From assembly GCA_016213945.1 (NCBI GenBank), contig JACQZF010000036.1, forward strand, positions 1 to 60,356: a stretch of 60,356 nucleotides of DNA. The letters run 5' to 3'. The notes beneath the pieces are model-generated. The model saw only the letters and a program-made list of their open reading frames with translations. It made no database searches and had not been told where the DNA came from. Positions within the stretch are counted from its first letter, which is position 1, and the number at the start of each line of letters is the position of its first letter. This stretch comes from Nitrospirota bacterium. GTDB lineage: Bacteria; Nitrospirota; Thermodesulfovibrionia; UBA6902. The translations under genes and the position numbers were made by a program. Of the stretch, positions 1-60,356 are shown in pieces.

Positions 1-268
1 ACATGACCTTATCAGTTAAATCATCATGTTCGATTTTGTGTTCCAGATACCCTATATAACTGAACTGTTTCATCCTGCGCTCCTCCGCAGAAAAGTGGTA
101 TCTTGTGTAATTAATCAGTTCTTCGAGTACGTCTCCTAAAATGTTTTTTTCTTCTCCTGACTGAATCCCCTCATGAAGTTCATTAATCAATGAAATCAGT
201 TTCTTGTGCTGATCATCGATTTCTTTCACGTTAACACTCATCGTCTCTTCCCATGTTACTAATGACAT
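1..268 (-). CDS. bacteriohemerythrin (C-terminus cut off by window edge)
   Basis: The first 89 codons are visible, reading MSLVTWEETMSVNVKEIDDQ onward. The hemerythrin iron-ligand pattern is present: His in DDQHKK (about residue 22), His and Glu in the YHFSAEE segment, and the EHKIEHD segment with two more His and an Asp. Hemerythrins bind O2 at a non-haem di-iron site and serve in oxygen sensing, storage or delivery; single-domain bacterial forms are about 130-140 residues, so roughly a third is missing. The start at 268 has a good ribosome site (GGAGGA, 5-6 bases upstream). It is separated from the tRNAs by about 190 bases in which I see no gene. Confidence 0.9.
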   Translation of the reverse strand, partial: MSLVTWEETMSVNVKEIDDQHKKLISLINELHEGIQSGEEKNILGDVLEELINYTRYHFSAEERRMKQFSYIGYLEHKIEHDDLTDKVM

Positions 269-455
269 GCTGTCCTCCTTACAGTTGAAATTTTATTAAA
301 ATAATACGCAGGAATGGAAGGAAAATCTCTTACTGCTTATATCTGACAGTATACACTATTTCTGCAGGAGCAAATAAGATCCCGGCCGGGAACTTATGGA
401 CGCGCTTAGATTGGGGATAACTCCCCGGATACTAAAGATAGGATGAGAAAGGAAA

Positions 456-532
<77 letters not shown>

Positions 533-553
533 AAGCCATAATCCTGAAGTAAA

Positions 554-629
554 TGGTAGGCGGAACAGGGCTCGAACCTGTGACCCTCGCCTTGTAAGGG
601 CGATGCTCTCCCAACTGAGCTACCCGCCC
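554..629 (-). tRNA. tRNA-Val (TAC)
   Basis: A 76-base cloverleaf on the minus strand, 21 bases from tRNA-Asp and probably co-transcribed with it. The acceptor stem GGGCGGG pairs with TCCGCCT (G-U at both ends), the anticodon loop reads CTTACAA giving anticodon TAC, the T loop is TTCGAGC, and CCA is encoded at 554-556. Confidence 0.95.
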
Positions 630-711
630 GAGAGCTGTAAACTTCAGGCTAAATACTATAACAGATAAGCATAAAAAATTTAAAGTACAGAAAATGCTTT
701 TATAGGTTATG

Positions 712-740
712 TTGACATGCAGAGACAAAAATGATAAATT
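712..740 (+). promoter_or_regulatory. candidate sigma-70 promoter for the T6SS locus
   Basis: TTGACA (712-717), a 17-base spacer and TAAATT (735-740) preceded by TGA, giving an extended -10. It lies about 70 bases before the first gene of the T6SS locus and is the only good candidate I see in this gap. Confidence 0.5.
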
Positions 741-807
741 TTTGAAATAACAATGAAAAAGGCAATATATCAATAACCTTGATAATTCAAATCCTGGCCT
801 TCAAGTA

Positions 808-2883
808 ATGAAAGAAAATGACAATATATCCTCCTTACTTTCTTATTTAGGACCGCATCAAGGCAATTTCCATTTACATCTTTCCATCATCGAACAGCCG
901 GAAAGATCTGTTTACCCGTTCCTGATAATCAATAATTCAGACCCGCTTGCCCGTTTGATCGAGGCACGGGTCGTCAGCGACGCGGACAGCGGGGTAAAGA
1001 AATTATTCCTCCTGGTGCAGCGGGACAAGTATCTTCTGAAAAAAGATGAGACGCTTCCGTTAAACAACAGGGATGTTTTTGACCTCTGGCAAAAGGCGTT
1101 TTCTTTTTATGCCAGGGAGAAGCAGGACAATTCCTTTATACTTCTTTCCGGCCAGCTCGGCGGGAAGGGGGAGCTGTCGCCTCTCTCTTCACTGTTTTAC
1201 TGCAGGACAAAAAAAGTTTATTTCCATCCGCCCTGCCCGAAGTGCGGGCTTCCCTTGCGGCAGTGTGAAGATGATGACCTCCTGGTAACGTCAGGGCTTC
1301 AGCCTTTTTCCGGTTCATTGAAACGCTATCTGTTCTGTGCGTCTTGCGGCCCGTCAGGAAGTTTTTACATTGATGAACTTGAGCAATCTGATTCCCCTGC
1401 CGTTAAGGACCGGCGGGCATTAATAAAAGAATTCGGATTGCTCCGCGAAGCCCAACATAACGCGGCTGCATTTCCCTGCGCTGACTGTCAGCTTTATCCG
1501 GAATGTTACGGAGCAGAAAATAAGGTTGTCTCAAGGATCGTCCCTTTCTCTTTCTACCCTTTTTATATGCTTGCATTTGAGGCCATGTCATTGAGCGGCC
1601 TGGATTTCATATCCCTTATTTCGGGAGCGACTTTTGAAGAGGCTGAGGCTTTGCTTGAGAGCAAAGGTGAATCCGGGCGGATAAATTATCTGAAGGCTGT
1701 CAGACAGAACAGCGCCATGAACACGCCGTTCTTATTTGATCACGACGACAGGTGTTTTTTAGAGGTGCTGTATTTAAAACTTTCTTTCTTAGGCGAGGCG
1801 CTTCAAAGCCTGCAATCCTCAGACGGTCCATTTATACACCCTGATTTCAGGCCAACGATCGACGGGGTTTGGGTTAAGCTTGGTGAGCGAGGCCTGCTTC
1901 CATTCTTCTGGAACTTCAATGTAAAGTTCATGGGCCTCAGCAGCCAGCCCCCGGTTTCACAACAATTTTCGAAATCTCAATCAAATGCGCTTTTCTTCAT
2001 GGGGCTTGTCTGGTTTTATACGCTCTTAACAAACAGAAAGCAAAACATGCCTGAAATTCACGGCACATTGGAAAAACTTCTTTCAGGAGAAACTGCGTCG
2101 CCTGAAAAATTTAAAAGCAATAAAGTCTTCGACCCGTCAAATATCTTCTGGAATCCGGACGGAAAGACAGTAAACAGTAATTGGAAATCCCTCTGGGAAA
2201 AGTCGCTCAATCTTGGCTTCGCCTTATTAAATACAAATAAGGCGTGGGACGGCGAAGGTTTCAAAAAAGAAATGGAAACTCTGAGAAATGAGATAAAGGA
2301 GAATCTGTTTCTGAAAGAGATACCTTATTCCACTCCTGCACTGCCCATCGTCGAGAAAGTTATTCATCCCGTAGAGGAAATAGCTTCACAGCCTGCAAAG
2401 GAAGATGAGGCCGTACACGCGATCCTGATGGGCATTCTCAAGAGATGGCAGCCCGCGGTTGCAGTGAAAAAGGAAGAAGCACAGGACACCGTTATCTTAT
2501 CCACGGCGGACTTAAACGTGAAGACTGCACCGGTAAATGCAGATGAGATAGTTTCAGAAACTGTCATCCTGTCTTCTCAACAAATCCAAAAGGAAATCCC
2601 GCCGGTCAAAGAACCGCCGAATGAGGAGTTGCAGGAGACCATGATCCTCTCATTAAAAGACCTGCAGCAGAAACAGCCTCAGCCGCAGGTGAGGGAAAAG
2701 GACGAAGAAGACATTGAAAAAACAGTTATCATGTCGCTCAAAGGCATGCCGGTCCCTCAGGTAAAAGAACCGGAGAAGCCTGAAGAAGCTCCTAAGAAAA
2801 AGAAAACGGATGAAGATTTCCTGGCTGAAACAATTATCCCCAAGCCGGGAGAAAAGACAAAAGATGGCCCAAAAAAACAATGA
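808..2883 (+). CDS. unknown Cys-rich protein with five TxI repeats, leads the T6SS locus
   Basis: I do not recognise this 691-residue protein. Three cysteine clusters are visible: C143/C146/C153, C177/C180 and C224/C227/C233, suggesting zinc or Fe-S binding. The middle (250-530) looks globular and has no membrane segments. The C-terminal 140 residues are charged, Pro/Lys/Glu-rich and probably disordered, and hold five spaced copies of an acidic-T-x-I-L/M-S motif with Thr at 561, 585, 611, 639 and 675 (the last copy ends P-K). In four of the five, the residue three after Thr is Leu or Met, which resembles ligands of FHA domains (pT-x-x-L/I/D). No strong ribosome site precedes the start. The 3' end overlaps the next gene, which suggests coupled translation and a shared role. 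A T6SS link is inferred from position only. Confidence 0.75.
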   Translation: MKENDNISSLLSYLGPHQGNFHLHLSIIEQPERSVYPFLIINNSDPLARLIEARVVSDADSGVKKLFLLVQRDKYLLKKDETLPLNNRDVFDLWQKAFSFYAREKQDNSFILLSGQLGGKGELSPLSSLFYCRTKKVYFHPPCPKCGLPLRQCEDDDLLVTSGLQPFSGSLKRYLFCASCGPSGSFYIDELEQSDSPAVKDRRALIKEFGLLREAQHNAAAFPCADCQLYPECYGAENKVVSRIVPFSFYPFYMLAFEAMSLSGLDFISLISGATFEEAEALLESKGESGRINYLKAVRQNSAMNTPFLFDHDDRCFLEVLYLKLSFLGEALQSLQSSDGPFIHPDFRPTIDGVWVKLGERGLLPFFWNFNVKFMGLSSQPPVSQQFSKSQSNALFFMGLVWFYTLLTNRKQNMPEIHGTLEKLLSGETASPEKFKSNKVFDPSNIFWNPDGKTVNSNWKSLWEKSLNLGFALLNTNKAWDGEGFKKEMETLRNEIKENLFLKEIPYSTPALPIVEKVIHPVEEIASQPAKEDEAVHAILMGILKRWQPAVAVKKEEAQDTVILSTADLNVKTAPVNADEIVSETVILSSQQIQKEIPPVKEPPNEELQETMILSLKDLQQKQPQPQVREKDEEDIEKTVIMSLKGMPVPQVKEPEKPEEAPKKKKTDEDFLAETIIPKPGEKTKDGPKKQ

Positions 2884-3619
2884 AGCGCCTTTAAAGACAA
2901 TGAGTAAGGAGGTCAGGGAGATATACAAATCCAATCCCGCGATGTCCTCAGCATTGATCGAAATATACCTTGAGGAAAAATTAAAAGGACATCCCCCGGA
3001 CGAAAAATTGTCACTAATTGAAAAGATCGCGCAGCAATTTGAGTCCCCGGCGGAGAAGAGCAAACCGGCGCTTAACATTGAGCAAAAAGAATACGCTCAT
3101 CTCTTCACACTGCTGTTCGGAAAGAACATTTCCAAATTCGACCTGTCATCAGAGGAGCATCTGGAGAAGCTTGCCAAGTCTCTGAACACTATCTTCGATT
3201 CCTTAAATCAGATAATTGGCGTCATACATACCACCCTGCTTGGAGAACAATCCGAACTTGAGACGATCAGGCACATAATCGGTTCAGACATAGAAAGTAT
3301 GAACAAGACCGACTCTCTTCATAATTACCTTGATCAGATCCAGAGGGCTTTTTTAGTCGCCCACAAGGCGTATCAGCAGGCCGCCAAAAATAAGATATCC
3401 CAGATACTCGGGGAATTGTCTCCCGATAAAATATCATCCGATACGAATGGCGGTCTGAAATTCGGGCCTCTGAGGAAGGCGGAGCTGTTTGAGGTTTACA
3501 AGGAAAAGCACCAGGCGTGCAAAGGGTGGCTTGAATCAGGACGCCTTAATGAAGAACTGTTGAGAGAGTTTGAAAAGATATGCCAGAAATTATATTATAG
3601 CCTGGACAAAAAAGGTTAA
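2864..3619 (+). CDS. TagH C-terminal-domain-like protein lacking an FHA domain
   Basis: A 251-residue soluble protein. The order of segments resembles the C-terminal domain of the T6SS FHA protein TagH/Fha: a helical part with LNTIFDSLNQIIGVIHTTL, then a basic/hydrophobic SELETIRHIIGSD stretch, then a final block with LGELSPDKI, KFGPLRKAELFEVYKEKH and a closing helix. In TagH this domain follows an N-terminal FHA domain; here no FHA motif (GR, SxxH) is present. The start is uncertain: 2864 overlaps the upstream gene by 20 bases, and 2900 (MSKEVRE) is the alternative; an earlier in-frame ATG at 2810 lies deep in the upstream gene. The family match is from memory of the pattern, not a search. 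Confidence 0.6.
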   Translation: MAQKNNEAPLKTMSKEVREIYKSNPAMSSALIEIYLEEKLKGHPPDEKLSLIEKIAQQFESPAEKSKPALNIEQKEYAHLFTLLFGKNISKFDLSSEEHLEKLAKSLNTIFDSLNQIIGVIHTTLLGEQSELETIRHIIGSDIESMNKTDSLHNYLDQIQRAFLVAHKAYQQAAKNKISQILGELSPDKISSDTNGGLKFGPLRKAELFEVYKEKHQACKGWLESGRLNEELLREFEKICQKLYYSLDKKG

Positions 3620-3670
3620 ACCTTAAGGGCCAATGGTTCATTCGTAATAAAGTTGAATTTAGATATGAAT

Positions 3671-3768
3671 AAAACACAGAGACGCGGAGGCACGGAGAAA
3701 GACAAAAATATAATCTCTATGTTTTTATGGTTATTTTTCTCTGTGTCTCAGTGCCTCCGTGGTTTTTT
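3671..3768. repeat. intergenic inverted repeat, CCACAGAG/CTCTGTGG family, copy 1
   Basis: Left arm with ACACAGAGACGCGGAGGCACGG, right arm with CTGTGTCTCAGTGCCTCCGT, about 40 bases between. The arms are near-perfect reverse complements. Sister copies are at 6543, 11745 and 16405. Fills the gap before tssJ. Confidence 0.85.
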
Positions 3769-3821
3769 AAAATTGTGTTTCAACTAAAATACGAATGAAA
3801 GCAAATTAACAAGGGGGTCAC

Positions 3822-4328
3822 ATGAAAAGAAATATTTTACTGCTGTTTTTTGCGTTACTTGTTTTTCTTACTTATTCCTGCGCAGGCATGGGCCGCGGAC
3901 CTGAATACGGGTACGAGAAGGAAGGGATCATTGTTCATCTGAAAAGCGACCCTCAATTAAATCTCTACCAGAAAAGCCCGCACACCCTTTTTCTTTGTCT
4001 CTATCAACTGAAAGACCCCAATACCTTTAATCAACTCATGGATGAGACCGACGGGATGCAAAAGCTCCTTGAATGCAGCCGCTTTGATCAAAGTGTAACC
4101 GGGGCGAAGAGTCTTGTGATACTTCCGAACCAGGAAAAGACCGAAAAGCTCGACCGCGCCGAAGGCACGAAATACGTCGGGATAATCGCCGGCTATTATA
4201 CTCTTCAGAAAGATTCCGTGACCCGTTTCTTCCCGGTGCAAACCGGCACATTCAGCAGCAAGCCGAAGGTATTGAATATTGATCTTTACCTCGGCCCTCA
4301 GGAGATAAAGGAAATGGAGAAGAAATAA
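3822..4328 (+). CDS. tssJ: T6SS outer-membrane lipoprotein TssJ
   Basis: A 168-residue lipoprotein. The N-terminal hydrophobic stretch ends in a lipobox LTYSC with the lipidated Cys at residue 20. The mature part has the TssJ transthyretin-like pattern: polar N-terminal strand, LYQLKDPNTFNQL, a central acidic segment and VGIIAGYY near the end. TssJ anchors the TssL-TssM membrane complex in the outer membrane by binding the periplasmic end of TssM. GGGGG lies eight bases upstream of the ATG. Its stop overlaps the tssK start by one base (TAATG). Confidence 0.93.
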   Translation: MKRNILLLFFALLVFLTYSCAGMGRGPEYGYEKEGIIVHLKSDPQLNLYQKSPHTLFLCLYQLKDPNTFNQLMDETDGMQKLLECSRFDQSVTGAKSLVILPNQEKTEKLDRAEGTKYVGIIAGYYTLQKDSVTRFFPVQTGTFSSKPKVLNIDLYLGPQEIKEMEKK

Positions 4329-5719
4329 TGGACATCCAAAGACCGCTTTTCTGGCACCAGGGCCTGTTCCTGCAGCCTCAGCACTTTCAGCTCTTTGACC
4401 TGTCGGTGCGCTCGCTGCTGACGCCGTTCAACAATTTTCTTCAGCCCCACTTCTGGGGACTTAACGGCATTGAGGTCCAAAAGGCCGCTTTGGGCACCAG
4501 GATCTTCAGCCCGCTGAAAGGAGAGTTCTTGTTCCCTGACGGAACGCATGTGGTTTTGCCGGGCAATGCGCTGATAAATTCCCGTCCCTTTAACGAGGCG
4601 TGGGTTGAAGGCGGCAAGACGTTTACCGTTTTTATCGGCATCAAGAAATGGAACAACTCCGGTGAGAACGTCACTGTGCTCGACAATTTAAATTCTGTTG
4701 CCGAGGTCACAACAAGGTTTGTCACAACCGCTGACGCTGAAGAGGCAAAAGACCTGCATGTTGCCGGGCCTGCGGGACAGGTGAAAAGTCTTTATCACGC
4801 ACTCAGGATTTTCTGGGACACGGAAAAAGACCAGCTTGGCGATTATGTGCTTCTCCCCGTAGCGCAACTGGAAAGGTCGGGAGAGGAGATCGTCCTTTCT
4901 CAAAATTTCATCCCGCCGTGCATTTCAATATCGAGTTCCGAGATACTGGTGAAGGTCATAAAGGAGATCAGGGACCAGATCTCAGCGCGCGGACGCCAGC
5001 TCGAAGAATACAAAAGCCAGCGCGGCATCCAGAATGCGGAATTCGGTTCAAGGGACATGGTCTATCTGTTAGCGTTGAGGTCGCTCAACCGTTACATTCC
5101 CTTGCTCTTTCATTTTACTGAAACCCAGCAGATTCATCCGTGGACGGTTTACGGGATTTTAAGACAGCTTATAGGAGAGCTTTCGTCATTCTCCGAAAAC
5201 ATAAATGTCATGGGCGAATTAAAGGACAGCACCCGCGCGCTTCCGGGCTACAACCACCGCGCCATATCTGAATGCTTTACAACAGCGCAGGCGCTGATCA
5301 CTCAACTGCTTGACGAGATCACGGCAGGGCCCGATTATGTTATACGCCTTGTTTATGACGGGACCTATTACGCGGCTGAATTAAAGCCTGCGATATTTGA
5401 GGGGCACAACCGGTTCTACCTTGTGCTGAAGACCGAAGATGACCCGAAGAACGTTCTTCAGTCAATATCGACCGCAGCCAAATTGAGCACGCGTGAACAG
5501 CTGCCGCTGCTCATCGCGCGCGCGCTTCCGGGCATCGGCATTGAGCATCTACCTGTCCCGCCTCAGGAGCTGCCGCGCAGGGCCAATTCCATTTACTTTG
5601 CAATAGACCATCACAGCGACCAGTGGGCGCTTGTGACGAGAGGCCATAATCTGGCCCTTTACTGGGACAACGCCCCGGAAGATTTGGGAGCGGAACTGAT
5701 GGTCGTGGGACGAAAGTGA
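4328..5719 (+). CDS. tssK: T6SS baseplate protein TssK
   Basis: 463 residues, close to the usual 440-450. The N terminus carries the family hallmark FWHQGLFLQPQHFQ (from about residue 8), followed by the shell and stalk region and the C-terminal head (EQLPLLIARALPGI, YFAIDHH). TssK trimers join the TssE-F-G wedge to the cytoplasmic parts of TssL and TssM. Translation is probably coupled to tssJ through the one-base overlap. Nothing unusual seen. Confidence 0.96.
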   Translation: MDIQRPLFWHQGLFLQPQHFQLFDLSVRSLLTPFNNFLQPHFWGLNGIEVQKAALGTRIFSPLKGEFLFPDGTHVVLPGNALINSRPFNEAWVEGGKTFTVFIGIKKWNNSGENVTVLDNLNSVAEVTTRFVTTADAEEAKDLHVAGPAGQVKSLYHALRIFWDTEKDQLGDYVLLPVAQLERSGEEIVLSQNFIPPCISISSSEILVKVIKEIRDQISARGRQLEEYKSQRGIQNAEFGSRDMVYLLALRSLNRYIPLLFHFTETQQIHPWTVYGILRQLIGELSSFSENINVMGELKDSTRALPGYNHRAISECFTTAQALITQLLDEITAGPDYVIRLVYDGTYYAAELKPAIFEGHNRFYLVLKTEDDPKNVLQSISTAAKLSTREQLPLLIARALPGIGIEHLPVPPQELPRRANSIYFAIDHHSDQWALVTRGHNLALYWDNAPEDLGAELMVVGRK

Positions 5720-5771
5720 TTTTAATATTTATGACCGGATACCAAACAGGTACAATGAATCAACAAAAGTT

Positions 5772-5840
5772 GGGATTAGGGATCAGGGATTGGGGGTTAG
5801 TAAAAGAAAACCAATCCCTGATCCCTATCCCCTAACCCCT
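5772..5840. repeat. perfect inverted repeat, GGGATTAGGGATCAGGG family
   Basis: Arms GGGATTAGGGATCAGGGATT (from 5772) and its complement ending at 5840, about 10 bases apart; nearly perfect stem of about 29 pairs. A related direct-repeat copy lies inside lpxI at 48389. It sits between tssK and tssL and creates a spurious in-frame extension upstream of the tssL start. Confidence 0.85.
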
Positions 5841-5855
5841 ACAAAGGAGTTCATC

Positions 5856-6533
5856 ATGCATCTGACTGACTGTTTCATGGACCTGGTAGCTTACGTTGTA
5901 TATTTTCAAAAGACAGTGAATGTGAGGCAGCAGCCTTACGATCAGGTCAAGGCCGACATCATGCGCCTCCTCACTCAGAGTGAACACTGCGTCAAGAAGG
6001 GGACCTTCAACCAGGAAGATTTTGACCAGGCGCGCTTTGCGATATGCGCCTGGGTGGATGAAAGCATCCTCGCCTCCGCCTGGAACCAGAAAGGCAACTG
6101 GCAGAGAGAACAGCTCCAGCGTCTTTATTACAACACAACCGAGGCAGGCGAGGAAGTATTCGAGAGGTTAAACAACCTGGGGCTTCATCAAAGAGAGGTG
6201 CGGGAGGTTTACTATCTCTGTCTCGCACTCGGGTTCAAGGGACGCTACAGCAAACAGGGAGACGACTTCCTCCTTGAACAGCTCAAGGCGTCCAATCTTA
6301 AATTTCTCATGGGGAGTTCGGTCGGGCTTCCCTCTCTTGAAAGGGCGGAACTCTTCCCTGAGTCATATCCGGCCCAGGCCGTGGAGATCGCGCCGCAAAA
6401 AAAGAAATTCGATCTTTCAATATTTACAATCGCAGGCATAGCGGCCCCTGTCCTTCTTTTCGGACTGTTGTTTTTGATCTATCATTTCACGCTGAGCGGC
6501 GTTGGAGATAATATTTTAAGGACGCTGCCGTAA
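5856..6533 (+). CDS. tssL: T6SS inner-membrane protein TssL (DotU family)
   Basis: 225 residues. The cytoplasmic hook domain shows the DotU pattern: a leading LTDCFMDLVAYV, then FAICAWVDESIL (about residue 67) and a WQREQLQRLYYNTTEAGEEVFERL block. A single C-terminal membrane helix spans about 188-212, and only a short tail follows, so there is no OmpA-like peptidoglycan-binding extension. TssL binds TssM and TssK. The start at 5856 is preferred because AAGGAG lies six to seven bases before it; the open frame upstream to 5790 is only the inverted repeat read as protein. Confidence 0.95.
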   Translation: MHLTDCFMDLVAYVVYFQKTVNVRQQPYDQVKADIMRLLTQSEHCVKKGTFNQEDFDQARFAICAWVDESILASAWNQKGNWQREQLQRLYYNTTEAGEEVFERLNNLGLHQREVREVYYLCLALGFKGRYSKQGDDFLLEQLKASNLKFLMGSSVGLPSLERAELFPESYPAQAVEIAPQKKKFDLSIFTIAGIAAPVLLFGLLFLIYHFTLSGVGDNILRTLP

Positions 6534-6542
6534 ACATTATAT

Positions 6543-6652
6543 TAACCACAGAGACACGGAGGCACGGAGAGAAGAAGGTAAGCACCTTTTGAAAATTATT
6601 TGGAATTTGTAGTTTGGATTTTTTTCTCTGTGTCTCAGTGACTCTGTGGTTT
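6543..6652. repeat. intergenic inverted repeat, CCACAGAG/CTCTGTGG family, copy 2
   Basis: Left arm AACCACAGAGACACGGAGGC, right arm CTCTGTGTCTCAGTGACTCTGTGG, about 65 bases between the arms. Occupies the whole gap between tssL and tssM. Confidence 0.85.
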
Positions 6653-6668
6653 AAAGAGGGTTTGATAA

Positions 6669-9600
6669 ATGAAAAATATTCTTAAGATCGTCCTCATCGC
6701 AGTATTAGTCATTCTCGCAATACTTCTTATCTTCGGGTTTGTGCTTGTCATGGACTGGCCGTGGTGGGTCGGGTTCTTTGTCCTGCTGTTCTTTGCCGGA
6801 TTGGGTGTAGGAGGTGTTTTCCTCCGGAAATTAATGATCAGGCGCAAGGAGCAGATGTTTGTCTCGCAGGTCATTGAACAGGACGAGGCGCGGATAAAGG
6901 CCGCGCAGGGCAAGGAAAAGGACGAGCTGTCAGAGCTTCATAATAAATGGAAAGAGGCGGTTGACGCGTTGAGACGCTCGCACCTGAGAAAATACGGCAA
7001 CCCTCTTTACGTGCTTCCGTGGTACATGATAATCGGCGAGAGCGGTTCAGGCAAGACAACTTCCTTAAACAGCGCCAAGCTGTCATCGCCTTTTGTTGAG
7101 GTCACGCGCACCTCAGGAATATCGGGTACGAAGAACTGCGACTGGTGGTTCTTTGAACAGGCGATCATCCTTGACACTGCCGGAAGATACGCGATCCCGA
7201 TCGATGAAGGCAGGGACAAGGAAGAGTGGCAGAAATTCCTGAACCTCCTTCTGAAGTACAGGAAGAGAGAGCCGCTTAACGGCCTCATCGTTGCCGTATC
7301 GGCGGACAAGCTGCTTGCATCCACGCCCCAGACGCTGGAAGAGGATGGAAAGAATATCCGCCGCCGCCTTGATGAATTAATGAGGGCGCTTGGGACCAGG
7401 TTCCCCGTGTATCTGCTTGTTACCAAATGCGACCTCATTCAGGGTATGACAAAGTTCTGCAACAGCCTCCCTGAAAAGAGCCTTGATCAGCCTATGGGTT
7501 TTGTAAACCAGAACCTCTCGGCCGACGTAAACGCATTTTTAGAACAGGCCGTCAGCAATATCGGAGAGCGGCTCAGGAACCTCCGCCTGCTTCTTCTGCA
7601 TCAGCCTGAGGCGAGAAGCGTTGACCCCGGGCTCCTGCTGTTTCCAGAAGAGTTTGAGAATTTAAAGAACGGCCTCGGGTTTTTTATTAAAGGCGCTTTC
7701 CAGGAAAACCCGTACCAGGAGACGCCGGTCCTGAGGGGATTATATTTCAGCAGCGGACGGCAGGAAGGAACGCCGTTCTCGCATTTCTTGAACGCCCTTG
7801 GATTGATCGGAGAAAAGGAAGTGCTGCCGGGGACCAGCAAGGGTCTGTTCCTGCACGACTTCTTTTCAAATATCCTGCCTAAAGACAGGGGCCTGCTTGC
7901 CCCGACAAGGAAGGCCCTTGAATGGAGCATCCTCACAAGGAATTTAGGCCTGACCGCGTGGATAGTGCTCGGTGTCGCGATCTGCGGTCTGTTAAGTTTT
8001 TCATTCGTCAAAAATCTCAGGACCCTGCGCACGGTCTCTCATGAATTCGCAAAACCCTCCTCGTTACAGCGCGACTATTTATCGGAACTGCTCAACATGG
8101 AGCGCTTCAACCAGGCGATACTCAATATTGAAAGACAGAACCACAACTGGTGGATACCGAGATTCGGCCTGAACGAGAGCATTAATGTCGAGAACGCGCT
8201 TAAGGACAAATACTGCAAGCAGTTTCAGCAGGGTTTCCTGTCACCTTTTGACAGGCAGTTGAAAGAAAATTTAGCGCGTGTAACAAGCACCGCGCCCGAC
8301 GAAATATTCGGTCAGTATATCTCTCACGTCGTGAGGCGGTTGAACCTGCTGAAGGCGCGACTTGACAATGAGGAGTTTGAAAAGCTCAAGACACGGCCCC
8401 AGCCGTCTTACGTGTCCTCCATATCGCGCTCCAATCAGGAATTGACTCCCGAGGTAAGACAGAAGTTCGGGCAGTTGTTTCTCTATTATATTCACTGGCG
8501 TTCGGACACTGCTGAGATAAATAAAGAGATGGACATCCTGCAATCATGGCTGAAAGACCTGCTGAGATTGAAAGGCTCAAACCCCCAGTGGATTATCGCA
8601 TGGGTAAATAAAGACGGCGCCATTTCTCCTGTCACCCTCAGGGATTTCTGGGGCGGCAGCGCTTCAGCGCCCGGCGAGACAGTGATAGAGCCCGCGTTTT
8701 CGCGGAAGGGCAAAGAGGCCATGGATTCATTATTGAAAGAGATCGAACTGGCGCTCAATGACCCTACCTTCATGGAAAGGCAGAGGATGGAGATAGACGC
8801 TTATTATCGCAGGAACTGTTTTGAGGCCTGGCAGAAATTCGCATCCGGTTTTTCGGACGGGAGCAAGCGGTTAAGGAGCAAAGATGAGTGGCAGCAGGCA
8901 GCCGCAAAGATGGCGACTGACGATGGGGCCTATTTTGCTTTTCTCAACAGGCTGACCGAAGAACTCGAACCTGTTGTTACAGGAGAAAATATCCCCGTAT
9001 GGCTTCAGCAGGTTTATCATTTTCAGGCTGTGAAAAACGCAGGGGCCGTCGGCGGGCTGGTAGCAAAGACCACTGAAGAAGGCAAAAAATTCATAGACAG
9101 GATAAAAGAAAAACTTGGCAGAAAGATCGAGACCTCCACACTGGAATCCCAGTCAGCGGCGGTCAGGGCGTATCAGGACTATCAGAGTTCGCTCACGGCA
9201 ATAGCGCAGGGCGCGTCATCAAGAAGCCAGATCTTCCAGTTGGTATCTCAGACATTCAGCGAAGACACGGCAACAGGCAAGGCTCCGTTCTCTACGGGTT
9301 ATGGCGCGGTGTCACGGTTAAGATCTAATCTGACAGGCCGTCTTACAGCAGAAGAAGTTTTCAGCAAACTGGTTACAGGGCCGCTTGATTATCTCTTCAA
9401 GTTTGCCCGCTATGAAACCGCCTGCCAGCTTCAAAGCCAGTGGGAAAAGGAAGTGCTGGCCGAATCTCAGGGGGCCACGGGACCGCAGGCGCTTGAGATA
9501 CTTTTAGGGCAGGAAGGCGTTGTCTGGAAATTCGCCAAAGGTCCTGCCGCGCCGTTTATAGAATGGAAAGTGCAGAGGGGCTATTACGCAAAAGAGGTTT

Positions 9601-10142
9601 TTGGAGGCGTCGTGCCTTTTGAGACTCCGTTCTTTTCCCTGCTGACCGGCGGGGCAAAGGCGAAGGCGTCTTCCATGACACAGCAGCAGCAACCGCAAAA
9701 CTATAAGGTCCAGATCGCCGCTCAGCCAACCGACGCAAATTCCGACGCCGCGATAAAGCCCCATAAAAGCCAGCTCGAACTTACCTGCACAGGCGGGATG
9801 CAGGGCATTGTTAATTTAAATTATCCGATATCCAAAACATTTTACTGGTCGCCGTCAACGTGCAGCGGCGTTACCCTGAAAATAGACGTTGGCAATGTAA
9901 GCCTTATGAAAGAGTATCCGGGCTTTGTCGAATTTTTACGTGATTTCCCCGGCGGGCACCGCACCTTTAACTCCGGTGAATTCCCGGAAGATGCGGCGTC
10001 CCTGAGAAAAATAGGGATCAAATTTATCAGGGTAAATTATCAGTTCAGCGGAGATCAGGCCATCTTGAAAACTACAGAGTCTCTGCCGGGGTACGGGCAG
10101 GCCCAGGCCCCGAGGGTCATCGCAACATGCTGGGACCAGTAA
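6669..10142 (+). CDS. tssM: T6SS inner-membrane protein TssM (IcmF family)
   Basis: 1157 residues, normal for the family. Two membrane helices lie at about 4-28 and 33-53, then a cytoplasmic GTPase-like domain with the P-loop GESGSGKTT (about residue 122) and an ILDTAGRYA segment. A third helix (about 425-447) leads to the long periplasmic region ending in the TssJ-binding beta domain, with the conserved WSP near the C terminus. TssM spans the periplasm and links TssL to TssJ. The intact P-loop suggests nucleotide binding, a feature lost in some TssM proteins. A GAGGG ribosome site precedes the ATG, just after the repeat. It overlaps tagF by 16 bases. Confidence 0.96.
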   Translation: MKNILKIVLIAVLVILAILLIFGFVLVMDWPWWVGFFVLLFFAGLGVGGVFLRKLMIRRKEQMFVSQVIEQDEARIKAAQGKEKDELSELHNKWKEAVDALRRSHLRKYGNPLYVLPWYMIIGESGSGKTTSLNSAKLSSPFVEVTRTSGISGTKNCDWWFFEQAIILDTAGRYAIPIDEGRDKEEWQKFLNLLLKYRKREPLNGLIVAVSADKLLASTPQTLEEDGKNIRRRLDELMRALGTRFPVYLLVTKCDLIQGMTKFCNSLPEKSLDQPMGFVNQNLSADVNAFLEQAVSNIGERLRNLRLLLLHQPEARSVDPGLLLFPEEFENLKNGLGFFIKGAFQENPYQETPVLRGLYFSSGRQEGTPFSHFLNALGLIGEKEVLPGTSKGLFLHDFFSNILPKDRGLLAPTRKALEWSILTRNLGLTAWIVLGVAICGLLSFSFVKNLRTLRTVSHEFAKPSSLQRDYLSELLNMERFNQAILNIERQNHNWWIPRFGLNESINVENALKDKYCKQFQQGFLSPFDRQLKENLARVTSTAPDEIFGQYISHVVRRLNLLKARLDNEEFEKLKTRPQPSYVSSISRSNQELTPEVRQKFGQLFLYYIHWRSDTAEINKEMDILQSWLKDLLRLKGSNPQWIIAWVNKDGAISPVTLRDFWGGSASAPGETVIEPAFSRKGKEAMDSLLKEIELALNDPTFMERQRMEIDAYYRRNCFEAWQKFASGFSDGSKRLRSKDEWQQAAAKMATDDGAYFAFLNRLTEELEPVVTGENIPVWLQQVYHFQAVKNAGAVGGLVAKTTEEGKKFIDRIKEKLGRKIETSTLESQSAAVRAYQDYQSSLTAIAQGASSRSQIFQLVSQTFSEDTATGKAPFSTGYGAVSRLRSNLTGRLTAEEVFSKLVTGPLDYLFKFARYETACQLQSQWEKEVLAESQGATGPQALEILLGQEGVVWKFAKGPAAPFIEWKVQRGYYAKEVFGGVVPFETPFFSLLTGGAKAKASSMTQQQQPQNYKVQIAAQPTDANSDAAIKPHKSQLELTCTGGMQGIVNLNYPISKTFYWSPSTCSGVTLKIDVGNVSLMKEYPGFVEFLRDFPGGHRTFNSGEFPEDAASLRKIGIKFIRVNYQFSGDQAILKTTESLPGYGQAQAPRVIATCWDQ

Positions 10143-10861
10143 AGACCGCTCCGTCATGGAGCTGGGGGGCTTACGGCAAGCATCCGATCGCAAGAGACTT
10201 TTTCAGGATCGGACAGGACTTCCCCCTGATAAGGAGTTTTTCAGGATGGGTCGAAGACGGCTACAAGAATTTAACTCCAGGAGGGAAGAACGATCTTTCA
10301 CATAATTCATGGCGCTTCTGGGCCAAAAGCCCGGCAAAAGACACGCTTGTCTGCGGACTGATCAGAGACAGCGGAGACAGCGTCGGGCGGCATTACCCGT
10401 TATTGATAATGGGCACGGGCAGTCTCAAAGGCTGGGAAGAACAATGGGACCTCATGCCTTTCGCGTGTGAAAAGACCTGGGGCCAGATCGAATATATCTC
10501 CGCCCAGTCGTTTAACGATCTGAAGAAACTTGAGACGGAAATTCAAAACATCAGGCCGCCTTTTTCCGAATGGCAGGAGCTCAGATCCAAAAGAGAGCAG
10601 TGCCCGTTTCCCGGCAATCCCGGTGAAATGAAAATAAAGGAGATGCTGAAGCAGGAGACTTCGGAAAACTTTGTCCCCCTCGACCAGAATGCCCACCATG
10701 ACCACAGCGCGTTGATCAGTTACTGTCATTTTTTTTTAAAGAGCAGCGCAAAGGCCGCACCCAACGCGGTGTTTATGGGCGGGACATTTGGAAGGGCTTT
10801 TCTGGTTTTTTATAAGAGGCCGCTGACGCCTGCTGATTTTGAAAAGCTGTGGACGGCTTAA
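10127..10861 (+). CDS. tagF: T6SS accessory protein TagF
   Basis: 244 residues with the TagF N-terminal signature WGAYGKHPIARDFFRIG (about residues 12-28) and a later WEEQWDLMPFACEKTWGQIEY segment. In Pseudomonas and Agrobacterium TagF restrains T6SS firing independently of, or as counterpart to, the PpkA/PppA phosphorylation pathway; no kinase or phosphatase gene occurs in this window. No PppA phosphatase domain is fused to it. The start lies inside tssM, so translation is probably coupled. Confidence 0.88.
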   Translation: MLGPVKTAPSWSWGAYGKHPIARDFFRIGQDFPLIRSFSGWVEDGYKNLTPGGKNDLSHNSWRFWAKSPAKDTLVCGLIRDSGDSVGRHYPLLIMGTGSLKGWEEQWDLMPFACEKTWGQIEYISAQSFNDLKKLETEIQNIRPPFSEWQELRSKREQCPFPGNPGEMKIKEMLKQETSENFVPLDQNAHHDHSALISYCHFFLKSSAKAAPNAVFMGGTFGRAFLVFYKRPLTPADFEKLWTA

Positions 10862-10928
10862 GCCTGTTAAATTCGATTGCAATTAGGCTTGTTGTTTAAT
10901 ATAATCTTACATACCGTAGAGGACCTTA

Positions 10929-11747
10929 ATGGACCCAAAAGAACTTTTAAAGGCAGGCAGACTTACAGAGGCACGCAAGCAGTTAATCGAAGAGGTCAAG
11001 GCTTCTCCAGCGAACGCGGGAAACCGCACACTCCTGTTTCAGGTCCACGCTTTTCTGGGTGAATGGGAAAAAGCGGAACGCCATCTCGAAGTGCTTGTCA
11101 CGCAAGACCCGAACAGGGAGACCGGGGTCCAGGTCTATAAAAATCTGCTTCATGCGGAAAAAGAGCGGCTGGAAGTTTTTAAGAACGACAGGCGTCCCTC
11201 ATTCCTTCCCGAGGTCCCGTCATATCTGGAAATGTATTATCTCGCATGTGAAAAGCTGAAAGAGAAGAAGTTTAATGAAGCGGCTGACCTCTTTGATAAA
11301 GTGAACGATCAGGTCCCCGTCATATCAGGGACAATAGACAGCAAAATTTTTACTGGCTTTAACGACACTGATATTTTCCTGTCCTTCTTTCTTGAAGCGA
11401 TCGTGCATGAGCGGTATATCTGGATGCCGTTTGAATTCATCAGGGAACTTTCAATAACGCCTCCCAAAACACTCTTTGACCTCATCTGGATAACCGCCCG
11501 CATAACTACATGGGAAGGACTTACCATGAGCTGTTATCTGCCCGTGCTTTATCCTGAATCATTCACTCATGATGATGACCGCGTCAAACTCGGCAGGATG
11601 ACAGACTGGGTCTCACTCGGAGGGCCGTTCTCAAGAGGCGCGGGGCAGCATGTGTTTCAGATCGGAGAAGAAGAGGTGAGCATACTTGATATCCGTGAAG
11701 TAGTTTTTAATATGCCGGATACATTGGAGGAACAAAAAAATAATTAA
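10929..11747 (+). CDS. tagJ: T6SS accessory protein TagJ (ImpE family)
   Basis: 272 residues. The N-terminal third is TPR-like (LLKAGRLTEARKQLIEEVKA, then GEWEKAERHLEVL), as in ImpE/HsiE/TagJ, followed by the conserved ImpE block with PFEFIRELSI, LFDLIW and MSCYLPVLYPES. In Pseudomonas aeruginosa TagJ (HsiE1) binds the N terminus of the sheath protein TssB and may assist ClpV-driven sheath recycling. A GAGGA ribosome site precedes the ATG. TagJ is found only in some T6SS subtypes, so it helps classify this locus. Confidence 0.9.
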   Translation: MDPKELLKAGRLTEARKQLIEEVKASPANAGNRTLLFQVHAFLGEWEKAERHLEVLVTQDPNRETGVQVYKNLLHAEKERLEVFKNDRRPSFLPEVPSYLEMYYLACEKLKEKKFNEAADLFDKVNDQVPVISGTIDSKIFTGFNDTDIFLSFFLEAIVHERYIWMPFEFIRELSITPPKTLFDLIWITARITTWEGLTMSCYLPVLYPESFTHDDDRVKLGRMTDWVSLGGPFSRGAGQHVFQIGEEEVSILDIREVVFNMPDTLEEQKNN

Positions 11748-11857
11748 CCACAGAGAACACGGAGGCGGTTTTAAATTGCTTGCAGACCATAAACTTCAAA
11801 TTATAAAATTACAACCTTCAATATTAAATTTATTTTCTCTGTGCCCTCTGTGGTTTA
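11745..11857. repeat. intergenic inverted repeat, CCACAGAG/CTCTGTGG family, copy 3
   Basis: Left arm AACCACAGAGAACACGGAGG starts at the tagJ stop codon; right arm CTCTGTGCCCTCTGTGG ends at about 11853. The middle is AT-rich and unrelated to the other copies. Confidence 0.82.
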
Positions 11858-11879
11858 TTAGTTCATGGGAAATGAAAAT

Positions 11880-13211
11880 ATGAAAAGACAGATTGATATT
11901 GACGCTATATTGGCCCCCATTCCCGGAGACAATCCTGCCGGTGAAGACCTGCGTTACAGTGCGATCTATGAGGAGATCAAGGAGGCAAGAAGGGCGGATG
12001 ACCCCTTTGAACGCGGGGCCTGGAAGACCGAGATTAAAACATCCGACTGGGGCAAGGTCATTAAAGTGTCCGTTGACACGCTTTCAAAAAAGACAAAGGA
12101 CCTGCAGATAGCAGCCTGGCTCACCGAGGCGTTGATCAACACGGAAGGATATGACGGTCTCTCCGCTGGACTGAAGATCATCAATAGATTCCTGGAAGAT
12201 TATTGGGACAATGTTTATCCGGTGATAGAGGACGGAGATATGGAGTTCAGGGCGGCCCCGCTTGAATTTATGAATGAGAAGGTGGCCCCCCCCATAAAGG
12301 GGATCCCCATCACCGACGGCAAAGTTACCCGCGAGTATTCTTACCTGAAATATCAGGAGTCACGCTCAGTCGGTTATGAAGCCGATACAAAGAACCAGTT
12401 CGGCGACACGGATGAAGGCAAAAAGAGAAAGCGGGATGAATTAATTGGAGAGGGGAAGATAACAGCCGAGGAATTTGACTCAGCCGTGGCCCAGTCGTCC
12501 CTTGCGTTTTATGAATCACTTGCCGATAAGATAAAGACTTGCCGTGAGGAATTCAACGCACTTGACGCATCTGTTGACGGGAAGTTCGGCCAGCAGGCCC
12601 CGAGGCTGTCTGATTTCGGCAGCTCTCTGGAGGAATGCGAAAGGGTCATTAAAAGGACAATCAAAGACAAAGGAGGCCGTATGCCTGCTGAATCCAAAGA
12701 AGAAATGGCAGTTGAACAGCAACCTTTAGAAACTGCTGAGGAAGAGGAACTTCAGCCCTTGTCTGAATTGAGCGCGCAGCAGGCGGCTGTCCGGTTCCCG
12801 GCGGCAGGGATTGCCGACTCAGCTTCATATGAAAAAGCGTTGTGGCAGGAGGCGCTTCAGACCATGAAGAGCTCCGGCATCAAGAAGGCGCTGGACCAGC
12901 TCCTTGCGGCGTGTTACAGCGCGCCGTCAGTCAGAGAGAGGAACCGTTACCGCCTTCTCATTGCGAGGCTTTGTCTTAAGGCGAACAGGCCTGACCTTGC
13001 CAGGCCCGTGGTGGAAGAGCTCCATGCGTTGATAGAGGAATTGCATTTAGACCGGTGGGAATCTCCGGTCTGGATTGCCGAGGTGATTGACTCGTTATAT
13101 CAATGCCTGACAAAAGGCGAACATACTGACGATGATATGAGCAGGGCAACGATCCTTTTCCAGAAGCTCTGCACAACGGACGTGACAAAGGCGATCAGCT
13201 ACGGTAAGTAG
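11880..13211 (+). CDS. tssA: T6SS protein TssA (ImpA N-terminal family)
   Basis: 443 residues from this start. The ImpA_N domain lies at about 5-130, with the family pattern PIPGDNPAGEDLRY near the start and LTEALINTEGYDGLSAGL. After a Glu/Gln-rich linker (about 255-290) comes a C-terminal helical part. TssA proteins cap or prime the growing sheath-tube and contact the baseplate. Start choice: ATG at 11865 (MGNENMKRQ) is also possible, but the first five codons abut the repeat, and at 11880 a GGGAA lies about nine bases upstream; neither ribosome site is strong. Confidence 0.92.
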   Translation: MKRQIDIDAILAPIPGDNPAGEDLRYSAIYEEIKEARRADDPFERGAWKTEIKTSDWGKVIKVSVDTLSKKTKDLQIAAWLTEALINTEGYDGLSAGLKIINRFLEDYWDNVYPVIEDGDMEFRAAPLEFMNEKVAPPIKGIPITDGKVTREYSYLKYQESRSVGYEADTKNQFGDTDEGKKRKRDELIGEGKITAEEFDSAVAQSSLAFYESLADKIKTCREEFNALDASVDGKFGQQAPRLSDFGSSLEECERVIKRTIKDKGGRMPAESKEEMAVEQQPLETAEEEELQPLSELSAQQAAVRFPAAGIADSASYEKALWQEALQTMKSSGIKKALDQLLAACYSAPSVRERNRYRLLIARLCLKANRPDLARPVVEELHALIEELHLDRWESPVWIAEVIDSLYQCLTKGEHTDDDMSRATILFQKLCTTDVTKAISYGK

Positions 13212-13291
13212 AGGCGTGAATTTTACCGTGACATTTATTCGTGCCTAAGATAAATATATAAACAATCTCTAAGAACAGAAAGGAGAGGAAT

Positions 13292-13813
13292 ATGGCAAAG
13301 AAAGAAAGTTTACAGCATAAACTCGACAGAGTAAGGGCGCCGAGGGTCCAGATCACCTATGATGTGGAAATAGGCGACTCGATCGAGATGAAGGAGATCC
13401 CTTTCGTAGTAGGCGTTCTTGCCGACCTGTCAGGCAAGCCTGATGACCCGCTTCCAAAACTCAAAGACCGGAAATTCATTGAGATTGACAGGGACAATTT
13501 TGACAAGGTGCTTGAGGGCATGAAGCCGAGGCTCTCTTTCCAGGTTGATAACAAACTGACCGGGGATGACACAAAGATGGGCGTGGAGCTTCGTTTCAAA
13601 TCCATGGATGATTTTCATCCGGAACAGGTCGCAAACCAGGTGGAGCCTCTGCGCAAACTTGTTGAGGCCAGGCGCAGGCTTTCAGACCTTCTCAGTAAAC
13701 TGGACGGCAATGACAAACTCGATGAACTTTTGCAAAAGGTCATTGCCAGCACGGACTCCCTGCAGAAATTAGGCAAGGAAGCCGGCGTGGAAAAAACGGA
13801 AGAAAATAAATAA
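13292..13813 (+). CDS. tssB: T6SS small sheath subunit TssB (VipA)
   Basis: 173 residues, standard length. It shows the family's PRVQITYDVE near the N terminus, FVVGVLADLSGKP, the KFIEIDRDNFDKVL block and a FKSMDDFHPEQVANQV segment, ending in a helical region. It pairs with TssC to build the contractile sheath; its N-terminal helix is the probable site for TagJ and its C-terminal helix shapes the ClpV-recognised groove. A strong AAAGGAGAGG ribosome site suggests high expression. Confidence 0.97.
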   Translation: MAKKESLQHKLDRVRAPRVQITYDVEIGDSIEMKEIPFVVGVLADLSGKPDDPLPKLKDRKFIEIDRDNFDKVLEGMKPRLSFQVDNKLTGDDTKMGVELRFKSMDDFHPEQVANQVEPLRKLVEARRRLSDLLSKLDGNDKLDELLQKVIASTDSLQKLGKEAGVEKTEENK

Positions 13814-13836
13814 GGAAAAAGAAAGGAGGCATATAT

Positions 13837-15327
13837 ATGGCTGAACAAGAAAAACAGGCCCAGGCCGCACAGGGCCAGGAGGTCCAGGAAGAAAAAGGAC
13901 TGTTGGACCAGATCATAGAGCAGGGACGCATGGTCCGCGATGAGAGCCAGAAGGGCTGGGCGCGCGACGTTCTCAGCGAGTTTGTAAAAGAGATCATGCA
14001 GGGGACCATAACGGTCTCCAAAGACACGGAGAAGATGATCAACTCCAGGATCGCCCAGATCGATAAATTGATCTCCTCACAGCTTAATGCAGTTATGCAC
14101 CACCCGGAATTTCAAAAGCTTGAGGCGTCATGGAGGGGCCTTAACTATCTCGTGAACAACTCCGAAACAGGCGAGAAATTAAAGATAAGGATAATGAACG
14201 TTTCCAAGAAAGACCTCCTCAAGGACATGGAAAAGGCGAGCGAGTTTGACCAGTCCACTCTTTTCAAGAAAATATATGAAGAGGAGTTCGGCACCTTCGG
14301 CGGCGCATCCTACGGGGCGCTGATAGGCGATTATGAATTCGGCAATAACCCGCAGGACCTGTCGCTCCTTGAAAAAGTAGCAGGCGTGGCTGCGGCTGCC
14401 CACGCGCCTTTCATCTCCGCAGCGGGGGCGACGCTCTTTAACTGGGACAGCTTTGCGGAGCTTGGCGGCCCGCGCGACCTCGCCAAGATCTTCCAGAGCG
14501 TGGAATACGCCAAGTGGAAATCCTTCCGTGAATCCGAGGATTCAAGATACGTTGCGCTGGCGCTTCCCCACATACTCATGAGGCTTCCCTACGGACAGGA
14601 GAACGTCCCTGTGGAAAATTTCAATTTCGAGGAAAACGTGGACGGCACAGATAACACAAAGTATCTCTGGGGCAACGCGGCATACGCACTCGGCGCAAGG
14701 ATCACGGACGCCTTTGCCAAGTATCACTGGACTGCCGCTATCAGGGGCGTGGAAGGCGGAGGACTTGTGTCAGGACTGCCGGTCCACACATTTAAAACAG
14801 ACGAAGGAGACGTGGCGTTAAAGTGCCCGACTGAAATAGCCATAACGGACAGGCGTGAAAAGGAATTCGCGGACCTCGGTTTTGTCCCCCTTGTTCACTG
14901 CAAGGGAACAGACTACGCGGCCTTCTTCAGCACCCAGACATCAAACAAAGCAAAGGTGTATGACACGGAAGCCGCAAATGCCAATGCGAGGCTTTCATCG
15001 CAGTTGCAGTACATCCTCGCCATATCAAGATTCGCCCATTATATGAAATCAATAATGAGAGACAAGGTCGGCAGTTTCATGACCCGCAAAAACGCCGAGG
15101 ATTTCCTGAACCGCTGGATCGCGAGCTACGTGTTGCTTGACGACGACGCATCACAGGAGGCAAAGGCAAGTCACCCTCTTCGCGAGGCGAGGATCGATGT
15201 AACAGAAATGCCGGGCAAGCCGGGAGCATACAGGGCGGTTGCCTTTTTGAAGCCGCACTATCAATTGGATGAACTGACCGTGTCTCTGAGGCTGGTGGCA
15301 AACCTGCCTCCGCCGGCTAAACAGTAA
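13837..15327 (+). CDS. tssC: T6SS large sheath subunit TssC (VipB)
   Basis: 496 residues, normal length. The N terminus is a charged helix (KQAQAAQGQEVQEEKGLLDQ), followed by the TssC core: LEASWRGLNYLVNNSETGEKL, AHAPFISAA, LPYGQ, FNFEE, LWGNAAYAL. The C-terminal part with ISRFAHYMKSIMRDKVG and the last strands that join neighbouring subunits is complete, unlike in the fusion protein at 22756. A strong ribosome site (AAAGGAGGC) precedes it. Confidence 0.97.
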   Translation: MAEQEKQAQAAQGQEVQEEKGLLDQIIEQGRMVRDESQKGWARDVLSEFVKEIMQGTITVSKDTEKMINSRIAQIDKLISSQLNAVMHHPEFQKLEASWRGLNYLVNNSETGEKLKIRIMNVSKKDLLKDMEKASEFDQSTLFKKIYEEEFGTFGGASYGALIGDYEFGNNPQDLSLLEKVAGVAAAAHAPFISAAGATLFNWDSFAELGGPRDLAKIFQSVEYAKWKSFRESEDSRYVALALPHILMRLPYGQENVPVENFNFEENVDGTDNTKYLWGNAAYALGARITDAFAKYHWTAAIRGVEGGGLVSGLPVHTFKTDEGDVALKCPTEIAITDRREKEFADLGFVPLVHCKGTDYAAFFSTQTSNKAKVYDTEAANANARLSSQLQYILAISRFAHYMKSIMRDKVGSFMTRKNAEDFLNRWIASYVLLDDDASQEAKASHPLREARIDVTEMPGKPGAYRAVAFLKPHYQLDELTVSLRLVANLPPPAKQ

Positions 15328-15370
15328 CGGGTATTGGATTTAAAAACTAAAGCAAAGGAGGGAATAAATT

Positions 15371-15865
15371 ATGTTTGACGCTTTTTTGAAAATTGAAGGC
15401 GTACCTGGGGAAAGCTCGGACGACAAACACAAAGACTGGATAGAGATACTCTCTTTTCACTGGGGGGTGTCCCAGCCTACCACCGGAGCGAAGAGGAGCG
15501 CCGGTGGCGCATCTTCATCGAGGTCCGACCATCAGGATTTTTCCATTGTCAAGGCGATGGACAAGGCATCACCGAAACTTGCCTTGTTCTGCAGTAATGG
15601 CAATCATGTCCCCGCGGTCCAAATCGAGCTCTGCCGCGCTACCGGAGACAAACAGAAATACATGGAGTACAAAATGACTGATGTTATCGTCAGCGCTGTG
15701 CGTCCCGGCGGGTCCTCTCAGGGCGGAGAGCAGCTCCCGCTTGAAGAGGTGTCTTTTAACTACGGCAAGATCGACCTGACGTATACCGAGACAGACCACA
15801 ACACAGGGAAACCCAAAGGCGACATCAAGGCCCACTGGGACCTTACGACCAACAAGGGCGGTTAA
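15371..15865 (+). CDS. hcp: T6SS tube protein Hcp, copy 1
   Basis: 164 residues of the Hcp1 family: MFDAFLKIEGVPGESSDDKH, a DWIEILSFHWG strand, DFSIVKAMDKASPKL, ELCRATGDKQKYMEYK and EEVSFNYGKIDLTYTE. Hexameric Hcp rings stack into the inner tube that carries effectors. An AAAGGAGGG ribosome site is present. The following gene is a second closely similar copy. No C-terminal effector extension is present. Confidence 0.96.
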   Translation: MFDAFLKIEGVPGESSDDKHKDWIEILSFHWGVSQPTTGAKRSAGGASSSRSDHQDFSIVKAMDKASPKLALFCSNGNHVPAVQIELCRATGDKQKYMEYKMTDVIVSAVRPGGSSQGGEQLPLEEVSFNYGKIDLTYTETDHNTGKPKGDIKAHWDLTTNKGG

Positions 15866-15893
15866 ATATTTTTATAAGAAAGGAGCATAAGCC

Positions 15894-16391
15894 ATGGCAT
15901 TTGACGCATTTTTGAAAATTGACGGCGTACCCGGGGAAAGCACCGATGACAAACACAAAGACTGGATAGAGATCCTTTCATATTCTCACGGATTGTCCCA
16001 GCCATCATCAGGCGCAAGAAGCAGCGGCGGAGCTGCTTCTGCTGAAAGGTGTAGTCACCAGGATTTTTCAATTGTTAAGACGCTTGACAAGGCGTCGCCA
16101 AAACTTTTCCTGAATTGCTGCAACGGGGCCCATCTCAAATCAGCTACGATCGAGCTCTGCCGCGCTACAGGAGACAAACAGAAATACATGGAGTATAAGC
16201 TGTCAGACGTGCTTGTAACTTCCGTGCGTCCGGGCGGCTCAGCACAGGGCGGCGAAAACCTCCCCCTTGAGGAGGTGTCTTTCAACTACGGCAAGATCGA
16301 ATGGACCTATACCGTTACAGACCACAAAACAGGCAAGCCCTCTGGAGATGTAAAAGCCAACTGGGACCTTGTCGGAAACAAGGGCGGCTAA
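15894..16391 (+). CDS. hcp: T6SS tube protein Hcp, copy 2
   Basis: 165 residues, collinear with copy 1 over the full length and identical in several blocks such as ELCRATGDKQKYMEYK. Differences are concentrated in the loop after the first strands (SYSHGLSQPSSGARSSGGAA) and in a Cys-containing strand (LNCCNGAH against LFCSNGNH in copy 1). Tandem duplication is the simplest origin. The ribosome site is AAAGGAG, eight bases from the ATG. Confidence 0.96.
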   Translation: MAFDAFLKIDGVPGESTDDKHKDWIEILSYSHGLSQPSSGARSSGGAASAERCSHQDFSIVKTLDKASPKLFLNCCNGAHLKSATIELCRATGDKQKYMEYKLSDVLVTSVRPGGSAQGGENLPLEEVSFNYGKIEWTYTVTDHKTGKPSGDVKANWDLVGNKGG

Positions 16392-16404
16392 CAAAAAAAT
16401 ATTC

Positions 16405-16531
16405 AACCACAGAGAACGCAGAGCATAATGGCGTGAAGAGCGGAAGTGTAAAAGATCGAAACCTTTTAACTTCCGCGCTCTGCGCTTTCAGACTTCTGCA
16501 CTAATTCATTCTCAATGACCTCCGTGGTTTT
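16405..16531. repeat. intergenic inverted repeat, CCACAGAG/CTCTGTGG family, copy 4 (degenerate)
   Basis: Left arm AACCACAGAGAACGCAGAG; right side has TCAATGACCTCCGTGGTTT. A nested inner pair (GAGCGGAAGT / ACTTCCGCGCTC) lies between. More diverged than copies 1-3. Fills the gap between hcp copy 2 and tssE. Confidence 0.75.
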
Positions 16532-16539
16532 TTTAAAGA

Positions 16540-17013
16540 ATGGCCCAGAACGACAACATTCAGGCATCCGTACTGGACAGGCTCATCGACAATGAGCCTG
16601 GGATCTCACGCGAACCTGTCCAGCACCGGACGCTCAATATTAATCAGATCAAGGCATCGGTTGCCAGGGACATGGAAAATCTGCTGAACACGAGACGCCA
16701 GATAACGCCGGTCCCCGCTGAATTCAGGGAGATCAATAATTCGCTTTTTGTATACGGCCTGCAGGACTTTACCTCAAAGGACCCGAGAAGCCCGGTGATA
16801 AAGCAGCAATTGCGTAACGATATTGAAAAGACCATTGCCCGCTTTGACAGCAGGCTGCGAAATGTTATGGTGCGTATCGAAGCTCCTACCGCAAGCGAAC
16901 GCAATATGAGATTCAGGATAACTGGCCTGCTGGTAATAGAGCCGATAACCGAACCGATCTCCTTTGACACATATTTCGATATCAGCAGGGGAGAGTACGT
17001 GGTGAAAAAATGA
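16540..17013 (+). CDS. tssE: T6SS baseplate wedge protein TssE (gp25-like)
   Basis: 157 residues, typical length. It contains the gp25-like core: SVLDRLIDNEPG at the start, SVARDMENLLNTRR, then VYGLQDFTSKD, IEKTIARFDSRLRNVMVRIE and RFRITGLLVIEP. TssE forms the wedge with TssF and TssG and nucleates sheath assembly. The ribosome site is weak (TTAAAGA) because the gene starts straight after the inverted repeat. Confidence 0.94.
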   Translation: MAQNDNIQASVLDRLIDNEPGISREPVQHRTLNINQIKASVARDMENLLNTRRQITPVPAEFREINNSLFVYGLQDFTSKDPRSPVIKQQLRNDIEKTIARFDSRLRNVMVRIEAPTASERNMRFRITGLLVIEPITEPISFDTYFDISRGEYVVKK

Positions 17014-17066
17014 AAAAGGGTGCAATGGGTCAAGGGATATCGCAATTTTAAAGAATATCATTGATT

Positions 17067-17126
17067 GGTCATTCCGGCTCGTCCGGAATCTTTCTTAAAG
17101 AAGGATTCCCGACAAGCGGGAATGAC
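17067..17126. repeat. CATTCCGG/CCGGAATGAC-type inverted repeat, copy 1
   Basis: GGTCATTCCGGCTCGTCCGG at the left and the matching TTCCCGACAAGCGGGAATGAC at the right; each arm is itself a small hairpin. Sister copies at 30221, 45398 and 58699. Between tssE and tssF. Confidence 0.85.
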
Positions 17127-17188
17127 AAAAAACAGGAACAGTTACACTGTAAGGCATAGTTTTAATATATTTCATTGAAATTTAACAA

Positions 17189-18994
17189 ATGGACGATAAA
17201 CTTTTAAATTACTATGAGCAGGAGCTGACCTTCATCCGCAAGATGGGGGTTGAATTCGCAAAGAAGTACCCGAAGCTCGCGGGCAGGCTACTTCTTGAAC
17301 CCGACAAATGCGAAGACCCTTTCACCGAAAGGCTGATAGAGGCCTTCGCGTTTCTCAGCGCGCGCATCCACAACAAGATAGACGATGATTTCCCGGAAAT
17401 AACCGAGTCTTTGTTAGGCATCCTCTATCCTCATTACACGAACCCGATCCCCTCCATGTCTATAGTCAGGTTCGAGCCCGTCAGGCAGAACATCCCCGAG
17501 GCCGGGTATAAACTAAACAGGAACACCATGCTTTATTCCAAGCCCGTAGGCGGCACACCCTGCCAGTTCACCACGTCTTATCCCGTTACGCTCTGGCCTG
17601 TTGAGGTTGTTTCAGCATCGCTGCAGGACCTGAAAAGGCCGGTGAAAGACGCGAGGCAGGTCATCTCCATTCAGATGAAGAGCTTCAATAATATAAATTT
17701 TTCACAGATGAACTGGGAGGGCCTGCGGTTTTATCTCAACGGGCCGCACCAGCACATCTATCATCTCTACGAACTTTTATTCAATAACGTCTGTCATGTG
17801 GAATGTGAATATAAAAATAAAAAAGGAGTGACCGGGCGGATATCGCTATCGCCGGACGATATAAGGCCCGTGGGCTTTGGTCCGGGGGAGATCATGCTTC
17901 CATACACTTCGAGGTCTTTTCCGGGGTATCTGCTTTTATTTGAGTATTTCTGCTTTCCTGAAAAATTCCTCTTCTTTGATCTGGGCGGACTGGGACAGTT
18001 CAAAAAGCACGACATGGGTGACACCCTTGATATCTGGATATACATCAACAAAGAGGCAAAATCAACTCTCGCGGTCAACAAGGACACCTTCTGTTTAAAT
18101 GCAACGCCGGTGATCAACCTGTTCAAGCGGATTGCGGAACCGGTACGCGTGGAACAGATGAAGACAAGCTATCCGGTCATACCTGACATCAGGAGGCGGG
18201 AGGCAACAGAGATATTTACCATCGACAGGGTTTCCGCCTCATCAACATCGTCGCCGGGAAAAGAAATTGAATTCAGTCCTTTTTATTCCATCAAGCACCA
18301 CCTCGATGAGGATTACATGAATATACACAGGGCCTACTGGTATACGCAGCGTCAGCCTTCAGGCAAAAAAGGAGATAACGGCACTGAGGTTTCTCTCCAT
18401 TTTGCGGACCTGGATTTCGACGCGATCGACCCTGACGCGGAGATTTTGACCATCCACGCGACGTGCTCGAACCGCGACCTGCCCGCGCGTCTCCCGTTCG
18501 GCGACCCTGCCGGAGATTTTGACCTTGAGATCGCGGCGCCTGTCTCGCGGATAAACTGCCTTTTAAAACCGACCCCTTCACGCAGGCCTTCGCTTGGAGG
18601 GGCGCTTCAGTGGCGGCTGATATCGCATCTCTCCCTTAATTATCTCTCGATCGTGCAGGGCGGAGAGGACGCGCTAAAGGAGATCCTCAGGCTTTATGAC
18701 TTTGACAATTCTCCATCTACAAGACAGCAGATAAACGGGATAACCTCGATCCAGTCGCAATACGCCACAAAGAGGGTCGGCATGTCTTTTGCCCGCGGGG
18801 TGCGTGTCACTGTGGAGCTTGACGAAGATAAATTCGTAGGCGCGGGGCTTTATTTGTTTGCAAGCGTGCTGCAGAGATTTTTGGGGCAGTATGTTTCGGT
18901 CAATTCCTTTTCACAATTAATTGTAAAGACCATACAGAGAAAAGAGGTATTGAAAGAGTGGGCCCCGCTGAGCGGCAATCAGGTGCTTCTTTAA
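17189..18994 (+). CDS. tssF: T6SS baseplate wedge protein TssF (VasA)
   Basis: 601 residues, normal for TssF. The N terminus has the hallmark LLNYYEQELTFIRKMGVEFA, then LAGRLLLEP and FAFLSARIHNKIDDDFPEI, and LYPHYTNPIPSM. The C-terminal part ends FSQLIVKTIQRKEVLKEW. Two TssF per TssG form the wedge contacting TssK. No clear ribosome site precedes the ATG. The tail overlaps tssG by 37 bases. Confidence 0.96.
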   Translation: MDDKLLNYYEQELTFIRKMGVEFAKKYPKLAGRLLLEPDKCEDPFTERLIEAFAFLSARIHNKIDDDFPEITESLLGILYPHYTNPIPSMSIVRFEPVRQNIPEAGYKLNRNTMLYSKPVGGTPCQFTTSYPVTLWPVEVVSASLQDLKRPVKDARQVISIQMKSFNNINFSQMNWEGLRFYLNGPHQHIYHLYELLFNNVCHVECEYKNKKGVTGRISLSPDDIRPVGFGPGEIMLPYTSRSFPGYLLLFEYFCFPEKFLFFDLGGLGQFKKHDMGDTLDIWIYINKEAKSTLAVNKDTFCLNATPVINLFKRIAEPVRVEQMKTSYPVIPDIRRREATEIFTIDRVSASSTSSPGKEIEFSPFYSIKHHLDEDYMNIHRAYWYTQRQPSGKKGDNGTEVSLHFADLDFDAIDPDAEILTIHATCSNRDLPARLPFGDPAGDFDLEIAAPVSRINCLLKPTPSRRPSLGGALQWRLISHLSLNYLSIVQGGEDALKEILRLYDFDNSPSTRQQINGITSIQSQYATKRVGMSFARGVRVTVELDEDKFVGAGLYLFASVLQRFLGQYVSVNSFSQLIVKTIQRKEVLKEWAPLSGNQVLL

Positions 18995-19986
18995 CAGATC
19001 GTCTTTTTAAAGAGTTCTACCGTTTTTCATTTTTCAAGGCGGTGGGCCTGCTGGAGGACCTTTTCCCCGGCAAGAAGCCCATTGGAAAAACGCTGGACCC
19101 CGGCGAAGAGGCCGTGAGGTTTTCTTCAAAGACCGGCCTTGCGTTTCCGGCGAGCGACATCTCAAAGATGGAGCACAAAGAGAAAGATTCGCCGGTCGAT
19201 ATGGAAGTGACCTTTATGGGGCTGATCGGCCCATCAGGCGTGCTGCCGCACTGGTACAATGAACAGGCCGTAGAGAGAATTTACAATAAAGATTTCGGCC
19301 TCACCGCGTTTTACGACATATTCCATCACCGCCTGATATCGCTGTTCTACCTCGCGTGGAAAAAACACAAACTGTCCGCAACCTATCAGCCGGACGCGAA
19401 TGATAAAATATCCTCCTGCTTTCTCAACCTTGCCGGGCTGGGCACGCCCAGGCTGCTTGACCTGCTGGACATCAATGACAGGTCAACGGTGTATTATTAC
19501 AGCGGGCTTTTGTCCAGGCAGTCGCCGTCAGCGGTCGCGATAGAGGCGGCAGCCGGTTACTTTGCGGAAGCTCAGGCCCATGTTCAGCAGTTCGTGGAAC
19601 AGCTTCTTCCCATCAGCCCTGAGGACCAGACGCAGATAGGCAGGGCCAATTCACAGCTCGGTGTCAATACAGTCTGCGGCGGCTTTTTCTATGAGAGTAA
19701 ATCGAAGTTCCGGGTCAGGCTGGGGCCGATGGGTTTTGAAAATTTTCGCAGGCTGCTGCCTACGGGAGATGTGCTCGGTCCTGCTTTTTCCATGATCAAA
19801 TACATGACAGGAGTGGAACATGAATTCGACATCAGCCTGATTCTGAAACGCGAGGAAGTGCCTTCCTGTGTGTTGGGACAAGGCGCGCTTCCCCCTATGT
19901 TAGGATGGACAGCGTGGGTAAAGTCAGAAGGGGTAATGCCCCAGCGCGACCCCTGCGTGGTATTTGAGGAAAAGGACGTGAAATGA
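18958..19986 (+). CDS. tssG: T6SS baseplate wedge protein TssG
   Basis: 342 residues. Motifs of the family are visible: FYRFSFFKAVGLLEDLFPGKKPIG, the VTFMGLIGPSGVLPHWYNE block, FYDIFHHRLISLFYLAWKK and, near the end, VLGQGALPPMLGWTAWVKS. It starts inside the 3' end of tssF, so translation is probably coupled, as is common for this pair. Confidence 0.95.
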   Translation: MGPAERQSGASLTDRLFKEFYRFSFFKAVGLLEDLFPGKKPIGKTLDPGEEAVRFSSKTGLAFPASDISKMEHKEKDSPVDMEVTFMGLIGPSGVLPHWYNEQAVERIYNKDFGLTAFYDIFHHRLISLFYLAWKKHKLSATYQPDANDKISSCFLNLAGLGTPRLLDLLDINDRSTVYYYSGLLSRQSPSAVAIEAAAGYFAEAQAHVQQFVEQLLPISPEDQTQIGRANSQLGVNTVCGGFFYESKSKFRVRLGPMGFENFRRLLPTGDVLGPAFSMIKYMTGVEHEFDISLILKREEVPSCVLGQGALPPMLGWTAWVKSEGVMPQRDPCVVFEEKDVK

Positions 19987-19990
19987 AATG

Positions 19991-20069
19991 GTCGCGGATT
20001 TTTGCAGATAAGCGCGGATGTTTAAATATGTATTTTTTATCTGTGTTAATCTGCGAAAATCCGCGGCTG
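19991..20069. repeat. inverted repeat with GTCGCGGATTTTTGCAGAT arms
   Basis: Left arm CGCGGATTTTTGCAGATAAGCGCGGATG (from 19993), right arm ATCTGTGTTAATCTGCGAAAATCCGCG (to about 20066); long imperfect stem with an AT-rich middle. A different family from the other T6SS gap repeats. Confidence 0.8.
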
Positions 20070-20097
20070 ATAACTAATTATAAAAGGAGACATGCTA

Positions 20098-22737
20098 ATG
20101 GTGAAATCGAACATCAAGTCATTAATCGGCAAGCTGAATGAAACCTGCAGGAAGGCGCTTGAGTCAGCGGCAGGGCTTTGCCTGTCGCAGACGCATTATG
20201 AAGTTGATATAGAGCACTTCCTCATCAAGCTCCTTGAGATGCCGGACACGGACTTGCAGAAGATACTCAGGCATTTTGAAATTAACGAAGCCAGATTAGT
20301 TAAAGACCTGACGGCCGCGATTGAGGATTTCAAGAGGGGCAATGCCAGGACGCCAGCGCTGTCTCCCCGCATTCCCAAAGTGGTGCAGGACGCGTGGCTC
20401 ATCGCATCCATTGACCAGCAGATGCCGGTGGTGCGTTCAAGCCACATCATCCTTGCCTTAATGAGTGTTGATGAAATGGCCCGGATGCTGACGAGCGATT
20501 CAGCCGAATTCAAGAAGATCTCGGCCGAGACAATGGGCCAGAATTTATCAGCTATTGTTTCCGGCTCCAGTGAAGACAGCGAAGCAGCAGCCGCGCCAGC
20601 TATGGGCGCTGTGTCACCGTCAGGCGTTCCAATGAAAGGCGCCAAGTCTCTGGCCCAGTTCACGATCAATCTTACAGACAAGGCGCGCAAGGGCGACATT
20701 GACCCTGTGCTCGGACGTGACTTCGAGATAAGGCAGATGATCGACATATTGATCCGCAGAAGGCAGAACAACCCTATCCTGACAGGCGAGGCAGGCGTTG
20801 GGAAGACTGCGGTGGTTGAAGGTTTCGCGCTGAGGATCGCCCAGGGCGATGTTCCTCCTCCATTAAGGAACGTGGCAGTGCACACGCTCGATCTGGGTTT
20901 GCTGCAGGCCGGGGCTGGAATAAAGGGTGAATTTGAAAACCGTCTTAAATCAATTATCGAAGAGGTAAAAGCGTCCCCGACGCCGATCATTATTTTCATA
21001 GATGAGGCCCACACGCTTATCGGAGCGGGCGGCTCAGCGGGTTCGGGCGATGCAGCGAATCTTTTAAAACCTGCTCTCGCGCGCGGCGAGCTTCGCACTA
21101 TTGCCGCGACCACGTGGGCGGAATACAAAAAGTATTTTGAAAAGGACGCCGCGCTCGCAAGAAGGTTTCAGGTTGTAAAGGTTGAGGAGCCTGACGAGGA
21201 CAAGGCAATGGTCATGATGAGGGCGATAGCGCCTTTCCTTGAAAAACATCACAAGGTCATGATAACCGATGAAGCGCTGAAGGATTCCGTGAGACTTTCC
21301 CACCGCTACATTCCGGCAAGGCAATTGCCTGACAAGTCCGTAAGCGTGCTTGATACCGCTTGCGCGAGGATAGCCATAGGGCTTACTACAAGTCCTTCTT
21401 CGATCGAAGAGGCGACGCGGCGGACCGGAGACATTGAGCGGGAGGTGAAGATACTCGTAAAAGAAGCTCTTATGGGCGCTGACCATTCAATACGCATCGA
21501 AACCCTCTCAAAAGAAAAAGAGGTCATCAAGTCGCGTATGGAAGAACTCAACAAGAAGTGGCAGGCGGAGATGTCTGTCGCAAGCAAGATACTTGAGACA
21601 AGGCAGAAGATGCACGAGTGCTATGAGAAAAATGCGGCAGACCCGTCGCTGAGCGGACTGAAAGGACAGCTTGCGGGGTTTGAAAAGGAAATGAAAGAGG
21701 CGCAGGGCGATGAGCCTCTTGTGCAGATTGACGTGGATTCGCAGACGATCTCAGAGGTAATTTCAGGCTGGACCGGGATTCCCACGGGCAGGATGCAGGC
21801 CGATGAGATCGCGACCGTGCTGAAACTTGAGGAAGTGATCGGGCAGAGGATCATAGGGCAGGACCACGCTCTGAATGCATTGGCGCAGATGATACAGATC
21901 GCGCACGCGGGAATTGAAGACCCCTCCAAGCCGAAGGCGGTCTTCCTTTTCGTCGGGCCAAGCGGCGTGGGAAAGACAGAAACCGCGCTGGCGCTCTCCG
22001 AACTGCTTTACGGCGGCGAACAGAACCTTATCACGATCAACATGTCCGAGTACCAGGAGGCCCACACAGTTTCAAGCCTGAAAGGCTCGCCTCCGGGATA
22101 TGTCGGCTATGGCGAGGGCGGGGTGTTGACCGAGGCGGTGCGCAAACGCCCGTACAGCGTTGTGCTCCTTGACGAAGTGGAAAAGGCCCACCCTGACGTG
22201 CTGGAGCTTTTTTATCAGGTCTTTGACAAGGGCACTCTCGAAGACGGCGAAGGACGGAAGATAGATTTCAAAAATACCCTGATCATTCTTACTTCCAATT
22301 TATGCACTGACACCATCATGAAGGTCTGCGCTGACGAGGAGACTATGCCGGACCCTTCAGCCCTGACCGGAATGCTGCGTCCTGATTTGGTAAAGCATTT
22401 CAAACCAGCTTTTATCGGACGCCTTAAGGTAGTCCCTTATTATCCGATCAAGGACAAGAACATGCGCCTCATTGTCAAACTCAAACTTAATAAAGTTGCA
22501 AAACGGATGATGGAAAACAGGAACGTTGCTTTCCATTACGGTGAGGATATTGTCGATTCCATTGCAAGCCGCTGCACCGAAGTCGAGAGCGGCGCAAGAA
22601 ATGTGGACAATATCCTGACCAACACCCTTATGCCCGAGATGTCGAAGGAACTTCTTTCAAGGATGGCTGCCGGAGAGCAGATAAAAGAGGTGAAGGTGTC
22701 ATTGAGCGGCGAGGGGTTTGCATTTAACATCCAGTAA
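20098..22737 (+). CDS. clpV: T6SS sheath-recycling ATPase TssH/ClpV
   Basis: 879 residues from this start. An N-terminal ClpN domain (1-150) with LCLSQTHYEVDIEHFL is followed by AAA+ domain 1 (Walker A GEAGVGKTAV at about 231, Walker B IIIFIDEAHTLIGAGG), a middle domain, and AAA+ domain 2 (Walker A GPSGVGKTE at about 621, LLDEVEKAHPDV). ClpV disassembles contracted sheaths. The ribosome site AGGAG is only two bases from an upstream ATG at 20092 but eight from the ATG at 20098, so the latter is preferred. Confidence 0.96.
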   Translation: MVKSNIKSLIGKLNETCRKALESAAGLCLSQTHYEVDIEHFLIKLLEMPDTDLQKILRHFEINEARLVKDLTAAIEDFKRGNARTPALSPRIPKVVQDAWLIASIDQQMPVVRSSHIILALMSVDEMARMLTSDSAEFKKISAETMGQNLSAIVSGSSEDSEAAAAPAMGAVSPSGVPMKGAKSLAQFTINLTDKARKGDIDPVLGRDFEIRQMIDILIRRRQNNPILTGEAGVGKTAVVEGFALRIAQGDVPPPLRNVAVHTLDLGLLQAGAGIKGEFENRLKSIIEEVKASPTPIIIFIDEAHTLIGAGGSAGSGDAANLLKPALARGELRTIAATTWAEYKKYFEKDAALARRFQVVKVEEPDEDKAMVMMRAIAPFLEKHHKVMITDEALKDSVRLSHRYIPARQLPDKSVSVLDTACARIAIGLTTSPSSIEEATRRTGDIEREVKILVKEALMGADHSIRIETLSKEKEVIKSRMEELNKKWQAEMSVASKILETRQKMHECYEKNAADPSLSGLKGQLAGFEKEMKEAQGDEPLVQIDVDSQTISEVISGWTGIPTGRMQADEIATVLKLEEVIGQRIIGQDHALNALAQMIQIAHAGIEDPSKPKAVFLFVGPSGVGKTETALALSELLYGGEQNLITINMSEYQEAHTVSSLKGSPPGYVGYGEGGVLTEAVRKRPYSVVLLDEVEKAHPDVLELFYQVFDKGTLEDGEGRKIDFKNTLIILTSNLCTDTIMKVCADEETMPDPSALTGMLRPDLVKHFKPAFIGRLKVVPYYPIKDKNMRLIVKLKLNKVAKRMMENRNVAFHYGEDIVDSIASRCTEVESGARNVDNILTNTLMPEMSKELLSRMAAGEQIKEVKVSLSGEGFAFNIQ

Positions 22738-22755
22738 ACGGGAGGAAGGTGTGAA

Positions 22756-24321
22756 ATGCCTGAGCCTATTTCTTTTGGAAAGATTGACGTCAGTTTGACT
22801 TCAACAATGGAAGAGATAAGAGGGACGGTTGAATCCGATACACCCTTCAGGATCGCCATCCTCGGTGATTTCAGCGGGCGCGTCAACAGGAAAATTATAA
22901 AGACAGGCCCCGCGCTTGCAAACCGCCGTTTTCTTCCCGTGGACAGGGACAATATCGACGACGTGCTGAAAAAACTCGGCGCGGAGATCAGTCTTCAAAT
23001 TTTAGGCAAGGATTCTCCCCCGGTCATTGTCAAATTTTCAAACATGGATGATTTTCATCCTGACCGCCTTTTTGAAAACCTTGATGTCTTTCAGGCATTA
23101 AAGGAAACGCGCCAGGGACTGAAAGATCCCGCAGCGTTTGCGCTGCTGGCAAAAGCATTTAAGCAGGAAGAAACGTCCGGGAAGGAAAAACAAGATACCC
23201 CCCTTGAGTCCCCCCTTGCTAAGGGGGAAATTGAAGAGGGGTCAACTGGCGGACTTCTGGACCAAATTCTTGAAGAGGCAGGGGAACAGAAGCCGGGGGC
23301 CCAACCGACCCAGGGAATGTCTGAGATGGATAGTTTCCTGCGGGAGATCGTCAAACCACATCTTGTCCCCGACATCGAAAAAGAGCAGGCCGGTATGATA
23401 GCCGCTGTTGATGCCGCCGCAGGTGAACTGATGAATATGATTCTGCATCATCCCGATTTTCAGGCGATGGAAGCAGCGTGGCGCGCGCTTCATTTTCTCA
23501 TATCAAGGGTCGACACAGACACCAGCCTGAAGATCTATTTATTCGATATATCGAAAGAAGAACTGGCCGCTGATCTATTATCAGAGGCGGAAGACCTCCG
23601 TTCCTCGGCGATGTACAAACTCCTTGTCGAGCAGACAGTCGAGATCTTCGGCGGCGGGCCGTGGGCGGTCATTGCAGGCAGTTATACTTTTGATCGCACC
23701 ATTGAAGATGCAGAGCTGCTCGGGCGGATGGCAAAGATTGCAGGGCGGGCTGGCGCTCCATTCATTTCTGCCGCGCACCCTCATCTGGCAGGCTGTGAAT
23801 CATTGGCTGAAACTCCCCGGCCTGATGACTGGAAATGGTCTGCTGATGGAAAAAGCGAAGAGGCGTGGCAGGCATTGAGAAAATTACCCGAGGCGTCATA
23901 TGCCGGCCTCGCGCTTCCGGGATTTTTACTCCGCCTTCCATACGGCGTTGAGGCTGAGCCGGCTGAGAGTTTTAATTTTGAAGAAATGTCCGGCAAACCG
24001 GACCACGGACATTACCTGTGGGGCAATCCGTCCTTTGCCTGTCTATGTCTCCTGGCCCAGTCATTCAGCGATTACGGCTGGGAATTTCAACCGGGCGTTG
24101 AGCAGAATATAGACGGGCTCCCCCTGCATATTTATAAAGAAGACGGCGAGGCAAAGATCAAGCCCTGCGCTGAAGTATTATTCACTGAACATGCGGTCGA
24201 TGTCATTTTAGAAAAAGGCATCATGCCGCTCATATCATTTAAGGACCAGGACATCATCAGGCTTGCGCGCTTCCAGTCGATCGCCGATCCCCTGGCAGGG
24301 CTGACAGGCAGATGGGAGTAA
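22756..24321 (+). CDS. TssB-TssC fusion, sheath-like protein truncated at its C-terminus
   Basis: 521 residues. Residues 1-135 resemble TssB: FRIAILGDFSGRVNRK, FLPVDRDNIDDVLKKL and FSNMDDFHPDRLFENL align with TssB at 13292. Residues about 190-521 resemble TssC: FQAMEAAWRALHFLIS, AGAPFISAA, LPGFLLRLPYGV, FNFEE and LWGNPSFA. The TssC part stops at LARFQSI, just where intact TssC continues into FAHYMKSIMRDKVG and the inter-subunit strands. The linker (about 147-162) is encoded by a repeat element. A good GGAGG ribosome site precedes it. It follows clpV by 18 bases and ends the T6SS locus. Role unknown; a sheath cap, terminator or adaptor are possible. Confidence 0.85.
   Translation: MPEPISFGKIDVSLTSTMEEIRGTVESDTPFRIAILGDFSGRVNRKIIKTGPALANRRFLPVDRDNIDDVLKKLGAEISLQILGKDSPPVIVKFSNMDDFHPDRLFENLDVFQALKETRQGLKDPAAFALLAKAFKQEETSGKEKQDTPLESPLAKGEIEEGSTGGLLDQILEEAGEQKPGAQPTQGMSEMDSFLREIVKPHLVPDIEKEQAGMIAAVDAAAGELMNMILHHPDFQAMEAAWRALHFLISRVDTDTSLKIYLFDISKEELAADLLSEAEDLRSSAMYKLLVEQTVEIFGGGPWAVIAGSYTFDRTIEDAELLGRMAKIAGRAGAPFISAAHPHLAGCESLAETPRPDDWKWSADGKSEEAWQALRKLPEASYAGLALPGFLLRLPYGVEAEPAESFNFEEMSGKPDHGHYLWGNPSFACLCLLAQSFSDYGWEFQPGVEQNIDGLPLHIYKEDGEAKIKPCAEVLFTEHAVDVILEKGIMPLISFKDQDIIRLARFQSIADPLAGLTGRWE
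23196..23241. repeat. CCCCCTT/AAGGGGG repeat element inside a coding sequence
   Basis: CCCCCCTTGAG, then CCCCCCTTGCTAAGGGGG, then GAAGAGGGG: a palindromic element of a type normally intergenic. It lies in frame in the linker of the TssB-TssC fusion and encodes roughly DTPLESPLAKGEIEEGSTG. Confidence 0.75.
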
Positions 24322-24410
24322 ATGATATCGTGGCTGGTCATTTCAGGCATATATAAAACCCTTTTTGCACCAACCAGTTAATTTATTTATTGCAAAATCA
24401 TCCCGTTGCA

Positions 24411-25148
24411 TTAATCTTTTTCGGTTGATTGCGGGCGGTTTGCCTTCTTCCTTTTTCTGTATTCTATTACATGCAGCTTCCTGAACAGTCTTTCAATCTT
24501 GTCTCTGTAGGCCATAGCGAGGAAAACAACGATAACGGCGATCCCGGCAAGAATGGAAAGCCTGTAATACTGGTGATGTCTTATATAATCACCGCTCACT
24601 GTCAGCAGCGCCGTGCCGAAAAGCCGCCCTGTGCCGCTTATTACAAGGAACTCCATCGTTGAAAGATGTCCCAGCCCAAGCACGTAGCAGAGGGCGTCTT
24701 TGGGAAGTCCGGGGATCAAAAAAAGCAGAAAGACAAGGAAGGCCCCTTTGTGGTGCAGCAGATATTCAAACCTCGCCATAGTCGCTTTGCTCACAAACCT
24801 GTCAACAAAGGGCCTGCCGAAGAGCCTTGAAATGGAAAACGCAATGTATGATCCGATGGTCAGCCCGATGGTGGAATAGATAGTTCCTGAAACATGGTCG
24901 TACAAATAACCGCCTAACAACCCGGTGGCTTCTCCCGGTATAGGCGCTATCACGACCTGGAGGGCCTGGACCAGTATGAATCCGACAACTGCAAACGGTC
25001 CGAGTGATCTGAGGAAGGCAAGCAGTTCCTCCCTGTTGAGGAAGAATCTGATCAGTCCTGTCTTATAGAACAGCAGCGTTATCCCGGCAAGGAACAGCAG
25101 GAATAAAAAAAGCTTCAGCCATACCTTGTTTTTGACTTGTTCTGTAAT
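24411..25148 (-). CDS. TVP38/TMEM64 (DedA-like, VTT domain) membrane protein; possible ATT start
   Basis: 245 residues from the proposed start. Several membrane segments are visible, with the family pattern QVVIAPIPGEATGLLGGYLY, then a SIGSYIAFSISRLFGRP-like block and FLIPGLPKDALCYVLGL. VTT-domain proteins are implicated in lipid scrambling and undecaprenyl-phosphate recycling. The frame stays open upstream of the first GTG (24953) to a TAG at 25164, encoding the expected N-terminal helix ([19 protein letters not shown]), yet contains no ATG, GTG or TTG. An ATT at 25146-25148 lies seven bases after GAGGT and is my best start; a start codon lost by mutation is the alternative. Confidence 0.7.
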   Translation of the reverse strand: MTEQVKNKVWLKLFLFLLFLAGITLLFYKTGLIRFFLNREELLAFLRSLGPFAVVGFILVQALQVVIAPIPGEATGLLGGYLYDHVSGTIYSTIGLTIGSYIAFSISRLFGRPFVDRFVSKATMARFEYLLHHKGAFLVFLLFLIPGLPKDALCYVLGLGHLSTMEFLVISGTGRLFGTALLTVSGDYIRHHQYYRLSILAGIAVIVVFLAMAYRDKIERLFRKLHVIEYRKRKKANRPQSTEKD

Positions 25149-25202
25149 TGGCTTTACCTCGAACTATAAGGGCAATTATCTGAGTGTCACTGCGAACTGG
25201 AT

Positions 25203-26013
25203 TTATTGATTGAACAGCCCTGTGCTCAAATACCTGTCGCCGCGGTCCGGGAAGATGACCACAACCTTTTTATCTCTTCCTAATTTCTTTGCGACTTTTA
25301 ACGCCGCCCAAGCGGCAGCGCCTGATGATATGCCGGCGAGGACACCTTCCTTCTTTGCCAGCAGCCGTGACATTGATGCTGCGTCGTCGTCTGTTACAGG
25401 AATCACCTCATCATAGATTTTCGTATTCAGTACGCCGGGATAAAAACCCGCGCCTATGCCTGCAATTTTGTGCGGACCGGGATTGCCGCCGGACAGCACA
25501 GGCGAGCCTGCCGGTTCAACCGCCGATGATCTCAACTGCCGTGGTCCTTCTGTGGATATCAGGATTGGCAGGATTTTCAAATTGCATAGGCATAAAATAA
25601 TCGGGATTTCTTTTCAATATCAGCTCCGCCTCTTCCACAGCGCCCATCATCCCTTTGGCGGCAGGTGTGAGGACCAGCTCAGCCCCGAATGCCTGGAACA
25701 TCAGCCTTCTCTCCTGAGACATGCTTTCAGACATGGTCAGGATTATTTTGTATCCCTTCACCGCGGCTATCAAGGCGAGCCCTATTCCGGTATTGCCGCT
25801 TGTGGGCTCGATGATGGTGCCGCCGGGCTTCAACTTGTCCTCTTTCTCCGCAGCTTCTATCATCGAAAGCGCTATCCTGTCTTTGACGGAACCGCCCGGA
25901 TTAAAGCCCTCAAGTTTCGCCCATATCTCCGCGTAATCCGCATCCGGTATGTGGTTCAGTCTTACAAGCGGGGTATTGCCGACAAGACTTAATATGTTTG
26001 TATGAGGTTTCAT
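25203..26013 (-). pseudogene. cysK: cysteine synthase cysK, disrupted by internal deletion and frameshift
   Basis: The first frame (26013 to about 25516) encodes a normal CysK N terminus: [15 protein letters not shown], the PLP lysine in GGSVKDRIA, and [11 protein letters not shown], up to HRRTTAVEI, then reaches a stop. The C-terminal half continues in another frame from [13 protein letters not shown] through AGISSGAA to [12 protein letters not shown]. The stretch normally between them, about 35-40 codons containing the GTGGT phosphate-binding loop for PLP, is missing. So even with the frame restored the enzyme should be inactive. The start overlaps the fmdE-like stop (ATGA). An assembly error is possible. 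Confidence 0.85.
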
Positions 26014-26603
26014 TTTTTGTAATACGCCTTTCCCGCACAGGCCTTGCAATATATCCTGCCGTCCAGATTTATCTCCCTGTTGTCCTGCACATATTCTCCG
26101 CATTTTTCGCACTGCACCCGCTTCAACGGCCTTCCGGGCATGTCCTCCGGGGGAATTTCAACGGACACTTCTTCCCATTTAAAAAGCTCCTCATCCGGCA
26201 TCACCTTGTAAGCGGCGGTCTGGCGTTCGTACTTGTCCTCGATCTCAGTGCAATAGTTTTTCGCTGCCGCCTTTGATTCCTCTTTCGCAAGTATTCTTAT
26301 CGCCTTCCCCGTGTTCAGGTTTACAAAGGTCGCGGCCATCTTTCCGTAATCAAGGAGCTTCATTGTCCTTTTGCCGGGGCTGCATCCCGTGACAGACTGG
26401 ATCGCATCAGTGGCGCACCTGTCTATTTCAACAAACACCATGACCTTCTTCCTGTCTTTGCCCTTAGGGTCTTCAATGTCAACCTTTTCAAGTCCTAATA
26501 TGCTCATCCTTACGCCTAACACCTGTCCGGGACAGAGATGCCCGTGAATTTTTACGGACTCATCAAGCAGGCTTTCAAAATTAAAATTATCTTTCCCGGT
26601 CAT
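26010..26603 (-). CDS. FmdE-family protein with C-terminal zinc finger
   Basis: 197 residues. The N-terminal FmdE domain has the [15 protein letters not shown] signature (about residue 20), [24 protein letters not shown] and [13 protein letters not shown]-terminal four-Cys zinc finger (CEKCGEYV ... YCKACAG) follows. FmdE relatives occur beside formylmethanofuran dehydrogenase in methanogens, but in bacteria they are widespread, often with metal-related or molybdoenzyme context, and have no settled role. The stop overlaps the cysK start by four bases, so the two were probably an operon. Confidence 0.88.
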
Positions 26604-26758
26604 GAATTAATTGCCTTTTTGAGCTCAACTCAAAAACGTTTGTATGGTTATGCCTGTAAAACTTTGTAAATGGCAGGACGACTGTCCCTTTGTTGAATTC
26701 TCAACAGGTTAATGTAGTCAAATGTTTTAGCCGATAATATTATATATTAAGGCATAAG

Positions 26759-28282
26759 ATGTTTAACAGCGTTAAATTCAAGATAACCATTACAGCTTTT
26801 TTCATTATCTCTGTCATTATGGTCTTGTCCACTTTGAGAGATATAAATCAGACCGAGCAAAAGCTCCTGAACGCGCAGAAAGAAAAAGCCGTCCTGCTTT
26901 CAGAGAGGATAACGCACGGCATTATGGTGCTCATGCTGAAGAACAGGTGGCAGGACCTGCAGACCTTCATGGAAAGTCTCATCAAGGACTCAAAGGAATT
27001 AAAGGGGATACGAATATTTCTCCCTGAAAACGGGACAATAGTCGCTTCCTCGGAGCCAAAGGAGATCGGAAGGGAAATTTATAAAAAAGATGTGGAGATT
27101 TTCAAGAACGGGGAATATCAGAAGGCCTTTCTGGTAGAGAAAGAGGGACAATGGTATACCTCAAAGCTTACCGTCATCCAGAACCAGCCCATCTGCCACA
27201 GATGTCACGGCTCTGATAAAGAGGTTTTGGGCGTGCTGGGTATTGATATTTCGCTTAACAGCGTATACCAGACCAGCGGGGCATTTAAAAAAGAACATTT
27301 CATGGATGCCCTTATCGGCTTTCTGCTGATGGGATCAGGCATTATGCTTGTGGTTGGAATACTCATAGAAAGGCCGGTCAGGAAGATGATCCGCACTATC
27401 AGGAAGATTGAAAACGGCGATTTGTCCGCAAGAATGGAAGAGAACAAGAAAGACGAGTTCGGCCTCATGGCAAAGAGTTTTAACAGCATGGTTGAATCGC
27501 TCGAATCCGCCAATAAAGAGATAGAGCAGTTTCACATGGAGCAGATACAAAGAGCGGCAAGGCTCGCTTCGCTCGGAGAGATTATATCGGGCATCGCCCA
27601 TGAGATTAAAAATCCCCTCACAGGCATAAGCTGCGCGGTACAGTTAATTCAGTCCGAGATGAAGGCAGACGATGATAAGAAGGAAATCACTGCCGAAATA
27701 TTGCTTCAGATAAAAAGGCTGGACAGGATAGTGAAAGACCTCCTGAATTACGCAAAGCCGAAACCGCCTCAGTTCCTGCCCAATAGAATAGAGGGCATTT
27801 TAGAGAAGGCATTGTTTTTTGTATACCCGGAGGCCAAGGGTCATGATATCAGCATTGATCCGCGTATTGATAACGACCTTCCGGAGGTCATGATGGACCC
27901 GGACCAGATGCAGCAGGTATTTTTGAATTTGATGATAAACGCGATCCAGGCAATGCCCTCCGGGGGAAGGCTTGCGATCTCAATATCAATAGCTGATTCC
28001 CAGACGGTCGGAGAAAAAATAAAAGGCCAGATACTGAGCAATAAAATAATGCTCATCAGGTTTCAGGACACCGGGGAAGGAATAGAGCAGGAGCATCTTG
28101 AAAATATATTCGATCCTTTTTATACTCGAAAAACAAAAGGCACGGGTCTTGGATTGTCCATAAGCCAGAGGATCGTCCATGAACACGGAGGTGAAATTAC
28201 CGTGGAGAGCACACCTGGGAAAGGGACCGTTTTTACGATATCTCTGCCGCTCATAGAGACCGGAGGGAGAGTTCAGGAATAA
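26759..28282 (+). CDS. sensor histidine kinase with periplasmic CxxCH motif
   Basis: 507 residues. Membrane helices at about 9-29 and 181-203 flank a periplasmic sensor domain that ends with QPICHRCHG (C146, C149, H150), a c-type haem-attachment motif. Then come a HAMP domain (RPVRKMIRTIRKIENGDLSAR), a HisKA domain with the phospho-acceptor in GIAHEIKNPL (H281), and an HATPase domain (NLMINAIQAMP, DTGEGI, GTGLGLSI). A single-haem periplasmic sensor could report redox, O2, NO or similar ligands. The response-regulator gene starts four bases after the stop. Confidence 0.92.
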   Translation: MFNSVKFKITITAFFIISVIMVLSTLRDINQTEQKLLNAQKEKAVLLSERITHGIMVLMLKNRWQDLQTFMESLIKDSKELKGIRIFLPENGTIVASSEPKEIGREIYKKDVEIFKNGEYQKAFLVEKEGQWYTSKLTVIQNQPICHRCHGSDKEVLGVLGIDISLNSVYQTSGAFKKEHFMDALIGFLLMGSGIMLVVGILIERPVRKMIRTIRKIENGDLSARMEENKKDEFGLMAKSFNSMVESLESANKEIEQFHMEQIQRAARLASLGEIISGIAHEIKNPLTGISCAVQLIQSEMKADDDKKEITAEILLQIKRLDRIVKDLLNYAKPKPPQFLPNRIEGILEKALFFVYPEAKGHDISIDPRIDNDLPEVMMDPDQMQQVFLNLMINAIQAMPSGGRLAISISIADSQTVGEKIKGQILSNKIMLIRFQDTGEGIEQEHLENIFDPFYTRKTKGTGLGLSISQRIVHEHGGEITVESTPGKGTVFTISLPLIETGGRVQE

Positions 28283-28286
28283 CATT

Positions 28287-29654
28287 ATGGGAAGAATACT
28301 CGTTGTCGATGATGAAAAATTTATAACAAAGAGCCTCAAACAACACCTTGAGAAAGAAGGCCATGAGGTTTTTACCGCTGATTCCGGAGACGACGGTCTT
28401 GAGGTCTTTCAGGCGGAGTCCCCTGATATTGTTATCCTGGACTTGCGTATGCCTGGCATGAGCGGAATGGAAACGCTTGAAGCCATGAAGAAGTCAAACA
28501 GCGAGGCAGTTGTAATTATCATCACGGCTCATGGAGATATCGGTACTGCAGTTTCCGCGATAAAATTGGGCGCGTATGACTTCGTTGAAAAGCCTTTTGA
28601 CCTTGACAGGCTCTCTGTTCTCATTAAAAAGGCCATGGAAACTGCACAGTTAAAGAGAGAGGTCAATTATTTCAGGGAGGAAAAATACGACACTTACAAC
28701 TTCAGCAACATAATCGGCGAATCTCCTGTGATGAGAGAAGTCATCACACTTGCCAAAAAGGTGGCGGCAAGCGACGCCAATACCATTCTCATTCAGGGCG
28801 AAAGCGGCACCGGCAAGAGCCTGCTTGCAAGGGCGATGCACTATAACAGTCCGCGTGTGGTCGGGCCTTTTGTGGAGGTCACCTGCACCGCGATACCTGA
28901 AGCGCTTATCGAGAGCGAATTGTTTGGCCATGAAAAGGGCGCCTTTACGGACGCCAAGGCAGCCAAAAAGGGGCTTTTTGAAGTTGCAAGCGGTGGCACC
29001 ATTTATCTTGATGAAATTGGTGATATTAAATTGTCCACTCAGGCAAAGCTCTTAAGGGCGCTTGAAGAAAAGACCTTCAAGCGTGTCGGCGGACTCAAAG
29101 ACATAAAAGTGGATGTCAGGATTGTTGCGACTACAAACAAAAAGAACCTCGAAGAAGCAGTAAGGAACGGGGGCTTCCGGGCAGACCTCTATTACCGTCT
29201 TAAAGTATTCCCGATCAACCTCCAGCCGTTAAGGGAGCGTAAAGAGGACGTACTCCCGCTTGCCATGCATTATTTACAAAGGTTCAACAAAGAATTCAAA
29301 AAGAATGTGACCGGTATTTCACCGACAGCCGAAAAGCTCCTGCTGAATTATCCGTGGTATGGAAATTCAAGGGAGCTCAGAAATGTGATCGAGAGGGTCT
29401 GCATTCTGGAGGACACCGAGATTGTTTATCCCGAACATCTTCCGGCGGAGATTATCGAGTTCAGCGGAATAGAATCGGTTGAGAGCGCCGCAATCGCCAT
29501 CCCAACTGCTGGACTCTCCCTGAAAACTGTGGAAAAGGACCTGGTTGAGCAGGCGCTTAAAAAAACCGGCGGTAATCAGACAAAGGCAGCCAGGCTGTTA
29601 GGGATCTCCAGAGACGCCCTTCGATATAAGATGCAGAAATTCGGCCTGTTGTAG
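28287..29654 (+). CDS. NtrC-family sigma-54-dependent response regulator
   Basis: 455 residues. A receiver domain (phospho-acceptor D52 in VILDLRMPG), an AAA+ domain with Walker A GESGTGKS and Walker B IYLDEIGD, and a Fis-type helix-turn-helix at the end (GNQTKAARLLGISRDALRYK). The sigma-54 contact loop reads GAFTDA (about residue 219) in place of GAFTGA, a variant seen in some family members. It should activate sigma-54 promoters in response to the kinase at 26759; no such promoter is obvious nearby. Confidence 0.95.
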   Translation: MGRILVVDDEKFITKSLKQHLEKEGHEVFTADSGDDGLEVFQAESPDIVILDLRMPGMSGMETLEAMKKSNSEAVVIIITAHGDIGTAVSAIKLGAYDFVEKPFDLDRLSVLIKKAMETAQLKREVNYFREEKYDTYNFSNIIGESPVMREVITLAKKVAASDANTILIQGESGTGKSLLARAMHYNSPRVVGPFVEVTCTAIPEALIESELFGHEKGAFTDAKAAKKGLFEVASGGTIYLDEIGDIKLSTQAKLLRALEEKTFKRVGGLKDIKVDVRIVATTNKKNLEEAVRNGGFRADLYYRLKVFPINLQPLRERKEDVLPLAMHYLQRFNKEFKKNVTGISPTAEKLLLNYPWYGNSRELRNVIERVCILEDTEIVYPEHLPAEIIEFSGIESVESAAIAIPTAGLSLKTVEKDLVEQALKKTGGNQTKAARLLGISRDALRYKMQKFGLL

Positions 29655-29678
29655 GGTCCTGACTTAGTAAGCTTCTGC

Positions 29679-30170
29679 TTACTTGCCCTTCTTTGTCCCC
29701 TCGCGTCCTATCGCAACTTTCCCTGTGCGGACAAATTCTTTTATGCCGAAAGGCTTGATGAGGTCTATGAACGCGCTGATCTTTTTCTCTTCCCCGGTTA
29801 TTTCTATCGTATAGGTTGCAGGGCCTGAATCCACAATCCTGCCCCTGAATATCTCGGCAAGCTGCAGGGCCTCTGTCTTGTCCTCTTTCCTCGGGGCGAT
29901 CTTGACGAGCACCATTTCCCTTTCAACGTGATCGAGCTCCATGAAGTCCACAACCTTGATGACGTCAATAAGCTTGTTGAGCTGTTTTGTTATCTGCTCG
30001 ACTACCAGGTCGTCGCCGGTTGTAACAATTGTCATTATGGAGATCGCAGGGTCAATAGTTTCGCCGACGGAAAGGCTCTCGATGTTATATCCTCTTCCGC
30101 TGAAAAGGCCTGAGATCCTCGAAAGAACGCCGAATTTATTTTCAACCAGCACTGAAATTGTATGACGCAT
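29679..30170 (-). CDS. ilvN: acetolactate synthase small (regulatory) subunit IlvN/IlvH
   Basis: 163 residues. N-terminal ACT domain ([36 protein letters not shown]) with the second domain behind it ([19 protein letters not shown]). It binds the catalytic subunit IlvB, raises its activity and gives valine feedback. The start at 30170 is chosen because GGAGGAAT lies just upstream, while a longer frame to 30218 runs into a repeat. It is separated from ilvB by 142 bases holding that repeat. Confidence 0.96.
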
Positions 30171-30220
30171 TATTCCTCCGGGAAAAACTATTAATAAATA
30201 AACTAACGTTTTCTGCATTG

Positions 30221-30288
30221 GTCATTCCGGCTTGTCCGGAATCTTTTTCAAAGAAGAATTCCCGATGCGCTTCGCTTGCGGGAATGAC
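30221..30288. repeat. CATTCCGG/CCGGAATGAC-type inverted repeat, copy 2
   Basis: GTCATTCCGGCTTGTCCGGAAT at the left, ATTCCCGATGCGC...GCGGGAATGAC at the right. It sits between ilvB and ilvN, inside what is otherwise a single operon. Confidence 0.85.
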
Positions 30289-30312
30289 AGCTTGCAATAT
30301 CTTACTGAAAAT

Positions 30313-32049
30313 CTACTTCACTGCCTTTAACTTTTTCTCTTCCTTCTTTTCCTCTTCCTCAAAGATCATCTGGTCTATTGACGCCCCTGCCGGGACCATC
30401 GGGTAAACCTTTTCCTTCCAGTCCACAACAAAATCCAGGAATACGGGCCTGTTTTTTATCTTCAGCGATTCCTTAATAACAGGCTCTACCTCCTCCGGCT
30501 TCGTGGCCCTTAAACCGGCCGCGCCGTAGGCTTCGGCAACCTTGACGAAATCAGGGTTCCCTGTCTCAAGATGAGTATGTGAATAGCGCTCTTTAAAGAA
30601 CAGTTCCTGCCACTGCCTTACCATCCCAAGATACCCGTTGTTCAGTATCGCCACTTTTACTGGCAGTTTATTGATGACCGCTGTTGCCAGTTCCTGTATG
30701 TTCATCTGTATGCTTCCGTCGCCCGCTATATCGAAAACCACTTTATCAGGACACGCGAACTGCGCCCCAATTGCCGCTGGAAAACCGTATCCCATCGTGC
30801 CGAGGCCGCCGGAAGACAACCATCTTCTCGGGTGATCATATTTGTAGAACTGCGCGGCCCACATCTGGTTCTGGCCTACCTCGGTACAGATTATGGCCTC
30901 GCCCCTGGTGACCTCGTATATCTTTTCAACAACGAATTCCGGCTTGATGATATTTTTGTCAAACCTGTATGAAAGAGGTCTCTCCTCTTTCCAATGTTCA
31001 ATCTGTTTCAGCCATGCGCTCCTGATCGCGCCCCACTGCTCCTTTGATTCCTTAAGCGCCTTTATCAGATCTCTTAAAACGTTTTTGACATCACCGACAA
31101 CTGGGAGGTCCACCCTCACATTTTTCCTGATAGATGTCGGGTCAATATCGATCTGCATTATCTTTGCATTCGGCGCGAATTCGTCGGTCTTGCCTGTTAC
31201 ACGGTCGTCAAATCTCACGCCGATCCCAATAAGGAGGTCCGCATTCTGGACGGCTGTGTTGGCGTAATAAGTGCCGTGCATTCCAAGCATTCCCATTGAG
31301 AGTTTATTCGTGCCGGGAAATCCGCCAAGCCCCATCAGTGTCATTGTGACCGGGATCTTCGCAAGCTCGGCAAGTTCCTTCAGTTCTTTGGAGGCGCCTG
31401 ATAAGATCACGCCGCCGCCTGCCATGATGACCGGTTTTTTCGCCTGCAATATCATCTGGGCGGCCTGGTTTATCATGTACTTATTTCCGTGATATGTCGG
31501 ATTGTAACTTCTGATCTTCACTTCCTCCGGCCAGATAAATTCTGTTGAACCGGCTGTCACGTCCTTTGGCAAATCAATTAATACGGGGCCGGGTCTTCCT
31601 GTGCAGGCGATATGAAATGCCTCCCGCACGGTCTTTGCCAGGTCCTTCACATCTTTAACAAGAAAATTATGCTTGGTGCAGGGCCTGGTGATCCCGACAA
31701 TATCCGCTTCCTGAAACGCGTCATTGCCTATAAGCAGTGTAGGCACCTGGCCGGAAAAAACAACAAGAGGGATGGAATCCATCGAGGCGGTTGCAATACC
31801 TGTTACGGTATTTGTGGCTCCTGGCCCTGAAGTAACTATCGCAACCCCGGGCTTTCCGCTGGCCCTTGCATAACCGTCCGCAGCATGCACTGCGGCCTGC
31901 TCGTGCCTTGTAAGAATAAGCTGCAAGTCTTTTTCATCATAAAGAATGTCGAAGATATTGAGCACCACGCCGCCGGGATAACCGAAGACGTGTTTTACCC
32001 CTTCCTTCTTCAGACACTCAATTAATATCTCTGCGCCGCTCTTTTTCAT
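30313..32049 (-). CDS. ilvB: acetolactate synthase large (catalytic) subunit IlvB
   Basis: 578 residues. ThDP-enzyme features: [14 protein letters not shown] near the N terminus, the catalytic Glu in [16 protein letters not shown], the central FAD-domain segment [22 protein letters not shown]-like region, and the ThDP/Mg motif [16 protein letters not shown]. It condenses two pyruvates, or pyruvate with 2-oxobutyrate, in valine/leucine and isoleucine synthesis. ilvD lies 28 bases upstream on the same strand. No T-box or leader-peptide attenuator was found upstream. Confidence 0.97.
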
Positions 32050-32077
32050 TTAATCTCCCTAAGCAATATTCAGTTGC

Positions 32078-33745
32078 TTAAATGTCATTCCCTGACTTCA
32101 TCACCGCGCCGGTGCTTGCGGATGTTACCAGTGAAGCATATCTTGCAAGCCAGCCTTTGTTTATTTTTGGTTTTAACGGGATGTGCGTTTTAAACCTCTT
32201 TTTTATTTCTTTATCGCTGAGGAGTAAATTCAGCTTTCTGTTAATAATATCAATCTCTATCATGTCTCCGTTTTTTACGATAGCGATCGGCCCGCCCTCC
32301 ATTGCCTCTGGCGATACATGTCCGATACAGGGGCCTCTCGTTCCTCCTGAGAAACGTCCGTCAGTGATTAAGGCCACCGAGTCGCTTAATCCCATTCCCG
32401 CGATTGCGGATGTGGGGCTTAACATCTCTCTCATGCCCGGGCCGCCTTTGGGTCCTTCATAGCGGATTATGACAACATCGCCGGGTTTGATCATTCCTGA
32501 GAGTATCGCCTTCATCGTATCTTCTTCTGAATTAAACACCTTAGCGCTGCCCTTGAACTTGAGCATTTTTTCGCTGACAGCCGTTTGTTTTACAACAGCG
32601 CCGTCAGGGGCAAGCGTGCCTTTTAATACGGCGATGCCTCCCTGTTTGCGATGGACCTTATCAAGAGGCCTGATGACCTCCTCATCAGTAATCTCTGCAC
32701 CATCAGCGATTTCGTATATCTTCTGCCCTGAAACAGTAATAACATTATTGAGGCTGGATTTCAATCTCTTCAGCACCGCGGGTATTCCGCCGGCAAAATC
32801 CAGGTCCTCAAGATAATGCGTGCCCCCGGGCAGCATGTTTGAGATATGCGGTGTCTTCTTGCTTATCCTGTCAAATAATTCCAGTGTCAAATTTACCTTG
32901 GCCTCATGAGCTATTGCGGGGATATGCAACACTGTGTTGGTTGAGCCTCCGAGGGCCAAGTCAACCGTTATCGCATTTTCAAACGCCTTGCGGGTCATTA
33001 TCTTTTTTGGAGTAATATTTTTCTTTATGAGCTCAACAATCCTGCTGCCGCTGTTAAATGCGATCCTGCGTTTTTGCGCTGAGACCGCCAGGGCAGTGGC
33101 GCAGCCGGGAAGGCTCATGCCGAGAGACTCCGTTACGCAAGCCATTGTGTTTGCCGTGTACATACCCTGACAGGAACCTGCACCGGGACAGGCGCACATT
33201 TCAAGGTCTTCCAGTTCCGACTTCTTCAGCAATCCTTTTTTATATTGTCCTATTGCTTCAAATGTATCATTAACAAGTGAAAGTCTCTTGCCCCGCAAAT
33301 GGCCTGAATACATCGGTCCTGCGGTAACGACTATTGAGGGAACGTTCACTCTCGCTGCGGCCATGAGCATCCCCGGGGTAATCTTGTCGCAATTTGTAAG
33401 AAGCACCAGCCCGTCAAACTGGTGCGCCTGAGCAATGGTCTCCACCATGTCTGCGATCAGCTCTCTCGAAGGGAGGCTGTAGTGCATTCCGCTGTGCCCC
33501 ATAGCAATGCCGTCGCAGATGCCTGGGATGCCGAAGAAGAACGGATAACCTCCTCCCGCATGCACGCCTTTTTCTATAAACCGTTCAAGGTCTCTCATGC
33601 CTATGTGGCCGGGAATAATGTCAGTGAAGCTTGTTGCCACGCCGATGAACGGCTTGTTTATTTCAGAGCGGGGGATTCCAGTGGCGTAGAGCAGCGCCCG
33701 GTGAGGCAGTCTTTCCAGACCTTTTTTTATCAAATTGCTTTTCAT
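32078..33745 (-). CDS. ilvD: dihydroxyacid dehydratase IlvD
   Basis: 555 residues, standard length. Fe-S ligand cysteines appear in [11 protein letters not shown] and [18 protein letters not shown], and the C-terminal [18 protein letters not shown] motif is intact. It dehydrates dihydroxyacids to 2-oxoacids in branched-chain amino-acid synthesis; the Fe-S cluster is oxygen-sensitive. First gene of the ilvD-ilvB-ilvN group; ilvC is not in this window. Confidence 0.97.
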
Positions 33746-33754
33746 AATATAAAC

Positions 33755-33837
33755 AAGTTAAGAGTTGACAGTTAAAAATTAAGAGTTAAAAGCGGAAACA
33801 GGAAATAACTTTTCACTTTTAACTTTCAATTTTCAAC
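33755..33837. repeat. AT-rich inverted repeat with AGTTAAAAATTAAGAG arms
   Basis: AAGTTAAGAGTTGACAGTTAAAAATTAAGAGTTAAAAG on the left and CTTTTCACTTTTAACTTTCAATTTTCAAC on the right form an imperfect hairpin. Lies between ilvD and the DUF465 gene and reaches its stop codon. Confidence 0.7.
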
Positions 33838-34051
33838 CTGGTTGGTACTCCCTGATAAGCTGAGCTATACGGTCCTTATGTTGAAGTTTTTGTTTTTGCA
33901 TTTTCTTTTTTTCGACTTCTTCCTCCGCTGAGAGATACTTTTTCTTATTCATTTCATCAAGGGCCTTGTCAAGTTTCCGGTGGTCCTCTTCAAGTCTCCT
34001 GAACTCTTCATTTTCACTTCTTAAAGCATTTAAGATATCGTCATGTTTCAT
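33833..34051 (-). CDS. DUF465/YdcH-family small protein
   Basis: 72 residues, almost entirely charged alpha helix: NEEFRRLEEDHRKLDKALDEM, a short KKYLSAEEEVEKKKMQKQKL turn, ending HKDRIAQLIREYQPG. This pattern of two antiparallel helices with a final KD-x-I/x-L tail is that of DUF465. Function unknown in the family. An AGGGGGA ribosome site precedes the ATG. It may share a transcript with ilvD. Confidence 0.88.
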   Translation of the reverse strand: MKHDDILNALRSENEEFRRLEEDHRKLDKALDEMNKKKYLSAEEEVEKKKMQKQKLQHKDRIAQLIREYQPG

Positions 34052-34264
34052 AAGGCTCCCCCTTATCTTTATATAAGATGAAAAATTACCATATTCTCGG
34101 GAAAATTACAAGGTCACTGCTTTTATAAAACAATTGCCTGAACGGCTTTTTTGTGTCATTAAGCTCAGAGACGAGCATATAAAATATATGTTGTTCCGCA
34201 AGATAATTGCCCAAGATAATTGTTAATTGACAAAAACCATTATGTTTAGTTAACTTCACACTTA

Positions 34265-34939
34265 ATGATTCCTTTTAAAGACGACAACCCTGCGCAAACT
34301 TTCCCTTTTGTGACAATAGCTTTGATAGCCGCCAACACTGCGGTCCTTGTCTCGCAGCTGCTTTATTCCGGTGATCAAAGACAAATAGTATTTGCATATG
34401 GCGCAATTCCTCATTCTCTTTTGACGTTTGAGACCGCACAGCCTGTTCATCCTGTCTTGACCGTGTTCACTTCCATGTTTATGCACGGGGGGATACTTCA
34501 TCTTGTAAGCAATATGCTTTATCTCTGGATATTCGGTAATAATATTGAAGACAGCTTGGGCCATATACGATATATAATATTTTATCTCCTTTGTGGTGTT
34601 GCGGCCTCATACGCCCACGCGTTAACAAATTCCGTCTCGCAAATACCCATGATAGGCGCAAGCGGCGCTGTATCCGGAATCCTCGGCGCCTACCTGCTTC
34701 TGTTTCCTCATGCAAGGATACATACACTTATCTTTCTTGGTTTTTTTATTCAGGTTGTCAGGCTTCCGGCAATATTTGTGATAGGCTTTTGGATAGTAAT
34801 CCAAATCTTAAACGGCATGCTAAGCAAAGGCCTTGCAAATAGCGGGGGAGTTGCTTGGTTTGCGCACGTCGGAGGTTTTATTGCCGGACTATTATTAATA
34901 AAGCTTTTCTTGAAAAACAAAAGAAGACTCTACTATTGA
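34265..34939 (+). CDS. rhomboid-family intramembrane serine protease
   Basis: 224 residues with about six membrane helices. The catalytic Ser is in GASGAVSGILGAY (S133) and the catalytic His in HVGGFIAG (H201); the loop motif MFMHGGILHLVSNMLYLWIFG and an Asn/His-rich strand are present. It cleaves membrane helices; substrate unknown. No ribosome site is visible; a TTGACA at 34227 with a poor -10 would start transcription almost at the ATG. Confidence 0.93.
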   Translation: MIPFKDDNPAQTFPFVTIALIAANTAVLVSQLLYSGDQRQIVFAYGAIPHSLLTFETAQPVHPVLTVFTSMFMHGGILHLVSNMLYLWIFGNNIEDSLGHIRYIIFYLLCGVAASYAHALTNSVSQIPMIGASGAVSGILGAYLLLFPHARIHTLIFLGFFIQVVRLPAIFVIGFWIVIQILNGMLSKGLANSGGVAWFAHVGGFIAGLLLIKLFLKNKRRLYY

Positions 34940-35068
34940 GTGGCTCCCCATTAAAACATCCCGACTTAACTTTTTCATGATAATTAAAGTTTTTGATTAA
35001 ATTCACGCTAAACATGGTTATTCAGGATTATTCAGCAGATTTCATTATTTTTCCGACGAATGAACGCC

Positions 35069-35098
35069 TTGTCTTCGCAGACGTTTAATTATTATATT
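35069..35098 (+). promoter_or_regulatory. candidate groE promoter
   Basis: TTGTCT (35069-35074) and TATATT (35093-35098) with 18 bases between. The start of transcription would fall inside the CIRCE operator, the usual arrangement for HrcA repression. Confidence 0.55.
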
Positions 35099-35123
35099 AG
35101 CACTCGCCTCGTTTGAGTGCTAA
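35097..35123 (+). promoter_or_regulatory. CIRCE operator (HrcA binding site)
   Basis: TTAGCACTC, nine bases, GAGTGCTAA: an exact match to the consensus inverted repeat. It lies 68 bases before groES and predicts heat-shock control of groES-groEL by the repressor HrcA, whose gene is not in this window. Confidence 0.97.
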
Positions 35124-35190
35124 CTTCAAATTTAATTAACTCTAACTTAAACTGAAATCAATCTTAATTCAAAAGAAAGGAGAGGAGACT

Positions 35191-35481
35191 ATGAAATTTA
35201 GACCATTGAAAGACAGGTTGTTAGTAAAATACTCTGAAGAACCTGAAAAAAGCACAGGGGGGCTTTACATCCCTGACAGCGCAAAGGAAAAACCACAAAA
35301 AGGAGAAGTAATTGCGGTCGGCCCGGGCAAAATAACCGATGACGGCAAACTGCAAAAGATGGAAATTAAAATTGGCGATACCGTCCTGTTTGAAAAGTAT
35401 TCCGGTTCCAAGATAAATATTGAGAATGAAGAATACCTGATTATCAGGGAAGACGACGTCCTTGGGCTCATAGAAAAATAA
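35191..35481 (+). CDS. groES: co-chaperonin GroES
   Basis: 96 residues: KFRPLKDRLLVKYSEEPEKS, the mobile-loop GGLYIPDSAKEKPQKGEV and the closing ENEEYLIIREDDVLGLIEK. It caps GroEL. Strong ribosome site (AAAGGAGAGGAG). 36 bases before groEL. Confidence 0.98.
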   Translation: MKFRPLKDRLLVKYSEEPEKSTGGLYIPDSAKEKPQKGEVIAVGPGKITDDGKLQKMEIKIGDTVLFEKYSGSKINIENEEYLIIREDDVLGLIEK

Positions 35482-37155
<1,674 letters not shown>

Positions 37156-37191
37156 AAAACGGCAGGCTGTAACAGGATTAAGAATACAGGC

Positions 37192-37222
37192 AAAAAGGTG
37201 AGGTCAATCCTCACCTTTTTTG
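37192..37222 (+). terminator. intrinsic terminator of groES-groEL
   Basis: AAGGTGAGG, loop TCAAT, CCTCACCTT followed by six T: a stem of nine pairs and a T-tract. Confidence 0.93.
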
Positions 37223-37365
37223 TTTTCCCTTTATAATTTTTTTAAAAATGCTATGCTCGAACTTCAGCATCTCTTATTCGGATCTTGAAAAAATTTCAGG
37301 ATGATAAGTCAGAAAACAAGCTAAAGTTGCGGGTAACTTTAGTGACGGATTATGATTTAAATCAA

Positions 37366-37394
37366 TTGAATTGTTTAATAAAGTTTACTATGAT
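37366..37394 (+). promoter_or_regulatory. candidate promoter of the radical SAM gene
   Basis: TTGAAT (37366-37371), 17-base spacer, TATGAT (37389-37394), leaving a 5' leader of about 65 bases. Upstream, at 37321-37342, is an inverted repeat CTAAAGTT-(6)-AACTTTAG that could be an operator or a weak hairpin. The rest of the 310-base gap holds nothing else I can identify. Confidence 0.55.
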
Positions 37395-37465
37395 ATGCTA
37401 CAGAAGGTTAAAAAGGATTATTAATTAACCGGATTTAAAAGAAAAGAAGGTGCAAGAAAACAAAG

Positions 37466-39289
37466 ATGAAAAATATTTATTTTGTAGAAGCAAAATCTCC
37501 GGGCGCTAACATATTCAGCAAGATGCCCATGCCGCGATTAGGTTCCATCCTTTTAGGGACTATCCTGAAAAATAAAGGCTACAACACGAAGGTATATATT
37601 GAAGACATTGCACAGCCGGACTGGAAACAGCTTGAAGATGCCGACCTCATTTGCATCTCCTCCATTACTTCCACCGCGCCCCGTGCCTTTCAGATTGCCG
37701 AGACATTTAAGAAGCTTGGCATCCCCGTCGTTATAGGCGGCCCGCATTCCACTTTTTTACCGGAGGAAAGTCTGCAATATGCCGACTATGTTGTAAGGGG
37801 TGAAGGGGAAGAAACTATTGTTGAACTCGTCGAGCACCTCGAAACCGGTAAGCCACTGGATACAATCAAAGGCTTGACCTTTAAAGCCTCCGGCAAAATC
37901 GTTCACAATCCCGACAGGGAACTGCTTGAAAACCTGAATGACGCCCCGATCCCCGACTTCAGCCTCGTATACAATTGGAACTATACGGTTGCTCCTGTGG
38001 CAACATCAAGAGGATGCCCGTTCGCGTGCAGATTCTGTTCAGTGATCCAGATGTTCGGGAGAAAGTACAGGCATAAAACAATAGACAGGATAATAGAAGA
38101 AATTAAAGCGGCAGTTTCGTACGGGCCTCGTCACATATTTTTCATAGATGATAACTTTGCCGCCAACAAGAAGAGGACAAAAGAATTGCTGCGCGCGATG
38201 ATCGCCAATAATATAAAGACGGAATGGAGCGCGCAGGTGCGCACCGACGTGGCCAAGGATCCGGAGTTGCTTGAATTAATGAAAGCAGCCGGATGCTTTT
38301 CCGTTTACATCGGGTTTGAATCGATCAATCCTAAAACCCTTGCGCTTTTTAACAAAGGCCAGGGTGTTGAGGACATTGATAACTGCATCAGGCTGATAAA
38401 GAAACATTCCATAAACATTCACGGAATGTTTGTGTTAGGCTCTGACACTGACGATATCCAGACCATAAGAAACACTCAGAAATATGCCAAAAGACTTGAT
38501 ATCGATTCAATCCAGTTCATGATGCTTACTCCTCTGCCGGGGACGCCTGTATTTAAGGAGATGAGGGAACAAGGTCGTCTGCTGCACACCGACTGGAGTA
38601 AGTACGACGCGCATCATGCAGTATTCGAGCCCACATTAATGACAGCCTTTGAACTACATTTAGAGACATTAAAGGCCATGGCAAATTTTTACTCGTGGTA
38701 TTCCATCTTCCGCAATCTGCTGGAGCTGGATCTCTTCTATTCATTTGTTGGACTTTACGGGAAACGGTCTGTAAGCAAGTCACTTTCGGAAAGCAAGGAC
38801 TATTTGCATAACTTGAAAGGCATCATATCTTCAAAGTTCGATGCGCAAACCGACAAGATAAGACAGTATCTGGCACAAAAACAGGGTGCAAAAAATATTA
38901 TCCTGAATACCGCTTCTCTTGAAAAAACAGAGTCCAGATTTTTTTCGGCATTCATCGAGGTGCTTGATAAAAAGCTTATTGTTGATAAAGAAGATTTCAA
39001 GGTTCGTAAAAATACCCTCACCATTACTCCGCTTGCAGAACGTTTGAAAAGCAGACACCAGGAAGGCATGAAGAAGCACCTGTCAGATCTAATTGAAAAA
39101 TATAAAGACAAAAAGGATTCCATCAAGGTTGTCAATATAGAAGCAACCTCACTGTATAAAACTTGCGTTAACATAGGTATATTATTAGACGCAAATTCCC
39201 GGAAAATCCGCAAGGCATATGAACATGCTCTCAAAAGCATCGGCGGAAATGAGTTTGAGTGTAATCACCTCGTCGTAATGGTCGCATAA
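37466..39289 (+). CDS. B12-binding-domain radical SAM protein, function unknown
   Basis: 607 residues. Residues 1-140 have the cobalamin-binding-like fold pattern (LGSILLGTILKNKGYNTKVY, PVVIGGPHSTFLPEE, YVVRGEGEETI). The radical SAM core carries CPFACRFC (C184, C188, C191) for the 4Fe-4S cluster, with FIDDNFAANKKR and YIGFESINPKTL. Beyond about residue 440 a C-terminal part of some 165 residues is lysine-rich and matches nothing I know. The canonical DXHXXG B12 motif is not obvious, so cobalamin binding is uncertain. Monocistronic between a terminator and a hairpin; the substrate cannot be deduced. Confidence 0.85.
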   Translation: MKNIYFVEAKSPGANIFSKMPMPRLGSILLGTILKNKGYNTKVYIEDIAQPDWKQLEDADLICISSITSTAPRAFQIAETFKKLGIPVVIGGPHSTFLPEESLQYADYVVRGEGEETIVELVEHLETGKPLDTIKGLTFKASGKIVHNPDRELLENLNDAPIPDFSLVYNWNYTVAPVATSRGCPFACRFCSVIQMFGRKYRHKTIDRIIEEIKAAVSYGPRHIFFIDDNFAANKKRTKELLRAMIANNIKTEWSAQVRTDVAKDPELLELMKAAGCFSVYIGFESINPKTLALFNKGQGVEDIDNCIRLIKKHSINIHGMFVLGSDTDDIQTIRNTQKYAKRLDIDSIQFMMLTPLPGTPVFKEMREQGRLLHTDWSKYDAHHAVFEPTLMTAFELHLETLKAMANFYSWYSIFRNLLELDLFYSFVGLYGKRSVSKSLSESKDYLHNLKGIISSKFDAQTDKIRQYLAQKQGAKNIILNTASLEKTESRFFSAFIEVLDKKLIVDKEDFKVRKNTLTITPLAERLKSRHQEGMKKHLSDLIEKYKDKKDSIKVVNIEATSLYKTCVNIGILLDANSRKIRKAYEHALKSIGGNEFECNHLVVMVA

Positions 39290-39827
39290 GAAGCTCAGTT
39301 TTTATCCCCTTTTACTATAAACCTGTCAATAATGTCACCTGTCCGAAAGGACAGGTGACAGACAATCCACAAAATTGGTAAATTAATGCATCAACATACC
39401 CTTCCCAATTTAAAGTATGGGCCGGCGTAGGTTAATGAGGGGACATGGCTATAAATATTTCCTTCTTTTGACTTACCCGGTCCAATTTTTTTTATTAAAG
39501 TTTCATCTGGTGCGGATACCGAAATATCGAAAGAGGGTTTTTCGGAGAGTAGGCTGAAGCAATTGCTATATGCTGCGTGTGAGGCAAATAAGTGGTTAAT
39601 TGGCGAAATAAGTATATAAGAGGATCATGTTCACAAATCAAAAAGCAAGTGAAAGCGTAGCGGAAGTAGTACAAATATATTGAAGGGCGGGACGAGTAAG
39701 GTGATATGGAAGGAACTCCCTGAACTGGAAGAAGTCGTAATGAAATATATATGGGATCAGCATAGGTGAGCCAATAGACGGATTATGCCGCAGACTGAAA
39801 CTCCGGACTTTAGTCCGGAGTTTCAGT
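39290..39827. other. 538-base gap without a supported gene; two strong hairpins
   Basis: At 39334-39359 a perfect 11-pair hairpin closes with a GAAA tetraloop (GTCACCTGTCC ... GGACAGGTGAC) but lacks a T-tract. At 39794-39827 a 15-pair hairpin ACTGAAACTCCGGAC-TTTA-GTCCGGAGTTTCAGT abuts the porB stop and is followed by T-rich DNA on the plus strand. In between, 39455-39619 stays open for 54 codons (ending LLYAACEANKWLIGEISI) but has no start codon or ribosome site; it may be a gene remnant. Confidence 0.6.
39794..39827 (+). terminator. hairpin between convergent radical SAM and por genes
   Basis: Fifteen-pair stem with loop TTTA followed on the plus strand by TTCATTTCTTTTCTT; on the minus strand it lies right after the porB stop codon but has no T-tract there. 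Confidence 0.45.
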
Positions 39828-40787
39828 TCATTTCTTTTCTTCTCCGCCCCAAAAGGCCTCAGTCTTTTGCAGCAGTTCCCAGTCGCTGTCTATATCTTCC
39901 TGTATCTTTTTCAGCATCCATTCGTTTTCAGGGGCAAAGAGATGTTTGAATCTGCCCTGAGGTTTTAAAAATTCCGTAATCGGCTTTTTTTCTTTCGGCT
40001 TAACGTTTACTTTCAATACGCCGTTTTCAATTTCATACAAAGGCCAGTAGCATGTATCAACCGCAATCCTGCACAGTGTAATTTGATCATCAGTCCTTGT
40101 GCGCCAGCCGCGGTTGCAGGGTGATATGATGTTCATGAATTTAGGCCCTTTTATTTCAAGTGCCTTTCTTACTTTCTTTATCAGATCCTGCCAGTGAGCC
40201 GGCGATGCCTGGGCCGCGTATGGAATGCCGTGCGCTGCCATTATCTTTGTCAGGTCTTTTCTCTTCTGTAGTTTACCGGGGACCTTGCTTCCAGCCGGGT
40301 TTGTCGTTGTGTCCGCGCCATACGGGGTAGCGCTTGAACGCTGTATTCCGGTGTTCATGTACGCCCCGTTGTCATAGCAGACGTAAAGCATGTCGTGCCC
40401 GCGCTCCATTGCGCCTGAGAGACTCTGAAAGCCTATGTCGTATGTGCCGCCGTCACCGCCGAATGCGATAAATTTTACCTCTTTGTCAATAAGGCCTTTT
40501 TTCTTCCAAGCGCGGTACATGGTCTCTATTCCTGAGAGAGTTGCGGCGGCATTTTCAAAAGCGCTGTGCATCCATGGGATCTTCCATGCGGTGTATTCAG
40601 ATATGCAGGTTGAAACCTCAAGGCATCCGGTGGCATTCGCAGCGACAATCGGATAGTCTGTTGCCATGAGCACTTGTTTGACAATGATTGGCGCGCCGCA
40701 GCCGGAGCACATCCTGTGTCCGTGAGTTAATCTGTCTTCCTGCTTTGAAAGCTCTTTTAAGGTTAACGGCTTTGTTGCTGTTGTCAT
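39828..40787 (-). CDS. porB: 2-oxoacid:ferredoxin oxidoreductase beta subunit (PorB-like)
   Basis: 319 residues. ThDP-binding subunit: a leading RMCSGCGAPIIVKQ, NATGCLEVST, FAFENAAATLSGIETMYRA-like region, and the Mg/ThDP motif GGDGGTYDIGFQSLSGA, followed by YDNGAYMNTGIQRSS and ISPCNRGWRT. It carries out CoA-dependent decarboxylation of a 2-oxoacid, or the reverse carboxylation, with ferredoxin. Pyruvate is the likeliest substrate; 2-oxoisovalerate cannot be excluded. Last gene of its operon. Confidence 0.93.
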   Translation of the reverse strand: MTTATKPLTLKELSKQEDRLTHGHRMCSGCGAPIIVKQVLMATDYPIVAANATGCLEVSTCISEYTAWKIPWMHSAFENAAATLSGIETMYRAWKKKGLIDKEVKFIAFGGDGGTYDIGFQSLSGAMERGHDMLYVCYDNGAYMNTGIQRSSATPYGADTTTNPAGSKVPGKLQKRKDLTKIMAAHGIPYAAQASPAHWQDLIKKVRKALEIKGPKFMNIISPCNRGWRTRTDDQITLCRIAVDTCYWPLYEIENGVLKVNVKPKEKKPITEFLKPQGRFKHLFAPENEWMLKKIQEDIDSDWELLQKTEAFWGGEEKK

Positions 40788-40798
40788 ATTATCACCTC

Positions 40799-40837
40799 AC
40801 TAGTTAAGCTATTAGCTAATAGCTGTCAGCTATCAGC
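40799..40837. repeat. AGCTATTAGC/GCTGATAGCT short repeat tract
   Basis: TTAAGCTATTAGCTAATAGCTGTCAGC-type overlapping small palindromes between porB and porA. A related piece (AATAGCTGATAGCTATAAGC) lies at about 45486-45505 before ompH. Confidence 0.65.
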
Positions 40838-40838
40838 T

Positions 40839-42017
40839 TTATTCCCTCACTCCGATGTATTCTTTTACGGTCTTTACCTTTCCCGTTTTGATTATCTCAA
40901 CAAGCTCATTAAGCACAAGCTCAGCCTGGTCAGGCATGAAGTCCCTTCCGCCGAGCCCGTAAATCTTGTTTGTCATCAGGGGTTTTTTATCGAGATGCAG
41001 CATTGAAGACCAGATTTCCACAAACAGCGGGCCGTACGCTCCGAAGGAATCCGCCCTGTCCATAACGCAGATTGCCTTTACGTTCTTAAGCGCGTTTGCC
41101 ACTTCCTCATAAGGGAAGGGCCTGAACAGCCTCGGTTTTAAAAGTCCCGCCTTAATCCCCTTGTTCCTGAAATCGTCCACCACATCCTTTGCCGTGCCTG
41201 CCGCTGAGTTCAGTATGACCATTGCGATATCGGCATCGTCAAGCCTGTATGATTCAAAGAGGCCGTATTTCCTCCCGCTCATCTTTTCAAAGTCCGCTGC
41301 AACATCGAGCACGACATTCTTAACTTTTGACATCACTTCATGCTGCGCCCTTTTGTATTCATGATAGAGGTCAGGAAGGATCAGGGGCCCGAAGCTTTTC
41401 GGATGCTCCAGGTCCAGCAGCGGGTTCACCTGCTTGTATTCGCCGACAAAGTTTTTTACCTTGTCGTCTTCAAGATACTCAACCCTCTCAATCGAGTGGC
41501 TGATAATAAAACCATCAAGGCATACCATTACGGGAAGCCTTATGTCCAGATGCTCCGCGACCCTGAATGCCTGAATTATATTGTCGTATGACTCCTGAGC
41601 ATTTTCGCTCCAGATCTGTATCCAGCCTGAATCTCTTGCGCCCATAGCGTCAGAGTGGTCGCCGTGTATGTTGAGCGGAGCTGACAAGGCCCTGTTTACG
41701 ACCGGCATTACAATCGGCAGCCTGTCGCCTGCTGCTATGAAAAGCATTTCCCACATGAGCGCCAGTCCCTGTGATGATGTGGCTGTTATGACCCTGCCGC
41801 CTGCCGCTGCCGCGCCGATGCATGCGCTCATGGAGCTGTGTTCGCTCTCAACGAGTATCACTTCTGTATCAACCTTACCATTTGATGCGAAGCTCGAAAA
41901 CCTCTGCATCATGTCCGTCTGAGGAGTAATCGGGTACGCACCGCACACGTCAGGATTGACCTGTCTTAGCGCCTCTGCCCCAGCTTCGTTTCCAGTTACC
42001 GCGACAATCTTTCCCAT
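40839..42017 (-). CDS. porA: 2-oxoacid:ferredoxin oxidoreductase alpha subunit (PorA-like)
   Basis: 392 residues. The N terminus holds the pyrimidine-binding domain pattern DVCGAYPITPQTDMMQRFS, EVILVESEHSSMSACIGAAAAGGRV and TSSQGLALMWEMLFIAAG; later come ENAQESYDNIIQAFRVAEH and the C-terminal VMDRADSFGAYGPLF. Forms the ThDP site with the beta subunit. It starts one base after porD's stop. Confidence 0.94.
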   Translation of the reverse strand: MGKIVAVTGNEAGAEALRQVNPDVCGAYPITPQTDMMQRFSSFASNGKVDTEVILVESEHSSMSACIGAAAAGGRVITATSSQGLALMWEMLFIAAGDRLPIVMPVVNRALSAPLNIHGDHSDAMGARDSGWIQIWSENAQESYDNIIQAFRVAEHLDIRLPVMVCLDGFIISHSIERVEYLEDDKVKNFVGEYKQVNPLLDLEHPKSFGPLILPDLYHEYKRAQHEVMSKVKNVVLDVAADFEKMSGRKYGLFESYRLDDADIAMVILNSAAGTAKDVVDDFRNKGIKAGLLKPRLFRPFPYEEVANALKNVKAICVMDRADSFGAYGPLFVEIWSSMLHLDKKPLMTNKIYGLGGRDFMPDQAELVLNELVEIIKTGKVKTVKEYIGVRE

Positions 42018-42018
42018 T

Positions 42019-42312
42019 TTATTTGCCCTCCTCTTCCATCACGATTGCCTTCTTGCCTTTTTTACCGGGGCATTCATAAGCGCAGATGCCGCAGCCCTTG
42101 CAGTAATCATAATCGAATTCTCCCCGCTTTCCGTCTTTGACTTTAACTGCCATGTCGGGACAATATATCCAGCAGAAAAGGCACTGTATGCAATTCTCTT
42201 CTATCCATCTCGGCCTGAAGGCCCTCCAGGATCCGGTCTTGAATTTTACTGCGCTGCCGGCCTCAAGAACAACGGAGCCGGGTGGAAGTTTTTCCCATAG
42301 TTTTTTGCTCAT
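42019..42312 (-). CDS. porD: 2-oxoacid:ferredoxin oxidoreductase delta subunit (ferredoxin-like)
   Basis: 97 residues with two 4Fe-4S motifs, CIQCLFCWIYCPD and CKGCGICAYECPG. It passes electrons from the catalytic subunits to ferredoxin. The four-subunit form is typical of archaea and deep-branching anaerobic bacteria. Overlaps porG by four bases. Confidence 0.96.
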   Translation of the reverse strand: MSKKLWEKLPPGSVVLEAGSAVKFKTGSWRAFRPRWIEENCIQCLFCWIYCPDMAVKVKDGKRGEFDYDYCKGCGICAYECPGKKGKKAIVMEEEGK

Positions 42313-42884
42313 CCTTCCTGCACCTCCTCGTAACCCCGCTTTGTCGCTTCGAGATTTCCGTCTATGATCTTTTGCGCGAATTTCTTGCCGAAACTCTTTC
42401 TCACGGCTTCGACAAGCTCGTTCTGCGGGACAATATTGATAGCCTTGTTGATTGCTCCGAGCATCGGGGCGTTCGGAAGCGCTCTTCCAATGCAGTCAAG
42501 AGCTATCTTTGTAGCGTCAATGGTGAATATTTTTTGAGACGGCTTCGCTTTCAATTTCTCCCGGATCTCTTTTGGGGCTTTTGCAGTGTTTACGACAAAA
42601 ACGGTGTCATCCAGTGCGCCGTCGGCAACGTTAATGCTGTCTAACAAAGTCGCATCAGCAATGCTCACTACCTTAGGATGCAGAACGGGACAGTGCATCC
42701 GTATCTCGTGATCACTTACTCTATTGTAGGCCCTCAGGGGGGCGCCAGCCCTTTCAGGGCCATACTCCGGGAATGCCTGCACATGTCTTCCGCCGCCCAG
42801 GCACGCGTCTGCCAGCACTTTTGCGGCAGTAACGGTCCCCTGGCCGCCGCGTCCGTGCCATCGGATTTCAATCATCTTTTCCAT
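42309..42884 (-). CDS. porG: 2-oxoacid:ferredoxin oxidoreductase gamma subunit
   Basis: 191 residues with the signature EIRWHGRGGQGTVTAAKVLADA, GAPLRAYNRVSDHEIR and DATLLDSINV. Contributes to CoA binding and assembly. First gene of the operon gamma-delta-alpha-beta. GGAGG lies ten bases before this ATG; MIEIRWHG at 42875 is an alternative start. Confidence 0.95.
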   Translation of the reverse strand: MEKMIEIRWHGRGGQGTVTAAKVLADACLGGGRHVQAFPEYGPERAGAPLRAYNRVSDHEIRMHCPVLHPKVVSIADATLLDSINVADGALDDTVFVVNTAKAPKEIREKLKAKPSQKIFTIDATKIALDCIGRALPNAPMLGAINKAINIVPQNELVEAVRKSFGKKFAQKIIDGNLEATKRGYEEVQEG

Positions 42885-42940
42885 TTTTTATAGTCCTCCG
42901 AAATTTTTTCAAAAGATAGAAGGCATATTTTTGAATGTTT

Positions 42941-42970
42941 AATATAGCCTATACTTAGCTGTATTTGCAA
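42941..42970 (-). promoter_or_regulatory. candidate promoter of the por operon
   Basis: Read on the minus strand: TTGCAA (42970-42965), 18 bases, TATATT (42946-42941), about 55 bases before porG. It faces the bamA promoter from the opposite side of the divergent gap. Confidence 0.4.
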
Positions 42971-42996
42971 GGGTGTATATGTCAACAGAACAGCTC

Positions 42997-43026
42997 TTGG
43001 ATTTAAATCCTTTTTAGTGCTATACT
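42997..43026 (+). promoter_or_regulatory. candidate promoter of the bamA envelope operon
   Basis: TTGGAT (42997-43002), 18-base spacer, TATACT (43021-43026). Transcription would start near 43033, 25 bases before the bamA start. Confidence 0.55.
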
Positions 43027-43057
43027 AACCCTTATTTTTTTCTCTCAAGGAGATTTT

Positions 43058-45361
43058 TTGGTCAAGGGCATTTCATTAGTAAATCCATTTGTAAGCTTTG
43101 GAAGTAAACTGCACATCCTGACGGCGATTACCTTTTTATTTTTTGTTTTTCTCCTGAATGTTCCGGCTGTTTCCGCTGAGTCCGGCCCAGTTGTCACGTC
43201 AATCGGGCTTAATGGCAATAAAAAAATCGGCGAGGAAACAATACTTGCAAAAATGAAGAGCAAAGCAGGAGCGCCTTTCTCGAAAAACGCGGTGCAGGAG
43301 GACATAAAGAAATTGTACGGCATCGGATATTTTGATGATGTCAGGGTTGAAATAGAATCCTTTGAAGGCGGCATCAAGCTCACTTTTAATTTTACTGAAA
43401 AACCCACTATCGCCAGCATAGACTTTCAGGGTAATGAAAAGGTTGAAACAAAGGACCTGAAAGACAAAATAACAATAACCGCCGGGGCGATCGCGAGCAT
43501 ACCCCTGATAACGGACAATACGGAAAAGCTTATCTCCTACTATCATTCGGAAGGGTATTGGCTTGTCAAGGTCATCCCCATAACCAGGGAAATCTCACAA
43601 GACACTGTAGCGCTGACCTTTCAAATTAGCGAGGGTCAGAAAGTCCTGATTAAGAATATTGTTATAGAAGGCAATAAGGCCCTATCCAAAAAAGAGATAA
43701 AAAAAGTCATGAAGACAAAAGAGGGCGGGCTCTTTTCATTTATAACAGGTTCTGGCGTTTATCAAAGCGAACAGATCAGGGTGGACCTCGAAAGGATAAG
43801 GGATATGTACCTTAATCACGGCTTTATTTATGCGGCGATCTCAGAGCCTGAACTTACTCTGAGTCCTGAAAAAAAGAAGCTTACATTGAAAATTTCCATA
43901 TCGGAAGGCGAGCAATACAAGATCGGAGAGATGAAGGTTGCCGGCAATACGGTATTCACAAATGAAGAGATATTGAAAAATGTAAAAAGCGCCACGGGGC
44001 AGGTCTTTGACCGCGGCAAGTTAAAAAACGACATAGACAGCATCCTGGACCTCTACACTGAAAAGGGTTACGCGATGGCGGACGTTAACCCGCTGGTTGA
44101 TGTCAATACAAAGGATGAGGCGGCAAATATCACGCTGTCCGTCACGGAAGGAAGCATCTTCCGGATCGGCAGGATAGATATCGCGGGCAACACGAAAACC
44201 TATGACAAGGTGGTTCGCAGAGAGATAAGGCTTGACGAGGGCGACGTCTATAATAAAAAACTCCTGAAGAGAAGCTACCAGAGAATAAACAACCTCAATT
44301 TTTTTGAATCTGTCGATATCTCGCCTCAGCCCCGCTCAGAGGAAAAGCTCATTGACCTCAATGTGAAAGTAAAGGAAAAGTTGACAGGTATGCTGAGCAT
44401 CGGGGGCGGATACAGCTCTGTGGATAAATTTATGGTAATGGGAGAGATTACGCAGGCAAATTTATTCGGCAAGGGACTGTACCTGAGGTTCAAGGCCGAT
44501 CTGAGCGCAAGGAGGAAAAACTACAACCTTTCATTGAGGGACCCGTGGTTTATGGACAAACCTGTATCCGCGTCCTTCAGCATTTACAACGAATTTTATG
44601 AATACCCCGACTATGACAAAAAGGCAACGGGAGGTTCTGTCGGCTTTGGAAAGGAATTCTCCGAATATGTCGGGGGAGATATCACATACAATATTGAGAA
44701 CGTTGATATTACAAAGGTGTCCGACAGTGCTTCTTCAGTCATTAAGGACCAGGAAGGACGGAAGCTCACAAGCAGCATAAGCCCTTCGATATGGAGAGAT
44801 ACCCGCGATAACTATATTGATACTACAAGCGGCTCAAGGAACGCCCTCTACTCGCAGCTTGCAGGCCTTGGCGGAAGCAACTATTTTTATAAGGGACTGG
44901 TTGATTCAATATGGTATTTCCCTGTAATATGGGACATGACTTTCAGCGTGCGCGGGCGGTTTGGATACGCCAACGGATACAACGGCAAAGAGCTGCCTCT
45001 TTACGAGAGATTTTATGTTGGCGGCATTAATACGGTAAGGGGCCTCGGATTCGGCGAAGGAGGCCCGATAGACAGTTCAGGAGAGAAGCTCGGCGGCAAC
45101 AAGGAATTGTTATTTAATGCCGAATATATCTTCCCCATTGAAAAAGAGATCAGGCTCAAAGGCGTGCTTTTCTTTGACTATGGCAGGGCGTTTGACAACG
45201 GCGAAAATATTGCTCTAAGCAAGATGAGGTATACAGCCGGAGCAGGGTTCAGATGGATGTCCCCGCTTGGGCCGTTGAGACTGGAATGGGGCTTTAACCT
45301 GAAGCCGGAAGAAAATGAAAGCAGGCAGAAACTGGAATTCTCTATTGGGGGAATTTTTTAA
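43058..45361 (+). CDS. bamA: outer-membrane protein assembly factor BamA
   Basis: 767 residues. A signal peptide (hydrophobic LTAITFLFFVFLLNVPAVSA, cleaved after about residue 41) is followed by five POTRA domains (about 45-405) and a 16-strand barrel ending in Phe (SIGGIF). The barrel contains the insertion-loop motif VRGLGFGEGGP in YVGGINTVRG. BamA inserts barrel proteins into the outer membrane. The start codon is TTG, five bases after AAGGAG; no in-frame ATG nearby would keep the signal peptide as well placed. Confidence 0.96.
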   Translation: MVKGISLVNPFVSFGSKLHILTAITFLFFVFLLNVPAVSAESGPVVTSIGLNGNKKIGEETILAKMKSKAGAPFSKNAVQEDIKKLYGIGYFDDVRVEIESFEGGIKLTFNFTEKPTIASIDFQGNEKVETKDLKDKITITAGAIASIPLITDNTEKLISYYHSEGYWLVKVIPITREISQDTVALTFQISEGQKVLIKNIVIEGNKALSKKEIKKVMKTKEGGLFSFITGSGVYQSEQIRVDLERIRDMYLNHGFIYAAISEPELTLSPEKKKLTLKISISEGEQYKIGEMKVAGNTVFTNEEILKNVKSATGQVFDRGKLKNDIDSILDLYTEKGYAMADVNPLVDVNTKDEAANITLSVTEGSIFRIGRIDIAGNTKTYDKVVRREIRLDEGDVYNKKLLKRSYQRINNLNFFESVDISPQPRSEEKLIDLNVKVKEKLTGMLSIGGGYSSVDKFMVMGEITQANLFGKGLYLRFKADLSARRKNYNLSLRDPWFMDKPVSASFSIYNEFYEYPDYDKKATGGSVGFGKEFSEYVGGDITYNIENVDITKVSDSASSVIKDQEGRKLTSSISPSIWRDTRDNYIDTTSGSRNALYSQLAGLGGSNYFYKGLVDSIWYFPVIWDMTFSVRGRFGYANGYNGKELPLYERFYVGGINTVRGLGFGEGGPIDSSGEKLGGNKELLFNAEYIFPIEKEIRLKGVLFFDYGRAFDNGENIALSKMRYTAGAGFRWMSPLGPLRLEWGFNLKPEENESRQKLEFSIGGIF

Positions 45362-45397
45362 TTATTGACTCACGCATAATAAATGGCCTCTATGACT

Positions 45398-45456
45398 GTC
45401 ACTCCCGCTTGCCGGGAGTCCTTCTGTAAAAAAGATTCCGGACAAGCCGGAATGAC
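45398..45456. repeat. CATTCCGG/CCGGAATGAC-type inverted repeat, copy 3
   Basis: GTCACTCCCGCTTGCCGGGAGTC on the left and GATTCCGGACAAGCCGGAATGAC on the right, in the bamA-ompH gap. The left half is diverged from the other copies. Confidence 0.82.
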
Positions 45457-45524
45457 ATAAGATAGGACATTGGTTTTGCGCGAATCAATAGCTGATAGCT
45501 ATAAGCATTTAACAAGGAGGATTT

Positions 45525-46058
45525 ATGAAGCAAATATTTTTTATGACTTTTGCATTACTGTTTGCAGTTGTCTGCAGCGTACAGGCTGCGGAAACGAAGA
45601 TCGGTTACGTTGATTTGAATAAGGCATTAAACGAGTCGGAAGAAGGGAAAAAAGCGGTGAAAGTGCTTGAAGATTTTTTCAAGTCAAAGCAGGCTGTGCT
45701 TGAAGACAAGCGCAAAGAGATAGCCAGTCTCGACGAAGAGATGGCCAAGCAGTCATCTATCCTCAACCCCGACGCCGTCAAGTCAAAGAAGGAAGAGCGC
45801 GACAGAATTGCGAGGGATTTTCAGCGGATGGTAAAAGACTCGGAGGATGAGCTTGAAAAAAAGCGCGCGGATTTCATGGAGCGCATAATCAAAGACCTGA
45901 ATGAAGTTGTCAAAAAAATAGGGGAAGAAGAAGGTTATACGGTAATCTTTGACAGGGTCCAAAGCGGTATAATGTTCATTCCCGGGAAACTGGATTTGAC
46001 CGACAAGCTCTTAAAGAGATTCAATGAAGTCTCAAAATCCAGACCGGCGCAGAAGTAA
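45525..46058 (+). CDS. skp: periplasmic chaperone OmpH/Skp
   Basis: 177 residues. A signal peptide ([17 protein letters not shown], cleaved about residue 22) precedes [20 protein letters not shown], a long charged coiled coil ([18 protein letters not shown] onward) and the closing [14 protein letters not shown], the expected Skp layout. Escorts outer-membrane proteins to BamA. Strong AAGGAGG ribosome site. Confidence 0.94.
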
Positions 46059-46078
46059 ATTTTATTCAGCACAAAGAA

Positions 46079-47086
46079 ATGAAGCTCAAAGAACTGGCGG
46101 ACATCATAGGCGGAAAGATTTCGGGAAATCCCGATGTGGAGATTACCGGGGCTTCCGGGATAAATGAAGCAGGACAGGGCGATATTACTTTTTTGGCCGA
46201 CAAGAAATATTTGAACGACCTTTTCAGTTCCAAAGCCTCTGCCGTAATTGTGAAGGAAGAAATAAAGGGACTGGCTGCAAGCATGGTAATTGCCGGCAAC
46301 CCGTATTTCACATTTGCAAAGGCATTAGAGGCATTGTACAAAAAACCGTTTAAGACATCTGGCATCAGCGATAAGGCCGTTATTTGCGCGGATGTCAGTT
46401 TAGGTGAAGATGTGTTGGTATACCCGAATGTTTATATCAGCAGCAATGTTGTAATAGGCGCGAGGGTCACAATTTCCCCCGGGGTATTTATAGGAGAGGG
46501 CTCGTCAATCGGCGATGGTTCTTTTATCTACCCGAACGTGACAATAAGAGAGAACGTCAGGATCGGCAAAAAAGTGATAGTTCATTCCGGCTCTGTTATC
46601 GGCTCCGACGGTTTTGGATACGTCTTTGAAAACGGCGTCCATTATAAAATTCCGCAAGTCGGCGGAGTGATAATCGAAGATGAAGTGGAGCTTGGCGCGA
46701 ATGTCACAATTGACAGGGCGACAACCGGCAATACGGTCATAGGGCGCGGGACCAAAATTGATAATCTTGTACAGATAGGGCATAACGTCAAGCTCGGAAA
46801 AAATTGTATTGTAATCTCCCAGGTCGGCATAAGCGGAAGCGTTGAAATAGGAGACGGTGTCATACTTGCAGGCCAGGTCGGAGTGAGAGACCATATAACG
46901 ATCGGCAGCGGCGCGATGATAGGCGCTCAATCAGGCATAGCTGAGAATATCCCTGACGGGCAGGTATATTCCGGAAGTCCCGCCATTCCGCACAGGACAT
47001 GGCTTCGCGCCCAGAGCATTTACGCTAAACTGCCGGAGTACATAAAACGATTACAGGAACTTGAGAGGAAAATAGATAAAAAATAA
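46079..47086 (+). CDS. lpxD: UDP-3-O-acylglucosamine N-acyltransferase LpxD
   Basis: 335 residues. N-terminal uridine-binding domain ([31 protein letters not shown]) then a left-handed beta-helix of hexapeptide repeats ([47 protein letters not shown] with the catalytic His) and a C-terminal helix. Adds the N-linked acyl chain in lipid A synthesis. Follows ompH by 20 bases. Confidence 0.97.
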
Positions 47087-47089
47087 ATA

Positions 47090-47160
47090 AGGCTCAGAGG
47101 AGCAGAGTCAAAAGACAACTTTGCGCCTTTGTTCCTTTGAACCTTTGTGCCTTTTCAAAG
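47090..47160. repeat. degenerate inverted repeat, AAGGCNCAGAGG / CCTTTGTGCCTT
   Basis: Left arm AAGGCTCAGAGGAGCAGAG, right arm CTTTGTTCCTTTGAACCTTTGTGCCTT; imperfect stem. Occupies the lpxD-fabZ gap and produces a false N-terminal extension upstream of fabZ. Confidence 0.65.
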
Positions 47161-47173
47161 GAGGGACATTAAC

Positions 47174-47617
47174 ATGATGATGGATTGCCGGGAAATTCAG
47201 AAAATCCTGCCGCACCGCTTCCCTTTTCTTTTGGTTGACAGGATCCTTGAGCTGCAGCCGAAAGCAAAGGCTGTGGGACTAAAAAATGTAACTATCAACG
47301 AACCGTTTTTCCAGGGGCATTTCCCCAATTATCCGATAATGCCCGGGGTCCTTGTTGTGGAAGCCATGGCACAGGTTGCGGGCATACTTGCTTTCCATTC
47401 AGGCGCCAAAGGCGACGCGGTTTATTTTATGAGCATTGAAAAGGCAAAATTCAGGAAGCCGGTAGTACCAGGAGACCAACTGCGTTTTGAAGTCAACATA
47501 GTCCAGCAAAGAAACAATGTCTGGAAATTCGCCGCTGAAACCTTTGTCGAAGGCAAGCTTGTCGCAGAGGCGGAATTCACAGCAATGGTATCAGGTGAGG
47601 AGTTCAGAAATGGCTAA
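47174..47617 (+). CDS. fabZ: 3-hydroxyacyl-ACP dehydratase FabZ
   Basis: 147 residues from this start. KILPHRFPFLLVDRI with the catalytic His, then GHFPNYPIMPGVLVVEAMAQ with the catalytic Glu. Dehydrates 3-hydroxyacyl-ACP in fatty-acid synthesis and is commonly placed between lpxD and lpxA, where it competes for the same acyl-ACP pool. GGAGGG lies eight bases upstream of 47174, which excludes the longer frame to 47147. Confidence 0.97.
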   Translation: MMMDCREIQKILPHRFPFLLVDRILELQPKAKAVGLKNVTINEPFFQGHFPNYPIMPGVLVVEAMAQVAGILAFHSGAKGDAVYFMSIEKAKFRKPVVPGDQLRFEVNIVQQRNNVWKFAAETFVEGKLVAEAEFTAMVSGEEFRNG

Positions 47618-48389
47618 ACCGAAAATTCATTCCACGGCAGTTATAGCCTCAAACGCAAAACTCTCAGAAGGCGTGGAGATCGGCCCTTTTTGTATCGTCG
47701 GTGAAAATGTCAGGCTCGGCAAGAACACAAAGCTCATATCGCACGTGGTCATCGAAGAGACCGAGATCGGCGAAAACTGCAGCGTGTATCCATTCTCCAC
47801 GATCGGGCTCGCCCCTCAAGACCTTAAGTACAAGGGAGAAAAAACAAAGGTAAAGATCGGCGATAACAATATCCTGAGGGAATATATAAATATTCACCGC
47901 GCCTCTGTCAGCGGAGACCGCGTGACAAGGATAGGAGACGATAATTTTCTGATGGCGTATGTTCATGTAGCGCATGACTGCGTTATCGGCAACAACGTCA
48001 TCATGGCAAATGCAACGACCCTTGCGGGCCACGTCGTTGTTGAGGACTTTGTGTTTATCGGCGGTCTCGTTGCCGTCCACCAGTTCGCAAGAATAGGGGC
48101 CTATTCCATGATAGGCGGGTTCAGCGCCATCCCGCAGGACATACCCCCGTATACAACCGCCGCGGGCGAAAGGGCCAAACTTTACGGGCTGAACACGGTC
48201 GGGTTGAAACGGCGCAATTTTTCAGATTCAACAATCAGCGATCTTAAAAAGGCATACAAAATATTGTTTCGCAGCAAGCTCACCCTCAAAGATGCAATAG
48301 ACAAGGTCAAACATGATCTGGGCAAATCAGAGGAGATCAGGAACCTGCTCGAATTCATCGAGAAAAACAAAAGGGGGATATGCCGGTAG
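47610..48389 (+). CDS. lpxA: UDP-N-acetylglucosamine acyltransferase LpxA
   Basis: 259 residues from this start. Beta-helix repeats begin with KIHSTAVIASNAKLSEGVEIGPF; the catalytic His is in MAYVHVAHDCVIGNNVIMAN; FIGGLVAVHQFARIG and the C-terminal helical domain follow. First step of lipid A synthesis. The start overlaps fabZ by eight bases and has GAGGAG upstream. The two genes after lpxI resemble gnnA and gnnB, so this LpxA may use a diamino-sugar nucleotide and make an N-acyl link. Confidence 0.96.
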   Translation: MAKPKIHSTAVIASNAKLSEGVEIGPFCIVGENVRLGKNTKLISHVVIEETEIGENCSVYPFSTIGLAPQDLKYKGEKTKVKIGDNNILREYINIHRASVSGDRVTRIGDDNFLMAYVHVAHDCVIGNNVIMANATTLAGHVVVEDFVFIGGLVAVHQFARIGAYSMIGGFSAIPQDIPPYTTAAGERAKLYGLNTVGLKRRNFSDSTISDLKKAYKILFRSKLTLKDAIDKVKHDLGKSEEIRNLLEFIEKNKRGICR

Positions 48390-49261
48390 CGGCAGGGACC
48401 AGAGACCAGGGACCAGGGATTAGTAAAGAAAAAGCTGGCCCGTCCCTTCTGGCAATCATTGCTGGAATGGGGGACCTTCCGAAGGCTGTCGCAGTGGAGG
48501 CGAAAAACATGGGATACAGGGTTGTGGGGATCGCCCTTCAGCCGCCTGCCGATGAATCACTTAAACCGTTTGTAGATGATTTCCATAAAATAAATATCGG
48601 CCGCTTCGGCGGTCTGATATCCCTGCTGAAAAAACTCTCCATCACAAACGCGGTAATGGCAGGCAAAGTCCCAAAGGGACTTTTGTATAAACATAAGACC
48701 AGCATTATTCCTGATATGAAAGCCGTCAAGCTGCTCTTCTCGTTAATGAACCGCGCGGATGACACCATCATGAAGGCTGTTGTCAGCGAGCTTGAGAAAA
48801 ACGGGATCAAACTTCACAACACTACCGAGTTCACAAGTAACCTCCTTGCGCCGGAGGGGGCCTTAACAAAAAAGAAGCCGTCAAAAGATGAGTTGAAGGA
48901 CATTGAATTCGGCTGGGACATCGCAAAGAAAATGGGGGGGCTGGACATAGGCCAGACAGTGGTTGTGAAAGAACTGGCGGTCATGGCAATTGAGGCAATT
49001 GAAGGCACTGACGAGGCAATTAAGCGCGGCGGAGGCCTCGCAAAAAAAGACGCTGTTGTTGTGAAGGTCAGCAAGCCAAAGCAGGACATGAGGTTTGATG
49101 TCCCTGTTGTCGGCATCAATACGCTTCATTCAATGAAAAGCTCCGGGGCAAAAGTATTGGCCGTCGAGGCGGGAAAGTGCATCATCGTTGATAAAGAGAA
49201 GTTCGTAAAAGAGGCGGACAAAGAGGGCATCATCGTGGTTGGAGTGAGCAGGCATGATTAA
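48380..49261 (+). CDS. lpxI: UDP-2,3-diacylglucosamine pyrophosphatase LpxI
   Basis: 293 residues. LpxI hallmarks: LLAIIAGMGDLPKAVA (from about residue 23), FHKINIGRFGGLISLLKK, NAVMAGKVPKGLLYKHK, and the C-terminal domain with GQTVVVKELAVMAIEAIEGTDEAI and GINTLHSMKSSGAKVLAVEAGKCI. It replaces LpxH. The first ~20 residues before the domain are encoded by a repeat-like tract (48389-48428), so the real start could be later, but no nearer good ribosome site is obvious. Overlaps lpxA by ten bases and the next gene by eight. Confidence 0.94.
   Translation: MPVAAGTRDQGPGISKEKAGPSLLAIIAGMGDLPKAVAVEAKNMGYRVVGIALQPPADESLKPFVDDFHKINIGRFGGLISLLKKLSITNAVMAGKVPKGLLYKHKTSIIPDMKAVKLLFSLMNRADDTIMKAVVSELEKNGIKLHNTTEFTSNLLAPEGALTKKKPSKDELKDIEFGWDIAKKMGGLDIGQTVVVKELAVMAIEAIEGTDEAIKRGGGLAKKDAVVVKVSKPKQDMRFDVPVVGINTLHSMKSSGAKVLAVEAGKCIIVDKEKFVKEADKEGIIVVGVSRHD
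48389..48428. repeat. GGGACCAGRGACCAGGGATTAG tandem repeat inside lpxI
   Basis: Repeated units GGGACCAGAGACC, AGGGACCAGGGATTAG and TAAAGAAAA resemble the left arm and spacer of the repeat at 5772-5840 (GGGATTAGGGATCAGGG ... TTAGTAAAAGAAAA). Here the tract is coding and extends the LpxI N terminus. Confidence 0.65.
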
Positions 49262-50174
49262 CGTCGGGGTCATAGGCGTCGGGTCAATAGGACAGCATCA
49301 CGCGAGGATATACTCAGGCCTTGAAGGCGTGAGGCTTGCAGGTATTGTCGATAACGATCCGGTGCGGGCCGGGGAGATCGCGCAAAAATATAACTGCAAG
49401 GCATTCGGCAGTTATAAGGAGATCATCGATCTTGTCGACGCTGTGAGCATTGCCGTGCCGACCACACTGCATTTTCAGACGGCAATGGATTTTCTGTCCC
49501 ATAATAAAAATATACTTATTGAAAAACCTATCACTACTACTATTAAAGAGGCTGACACGCTTATTGACGAGGCGGACAAGAGGGGCATCATTTTGCAGGT
49601 CGGGCATCTTGAGAGGTTCAACGCAGGCGTCGCGTTGATAAGCAGCATGGTTGACAAACCCAGGTTCATCGAGTCCCAGCGCACGTCCCCCTTTCTCAAT
49701 AGATGCATTGATGTGGACGTTACACTTGACTTAATGATACACGACATAGATATAATACTCAGTTTGGTTAATTCCAATATCGCGGACATCCGGGCCACAG
49801 GGGCAAGGGTCCTGACGGAAAATATAGACGTGGCCCACGCGTGGATCGAGTTCGAGAACGGATGCATTGCCGAGGCCGTAACAAGCAGGATAGCAAATGA
49901 AAGGGTCAGGCAGCTGAAGGTATTCCAGCACAATTCATTTCTGAGCCTCGATTACCAGAAACAGGAGCTGACCTGTTACACAAAACATGACGGAAGCGTT
50001 GGAAAGGAGCTTAGAAAGCCTGAAGAAAAAGAACCGTTAAAAGAAGAGCTCATCTCTTTTATAGATTGCATAAAAAACGGGAGCCGGCCTCTGGTCTCAG
50101 GACAGGAAGGCAGGGAGGCACTGAAGGTGGCTTTAAAAATTTCAGGGCTGGTAATTCAGGGCATTGAAACATAA
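49254..50174 (+). CDS. Gfo/Idh/MocA oxidoreductase, GnnA-like
   Basis: 306 residues. NAD-binding motif GVIGVGSIGQHHARIYSGLE at the N terminus, the family EKP motif (ILIEKPITTT), and MIHDIDIILSLVN. In Acidithiobacillus ferrooxidans and Leptospira a related enzyme, GnnA, oxidises the 3-hydroxyl of UDP-GlcNAc, and the aminotransferase GnnB completes UDP-GlcNAc3N; their genes lie by lpxA. The gene order here (lpxA-lpxI-oxidoreductase-aminotransferase) matches, so I infer GnnA, not proven by sequence alone. Overlaps lpxI by eight bases. Confidence 0.85.
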   Translation: MINVGVIGVGSIGQHHARIYSGLEGVRLAGIVDNDPVRAGEIAQKYNCKAFGSYKEIIDLVDAVSIAVPTTLHFQTAMDFLSHNKNILIEKPITTTIKEADTLIDEADKRGIILQVGHLERFNAGVALISSMVDKPRFIESQRTSPFLNRCIDVDVTLDLMIHDIDIILSLVNSNIADIRATGARVLTENIDVAHAWIEFENGCIAEAVTSRIANERVRQLKVFQHNSFLSLDYQKQELTCYTKHDGSVGKELRKPEEKEPLKEELISFIDCIKNGSRPLVSGQEGREALKVALKISGLVIQGIET

Positions 50175-50180
50175 ACCGAT

Positions 50181-51305
50181 ATGGCAAATATAACACAGAA
50201 CAAAACCGCCGTCCCCATGCTGGATGTCAAGGCGCAGCATGAACCTCTCAAGGAGGAAATAAAACAGGCGCTCAAAGATATCCTGGACAGCGGGCAATTT
50301 ATCCTCGGGCCGAACGTAAAGTCCTTTGAGCAGGAGATCACGTCATACTTTGATATTAACCACGCGCTCGGCCTTGCCTCGGGCACTGACGCATTGTTCC
50401 TTTCCCTGAAGGCCCTCAATATAAAGCAGGGCGACGAAGTGATCACAACTCCTTTTACATTCATTGCGACCGCCGAGGCGATAGCATATGTCGGCGCAAC
50501 ACCTGTTTTTGTTGACATTGACAGCTATACGTTGAACATTGACGTATTAAAGATAGAGGAAAAGATCACCCCGAATACCAGGGCCTTGATCGTTGTGCAC
50601 CTGTTCGGGCAGCCCGCAGACATGGATGAAATAATGGCGCTCGCTAAAAAATATAATTTAAAGGTCGTCGAAGACTGCGCCCAGTCATTTGGCGCGAGAT
50701 ATAAAGGAAAGCCCGCCGGCGGTATCGGAGACGCAGGGTGTTTCAGTTTTTACCCGAGCAAAAACCTGGGCGCTTACGGGGACGGTGGCATGATGATAAC
50801 CGACCGTCATGAAGTATATGAGAAGGTCAGGCTTCTAAGAAACCACGGCACCATCGCTCCCTACCGTCATGGTTTTATCGGTTACAACAGCAGGCTTGAT
50901 GAAATTCAGGCCGCAATTCTCAGGATCAAATTAAAACATATTGACGAATACAACCGGAAGCGCCGCGAACTTGCAAAGATATACACTTCAATCCTCGGCG
51001 ATGCCGTACAATGTCCTGTTGAATTTGAGGACAGGACACATGTTTACCATCAATATACATTCAGGACCCAAATAAGAGAGAAGATCGCAGGCATTCTAAA
51101 AGATAATAACGTTTCATCAGTAGTGTACTATCCCATGCCGCTTCACTTGCAGGAGGCTTTCAACTATCTCGGTTACAAGAAGGGCGATCTTCCCGAAAGC
51201 GAAGCTGCGGCAGACGAGGTCATGTCGATCCCCATCTACCCGGAGCTTGAGCCGGAGAAGGCTGAGCAGATCGCGAAAATCATTTTAGGGGCGCTTAAAG
51301 GTTAA
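50181..51305 (+). CDS. DegT/DnrJ/EryC1/StrS aminotransferase, GnnB-like
   Basis: 374 residues. PLP-dependent sugar aminotransferase: GLASGTDALFLSLKAL, VVEDCAQSFGARYKGKP, then the PLP lysine in SFYPSKNLGAYGDGGM (K194) and RLDEIQAAILRIKLKH. Paired with the oxidoreductase six bases upstream, it would transaminate a 3-keto-sugar nucleotide to UDP-GlcNAc3N. The broader family acts on many keto-sugars, so substrate is inferred from context. Last gene of the envelope operon; a strong terminator follows. Confidence 0.88.
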   Translation: MANITQNKTAVPMLDVKAQHEPLKEEIKQALKDILDSGQFILGPNVKSFEQEITSYFDINHALGLASGTDALFLSLKALNIKQGDEVITTPFTFIATAEAIAYVGATPVFVDIDSYTLNIDVLKIEEKITPNTRALIVVHLFGQPADMDEIMALAKKYNLKVVEDCAQSFGARYKGKPAGGIGDAGCFSFYPSKNLGAYGDGGMMITDRHEVYEKVRLLRNHGTIAPYRHGFIGYNSRLDEIQAAILRIKLKHIDEYNRKRRELAKIYTSILGDAVQCPVEFEDRTHVYHQYTFRTQIREKIAGILKDNNVSSVVYYPMPLHLQEAFNYLGYKKGDLPESEAAADEVMSIPIYPELEPEKAEQIAKIILGALKG

Positions 51306-51319
51306 GAGTAAAATAAAAA

Positions 51320-51350
51320 AAAGGACAGCCGAAACGGCTGTCCTTTTTTT
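51320..51350. terminator. bidirectional intrinsic terminator
   Basis: AAAGGACAGCCG, loop AAA, CGGCTGTCCTTT with seven or more T on one side and eight A on the other, so it can end both the envelope operon (plus) and the lytic transglycosylase gene (minus). Confidence 0.93.
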
Positions 51351-51370
51351 ATTGTCAACTGAATGAATGC

Positions 51371-53101
51371 CTAATCTGTAACTTTCAAAACCTGTCCTTC
51401 GCTTAGAAGTGGCGAAGTCAGCCGGTTAAGCTTTTTGAGACGGGTTGAATCAGTATTGAATTTTCTGGCGATCATGGTCAGGGTCTCGCCTCTTTTCGCG
51501 CGATATTTTCCGTTAGGCAGGAGATCTTCCTCAAATGAAAGCATGTCGCTGCCCTTGCCGCCCCTGAGAGGCACTTTTAATTTTTGCCCGACCTGAAGCC
51601 TGCTTCTTCTGCTGATCCTATTCGCCTTTACTATTGTGTTAACATTTGTGCGGTATTTAGCGGCGATCCGCGCCAGGGTGTCTCCTCTTCTGACTACGTG
51701 ATATATGTACTCATTATATTCATTTTTAGGAAGTGACGATGTTGGTATGGTATCGATTTTTGCCAGCAATGTATTGCCGATCCCGACCGGAACATTAAGG
51801 GAATATTTGGCTGGCGGCGTCATCTGCCTGCGGAGTTCGGGATTCAACGCTATCAGTTCCTCGGAAGGAATGCCCAGTTCCTCCGCCATTTTCTTTAACT
51901 GGACCGGCTTCTCAACAGTAATGCTTTCATAAGCAGGCGGACTGTCAGGCGCTTCAAATGTAAAACCGTACTTCGTAGGGTCCTTCATGATATGCAGCGT
52001 TGCCAGGAACCTCGGCACATACCGCGCTGTTTCGCGGGGAAGCCTCGCGTAGAGGTCCCAGAAATTGTCGAGATAGTTGATCTTCTGGTTCCTGATAACT
52101 CTTAAAACATTTCCTTCCCCGCAGTTGTAAGCTGCAAGTACTGTTGTCCAGTCTCCGAACATCTGATGCAATTCTTTCAAATATGCAATTGCCGCGGAAG
52201 TAGATTTTGCAGGATTCAGCCTTTCATCAATCCATGTGTCCCTTTTCAGGCCGAACTTGTAGCCTGTGGAAGGTATGAACTGCCAGAGACCGAGCGCGCG
52301 CGCCGGGGACAATGCATTTACCTTAAACCAGCTTTCGATATGGGGCAGCCACGACAGCTCTTCCGGCAATCCGGCCTCTTTCAGAGACCTTACCATTGCC
52401 CCCCTGTACTTGCCTGAACGCTTCACGGACTCTGTAAAAAAGTCACGTTCGGGGCCTTGAAACGACTTGATCTCCCTTTCCACATACTCATTCATTGTCA
52501 GAGGGATTTCCTTGTGGTTGCCGTTGACCGTTCTGAACCTTGATGTATAGATCTCGAGGACCCTCTTGGATATCATGAACCGCAGGTCTTCTTTTTGCCG
52601 GATCAGTTCGGGGTGGCTTTCCGTGTCTACCTTCAGTACAAGATTGTAAGCTTCATCAAGGGCGTCAATGGCCTTTTCGAGGTTCCCTTCAGCCCAGAGG
52701 TCCTGTGAAGCATTGCAGTAATCCAGCGCAGTTTCAAGAATGTCCTCATTATCAATATTACTGTCGCTTTCAGCTTCCGCGGGATTATCGATGTCCGGAT
52801 TGACTTGAGAATCAACAGGCTTGTCCTTTTCATCTTCAACTGATGAAACCAGTGCCGCTTCCTGAACACTTATACTTATCTCCTTAACTTTCTCTGCCTT
52901 AGTCTCTGGAGTAGTATCCTTATTAATAAGGTCCGGGAATTTAGCCTCGCTTTTTTTCTCATGCGTGACCTTTGATTCAAGATATGATACTTCCGGCAGA
53001 TTGATCTTTTGCTTTTTTACAACCGGCGTAGTAGATATAGTACAACCTAAAGTCAAGAACACGAGCAGGAAAACGAAATTTCTATAAAATAGAATACTCA
53101 T
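51371..53101 (-). CDS. MltD-like lytic transglycosylase lipoprotein with LysM domains
   Basis: 576 residues. A lipobox (FLTLGC) lies near the N terminus; the next ~130 residues are low-complexity. The SLT domain carries the catalytic Glu in SWLPHIESWF and the ALGLWQFIPSTG and AYNCGEGNVL motifs. Two clear LysM repeats (YHVVRRGDTLARIA, YRAKRGETLTMIA) and one degenerate one before them bind peptidoglycan. It cleaves peptidoglycan glycosidic bonds. The ATG at 53101 has GGAGG seven bases upstream; a TTG at 53107 is less likely. Confidence 0.94.
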   Translation of the reverse strand: MSILFYRNFVFLLVFLTLGCTISTTPVVKKQKINLPEVSYLESKVTHEKKSEAKFPDLINKDTTPETKAEKVKEISISVQEAALVSSVEDEKDKPVDSQVNPDIDNPAEAESDSNIDNEDILETALDYCNASQDLWAEGNLEKAIDALDEAYNLVLKVDTESHPELIRQKEDLRFMISKRVLEIYTSRFRTVNGNHKEIPLTMNEYVEREIKSFQGPERDFFTESVKRSGKYRGAMVRSLKEAGLPEELSWLPHIESWFKVNALSPARALGLWQFIPSTGYKFGLKRDTWIDERLNPAKSTSAAIAYLKELHQMFGDWTTVLAAYNCGEGNVLRVIRNQKINYLDNFWDLYARLPRETARYVPRFLATLHIMKDPTKYGFTFEAPDSPPAYESITVEKPVQLKKMAEELGIPSEELIALNPELRRQMTPPAKYSLNVPVGIGNTLLAKIDTIPTSSLPKNEYNEYIYHVVRRGDTLARIAAKYRTNVNTIVKANRISRRSRLQVGQKLKVPLRGGKGSDMLSFEEDLLPNGKYRAKRGETLTMIARKFNTDSTRLKKLNRLTSPLLSEGQVLKVTD

Positions 53102-53474
53102 AAACAACCTCCTCTCCGTAAAACTGTAAAACTATTGAATGCCGCAAATGAAAACACTGCCCCTTTTTTAAAATTAGAATACTATATCAAATTTCTCCTC
53201 ATTGTACAAACAAAAAATATTATATATTGAAGCAAGATTGATACCAGTAAAGTCAGTGTCCTCAATTTTTAAAAATGGTTATACTTAACATAGTTACGAA
53301 GATCAATGTTTTCTTATTAGCACTACATAGTTCAATTTTTTGACTGTAGTGTATGTATAAGTATACTGTTCACCGGCATGGCTAATGAAAGTGGGGCAGG
53401 TTAAAACCGCGGCCGGGGAATGATATGACTTATCTCATTGTTTGAGGCTGTCTATATTTTTTATCATTAAAGAC
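53102..53474. other. 373-base divergent gap, no gene seen
   Basis: AT-rich sequence between the lytic transglycosylase and the YwiC-like gene. Short AT-rich stretches near 53190-53230 and 53275-53300 could hold promoters in both directions, but none meets a usable -35/-10 match. No repeat family seen elsewhere in the window is present. Confidence 0.5.
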
Positions 53475-54194
53475 ATGAAAGTTCCGGTTGTTAAAGAATG
53501 GGGTTCATGGGCGGTGTTCTTCTCATCCGTTCTCGCCGGTCTTATCTCAGGCTTGTTAACAAAGCCATGGTTGACAGGGAGGGAATCCGGAAGTAAAACC
53601 GCGCTTACTGTTCTGGGTCTGACACTTCTGATAAACTCCAAAAATCCTCTAACCTCAGCATTGAGGGCAAAAGAAAAAAGAGAGCACATTTTATGGTTTT
53701 CGTTTTTCGCTCTTACAGGGTTTGCGTTACTGGTCCCTTTTTTGATTGAAGGGCTAAAGACGTTCCTGGTTTTTTCATTGCTGATAGCAAGCTACGCAAT
53801 TCTTCTGTCGAGCGGGAAGGAGCATCATATAGTTACAGAGCTGAATGGATTTGCCCTGTTGACCATCGCCGCGCCGGTTGTTTATTTTGCAATGACCGGA
53901 GAGATGTCATGGAAACTGTACCTCGCTGTCACAATGTTTTTTGCGGCAGGCGTTTTCAAGGTGCGGGTAAGGATCAGGAAGACGCCATTTTTCAGATGGC
54001 TGATGATATTTCATTGCGCTGCCGCAGTTAGTGTCTTTTATCTTTTGGACATCTCTACACTTCTCCTGTTACCTCTCATCGAAAATATAGCGACCGCTGT
54101 CTGGCTGAGGGAGGAAAAACTCAGGACCACAGGCAATATAGAATTAACCAAGGCAATTATCTTTATCGTTCTTATGGGGTTTTTCTGGCGTTAA
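53475..54194 (+). CDS. YwiC-like membrane protein
   Basis: 239 residues from this start, mostly hydrophobic with about seven to eight membrane helices. The N terminus KEWGSWAVFFSSVLAGL resembles the HGaWamll-type start of the YwiC family. A charged loop (ALRAKEKREHILW) and a C-terminal LWREE-like KLR loop are visible. Function of the family is unknown; it has been noted near nitrate/respiratory genes in Bacillus. An in-frame TTG at 53442 is possible, but has no ribosome site. Confidence 0.7.
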   Translation: MKVPVVKEWGSWAVFFSSVLAGLISGLLTKPWLTGRESGSKTALTVLGLTLLINSKNPLTSALRAKEKREHILWFSFFALTGFALLVPFLIEGLKTFLVFSLLIASYAILLSSGKEHHIVTELNGFALLTIAAPVVYFAMTGEMSWKLYLAVTMFFAAGVFKVRVRIRKTPFFRWLMIFHCAAAVSVFYLLDISTLLLLPLIENIATAVWLREEKLRTTGNIELTKAIIFIVLMGFFWR

Positions 54195-54226
54195 TCAGAC
54201 TTAATCTTATTTTGGCATTTGTCTTG

Positions 54227-54255
54227 TTGCAATGTTGATTTAACAATGGTATAAA
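54227..54255 (+). promoter_or_regulatory. promoter of the folD-like gene; likely leaderless
   Basis: TTGCAA (54227-54232), 17 bases, TATAAA (54250-54255). The predicted start of transcription falls at or one base after the ATG (54261), and there is no ribosome site, so the message is probably leaderless. Confidence 0.6.
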
Positions 54256-54260
54256 AAATC

Positions 54261-55202
54261 ATGGCGCAGATACTGGACGGCAGGAAGCTTTCTGAAAAGA
54301 TCAAAGACAAGGTAAAAGCCGATGTTGCAAAGCTTGGCCAATACGGAATTGAAGTGGGGCTTGGTTTGCTACTTGTCGGCGATAATCCAGCTTCAAAACA
54401 GTACTTGAATGCAACTCTCCATGCCTGTGTAAAACCCGGCATCAAAGCACACCAGTTCAAACTTCCTGACAATGTTTCAATAAACGAGGTCCTCAATTTG
54501 GTACATTCAATCAACAAAGATGAAAGGATAAACGGCCTCCTAATGTTTCTCCCTCTTCCAAAAAGAATAAACGCCCGGAGGGTCATTAATGAAATTGCCC
54601 CTGACAAAGACATCGACGGACTCGGTTCGCTTTCAATAGGGAGACTGGCCGCGGATGAATCCACGTTCCAAATATTTAAACAGGGTGATTATGAATCGTT
54701 ATATTCCGGGGAATTCATTCCGGCGGTATCGAGCTATCTGCCTTGCACTCCATTCGGGGTAATAAGACTGCTTGAACACTACGGTGTAGAAATAAAGGGG
54801 AAACATGCCGTGGTTGTAGGGAAGAGCCTTGCCGTGGGAAAACCTCTTTCACTTATGCTTCTTGTAAAAGAGGCAACGGTCACGGTTTGTCACAGGGAGA
54901 CAAAAGACCTGAAATATTTTATCCGGCAGGCGGATATCATTTGCTCGGCCACTGGGATAAAGGGGTTGATAAAAGAGGACATGGTCAAAGACGGCGCGGT
55001 TGTTGTAGATATCGGGATCAATGTACTTGAAGACGGGACCATCGTCGGCGACGTTGATTTTGCAGCAGTCGAAAAAAAAGCGTCTTTTATAACACCTGTT
55101 CCAGGCGGGGTCGGCCCGGTGACAATTGCAATGCTGCTTGAGAACACCGTCCGTTCCGCACAAAAAGGCCACTACATGAAGCATCCGCTTATAATAGGTT
55201 GA
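54261..55202 (+). CDS. folD: FolD-family methylenetetrahydrofolate dehydrogenase paralogue missing cyclohydrolase residues
   Basis: 313 residues, longer than the usual ~285. The family layout is clear: LLVGDNPASKQY, KDIDGLGSLSIGRLAAD, PCTPFGVIRLLEHY, VVVGKSLAVGKPLSLMLL and VPGGVGPVTIAMLLENT. But the catalytic Lys of YxxxK is Thr52 (Y48-L-N-A-T52), and the Gln in the GLLMxLPLP motif is Phe96. Those two residues are needed for cyclohydrolase action in bifunctional enzymes, so this may be a dehydrogenase only. An extra loop of ~20 residues (about 135-155) precedes PCTPFG. Symbol is for the family, not the activity. Confidence 0.85.
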   Translation: MAQILDGRKLSEKIKDKVKADVAKLGQYGIEVGLGLLLVGDNPASKQYLNATLHACVKPGIKAHQFKLPDNVSINEVLNLVHSINKDERINGLLMFLPLPKRINARRVINEIAPDKDIDGLGSLSIGRLAADESTFQIFKQGDYESLYSGEFIPAVSSYLPCTPFGVIRLLEHYGVEIKGKHAVVVGKSLAVGKPLSLMLLVKEATVTVCHRETKDLKYFIRQADIICSATGIKGLIKEDMVKDGAVVVDIGINVLEDGTIVGDVDFAAVEKKASFITPVPGGVGPVTIAMLLENTVRSAQKGHYMKHPLIIG

Positions 55203-55282
55203 AATTAAATATCGCAAATTCCCTTGCAGTATCGCAGAGACATTCGTGGATAAAGAGGGTTGAATCTTTTGGCAGGATATAA

Positions 55283-55315
55283 TAAAAAAACCCTCCTGCA
55301 TAGCAGGAGGGTTTG
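55283..55315 (-). terminator. intrinsic terminator of the cold-shock gene
   Basis: Read on the minus strand: AAACCCTCCTGC, short TAT loop, GCAGGAGGGTTTTTTT. A 12-pair stem with a T-tract on the minus side, ending the cold-shock gene; it may also act against read-through from the folD-like gene. Confidence 0.9.
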
Positions 55316-55326
55316 ATTTCAGTAAA

Positions 55327-55527
55327 TTACAGTTTAACTACATTGACTGCCTTTTGGCCTTTAGGTCCGTTTTCAGTATTAAAGCTGACTGAGTCACCTT
55401 CGGCAAGGGACTTGAAGCCATCGCCGTCGATCGAAGAATAATGGACAAATACATCCGCGCCATCTTCACTTGAGATAAAGCCATAGCCTTTTGCTTCATT
55501 GAACCACTTTACTGTTCCTTTTGCCAT
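55327..55527 (-). CDS. cold-shock protein (CspA family)
   Basis: 66 residues. RNA-binding motifs [11 protein letters not shown] (RNP1-like) and VFVHYSSI (RNP2) with the [11 protein letters not shown] start and the [13 protein letters not shown] end. Binds single-stranded RNA/DNA and melts RNA secondary structure. A leader of about 120 bases precedes it, as is usual for csp messages. Confidence 0.97.
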
Positions 55528-55655
55528 CTTTTTTCCCTCCTTACCTATAGACTAAAGCTTCAGAGCACATCTCCATTTACAAAAAAAGACCACAAAGCAA
55601 AAGTCTTTGTGATCCTACTTCGTTACTTACAAAAACTTCTGAAACTCCGGGAGAA

Positions 55656-55684
55656 ATTATGGCATCTCCCAAAAAAATTGTCAA
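55656..55684 (-). promoter_or_regulatory. strong promoter of the cold-shock gene
   Basis: Read on the minus strand: TTGACA (55684-55679), 17 bases, CATAAT (55661-55656). It gives a leader of about 120 bases; a small hairpin (ACAAAGACTTTTGCTTTGTGG-like) lies within it. Confidence 0.7.
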
Positions 55685-55713
55685 TAAATTTTTGTTGTTT
55701 TACCCTTCCGAAG

Positions 55714-56724
55714 TTATAACCTGTTACTGACAACTTTTACCTCTTCCAGTTTCTTCAATGCGGCCCCTGAATCTATTGCCTCGCTTGCTGTTTTTATCCC
55801 CTCTGAAAAACTCTTTGCCCGGTCTCCTGTTATCAGCGCTGCAGCCGAGTTCATAATAACAACGTCCCTCTTCGGGCCTTTTTCACCCTTCAGAATATCA
55901 ATTGTTATCTGTGCGTTTTCCTGCGCGGTCCCCCCGGTGAGGTCTGTTTTTTTGGCCGCTTCCAGACCGAGGTCTTCCGGCGAAATAAAATAAGTATCGA
56001 CCCTGCCGTCTTTCAACTCGGAGATCTTTGTCCGGTCCGTATTGGTTATCTCATCAAGTCCGTCTTCGCCGTGAACAACAAAGGCATGTTTTACCCCGAG
56101 GTTGGCAAGCACCTTCGCTAATGTCTCCGTAAGCGCATCATGAAAAACCCCCATCACCTGTCTTTCCGCGCCTGCGGGATTTGTCAGAGGCCCCAAAATA
56201 TTGAACACCGTCCTGATCCCCATCTCCTTTCTTGGCCCGATCGCGTATTTCATCGCCGGATGAAACAGGGGCGCGAACATGAACCCGAACCCGGTGGACT
56301 CAAGGCATCTTTCAACCTTATGCGGCTCGAGGTCGATCTTTATCCCAAGCGCCTCAAGCACATCAGCGCTTCCGCATTTGCTTGACACCGAACGGTTGCC
56401 GTGCTTCGCGACAGGAACTCCGCAGGCCGCGACAACGATCGCCGTAGTGGTTGAGATGTTAAACGTGTGGGACATGTCCCCGCCCGTGCCGCAGGTGTCA
56501 ACCGTAAAAGCGGGAGCCTTTATCCTCGTCACTTTTTCGCGCATCACCTTTGCCGCGCCGGTGATCTCCTCAACGGTCTCTCCCTTTATCCTGAGCGCGG
56601 TGAGAAATGACGCGATCTGTGCGTCACTCGCCTGGCCTTCCATGATGTCTCTCATGGAGCCGGTCATCTCGTGTTCGGAAAGGTCTTTCCCTTGCACCAA
56701 TAAACTTATCGCCTCTTTGATCAT
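55714..56724 (-). CDS. trpD: anthranilate phosphoribosyltransferase TrpD
   Basis: 336 residues. PRPP-binding GTGGDMSHTFNIST, then KHGNRSVSSKCGSADVLEALG and the LGPLTNPAGA loop. Second step of tryptophan synthesis. Stands alone here; no other trp genes are nearby. Confidence 0.97.
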   Translation of the reverse strand: MIKEAISLLVQGKDLSEHEMTGSMRDIMEGQASDAQIASFLTALRIKGETVEEITGAAKVMREKVTRIKAPAFTVDTCGTGGDMSHTFNISTTTAIVVAACGVPVAKHGNRSVSSKCGSADVLEALGIKIDLEPHKVERCLESTGFGFMFAPLFHPAMKYAIGPRKEMGIRTVFNILGPLTNPAGAERQVMGVFHDALTETLAKVLANLGVKHAFVVHGEDGLDEITNTDRTKISELKDGRVDTYFISPEDLGLEAAKKTDLTGGTAQENAQITIDILKGEKGPKRDVVIMNSAAALITGDRAKSFSEGIKTASEAIDSGAALKKLEEVKVVSNRL

Positions 56725-56777
56725 TGCAATCCCCCTTATGGTCTTTAATAGTGACTGACGATTTTATCACAGAATAG

Positions 56778-56806
56778 TGATAAGTGACGAGTGACAAGTA
56801 ACGGGG
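56778..56806. repeat. GTGACGAGTGACAAGTAAC-type short repeat tract
   Basis: ATAGTGATAAGTGACGAGTGACAAGTAACG: near-tandem GTGAC units between trpD and nrdJ. No clear inverted partner. Confidence 0.5.
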
Positions 56807-56839
56807 GCAGGAAGATCCTAACGCTTCACTTTTTCTGGA

Positions 56840-58588
56840 CTAATCCACTTCATCAAGCTTTACGAGTGTACCGATCTTTGAACCGTATCTGAATACGGTT
56901 ATCCCCTTGCAACCTTTTTCATAGGCGAGAAGGAACGCCTTTGCAACGTCATCACGCGTTGCCCTGTGTTTGAGGTTGATTGTCTTTGATACGGCATTGT
57001 CCGTGAATTCCTGAAACGCGGCCTGGACCTCTATATGATCTTCAGGCGCTATCTCGTGCGCGGTTATGAAGATCTTTTTAACGTCATTAGGTATTTCTTT
57101 GAAGCCTCTCAGGTCGCCTTTTTTGCTTACCTGCTGAATAAGTTCATCGCTGTAGAACCCCCTGTTCCTTGCGATCTCAAGGAACAGGGGATGTATCTCA
57201 TAAAGCTCGGTGTCCAGTACAAGCCTTTTATACGCGATCGCAAATAGAGGTTCAATGCCGCTTGAACAGTCGGCAATTAACGACAGAGTGCCGGTAGGCG
57301 CGACGGTGGTGGTGGTTGCGTTTCGCAGGCCGCCCTTTGATACAAAATCGGGAGTGTCAAAGGTCGAACCATAAAAATTGGGGAAGGCCCCTCTCTGCCT
57401 CGCGAGTTCCGCTGAAGCATCACGCGCGTGACCTCTGATGAAGCTCATGACCTCACGCGCTAATTTGTACGCCTTTGGAGAATTGTATCTGATGCCGAGT
57501 CTTATCAGCATGTCCGCCCATCCCATGACTCCAAGGCCTATTTTCCTGTTGCCTTTATGCATCCTCTCTATTTCCGGGACCGGATATTTGTTCACGTCAA
57601 TGGCGTCATCCAGAAACCGAACACCAAGCCGCACGAGGGACGCGAGAAGCTCCCAATCAATTCCAACTGCTTGTTCTTTGTTTCTGCCCTCTGCCCTCTG
57701 CCCTTTGCCTTCCTTTACCACCTTCGACAAGTTTATTGACCCTAACACACATGCCTCGTAGGGCAATAACGGCTGTTCGCCGCAGGGGTTTGTGCTTTCG
57801 ATCTTACCAATATGAGGGGTCGGGTTGGCTTTGTTGATCCTGTCAATGAAGACAAGGCCGGGGTCGCCTGTTTCCCACGCGCTTTCGACGATCTCGTCAA
57901 AGACCTTTCTTGCCTTCAGCCGCCCCGTGACCTGATCACTGCGCGGGTTTATCAGGTTATATTCAGAATCATTTTTCAGCGCGGCCATGAAGTCATCCGT
58001 TACCGAAATTGAGATATTGAAATTTGTAAGCTCCTCTTCATGACGTTTTATCCTGATAAACTCAAGCACGTCGGGATGGTCGATCCTCAATATGCCCATG
58101 TTCGCGCCTCGCCGGGCCCCGCCCTGCTTGATGACCTCGGTTGCAGTGTTGTATATCCTCATGAATGAAACAGGCCCGCTCGCGATGCCGCCTGTTGATT
58201 TCACAACATCAGCCCTCGGCCTCAGATGGGAGAATGAAAACCCTGTGCCGCCACCGCTCTGAAGGATGAGCGCCGCGTTTTTGAGAGAATCAAAAATGCT
58301 CGTCATGGAATCGTCCACAGGAAGGACAAAGCACGCCGCAAGCTGTCCCATATATTTGCCCGCGTTTATGAGGGTAGGGGTATTGGGGAGAAAAAGCAGA
58401 CCGCTCACCGCGTCATAAAACTTTTCCTCCCACTCATCAGCATTGCCTCCGTAAAGCGATTCGGCGGAGGCAATGAAGCGCGCCACCCTGCGGAAGAGTT
58501 CTTCCGGTGTTTCTTTTATATTCCCCTGTTCGTCCCGGAGCAGATAGCGGGCCTTTAAGGCCTTGAGGGCGTTTTCAGAAAGTTCCAT
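56840..58588 (-). CDS. nrdJ: class II (B12-dependent) ribonucleotide reductase NrdJ, short form
   Basis: 582 residues. N-terminal features: FLPNTPTLINAGKYMGQLAACFVLP with a reducible Cys, QSGGGTGFSFSHLRP, GGARRGANMGILRIDHPD, the active-site NPCGEQPLLPYE (Asn, radical Cys, Glu), and PTGTLSLIADCSSGIEP. The chain ends GITVFRYGSKIGTLVKLDEVD and lacks the usual C-terminal tail with a CxxC pair that re-reduces the active site. A repeat-encoded insert (KGQRAEGRNKEQA) interrupts the region after NLSKVV. Makes deoxyribonucleotides without oxygen. Confidence 0.93.
   Translation of the reverse strand: MELSENALKALKARYLLRDEQGNIKETPEELFRRVARFIASAESLYGGNADEWEEKFYDAVSGLLFLPNTPTLINAGKYMGQLAACFVLPVDDSMTSIFDSLKNAALILQSGGGTGFSFSHLRPRADVVKSTGGIASGPVSFMRIYNTATEVIKQGGARRGANMGILRIDHPDVLEFIRIKRHEEELTNFNISISVTDDFMAALKNDSEYNLINPRSDQVTGRLKARKVFDEIVESAWETGDPGLVFIDRINKANPTPHIGKIESTNPCGEQPLLPYEACVLGSINLSKVVKEGKGQRAEGRNKEQAVGIDWELLASLVRLGVRFLDDAIDVNKYPVPEIERMHKGNRKIGLGVMGWADMLIRLGIRYNSPKAYKLAREVMSFIRGHARDASAELARQRGAFPNFYGSTFDTPDFVSKGGLRNATTTTVAPTGTLSLIADCSSGIEPLFAIAYKRLVLDTELYEIHPLFLEIARNRGFYSDELIQQVSKKGDLRGFKEIPNDVKKIFITAHEIAPEDHIEVQAAFQEFTDNAVSKTINLKHRATRDDVAKAFLLAYEKGCKGITVFRYGSKIGTLVKLDEVD
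57681..57712. repeat. CCCTCTGCCCTCTGCCCTTTGCC repeat inside nrdJ
   Basis: Near-tandem 7-base units, of the GGGCAGA type seen intergenically in many genomes, in frame in nrdJ; encodes an insert of about 13 residues absent from the usual sequence pattern. Confidence 0.65.
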
Positions 58589-58594
58589 ATGAAA

Positions 58595-58603
58595 ATTATA
58601 TCA
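58595..58603 (-). promoter_or_regulatory. extended -10 of nrdJ; likely leaderless transcript
   Basis: On the minus strand TGATATAAT (58603-58595) ends six bases before the ATG at 58588. Transcription would start at the A of ATG, and there is no ribosome site. A TTGTCA upstream is at a poor spacing of 20 bases, so the extended -10 probably does most of the work. Confidence 0.5.
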
Positions 58604-58698
58604 GATAGGCTGCGGCTTGTTGACAAAAGAACGTACGCATCACTAATATTCTTAGTCACAATTGGATTAAATAAAGTGGCAAGCAGATGCTATAATCT

Positions 58699-58773
58699 GT
58701 CATTCCCGCTTGTCGGGAATCGGATAGCTGTCATTCCATGAACAAAGAAAGATTCCGGACAAGCCGGAATGAC
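58699..58773. repeat. CATTCCGG/CCGGAATGAC-type inverted repeat, copy 4
   Basis: GTCATTCCCGCTTGTCGGGAATCGG on the left and GATTCCGGACAAGCCGGAATGAC on the right, with an insert between. It leaves an open frame running into the next gene but should not be part of it. Confidence 0.85.
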
Positions 58774-58821
58774 GGCATTTGCGAACATTTATATGCTGGG
58801 TTAATATCTGAGGGATCGCCA

Positions 58822-59433
58822 ATGGAAGTCAAAAAGGTTTTCACGAAGAATAGAATAAAGCTGGGACAGTTCTTCATGGCAGCGCTGGGCGTCGCCATCC
58901 TGTTCACCGGCAGCCTGTGGGAAGAAACCGGGATTGCCGGAGGTGCGCTGTTCTTGCTTGGATCAATTCTGACCGCCATCGCAACCGTGGGCCGCATGTG
59001 GTGCTCCGTGTATATCTCAGGCTACAAGAAGGATGTGCTGATAACAACCGGGCCGTATTCAATGTCCAGAAACCCGCTGTACTTCTTCAGCCTCCTCGGC
59101 GCTGTAGGCGTTGGGCTGGCAACAAGGACCCTCGCGTTCCCCGCGGTCATATTTATCGCCTTCATGCTTTATTACCCTGTTGTCGTCAGCAGAGAAGAAG
59201 AACGCCTGACCAAGATTCACGGGGAGGATTTTAATAATTACAGAAAAAGGGTCCCGAGGTTCTTCCCGTCATTTTCATTATTTCAGGAGCCTGAGGAGTA
59301 CACCATAAAACCCAAATTCCTCAGGGGAAGATTTTCGGATTCGCTCTGGTTCGTGCTTATGATAGGACTACTCGCGCTTGTTGAATCACTTCACCGTCAC
59401 GGGATAGTGCCTGTGTATTTTAAGTTGTATTGA
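58822..59433 (+). CDS. isoprenylcysteine carboxyl methyltransferase-like membrane protein
   Basis: 203 residues from this start. Several membrane helices, with the C-terminal methyltransferase signature GPYSMSRNPLYFFSLLGAVGVGL, then EEERLTKIHGEDFNNYRKRVPRFFP. This is the ICMT/PEMT-like family, which methylates lipids or isoprenoid-related groups using SAM; bacterial substrates are mostly unknown. The start at 58822 (AGGGATCGCCA upstream) is preferred to the 58738 frame, whose first codons read through a repeat. Confidence 0.85.
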   Translation: MEVKKVFTKNRIKLGQFFMAALGVAILFTGSLWEETGIAGGALFLLGSILTAIATVGRMWCSVYISGYKKDVLITTGPYSMSRNPLYFFSLLGAVGVGLATRTLAFPAVIFIAFMLYYPVVVSREEERLTKIHGEDFNNYRKRVPRFFPSFSLFQEPEEYTIKPKFLRGRFSDSLWFVLMIGLLALVESLHRHGIVPVYFKLY

Positions 59434-59439
59434 GACGGA

Positions 59440-59513
59440 AAGTTCGCAAGCTCGCAAGAGCGTAAGTTTTGTACTTGCGTTCTTTCACGCTTACGCCCCT
59501 ACGAGCTTTCACA
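59440..59513. repeat. inverted repeat with GAAAG(T/C)TCG ... CGAGCTTTC ends
   Basis: GAAAGTTCGCAAGCTCGCAAGAGCGTAAG at the left, CTTACGCCCCTACGAGCTTTC at the right; imperfect hairpin in the gap between the ICMT-like gene and rho. Confidence 0.65.
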
Positions 59514-59606
59514 CATCCAATCTGTGACCGTGATAAAATGGGCAAGCGATGCCGAAGTAGGGTCCACGATAACCACGGCCGATTTGAATTCAAGACCCGG
59601 CCCTAA

Positions 59607-60356
59607 CTAACCCTTAACATCTTTAAACGATTCTAACAGATCGCTATTGCGCGGATATTTCTGAAGCAGCTCTATCAGCTTTTCCATAGCGGCAATACTA
59701 TTATTTATCGATGCCATGCCCCGGCGCAATAATTCAAGGCATTTGTACTCTTCCGGCTCAAACAAAAGCTCAGCACGCCGGGTACCGCTCTTTATCACAT
59801 CGATTGCCGGGAACACCCTCTTTTGTGCCAGCTCTTTTGAGAGTACCAGTTCCATATTACCCGTACCTTTAAACTCCTCAAATATAACATTATCCATTGC
59901 ACTGCCCGTATCCACCAGGATCGTCGCAAGGATCGTTATAGAGCCCAGACCCTCTACATTGCGGGCAATACCAAAAATACGGCGCGGCACTTCAAGCGCC
60001 CCGGCGCCCACTCCTCCGGACATCGTGCGCCCGCTGCCTCTGTGCTGTGCGTTATGTACCCGCGCCAGACGCGTAAGTGAATCAAGCAATATCATCACAT
60101 TGTGCCCTGCGGCAGCTTCCTTAAAAGCCTCTGCGATGACCGTATCGACGACCTTAATATGACTTTCCTGGCTATGGTCCATAGACGAGGAATATACTTT
60201 GGCCTTCACACTGCGCGTAAAATCAGTCACCTCTTCAGGACGCTCATCAACAAGCAGGCAATATACCTTCATGTCAGGATACCCGTTTGTTACCGCATTA
60301 CTGATATTTTTTAAAAATGTTGTTTTACCCAACCCGGGCGATGCTACTATAAGAGC
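59607..60356 (-). CDS. rho: transcription termination factor Rho (N-terminus outside window)
   Basis: The visible C-terminal 249 residues continue to the window edge. Motifs of the Rho ATPase: Walker A SPGLGKTTF, then LLVDERPEEVTDF, Walker B VMILLDSLTRLARVHN, the RNA-contacting loop GSGRTMSGGVGAGAL, DTGSAMDNVIFEEFKGTGNMEL and KRVFPAIDVIKSGTRRAELL. The P-loop reads SPGLGKTT rather than the usual PPKAGKT, and the loop GSGRTMSGGVGAGAL also departs from the enterobacterial type. Both are seen in some divergent Rho proteins. Confidence 0.9.
   Translation of the reverse strand, partial: ALIVASPGLGKTTFLKNISNAVTNGYPDMKVYCLLVDERPEEVTDFTRSVKAKVYSSSMDHSQESHIKVVDTVIAEAFKEAAAGHNVMILLDSLTRLARVHNAQHRGSGRTMSGGVGAGALEVPRRIFGIARNVEGLGSITILATILVDTGSAMDNVIFEEFKGTGNMELVLSKELAQKRVFPAIDVIKSGTRRAELLFEPEEYKCLELLRRGMASINNSIAAMEKLIELLQKYPRNSDLLESFKDVKG

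Follow-up and report, generated by a model that had tools for sequence, protein, structure and literature searches.

The T6SS locus of a Nitrospirota bacterium ends with a gene that joins a TssB-like and a TssC-like part in one chain of 521 residues without the VipB_2 domain, giving a mimic of the sheath protomer that has relatives in at least seven bacterial phyla. The gene occupies positions 22756–24321 on the plus strand of the window, by which we mean the whole 60,356-nucleotide stretch of DNA that was analysed. It starts with ATG, is preceded by a candidate ribosome site (the Shine-Dalgarno-like GGGAGGAAGG, 22740–22749), and begins 18 bp after the stop of its immediate 5′ neighbor clpV (tssH, 20092–22737, plus strand). 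As the first-pass annotation had stated, it is the last gene of the locus, with nothing of the T6SS after it, and it stands beside separate, complete tssB and tssC genes. On the same strand, the canonical tssB was identified by Pfam at 13292–13813 and the complete tssC, with both VipB_2 and an N-terminal LLDQII motif, at 13837–15327; only two genes of VipB type are present in the genome. Also on the plus strand are separate genes for TssE, the gp25-like sheath initiator (16540–17013), and for TagJ (ImpE; 10929–11747), an accessory known to link TssB and ClpV in other systems. The remaining locus is that of a normal T6SS, encoding TssJ, K, L, M, TagF, TagJ, TssA, two Hcp, TssE, F, G and ClpV. 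The two hcp genes lie side by side (15371–15865 and 15894–16391), and a 691-aa ORF with no Pfam match (808–2883, plus strand) opens the locus. At 25203–26112 on the minus strand, a cysteine-synthase-like frame is split into two overlapping pieces in different frames; it is frameshifted, either really or through sequencing error.

Pfam searches place the TssB-like part of the fusion at residues 24–124 (22825–23127; PF05591 positions 21–122 of 155, E 2.6e-14) and the TssC-like part at residues 214–508 (23395–24279; PF05943 VipB positions 3–299 of 301, E 7.8e-72), so that both parts do reside in one chain. Neither PF18945 (VipB_2) nor PF04965, the gpW/gp25-like acceptor fold, matches the fusion or its family, whereas the separate TssC of the locus matches PF18945 at E 1.7e-45. 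Where VipB_2 would start, the chain has the family's own conserved end, LxGxW (LTGRWE, residues 516–521, 24301–24318). At the other terminus, an arm of residues 7–18 (22774–22809), consisting of FG and a variable strand, occupies the place of the TssB b1 handshake strand, whose motif RAPRVQIxYDVE was not recognizable in the fusion core by sequence comparison; in the cores of the roseobacter group the stretch at this position is shortened. The linker between the two parts is of low confidence in the structure prediction (disordered) and freely variable, except for an 11-residue predicted helix at residues 165–175 (GGLLDQILEEA, 23248–23280) that resembles the ClpV-docking LLDEII motif of TssC. 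The scores against the NCBIfam models for TssC (TIGR03355, 253.8 bits) and TssB (TIGR03358, 49.8 bits) are both under the respective equivalog cut-offs of 271.5 and 97.25.

AlphaFold, run on the protein alone with an alignment of 66 sequences, predicted a confident sheath body (pLDDT 88, pTM 0.85) that includes the domain 3 helices, in agreement with the sheath fold expected from the first-pass annotation. Residues 205–521 match Pseudomonas aeruginosa TssC1 with a VIA Z of 33.6 (314 residues, 2.4 Å), the match ending at TssC1 residue 400, and residues 26–521 match sheath proteins that are a single chain in PVC, AFP, pyocin and phages, with VIA Z of ~15–17. Phosphotriesterase rows in the Foldseek output were low-probability noise and were set aside. 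In T6SS sheaths of known structure, TssC b11 and b12 form the acceptor side of the handshake sheet, with TssC b13 and TssB b1 as donors (PMC5807055), and from each sheath subunit two donated arms extend to the adjoining ring on the baseplate side (PMC5813253). The chain of the fusion stops before TssC b11, b12 and b13, confirming that its TssC part ends at the ring-linking strands, and in the predicted model the fusion reproduces the body of the TssB-TssC protomer in one chain, with sheath domains 2 and 3 but without domain 1. Having no acceptor strands, no TssC donor arm and no recognizable TssB b1, it offers no acceptor and no clear donor, and to judge from its sequence it probably cannot polymerize by the sheath handshake.

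These features bear directly on what such a protein might do. The idea, put forward earlier, of a subunit able to attach to the end of a sheath while allowing no further extension is left unsupported when there is no acceptor and no clear donor, and a role in seeding is contradicted, since seeding needs the acceptor that TssE has and that the fusion lacks. Of the cap that had also been suggested, a handshake-based form is unlikely, whereas a cap held by non-handshake contacts is possible; as a distal-end cap or terminator, the mimic would pack on the last ring by domain 2/3 contacts and, as it offers no acceptor, growth would stop. The absence of the VipB_2 acceptor domain from all members and the prediction of the domain 3 helices would suit such a cap, as would the direction of the arms, which point to the baseplate-side ring so that an acceptor-less subunit fits only the distal end (PMC5813253). 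However, the TssC donor arm is absent, the TssB donor strand is unrecognizable and its stretch is shortened in the roseobacter cores, and a near-identical T6SS (G010) does without the fusion, and we consider a distal-end cap unlikely.

One scan for relatives matched 456 loci, and 80 of these were retained. The closest relatives that carry a name indicate Nitrospirota. Relatives at 54–69% identity belong to Nitrospirota, Planctomycetota (Brocadia) and Thermodesulfobacteriota/Myxococcota; those further removed come from Acidobacteriota, Verrucomicrobiota and Pseudomonadota, many of them in roseobacters. Each of the 66 aligned members, which represent seven phyla, has matches to VipA and VipB, and none has one to VipB_2. 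Outside the alphaproteobacterial group nearly all chains stop within a few residues of the shared LxGxW end, the G and W of which are almost invariant. The family is under purifying selection: its two pairs of lowest dS, which are the least saturated, have dN/dS of ~0.22 and ~0.11. In a maximum-likelihood tree in which several long branches were flagged, the TssC parts of 31 fusions fall on one side of a branch with support of 100/100, and the 38 TssC proteins and the Rhizobium ImpD that were also included all lie outside the fusion clade. The single fully supported clade, together with the selection and the conservation, indicates an old, selected paralogue, and the family likely has one origin. 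A pseudogene, a chance fusion or an assembly artefact was ruled out by the common architecture and end point of the 66 members, the LxGxW end and the dN/dS values. That the protein might instead be an ordinary co-polymerizing sheath isoform, or a decayed duplicate, is hardly credible: its sheath fold and the Z of 33.6 to TssC1 would fit an ordinary subunit, but the anatomy contradicts this in that the handshake strands are missing, and the family's own conserved C-terminus, its separate clade and the dN/dS of 0.11–0.22 in the two least saturated pairs argue against both. The supposition that the family is unnamed was borne out: no name for it turned up in the libraries searched or in the open-licence literature, where we looked for any TssB-TssC fusion or paralogue of the sheath that had been named; a description elsewhere is possible. 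The annotated plasmid-borne relatives examined carry the plain label "contractile sheath large subunit."

The coexistence of the fusion with complete tssB and tssC extends to other genomes, since a full VipB_2-bearing TssC is also encoded in 41 of the 42 fusion-bearing genomes searched and a separate TssB in all 27 searched for it. One roseobacter-containing family was sampled at 149 genomes: a VipB gene is present in 35, and in 15 of the 35 another VipB match lies within a long, fusion-type frame. Among Nitrospirota, the fusion occurs in about 7 of 34 T6SS genomes (including one frame-broken copy and one at a contig end), and the close T6SS of G010, in the same family, has the same gene order with no fusion after clpV. 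Its absence from many T6SS genomes, that of G010 included, marks the fusion as accessory rather than core, and in the G010 system it is dispensable, whatever its role. Large stop-to-stop frames in relatives (G010, G030 and G036) raised the possibility of a true sheath encoded as a single gene, but the G010 and G036 loci have separate tssB and tssC. A specific link to TagJ was likewise rejected, as TagJ is present in 6 of 8 fusion-bearing Nitrospirota but also in 8 of 28 that lack the fusion. Of the 54 informative loci, 48 have clpV as the T6SS gene closest upstream of the fusion. One Nitrospirota fusion (L138, genome G108) lies ~22 kb from the T6SS cluster, with no other T6SS gene matched around it.

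The conserved linker helix may provide a further connection to ClpV. LLDEII has been described as the ClpV-binding motif (PMC4239648), and residues 165–175 form a helix of this type, as would be expected of a ClpV-docking sheath factor, that is conserved in the family apart from a few members in which the motif is weak or deleted (L039, L052). The fusion profile places this helix on the TssC N-terminal helix, and its type agrees with that of the system's own TssC: GSLLDQ(I/V)(L/V)EE occurs beside TssC proteins with LLDQII or LLDQIV, and a second type, LSDFQxLIGDT, beside those with S(D/E)FxxLLxKEF. ClpV binding, an option in the first-pass annotation, would be a good option. Nevertheless, ClpV binding can do without the TssC N terminus in the H1-type systems of P. 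aeruginosa (PMC4239648). The helix could also have been inherited from TssC and retained for reasons of folding or turnover, and the clpV-fusion gene order may be merely ancestral. TagJ and an LLDEII-type TssC motif have been said to be mutually exclusive except in Solibacter (PMC4239648); the locus studied here has both TagJ (10929–11747) and LLDQII in its TssC (13837–15327), and TagJ and the TssC motif also occur together in three Acidobacteriota loci (L046, L048 and L051).

In 29 roseobacter-type proteins (L105, L096 and L077 among them), a canonical TssB precedes the fusion core. This extra TssB shares 68–87% identity with one free TssB taken as the reference, retains the b1 strand motif and the canonical TssB N terminus, and is joined to the core by an acidic linker of 79–993 aa, often with many DDILAGLE or LDDLLAGLD repeats (39 in L105 by pattern count); the proteins usually end in an LDDLLAGF...LAALL tail. 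Genome searches found a separate tssB besides in the genomes with such proteins. AlphaFold of one whole roseobacter protein (836 aa) is weak overall (pLDDT 63) and says little on the placement of the extra TssB. For the gene FPZ52_RS14585 (L020, position 13459), the annotated start seems to be too far downstream, as reading further upstream in that frame gives an entire TssB. The natural fusion to a canonical TssB suggests, at the level of sequence, that the family acts on the sheath. This also speaks against a decoy or buffer for ClpV, by which a soluble mimic would occupy ClpV and shield extended or assembling sheaths from premature disassembly: while the ClpV-type helix motif and the probable inability to polymerize would agree with that role, tethering to TssB suggests that the mimic works at the sheath and not as a free cytosolic protein, and we regard a decoy as quite unlikely.

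We therefore put forward, tentatively, that the fusion is a sheath-associated, non-polymerizing mimic that docks ClpV at the sheath and serves as a dedicated T6SS accessory protein. The fusion would associate with the sheath, the roseobacter versions by being covalently tethered to a canonical TssB, its conserved LLDEII-type helix would dock the N domain of ClpV, and ClpV would in this way be recruited or positioned at the sheath for recycling, a role akin to the one proposed for TagJ but performed by a protein made from a sheath protomer. With greater reserve, we suggest that this handshake-less mimic, leashed in roseobacters to a real TssB by hundreds of acidic residues with many short LDDLL-like motifs, collects ClpV at the sheath or in some other way sets the timing or the limit of sheath growth, and would thus constitute an undescribed T6SS control module. 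Use of the sheath fold for a different contact, as a baseplate, spike or effector-loading adaptor, would be consistent with the vgrG gene that follows the fusion in L034, L036 and L043 as well as in each of the four roseobacter-type plasmid loci examined. Yet T6SS operons often end in vgrG/PAAR genes anyway, and no effector-adaptor domain was found in the 66 members, making an adaptor distinctly improbable.

Comparison with known systems sets the family apart. With TssC/VipB (TIGR03355, PF05943 and PF18945) and TssB/VipA (TIGR03358, PF05591) it shares the body fold, the ClpV-type N-terminal helix and the locus, but it differs from them in being one chain and in lacking VipB_2, the C-terminal donor arm, a recognizable TssB b1, and the N-terminal or C-terminal helices. 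In pyocin, PVC, AFP and phages, the single-chain sheath proteins form the sheath body from one chain, as the fusion does; unlike the fusion, they keep the C-terminal handshake domain and arms. TssE and T4 gp25 consist of the handshake acceptor domain, which the fusion lacks, and are in that sense the complementary module. TagJ/HsiE1 (ImpE) would share the proposed role of an accessory linking ClpV to the sheath, but has an unrelated TPR/ImpE fold and is a separate gene in the studied locus. The distal-end proteins TagA/TssA resemble the fusion only in the role that a cap would have; they are based on ImpA_N, which matched none of the 66 members, and have no sequence relation to it. ImpD/TssC40 (Agrobacterium Atu4340) is, like the fusion, a second TssC-like gene beside a full tssC, and was scored as needed for Hcp secretion and not required for TssB stability (PMC3702570). 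The Rhizobium ImpD examined (L021, 14130–15518), however, keeps VipB_2 and lacks the TssB part and the N-terminal arm; this truncation, opposite to that of the fusion, and the position of ImpD outside the fusion clade ruled out membership in ImpD/TssC40. Rhizobium ImpD could be an initiator-side counterpart of the fusion.

The list of T6SS components is treated as nearly closed. A conserved, probably non-polymerizing mimic that occurs in at least seven phyla, is encoded beside the clpV gene and is in some cases tethered to TssB would offer a new way into the control of sheath length, of capping or of recycling, and as cultured marine roseobacters carry the fusion, its role is directly testable.

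Follow-up and report, generated by a model that had tools for sequence, protein, structure and literature searches.

FolD is usually taken to be a bifunctional enzyme, methylene-tetrahydrofolate (H4F) dehydrogenase and cyclohydrolase in one chain, and an annotation at the level of Pfam would name the product of folD2 likewise. This gene lies in the window, a Nitrospirota contig stretch of 60,356 nucleotides. A preliminary description of the locus had placed Thr52 and Phe96 at two positions that are Lys and Gln in the cyclohydrolase site of bifunctional FolD. The question raised by the gene is whether a FolD with these residues still has both activities. The gene, its domains, the two codons and the local setting are as follows.

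54261 to 55202, + strand: folD2, predicted monofunctional methylene-tetrahydrofolate dehydrogenase, 313 aa (open reading frame, Pfam, clade signature, structural model)
54273 to 54617, + strand: N-terminal catalytic domain, PF00763 (Pfam)
54708 to 55166, + strand: C-terminal NAD(P)-binding domain, PF02882 (Pfam)
54414 to 54416, + strand: codon ACT for Thr52, the Lys of YxxxK in bifunctional FolD (alignment)
54546 to 54548, + strand: codon TTT for Phe96, Gln in bifunctional FolD (alignment)
53442 to 54194, + strand: upstream open reading frame, YwiC-like by a weak match, 66 bp ahead of folD2
55291 to 55311, no strand assigned: terminator-like inverted repeat of 9 bp and then a T-rich run (sequence reading)

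The folD2 reading frame starts with ATG and ends with TGA. Its product matches PF00763 at 108.6 bits over residues 5-119 and then PF02882 at 215 bits over residues 150-302, both above the Pfam cut-off and in the order that defines the FolD/MTHFD superfamily. An AlphaFold2 model of the protein (pLDDT 88.5, pTM 0.87) has the FolD fold. FolD2 falls under the curated NCBIfam FolD cut-off for all 25 families listed of the 30 that match, with a best score among those listed of 337 bits against a cut-off of 423. Among the FolD2 loci compared, at most two have the YwiC-like upstream neighbor. The terminator-like repeat separates folD2 from a convergent trpD.

Alignment to other FolDs bore out the placement of Thr52 at the Lys of YxxxK and of Phe96 at the Gln preceding LPLP. 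The alignments were gap-free at both sites, and no Lys or Gln was found at a shifted position. FolD2 retains Tyr48 of YxxxK and the pterin-binding Asp119. It thus has the tyrosine and aspartate of a bifunctional FolD and lacks the catalytic lysine and the glutamine before LPLP, which is the Mtd1-type combination of dehydrogenase residues present and cyclohydrolase pair gone. Among 88 distinct relatives from 101 loci, position 52 is Thr in 65 and Ile in 23, position 96 is Leu in 62, Phe in 25 and Ile in one, and Tyr48 and Asp119 are each present in all 88. A larger set of 194 loci gave 193 hits and, once duplicates and short or broken proteins had been removed, 128 distinct proteins of at least 200 residues without internal stops. 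Ninety-three of these combine Thr or Ile with Leu, Phe or Ile, 35 are Nitrospirota FolDs with Lys and Gln, and none is mixed. Since there are no intermediates between these two groups, the substitution pattern is far beyond chance. The FolD2 clade has lost the Lys/Gln pair in 93/93 proteins and kept Tyr48 and Asp119 in 93/93. Within it the Phe of the window's protein is a minority state at position 96, where Leu is commoner, and about a quarter of the clade has Ile rather than Thr at position 52.

The roles of these residues are described for other FolDs. PMC3338484 describes the lysine as the acid/base in hydrolysis, positioned by the glutamine, and the aspartate as holding the pterin. PMC5688156 gives undetectable cyclohydrolase and about 19% dehydrogenase activity for E. 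coli FolD K54N, and about 1% cyclohydrolase and about 8% dehydrogenase activity for Q98H. PMC6443876 and PMC3368264 also ascribe to this lysine and glutamine a contribution to hydride transfer. Both E. coli mutants lose most of their dehydrogenase activity, which implies that FolD2 is either slow or has made up for the loss. Because the tested folate and cofactor residues are kept and exactly the Lys/Gln pair is lost, the best reading, and one that we consider likely, is that FolD2 is a methylene-H4F dehydrogenase without cyclohydrolase activity, with hydrolysis left to a second FolD.

We infer the activities, cofactor and physiological role of FolD2 as follows. Tyr48 and Asp119 would hold the folate and the Rossmann domain would hold the dinucleotide, probably NADP(H), allowing FolD2 to interconvert CH2-H4F and CH+-H4F. 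Without the acid/base lysine and the placing glutamine, it would carry out no hydrolysis to 10-formyl-H4F, and methenyl-H4F would be hydrolyzed by the second, Lys/Gln FolD or spontaneously. A cofactor unlike that of the other FolD, or independent regulation, is a possible reason for having FolD2.

Features that mark the clade were computed on the 93 FolD2 proteins versus 25 short Lys/Gln FolDs. They map to the window as follows.

54651 to 54734, + strand: loop peculiar to the clade, about residues 131-158, in which E133 and Q137 are conserved (alignment; partly low-confidence in the model)
54822 to 54824, + strand: Lys188 codon, in the GKSLAVG cofactor motif (alignment)
54894 to 54896, + strand: Arg212 codon (alignment)

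In 92/93 FolD2 proteins the stretch 130-159 spans 20-38 residues (8 in the remaining one), versus 7-9 in Lys/Gln FolDs, and it contains Glu133 in 93/93 and Gln137 in 92/93. Position 188 is Lys in all 93 FolD2 proteins and Arg in 24/25 of the short Lys/Gln FolDs; position 212 is Arg or Lys in 92/93 and in 0/25, respectively. FolD2 has GKSLAVG where Lys/Gln FolDs have GRSxIVG, and the PCTP, GKSxxVG and PVPGGVGP motifs are retained. The basic residues at 188 and 212 of the cofactor site favor NADP(H) as the probable cofactor.

A full FolD2 copy occurs in 21 of 61 genomes, these being the window's own and 60 relatives, and the copies of the 20 other genomes are 57-81% identical to the window's protein. 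One relative, G006, has an additional 43-residue FolD2 fragment, and another, G057, has two FolD2 copies on contigs C10 and C77 (L047, L050) plus a Lys/Gln FolD. In a scan of named genomes, the informative titles among the best 80 of 524 loci encoding a relative were all Nitrospirota, while a few other titles read only 'bacterium'; FolD2 may thus also occur outside the phylum. Among 295 genomes sampled from the phylum, a full FolD2 match above 420 bits was found in 65, and in 67 when G282, whose copy is frame-split, and G301, whose copy is partial in the scan and was fetched as L193 (286 aa), are included. The carriers are members of the window's own class, apart from 12 that belong to family f25 of another class; no FolD2 match above 420 bits in this sample came from families f29 and f30. 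FolD2 spans one class and one family of another class, not the whole phylum Nitrospirota.

A tree of 52 rows was built from 29 FolD2 proteins, 13 Nitrospirota Lys/Gln FolDs, both thinned by identity from larger sets, and 10 rows taken from plasmid-collection records as the outgroup, leaving out the 447-aa FolD type described below, the two trait columns and the loop. FolD2 forms a single clade (100/100) with the Lys/Gln FolD of G053 as its sister (90/89) and is nested within a set of short Nitrospirota FolDs (100/97); two Nitrospirota Lys/Gln rows group with the outgroup. Lysine loss on this tree amounts to three changes, in FolD2, in Fusobacterium and in Acetoanaerobium. Comparison of folD2 with two same-genus orthologues gave dN 0.107 / dS 2.1 and dN 0.143 / dS 2.3, with dS saturated; two further comparisons yielded no usable dS. 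The gene is under strong purifying selection, and FolD2 is an old, strictly kept feature of one Nitrospirota branch. Its single origin would be a duplication of a bifunctional FolD within Nitrospirota followed by such selection.

It had been reasoned from the two substitutions that the cell would need another cyclohydrolase, either a second FolD or an FchA-type enzyme. The former was found. The second FolD, on contig C32, keeps Lys and Gln, passes NCBIfam PRK14168 (547 vs 501 bits), and adjoins open reading frames for 5-FCL, folE and metV; these names, and metF below, are readings of translations. The latter was absent from the same genome (FchA type, PF04961), as was a Mch-type cyclohydrolase (PF02289). 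We read the sequence in each FolD2 genome and found a Lys/Gln FolD separate from FolD2 in 19/21, the window's included, and no other FolD in G001 (89% complete) and G054 (95% complete). Genes for FTCD_C (FchA type) and for Mch were each found in 0/61 genomes, and both were rejected as the partner of FolD2. The window's own genome has one Fhs plus ACS/CdhC. Since Fhs occurs in 58/61 genomes and CdhC in 52/61, these are mostly Wood-Ljungdahl bacteria.

Membership of FolD2 in the Wood-Ljungdahl gene cluster was considered and rejected. In the six clusters read, the slot next to a folE-like gene and before a metV-like gene is held by Lys/Gln FolDs: a short one in L145, L148 and L184, the 447-aa FolD in L136 and L137 (with folE between), and the PRK14168 type in L001, from the window's own genome. 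Nor does FolD2 track CdhC, which is found in 16/21 FolD2 genomes vs 36/40 others (p 0.25). The neighbors of FolD2 vary, and most are unrelated to C1 metabolism by reading.

An operon-like run that includes FolD2 was seen at L066:406-13622, from 'Bacterium BMS3Bbin05', and may encode a bacterial coenzyme M pathway. It carries genes for MtaA/CmuA-type methyltransferases, an MtrH-like protein, a corrinoid protein, an AcsV-like activator, DUF6951, and NarI-like and HdrD/TfrB-like proteins, together with cysteate synthase and the alpha and beta subunits of sulfopyruvate decarboxylase, all of the latter above cut-off. We rejected FolD2 as a coenzyme M pathway enzyme in general: such a context is found for only 9/93 genes, and across the 61 genomes, 14 of which have cysteate synthase above cut-off, there is no association (7/21 FolD2 genomes vs 7/40 others, p 0.21).

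These results bear on other readings of FolD2. One is that it is still bifunctional, with Glu133 or Gln137 of the new loop, or water, serving as the acid/base. Glu133 is invariant and Gln137 nearly so, and only the FolD2 clade has a long loop here, which speaks for this. However, positions 52 and 96 now hold Thr or Ile and Leu, Phe or Ile, and the single changes in E. coli FolD nearly or fully abolish cyclohydrolase activity. The loop itself connects the two domains, and the model places its outer part with low confidence. We regard a retained cyclohydrolase as improbable. Loss of all activity, with FolD2 a decaying copy or regulatory remnant, would agree with the loss of two catalytic residues, but the strong purifying selection, the retained cofactor motifs and the persistence of one FolD2 clade in its own class and in one family outside it make this very improbable.

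There is also little chance that FolD2 acts on another substrate, whether another C1 carrier or a corrinoid/coenzyme M methyl-transfer step. Each of the nine distinct FolD2 genes with the context above is accompanied, in what looks like an operon, by genes for an AcsV-like activator and an HdrD/TfrB-like protein; in L066, the run that was fully annotated, the methyltransferase, corrinoid-protein and coenzyme M genes are present as well. Against this, the other 84/93 FolD2 genes, the window's included, have no corrinoid or HdrD-like context, the window's own genome has no cysteate synthase above cut-off, Mch is missing from all 61 genomes, and FolD2 retains the Tyr and Asp that bind folate. Since H4F is the known carrier for bacterial modules of the MtrH/CmuA type, these runs fit a dehydrogenase-only FolD2 as well.

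Nitrospirota genomes contain further FolD types, which are located in the loci retrieved as follows.

L146, 2898 to 3755, + strand: FolD3; Tyr, Lys, Gln and Asp kept, cofactor motif broken
L147, 2320 to 3174, + strand: FolD3; Tyr, Lys, Gln and Asp kept, cofactor motif broken
L153, 2725 to 3414, + strand: FolD3, cut; Tyr, Lys, Gln and Asp kept, cofactor motif broken
L185, 2846 to 3703, - strand: FolD3; Tyr, Lys, Gln and Asp kept, cofactor motif broken
L134, 2532 to 3875, + strand: 447-449-aa FolD; Lys and Gln kept
L136, 2719 to 4065, + strand: 447-449-aa FolD; Lys and Gln kept
L137, 2897 to 4243, - strand: 447-449-aa FolD; Lys and Gln kept

In genomes belonging to the window's family, the ordinary FolD is replaced by the divergent 447-449-aa FolD. 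The latter adjoins folE-, metV- and metF-like open reading frames and is far under all NCBIfam FolD cut-offs among the matches listed.

FolD3 is a clade (100/100, three of the four members being in the tree). In its cofactor site GRSxIVGKP has become ERSN-TGRT, EGSS-TGRS or ERNN-SGKS, one residue shorter, and the His of CHS is lost in the three aligned members. All four genes are close to dsrB, which is above cut-off in L146, L147 and L153 and truncated at the contig edge in L185; near FolD3 there is also a dsrA-like gene below cut-off in L146 and a DsrC/TusE gene above cut-off in L147. FolD3 may have cyclohydrolase activity alone, or no enzymatic role, and be linked to sulfite reductase. Among the papers listed in a literature search, none dealt with FolD3 beside sulfite reductase genes. 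In two genomes, G047 and G050, FolD2 and FolD3 coexist with an ordinary Lys/Gln FolD, and the window's own genome has FolD2 and one Lys/Gln FolD only. Where three FolD types share a genome, production and consumption of methenyl-H4F could fall to different enzymes, each under its own regulation. A tentative and rather doubtful extension is that Nitrospirota FolD was split by repeated duplication into a dehydrogenase-only FolD2 and, in some relatives, a FolD3 that keeps Lys and Gln with a broken cofactor motif.

Among the known enzymes closest to FolD2 are bifunctional FolDs. Campylobacter jejuni FolD (3p2o) matches the FolD2 model with Z 39.4 and an rmsd of 1.7 over 282 residues at 49% identity. 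This enzyme and E. coli FolD (1b0a) share with FolD2 both Pfam domains, the folate-site Tyr and Asp, PCTP and PVPGGVGP; FolD2 differs from them in lacking Lys and Gln, in its 20-38-residue loop and GKSLAVG, and in falling under the NCBIfam cut-offs listed. The yeast enzyme Mtd1 is an NAD-dependent methylene-H4F dehydrogenase without cyclohydrolase and has Thr and Tyr at the two cyclohydrolase positions. Its structure (1edz) matches the FolD2 model with Z 31.1 and an rmsd of 2.3 over 277 residues at 23% identity, and ranks below 38 of the 39 other FolD/MTHFD entries among the matches listed. The preliminary description had proposed a convergent loss in the two proteins. The resemblance does look independent, since the change in FolD2 lies on one branch inside bacterial FolD and 1edz is structurally so distant; the distance of Mtd1, which is absent from the tree, comes from the structure match alone and speaks against common descent. 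The length of about 320 residues common to both proteins, also remarked upon, has no meaning, as the extra length of FolD2 is the inter-domain loop. The two also differ in that Mtd1 uses NAD and FolD2 would probably use NADP(H).

Other bacteria offer partial parallels. Peptostreptococcus productus has a single-activity methylene-H4F dehydrogenase, cited as NADP-dependent in PMC6443876; we liken it to FolD2 by this description, as bacterial and single-activity. Single-activity methylene-H4F dehydrogenases are already known, from yeast, whose Mtd1 appears among the references of PMC6443876, and from P. productus. The FolDs of Acetoanaerobium noterae (L200, A/F) and Fusobacterium vincentii (L198, Q/N) are changed at the same two positions as FolD2 and lie outside the FolD2 clade in the tree. 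The Fusobacterium record has one FTCD_C-family (FchA-type) match, the Acetoanaerobium record has two, and a Prevotella record, whose FolD has Lys and Gln, has none. These three records give no more than a hint that loss of the Lys/Gln pair goes with FTCD_C genes; in most FolD2 genomes, by contrast, a Lys/Gln FolD is retained. No paper listed in the literature searches deals with a FolD paralogue of Nitrospirota. The apparent novelty is an old clade of bacterial paralogues that stands beside a Lys/Gln FolD and is unpaired with FchA. If FolD2 is a dehydrogenase only, an old bacterial paralogue stripped of one activity beside a normal copy would be a clean natural case of subfunctionalization, and models of one-carbon flux would change for Nitrospirota with the Wood-Ljungdahl pathway.
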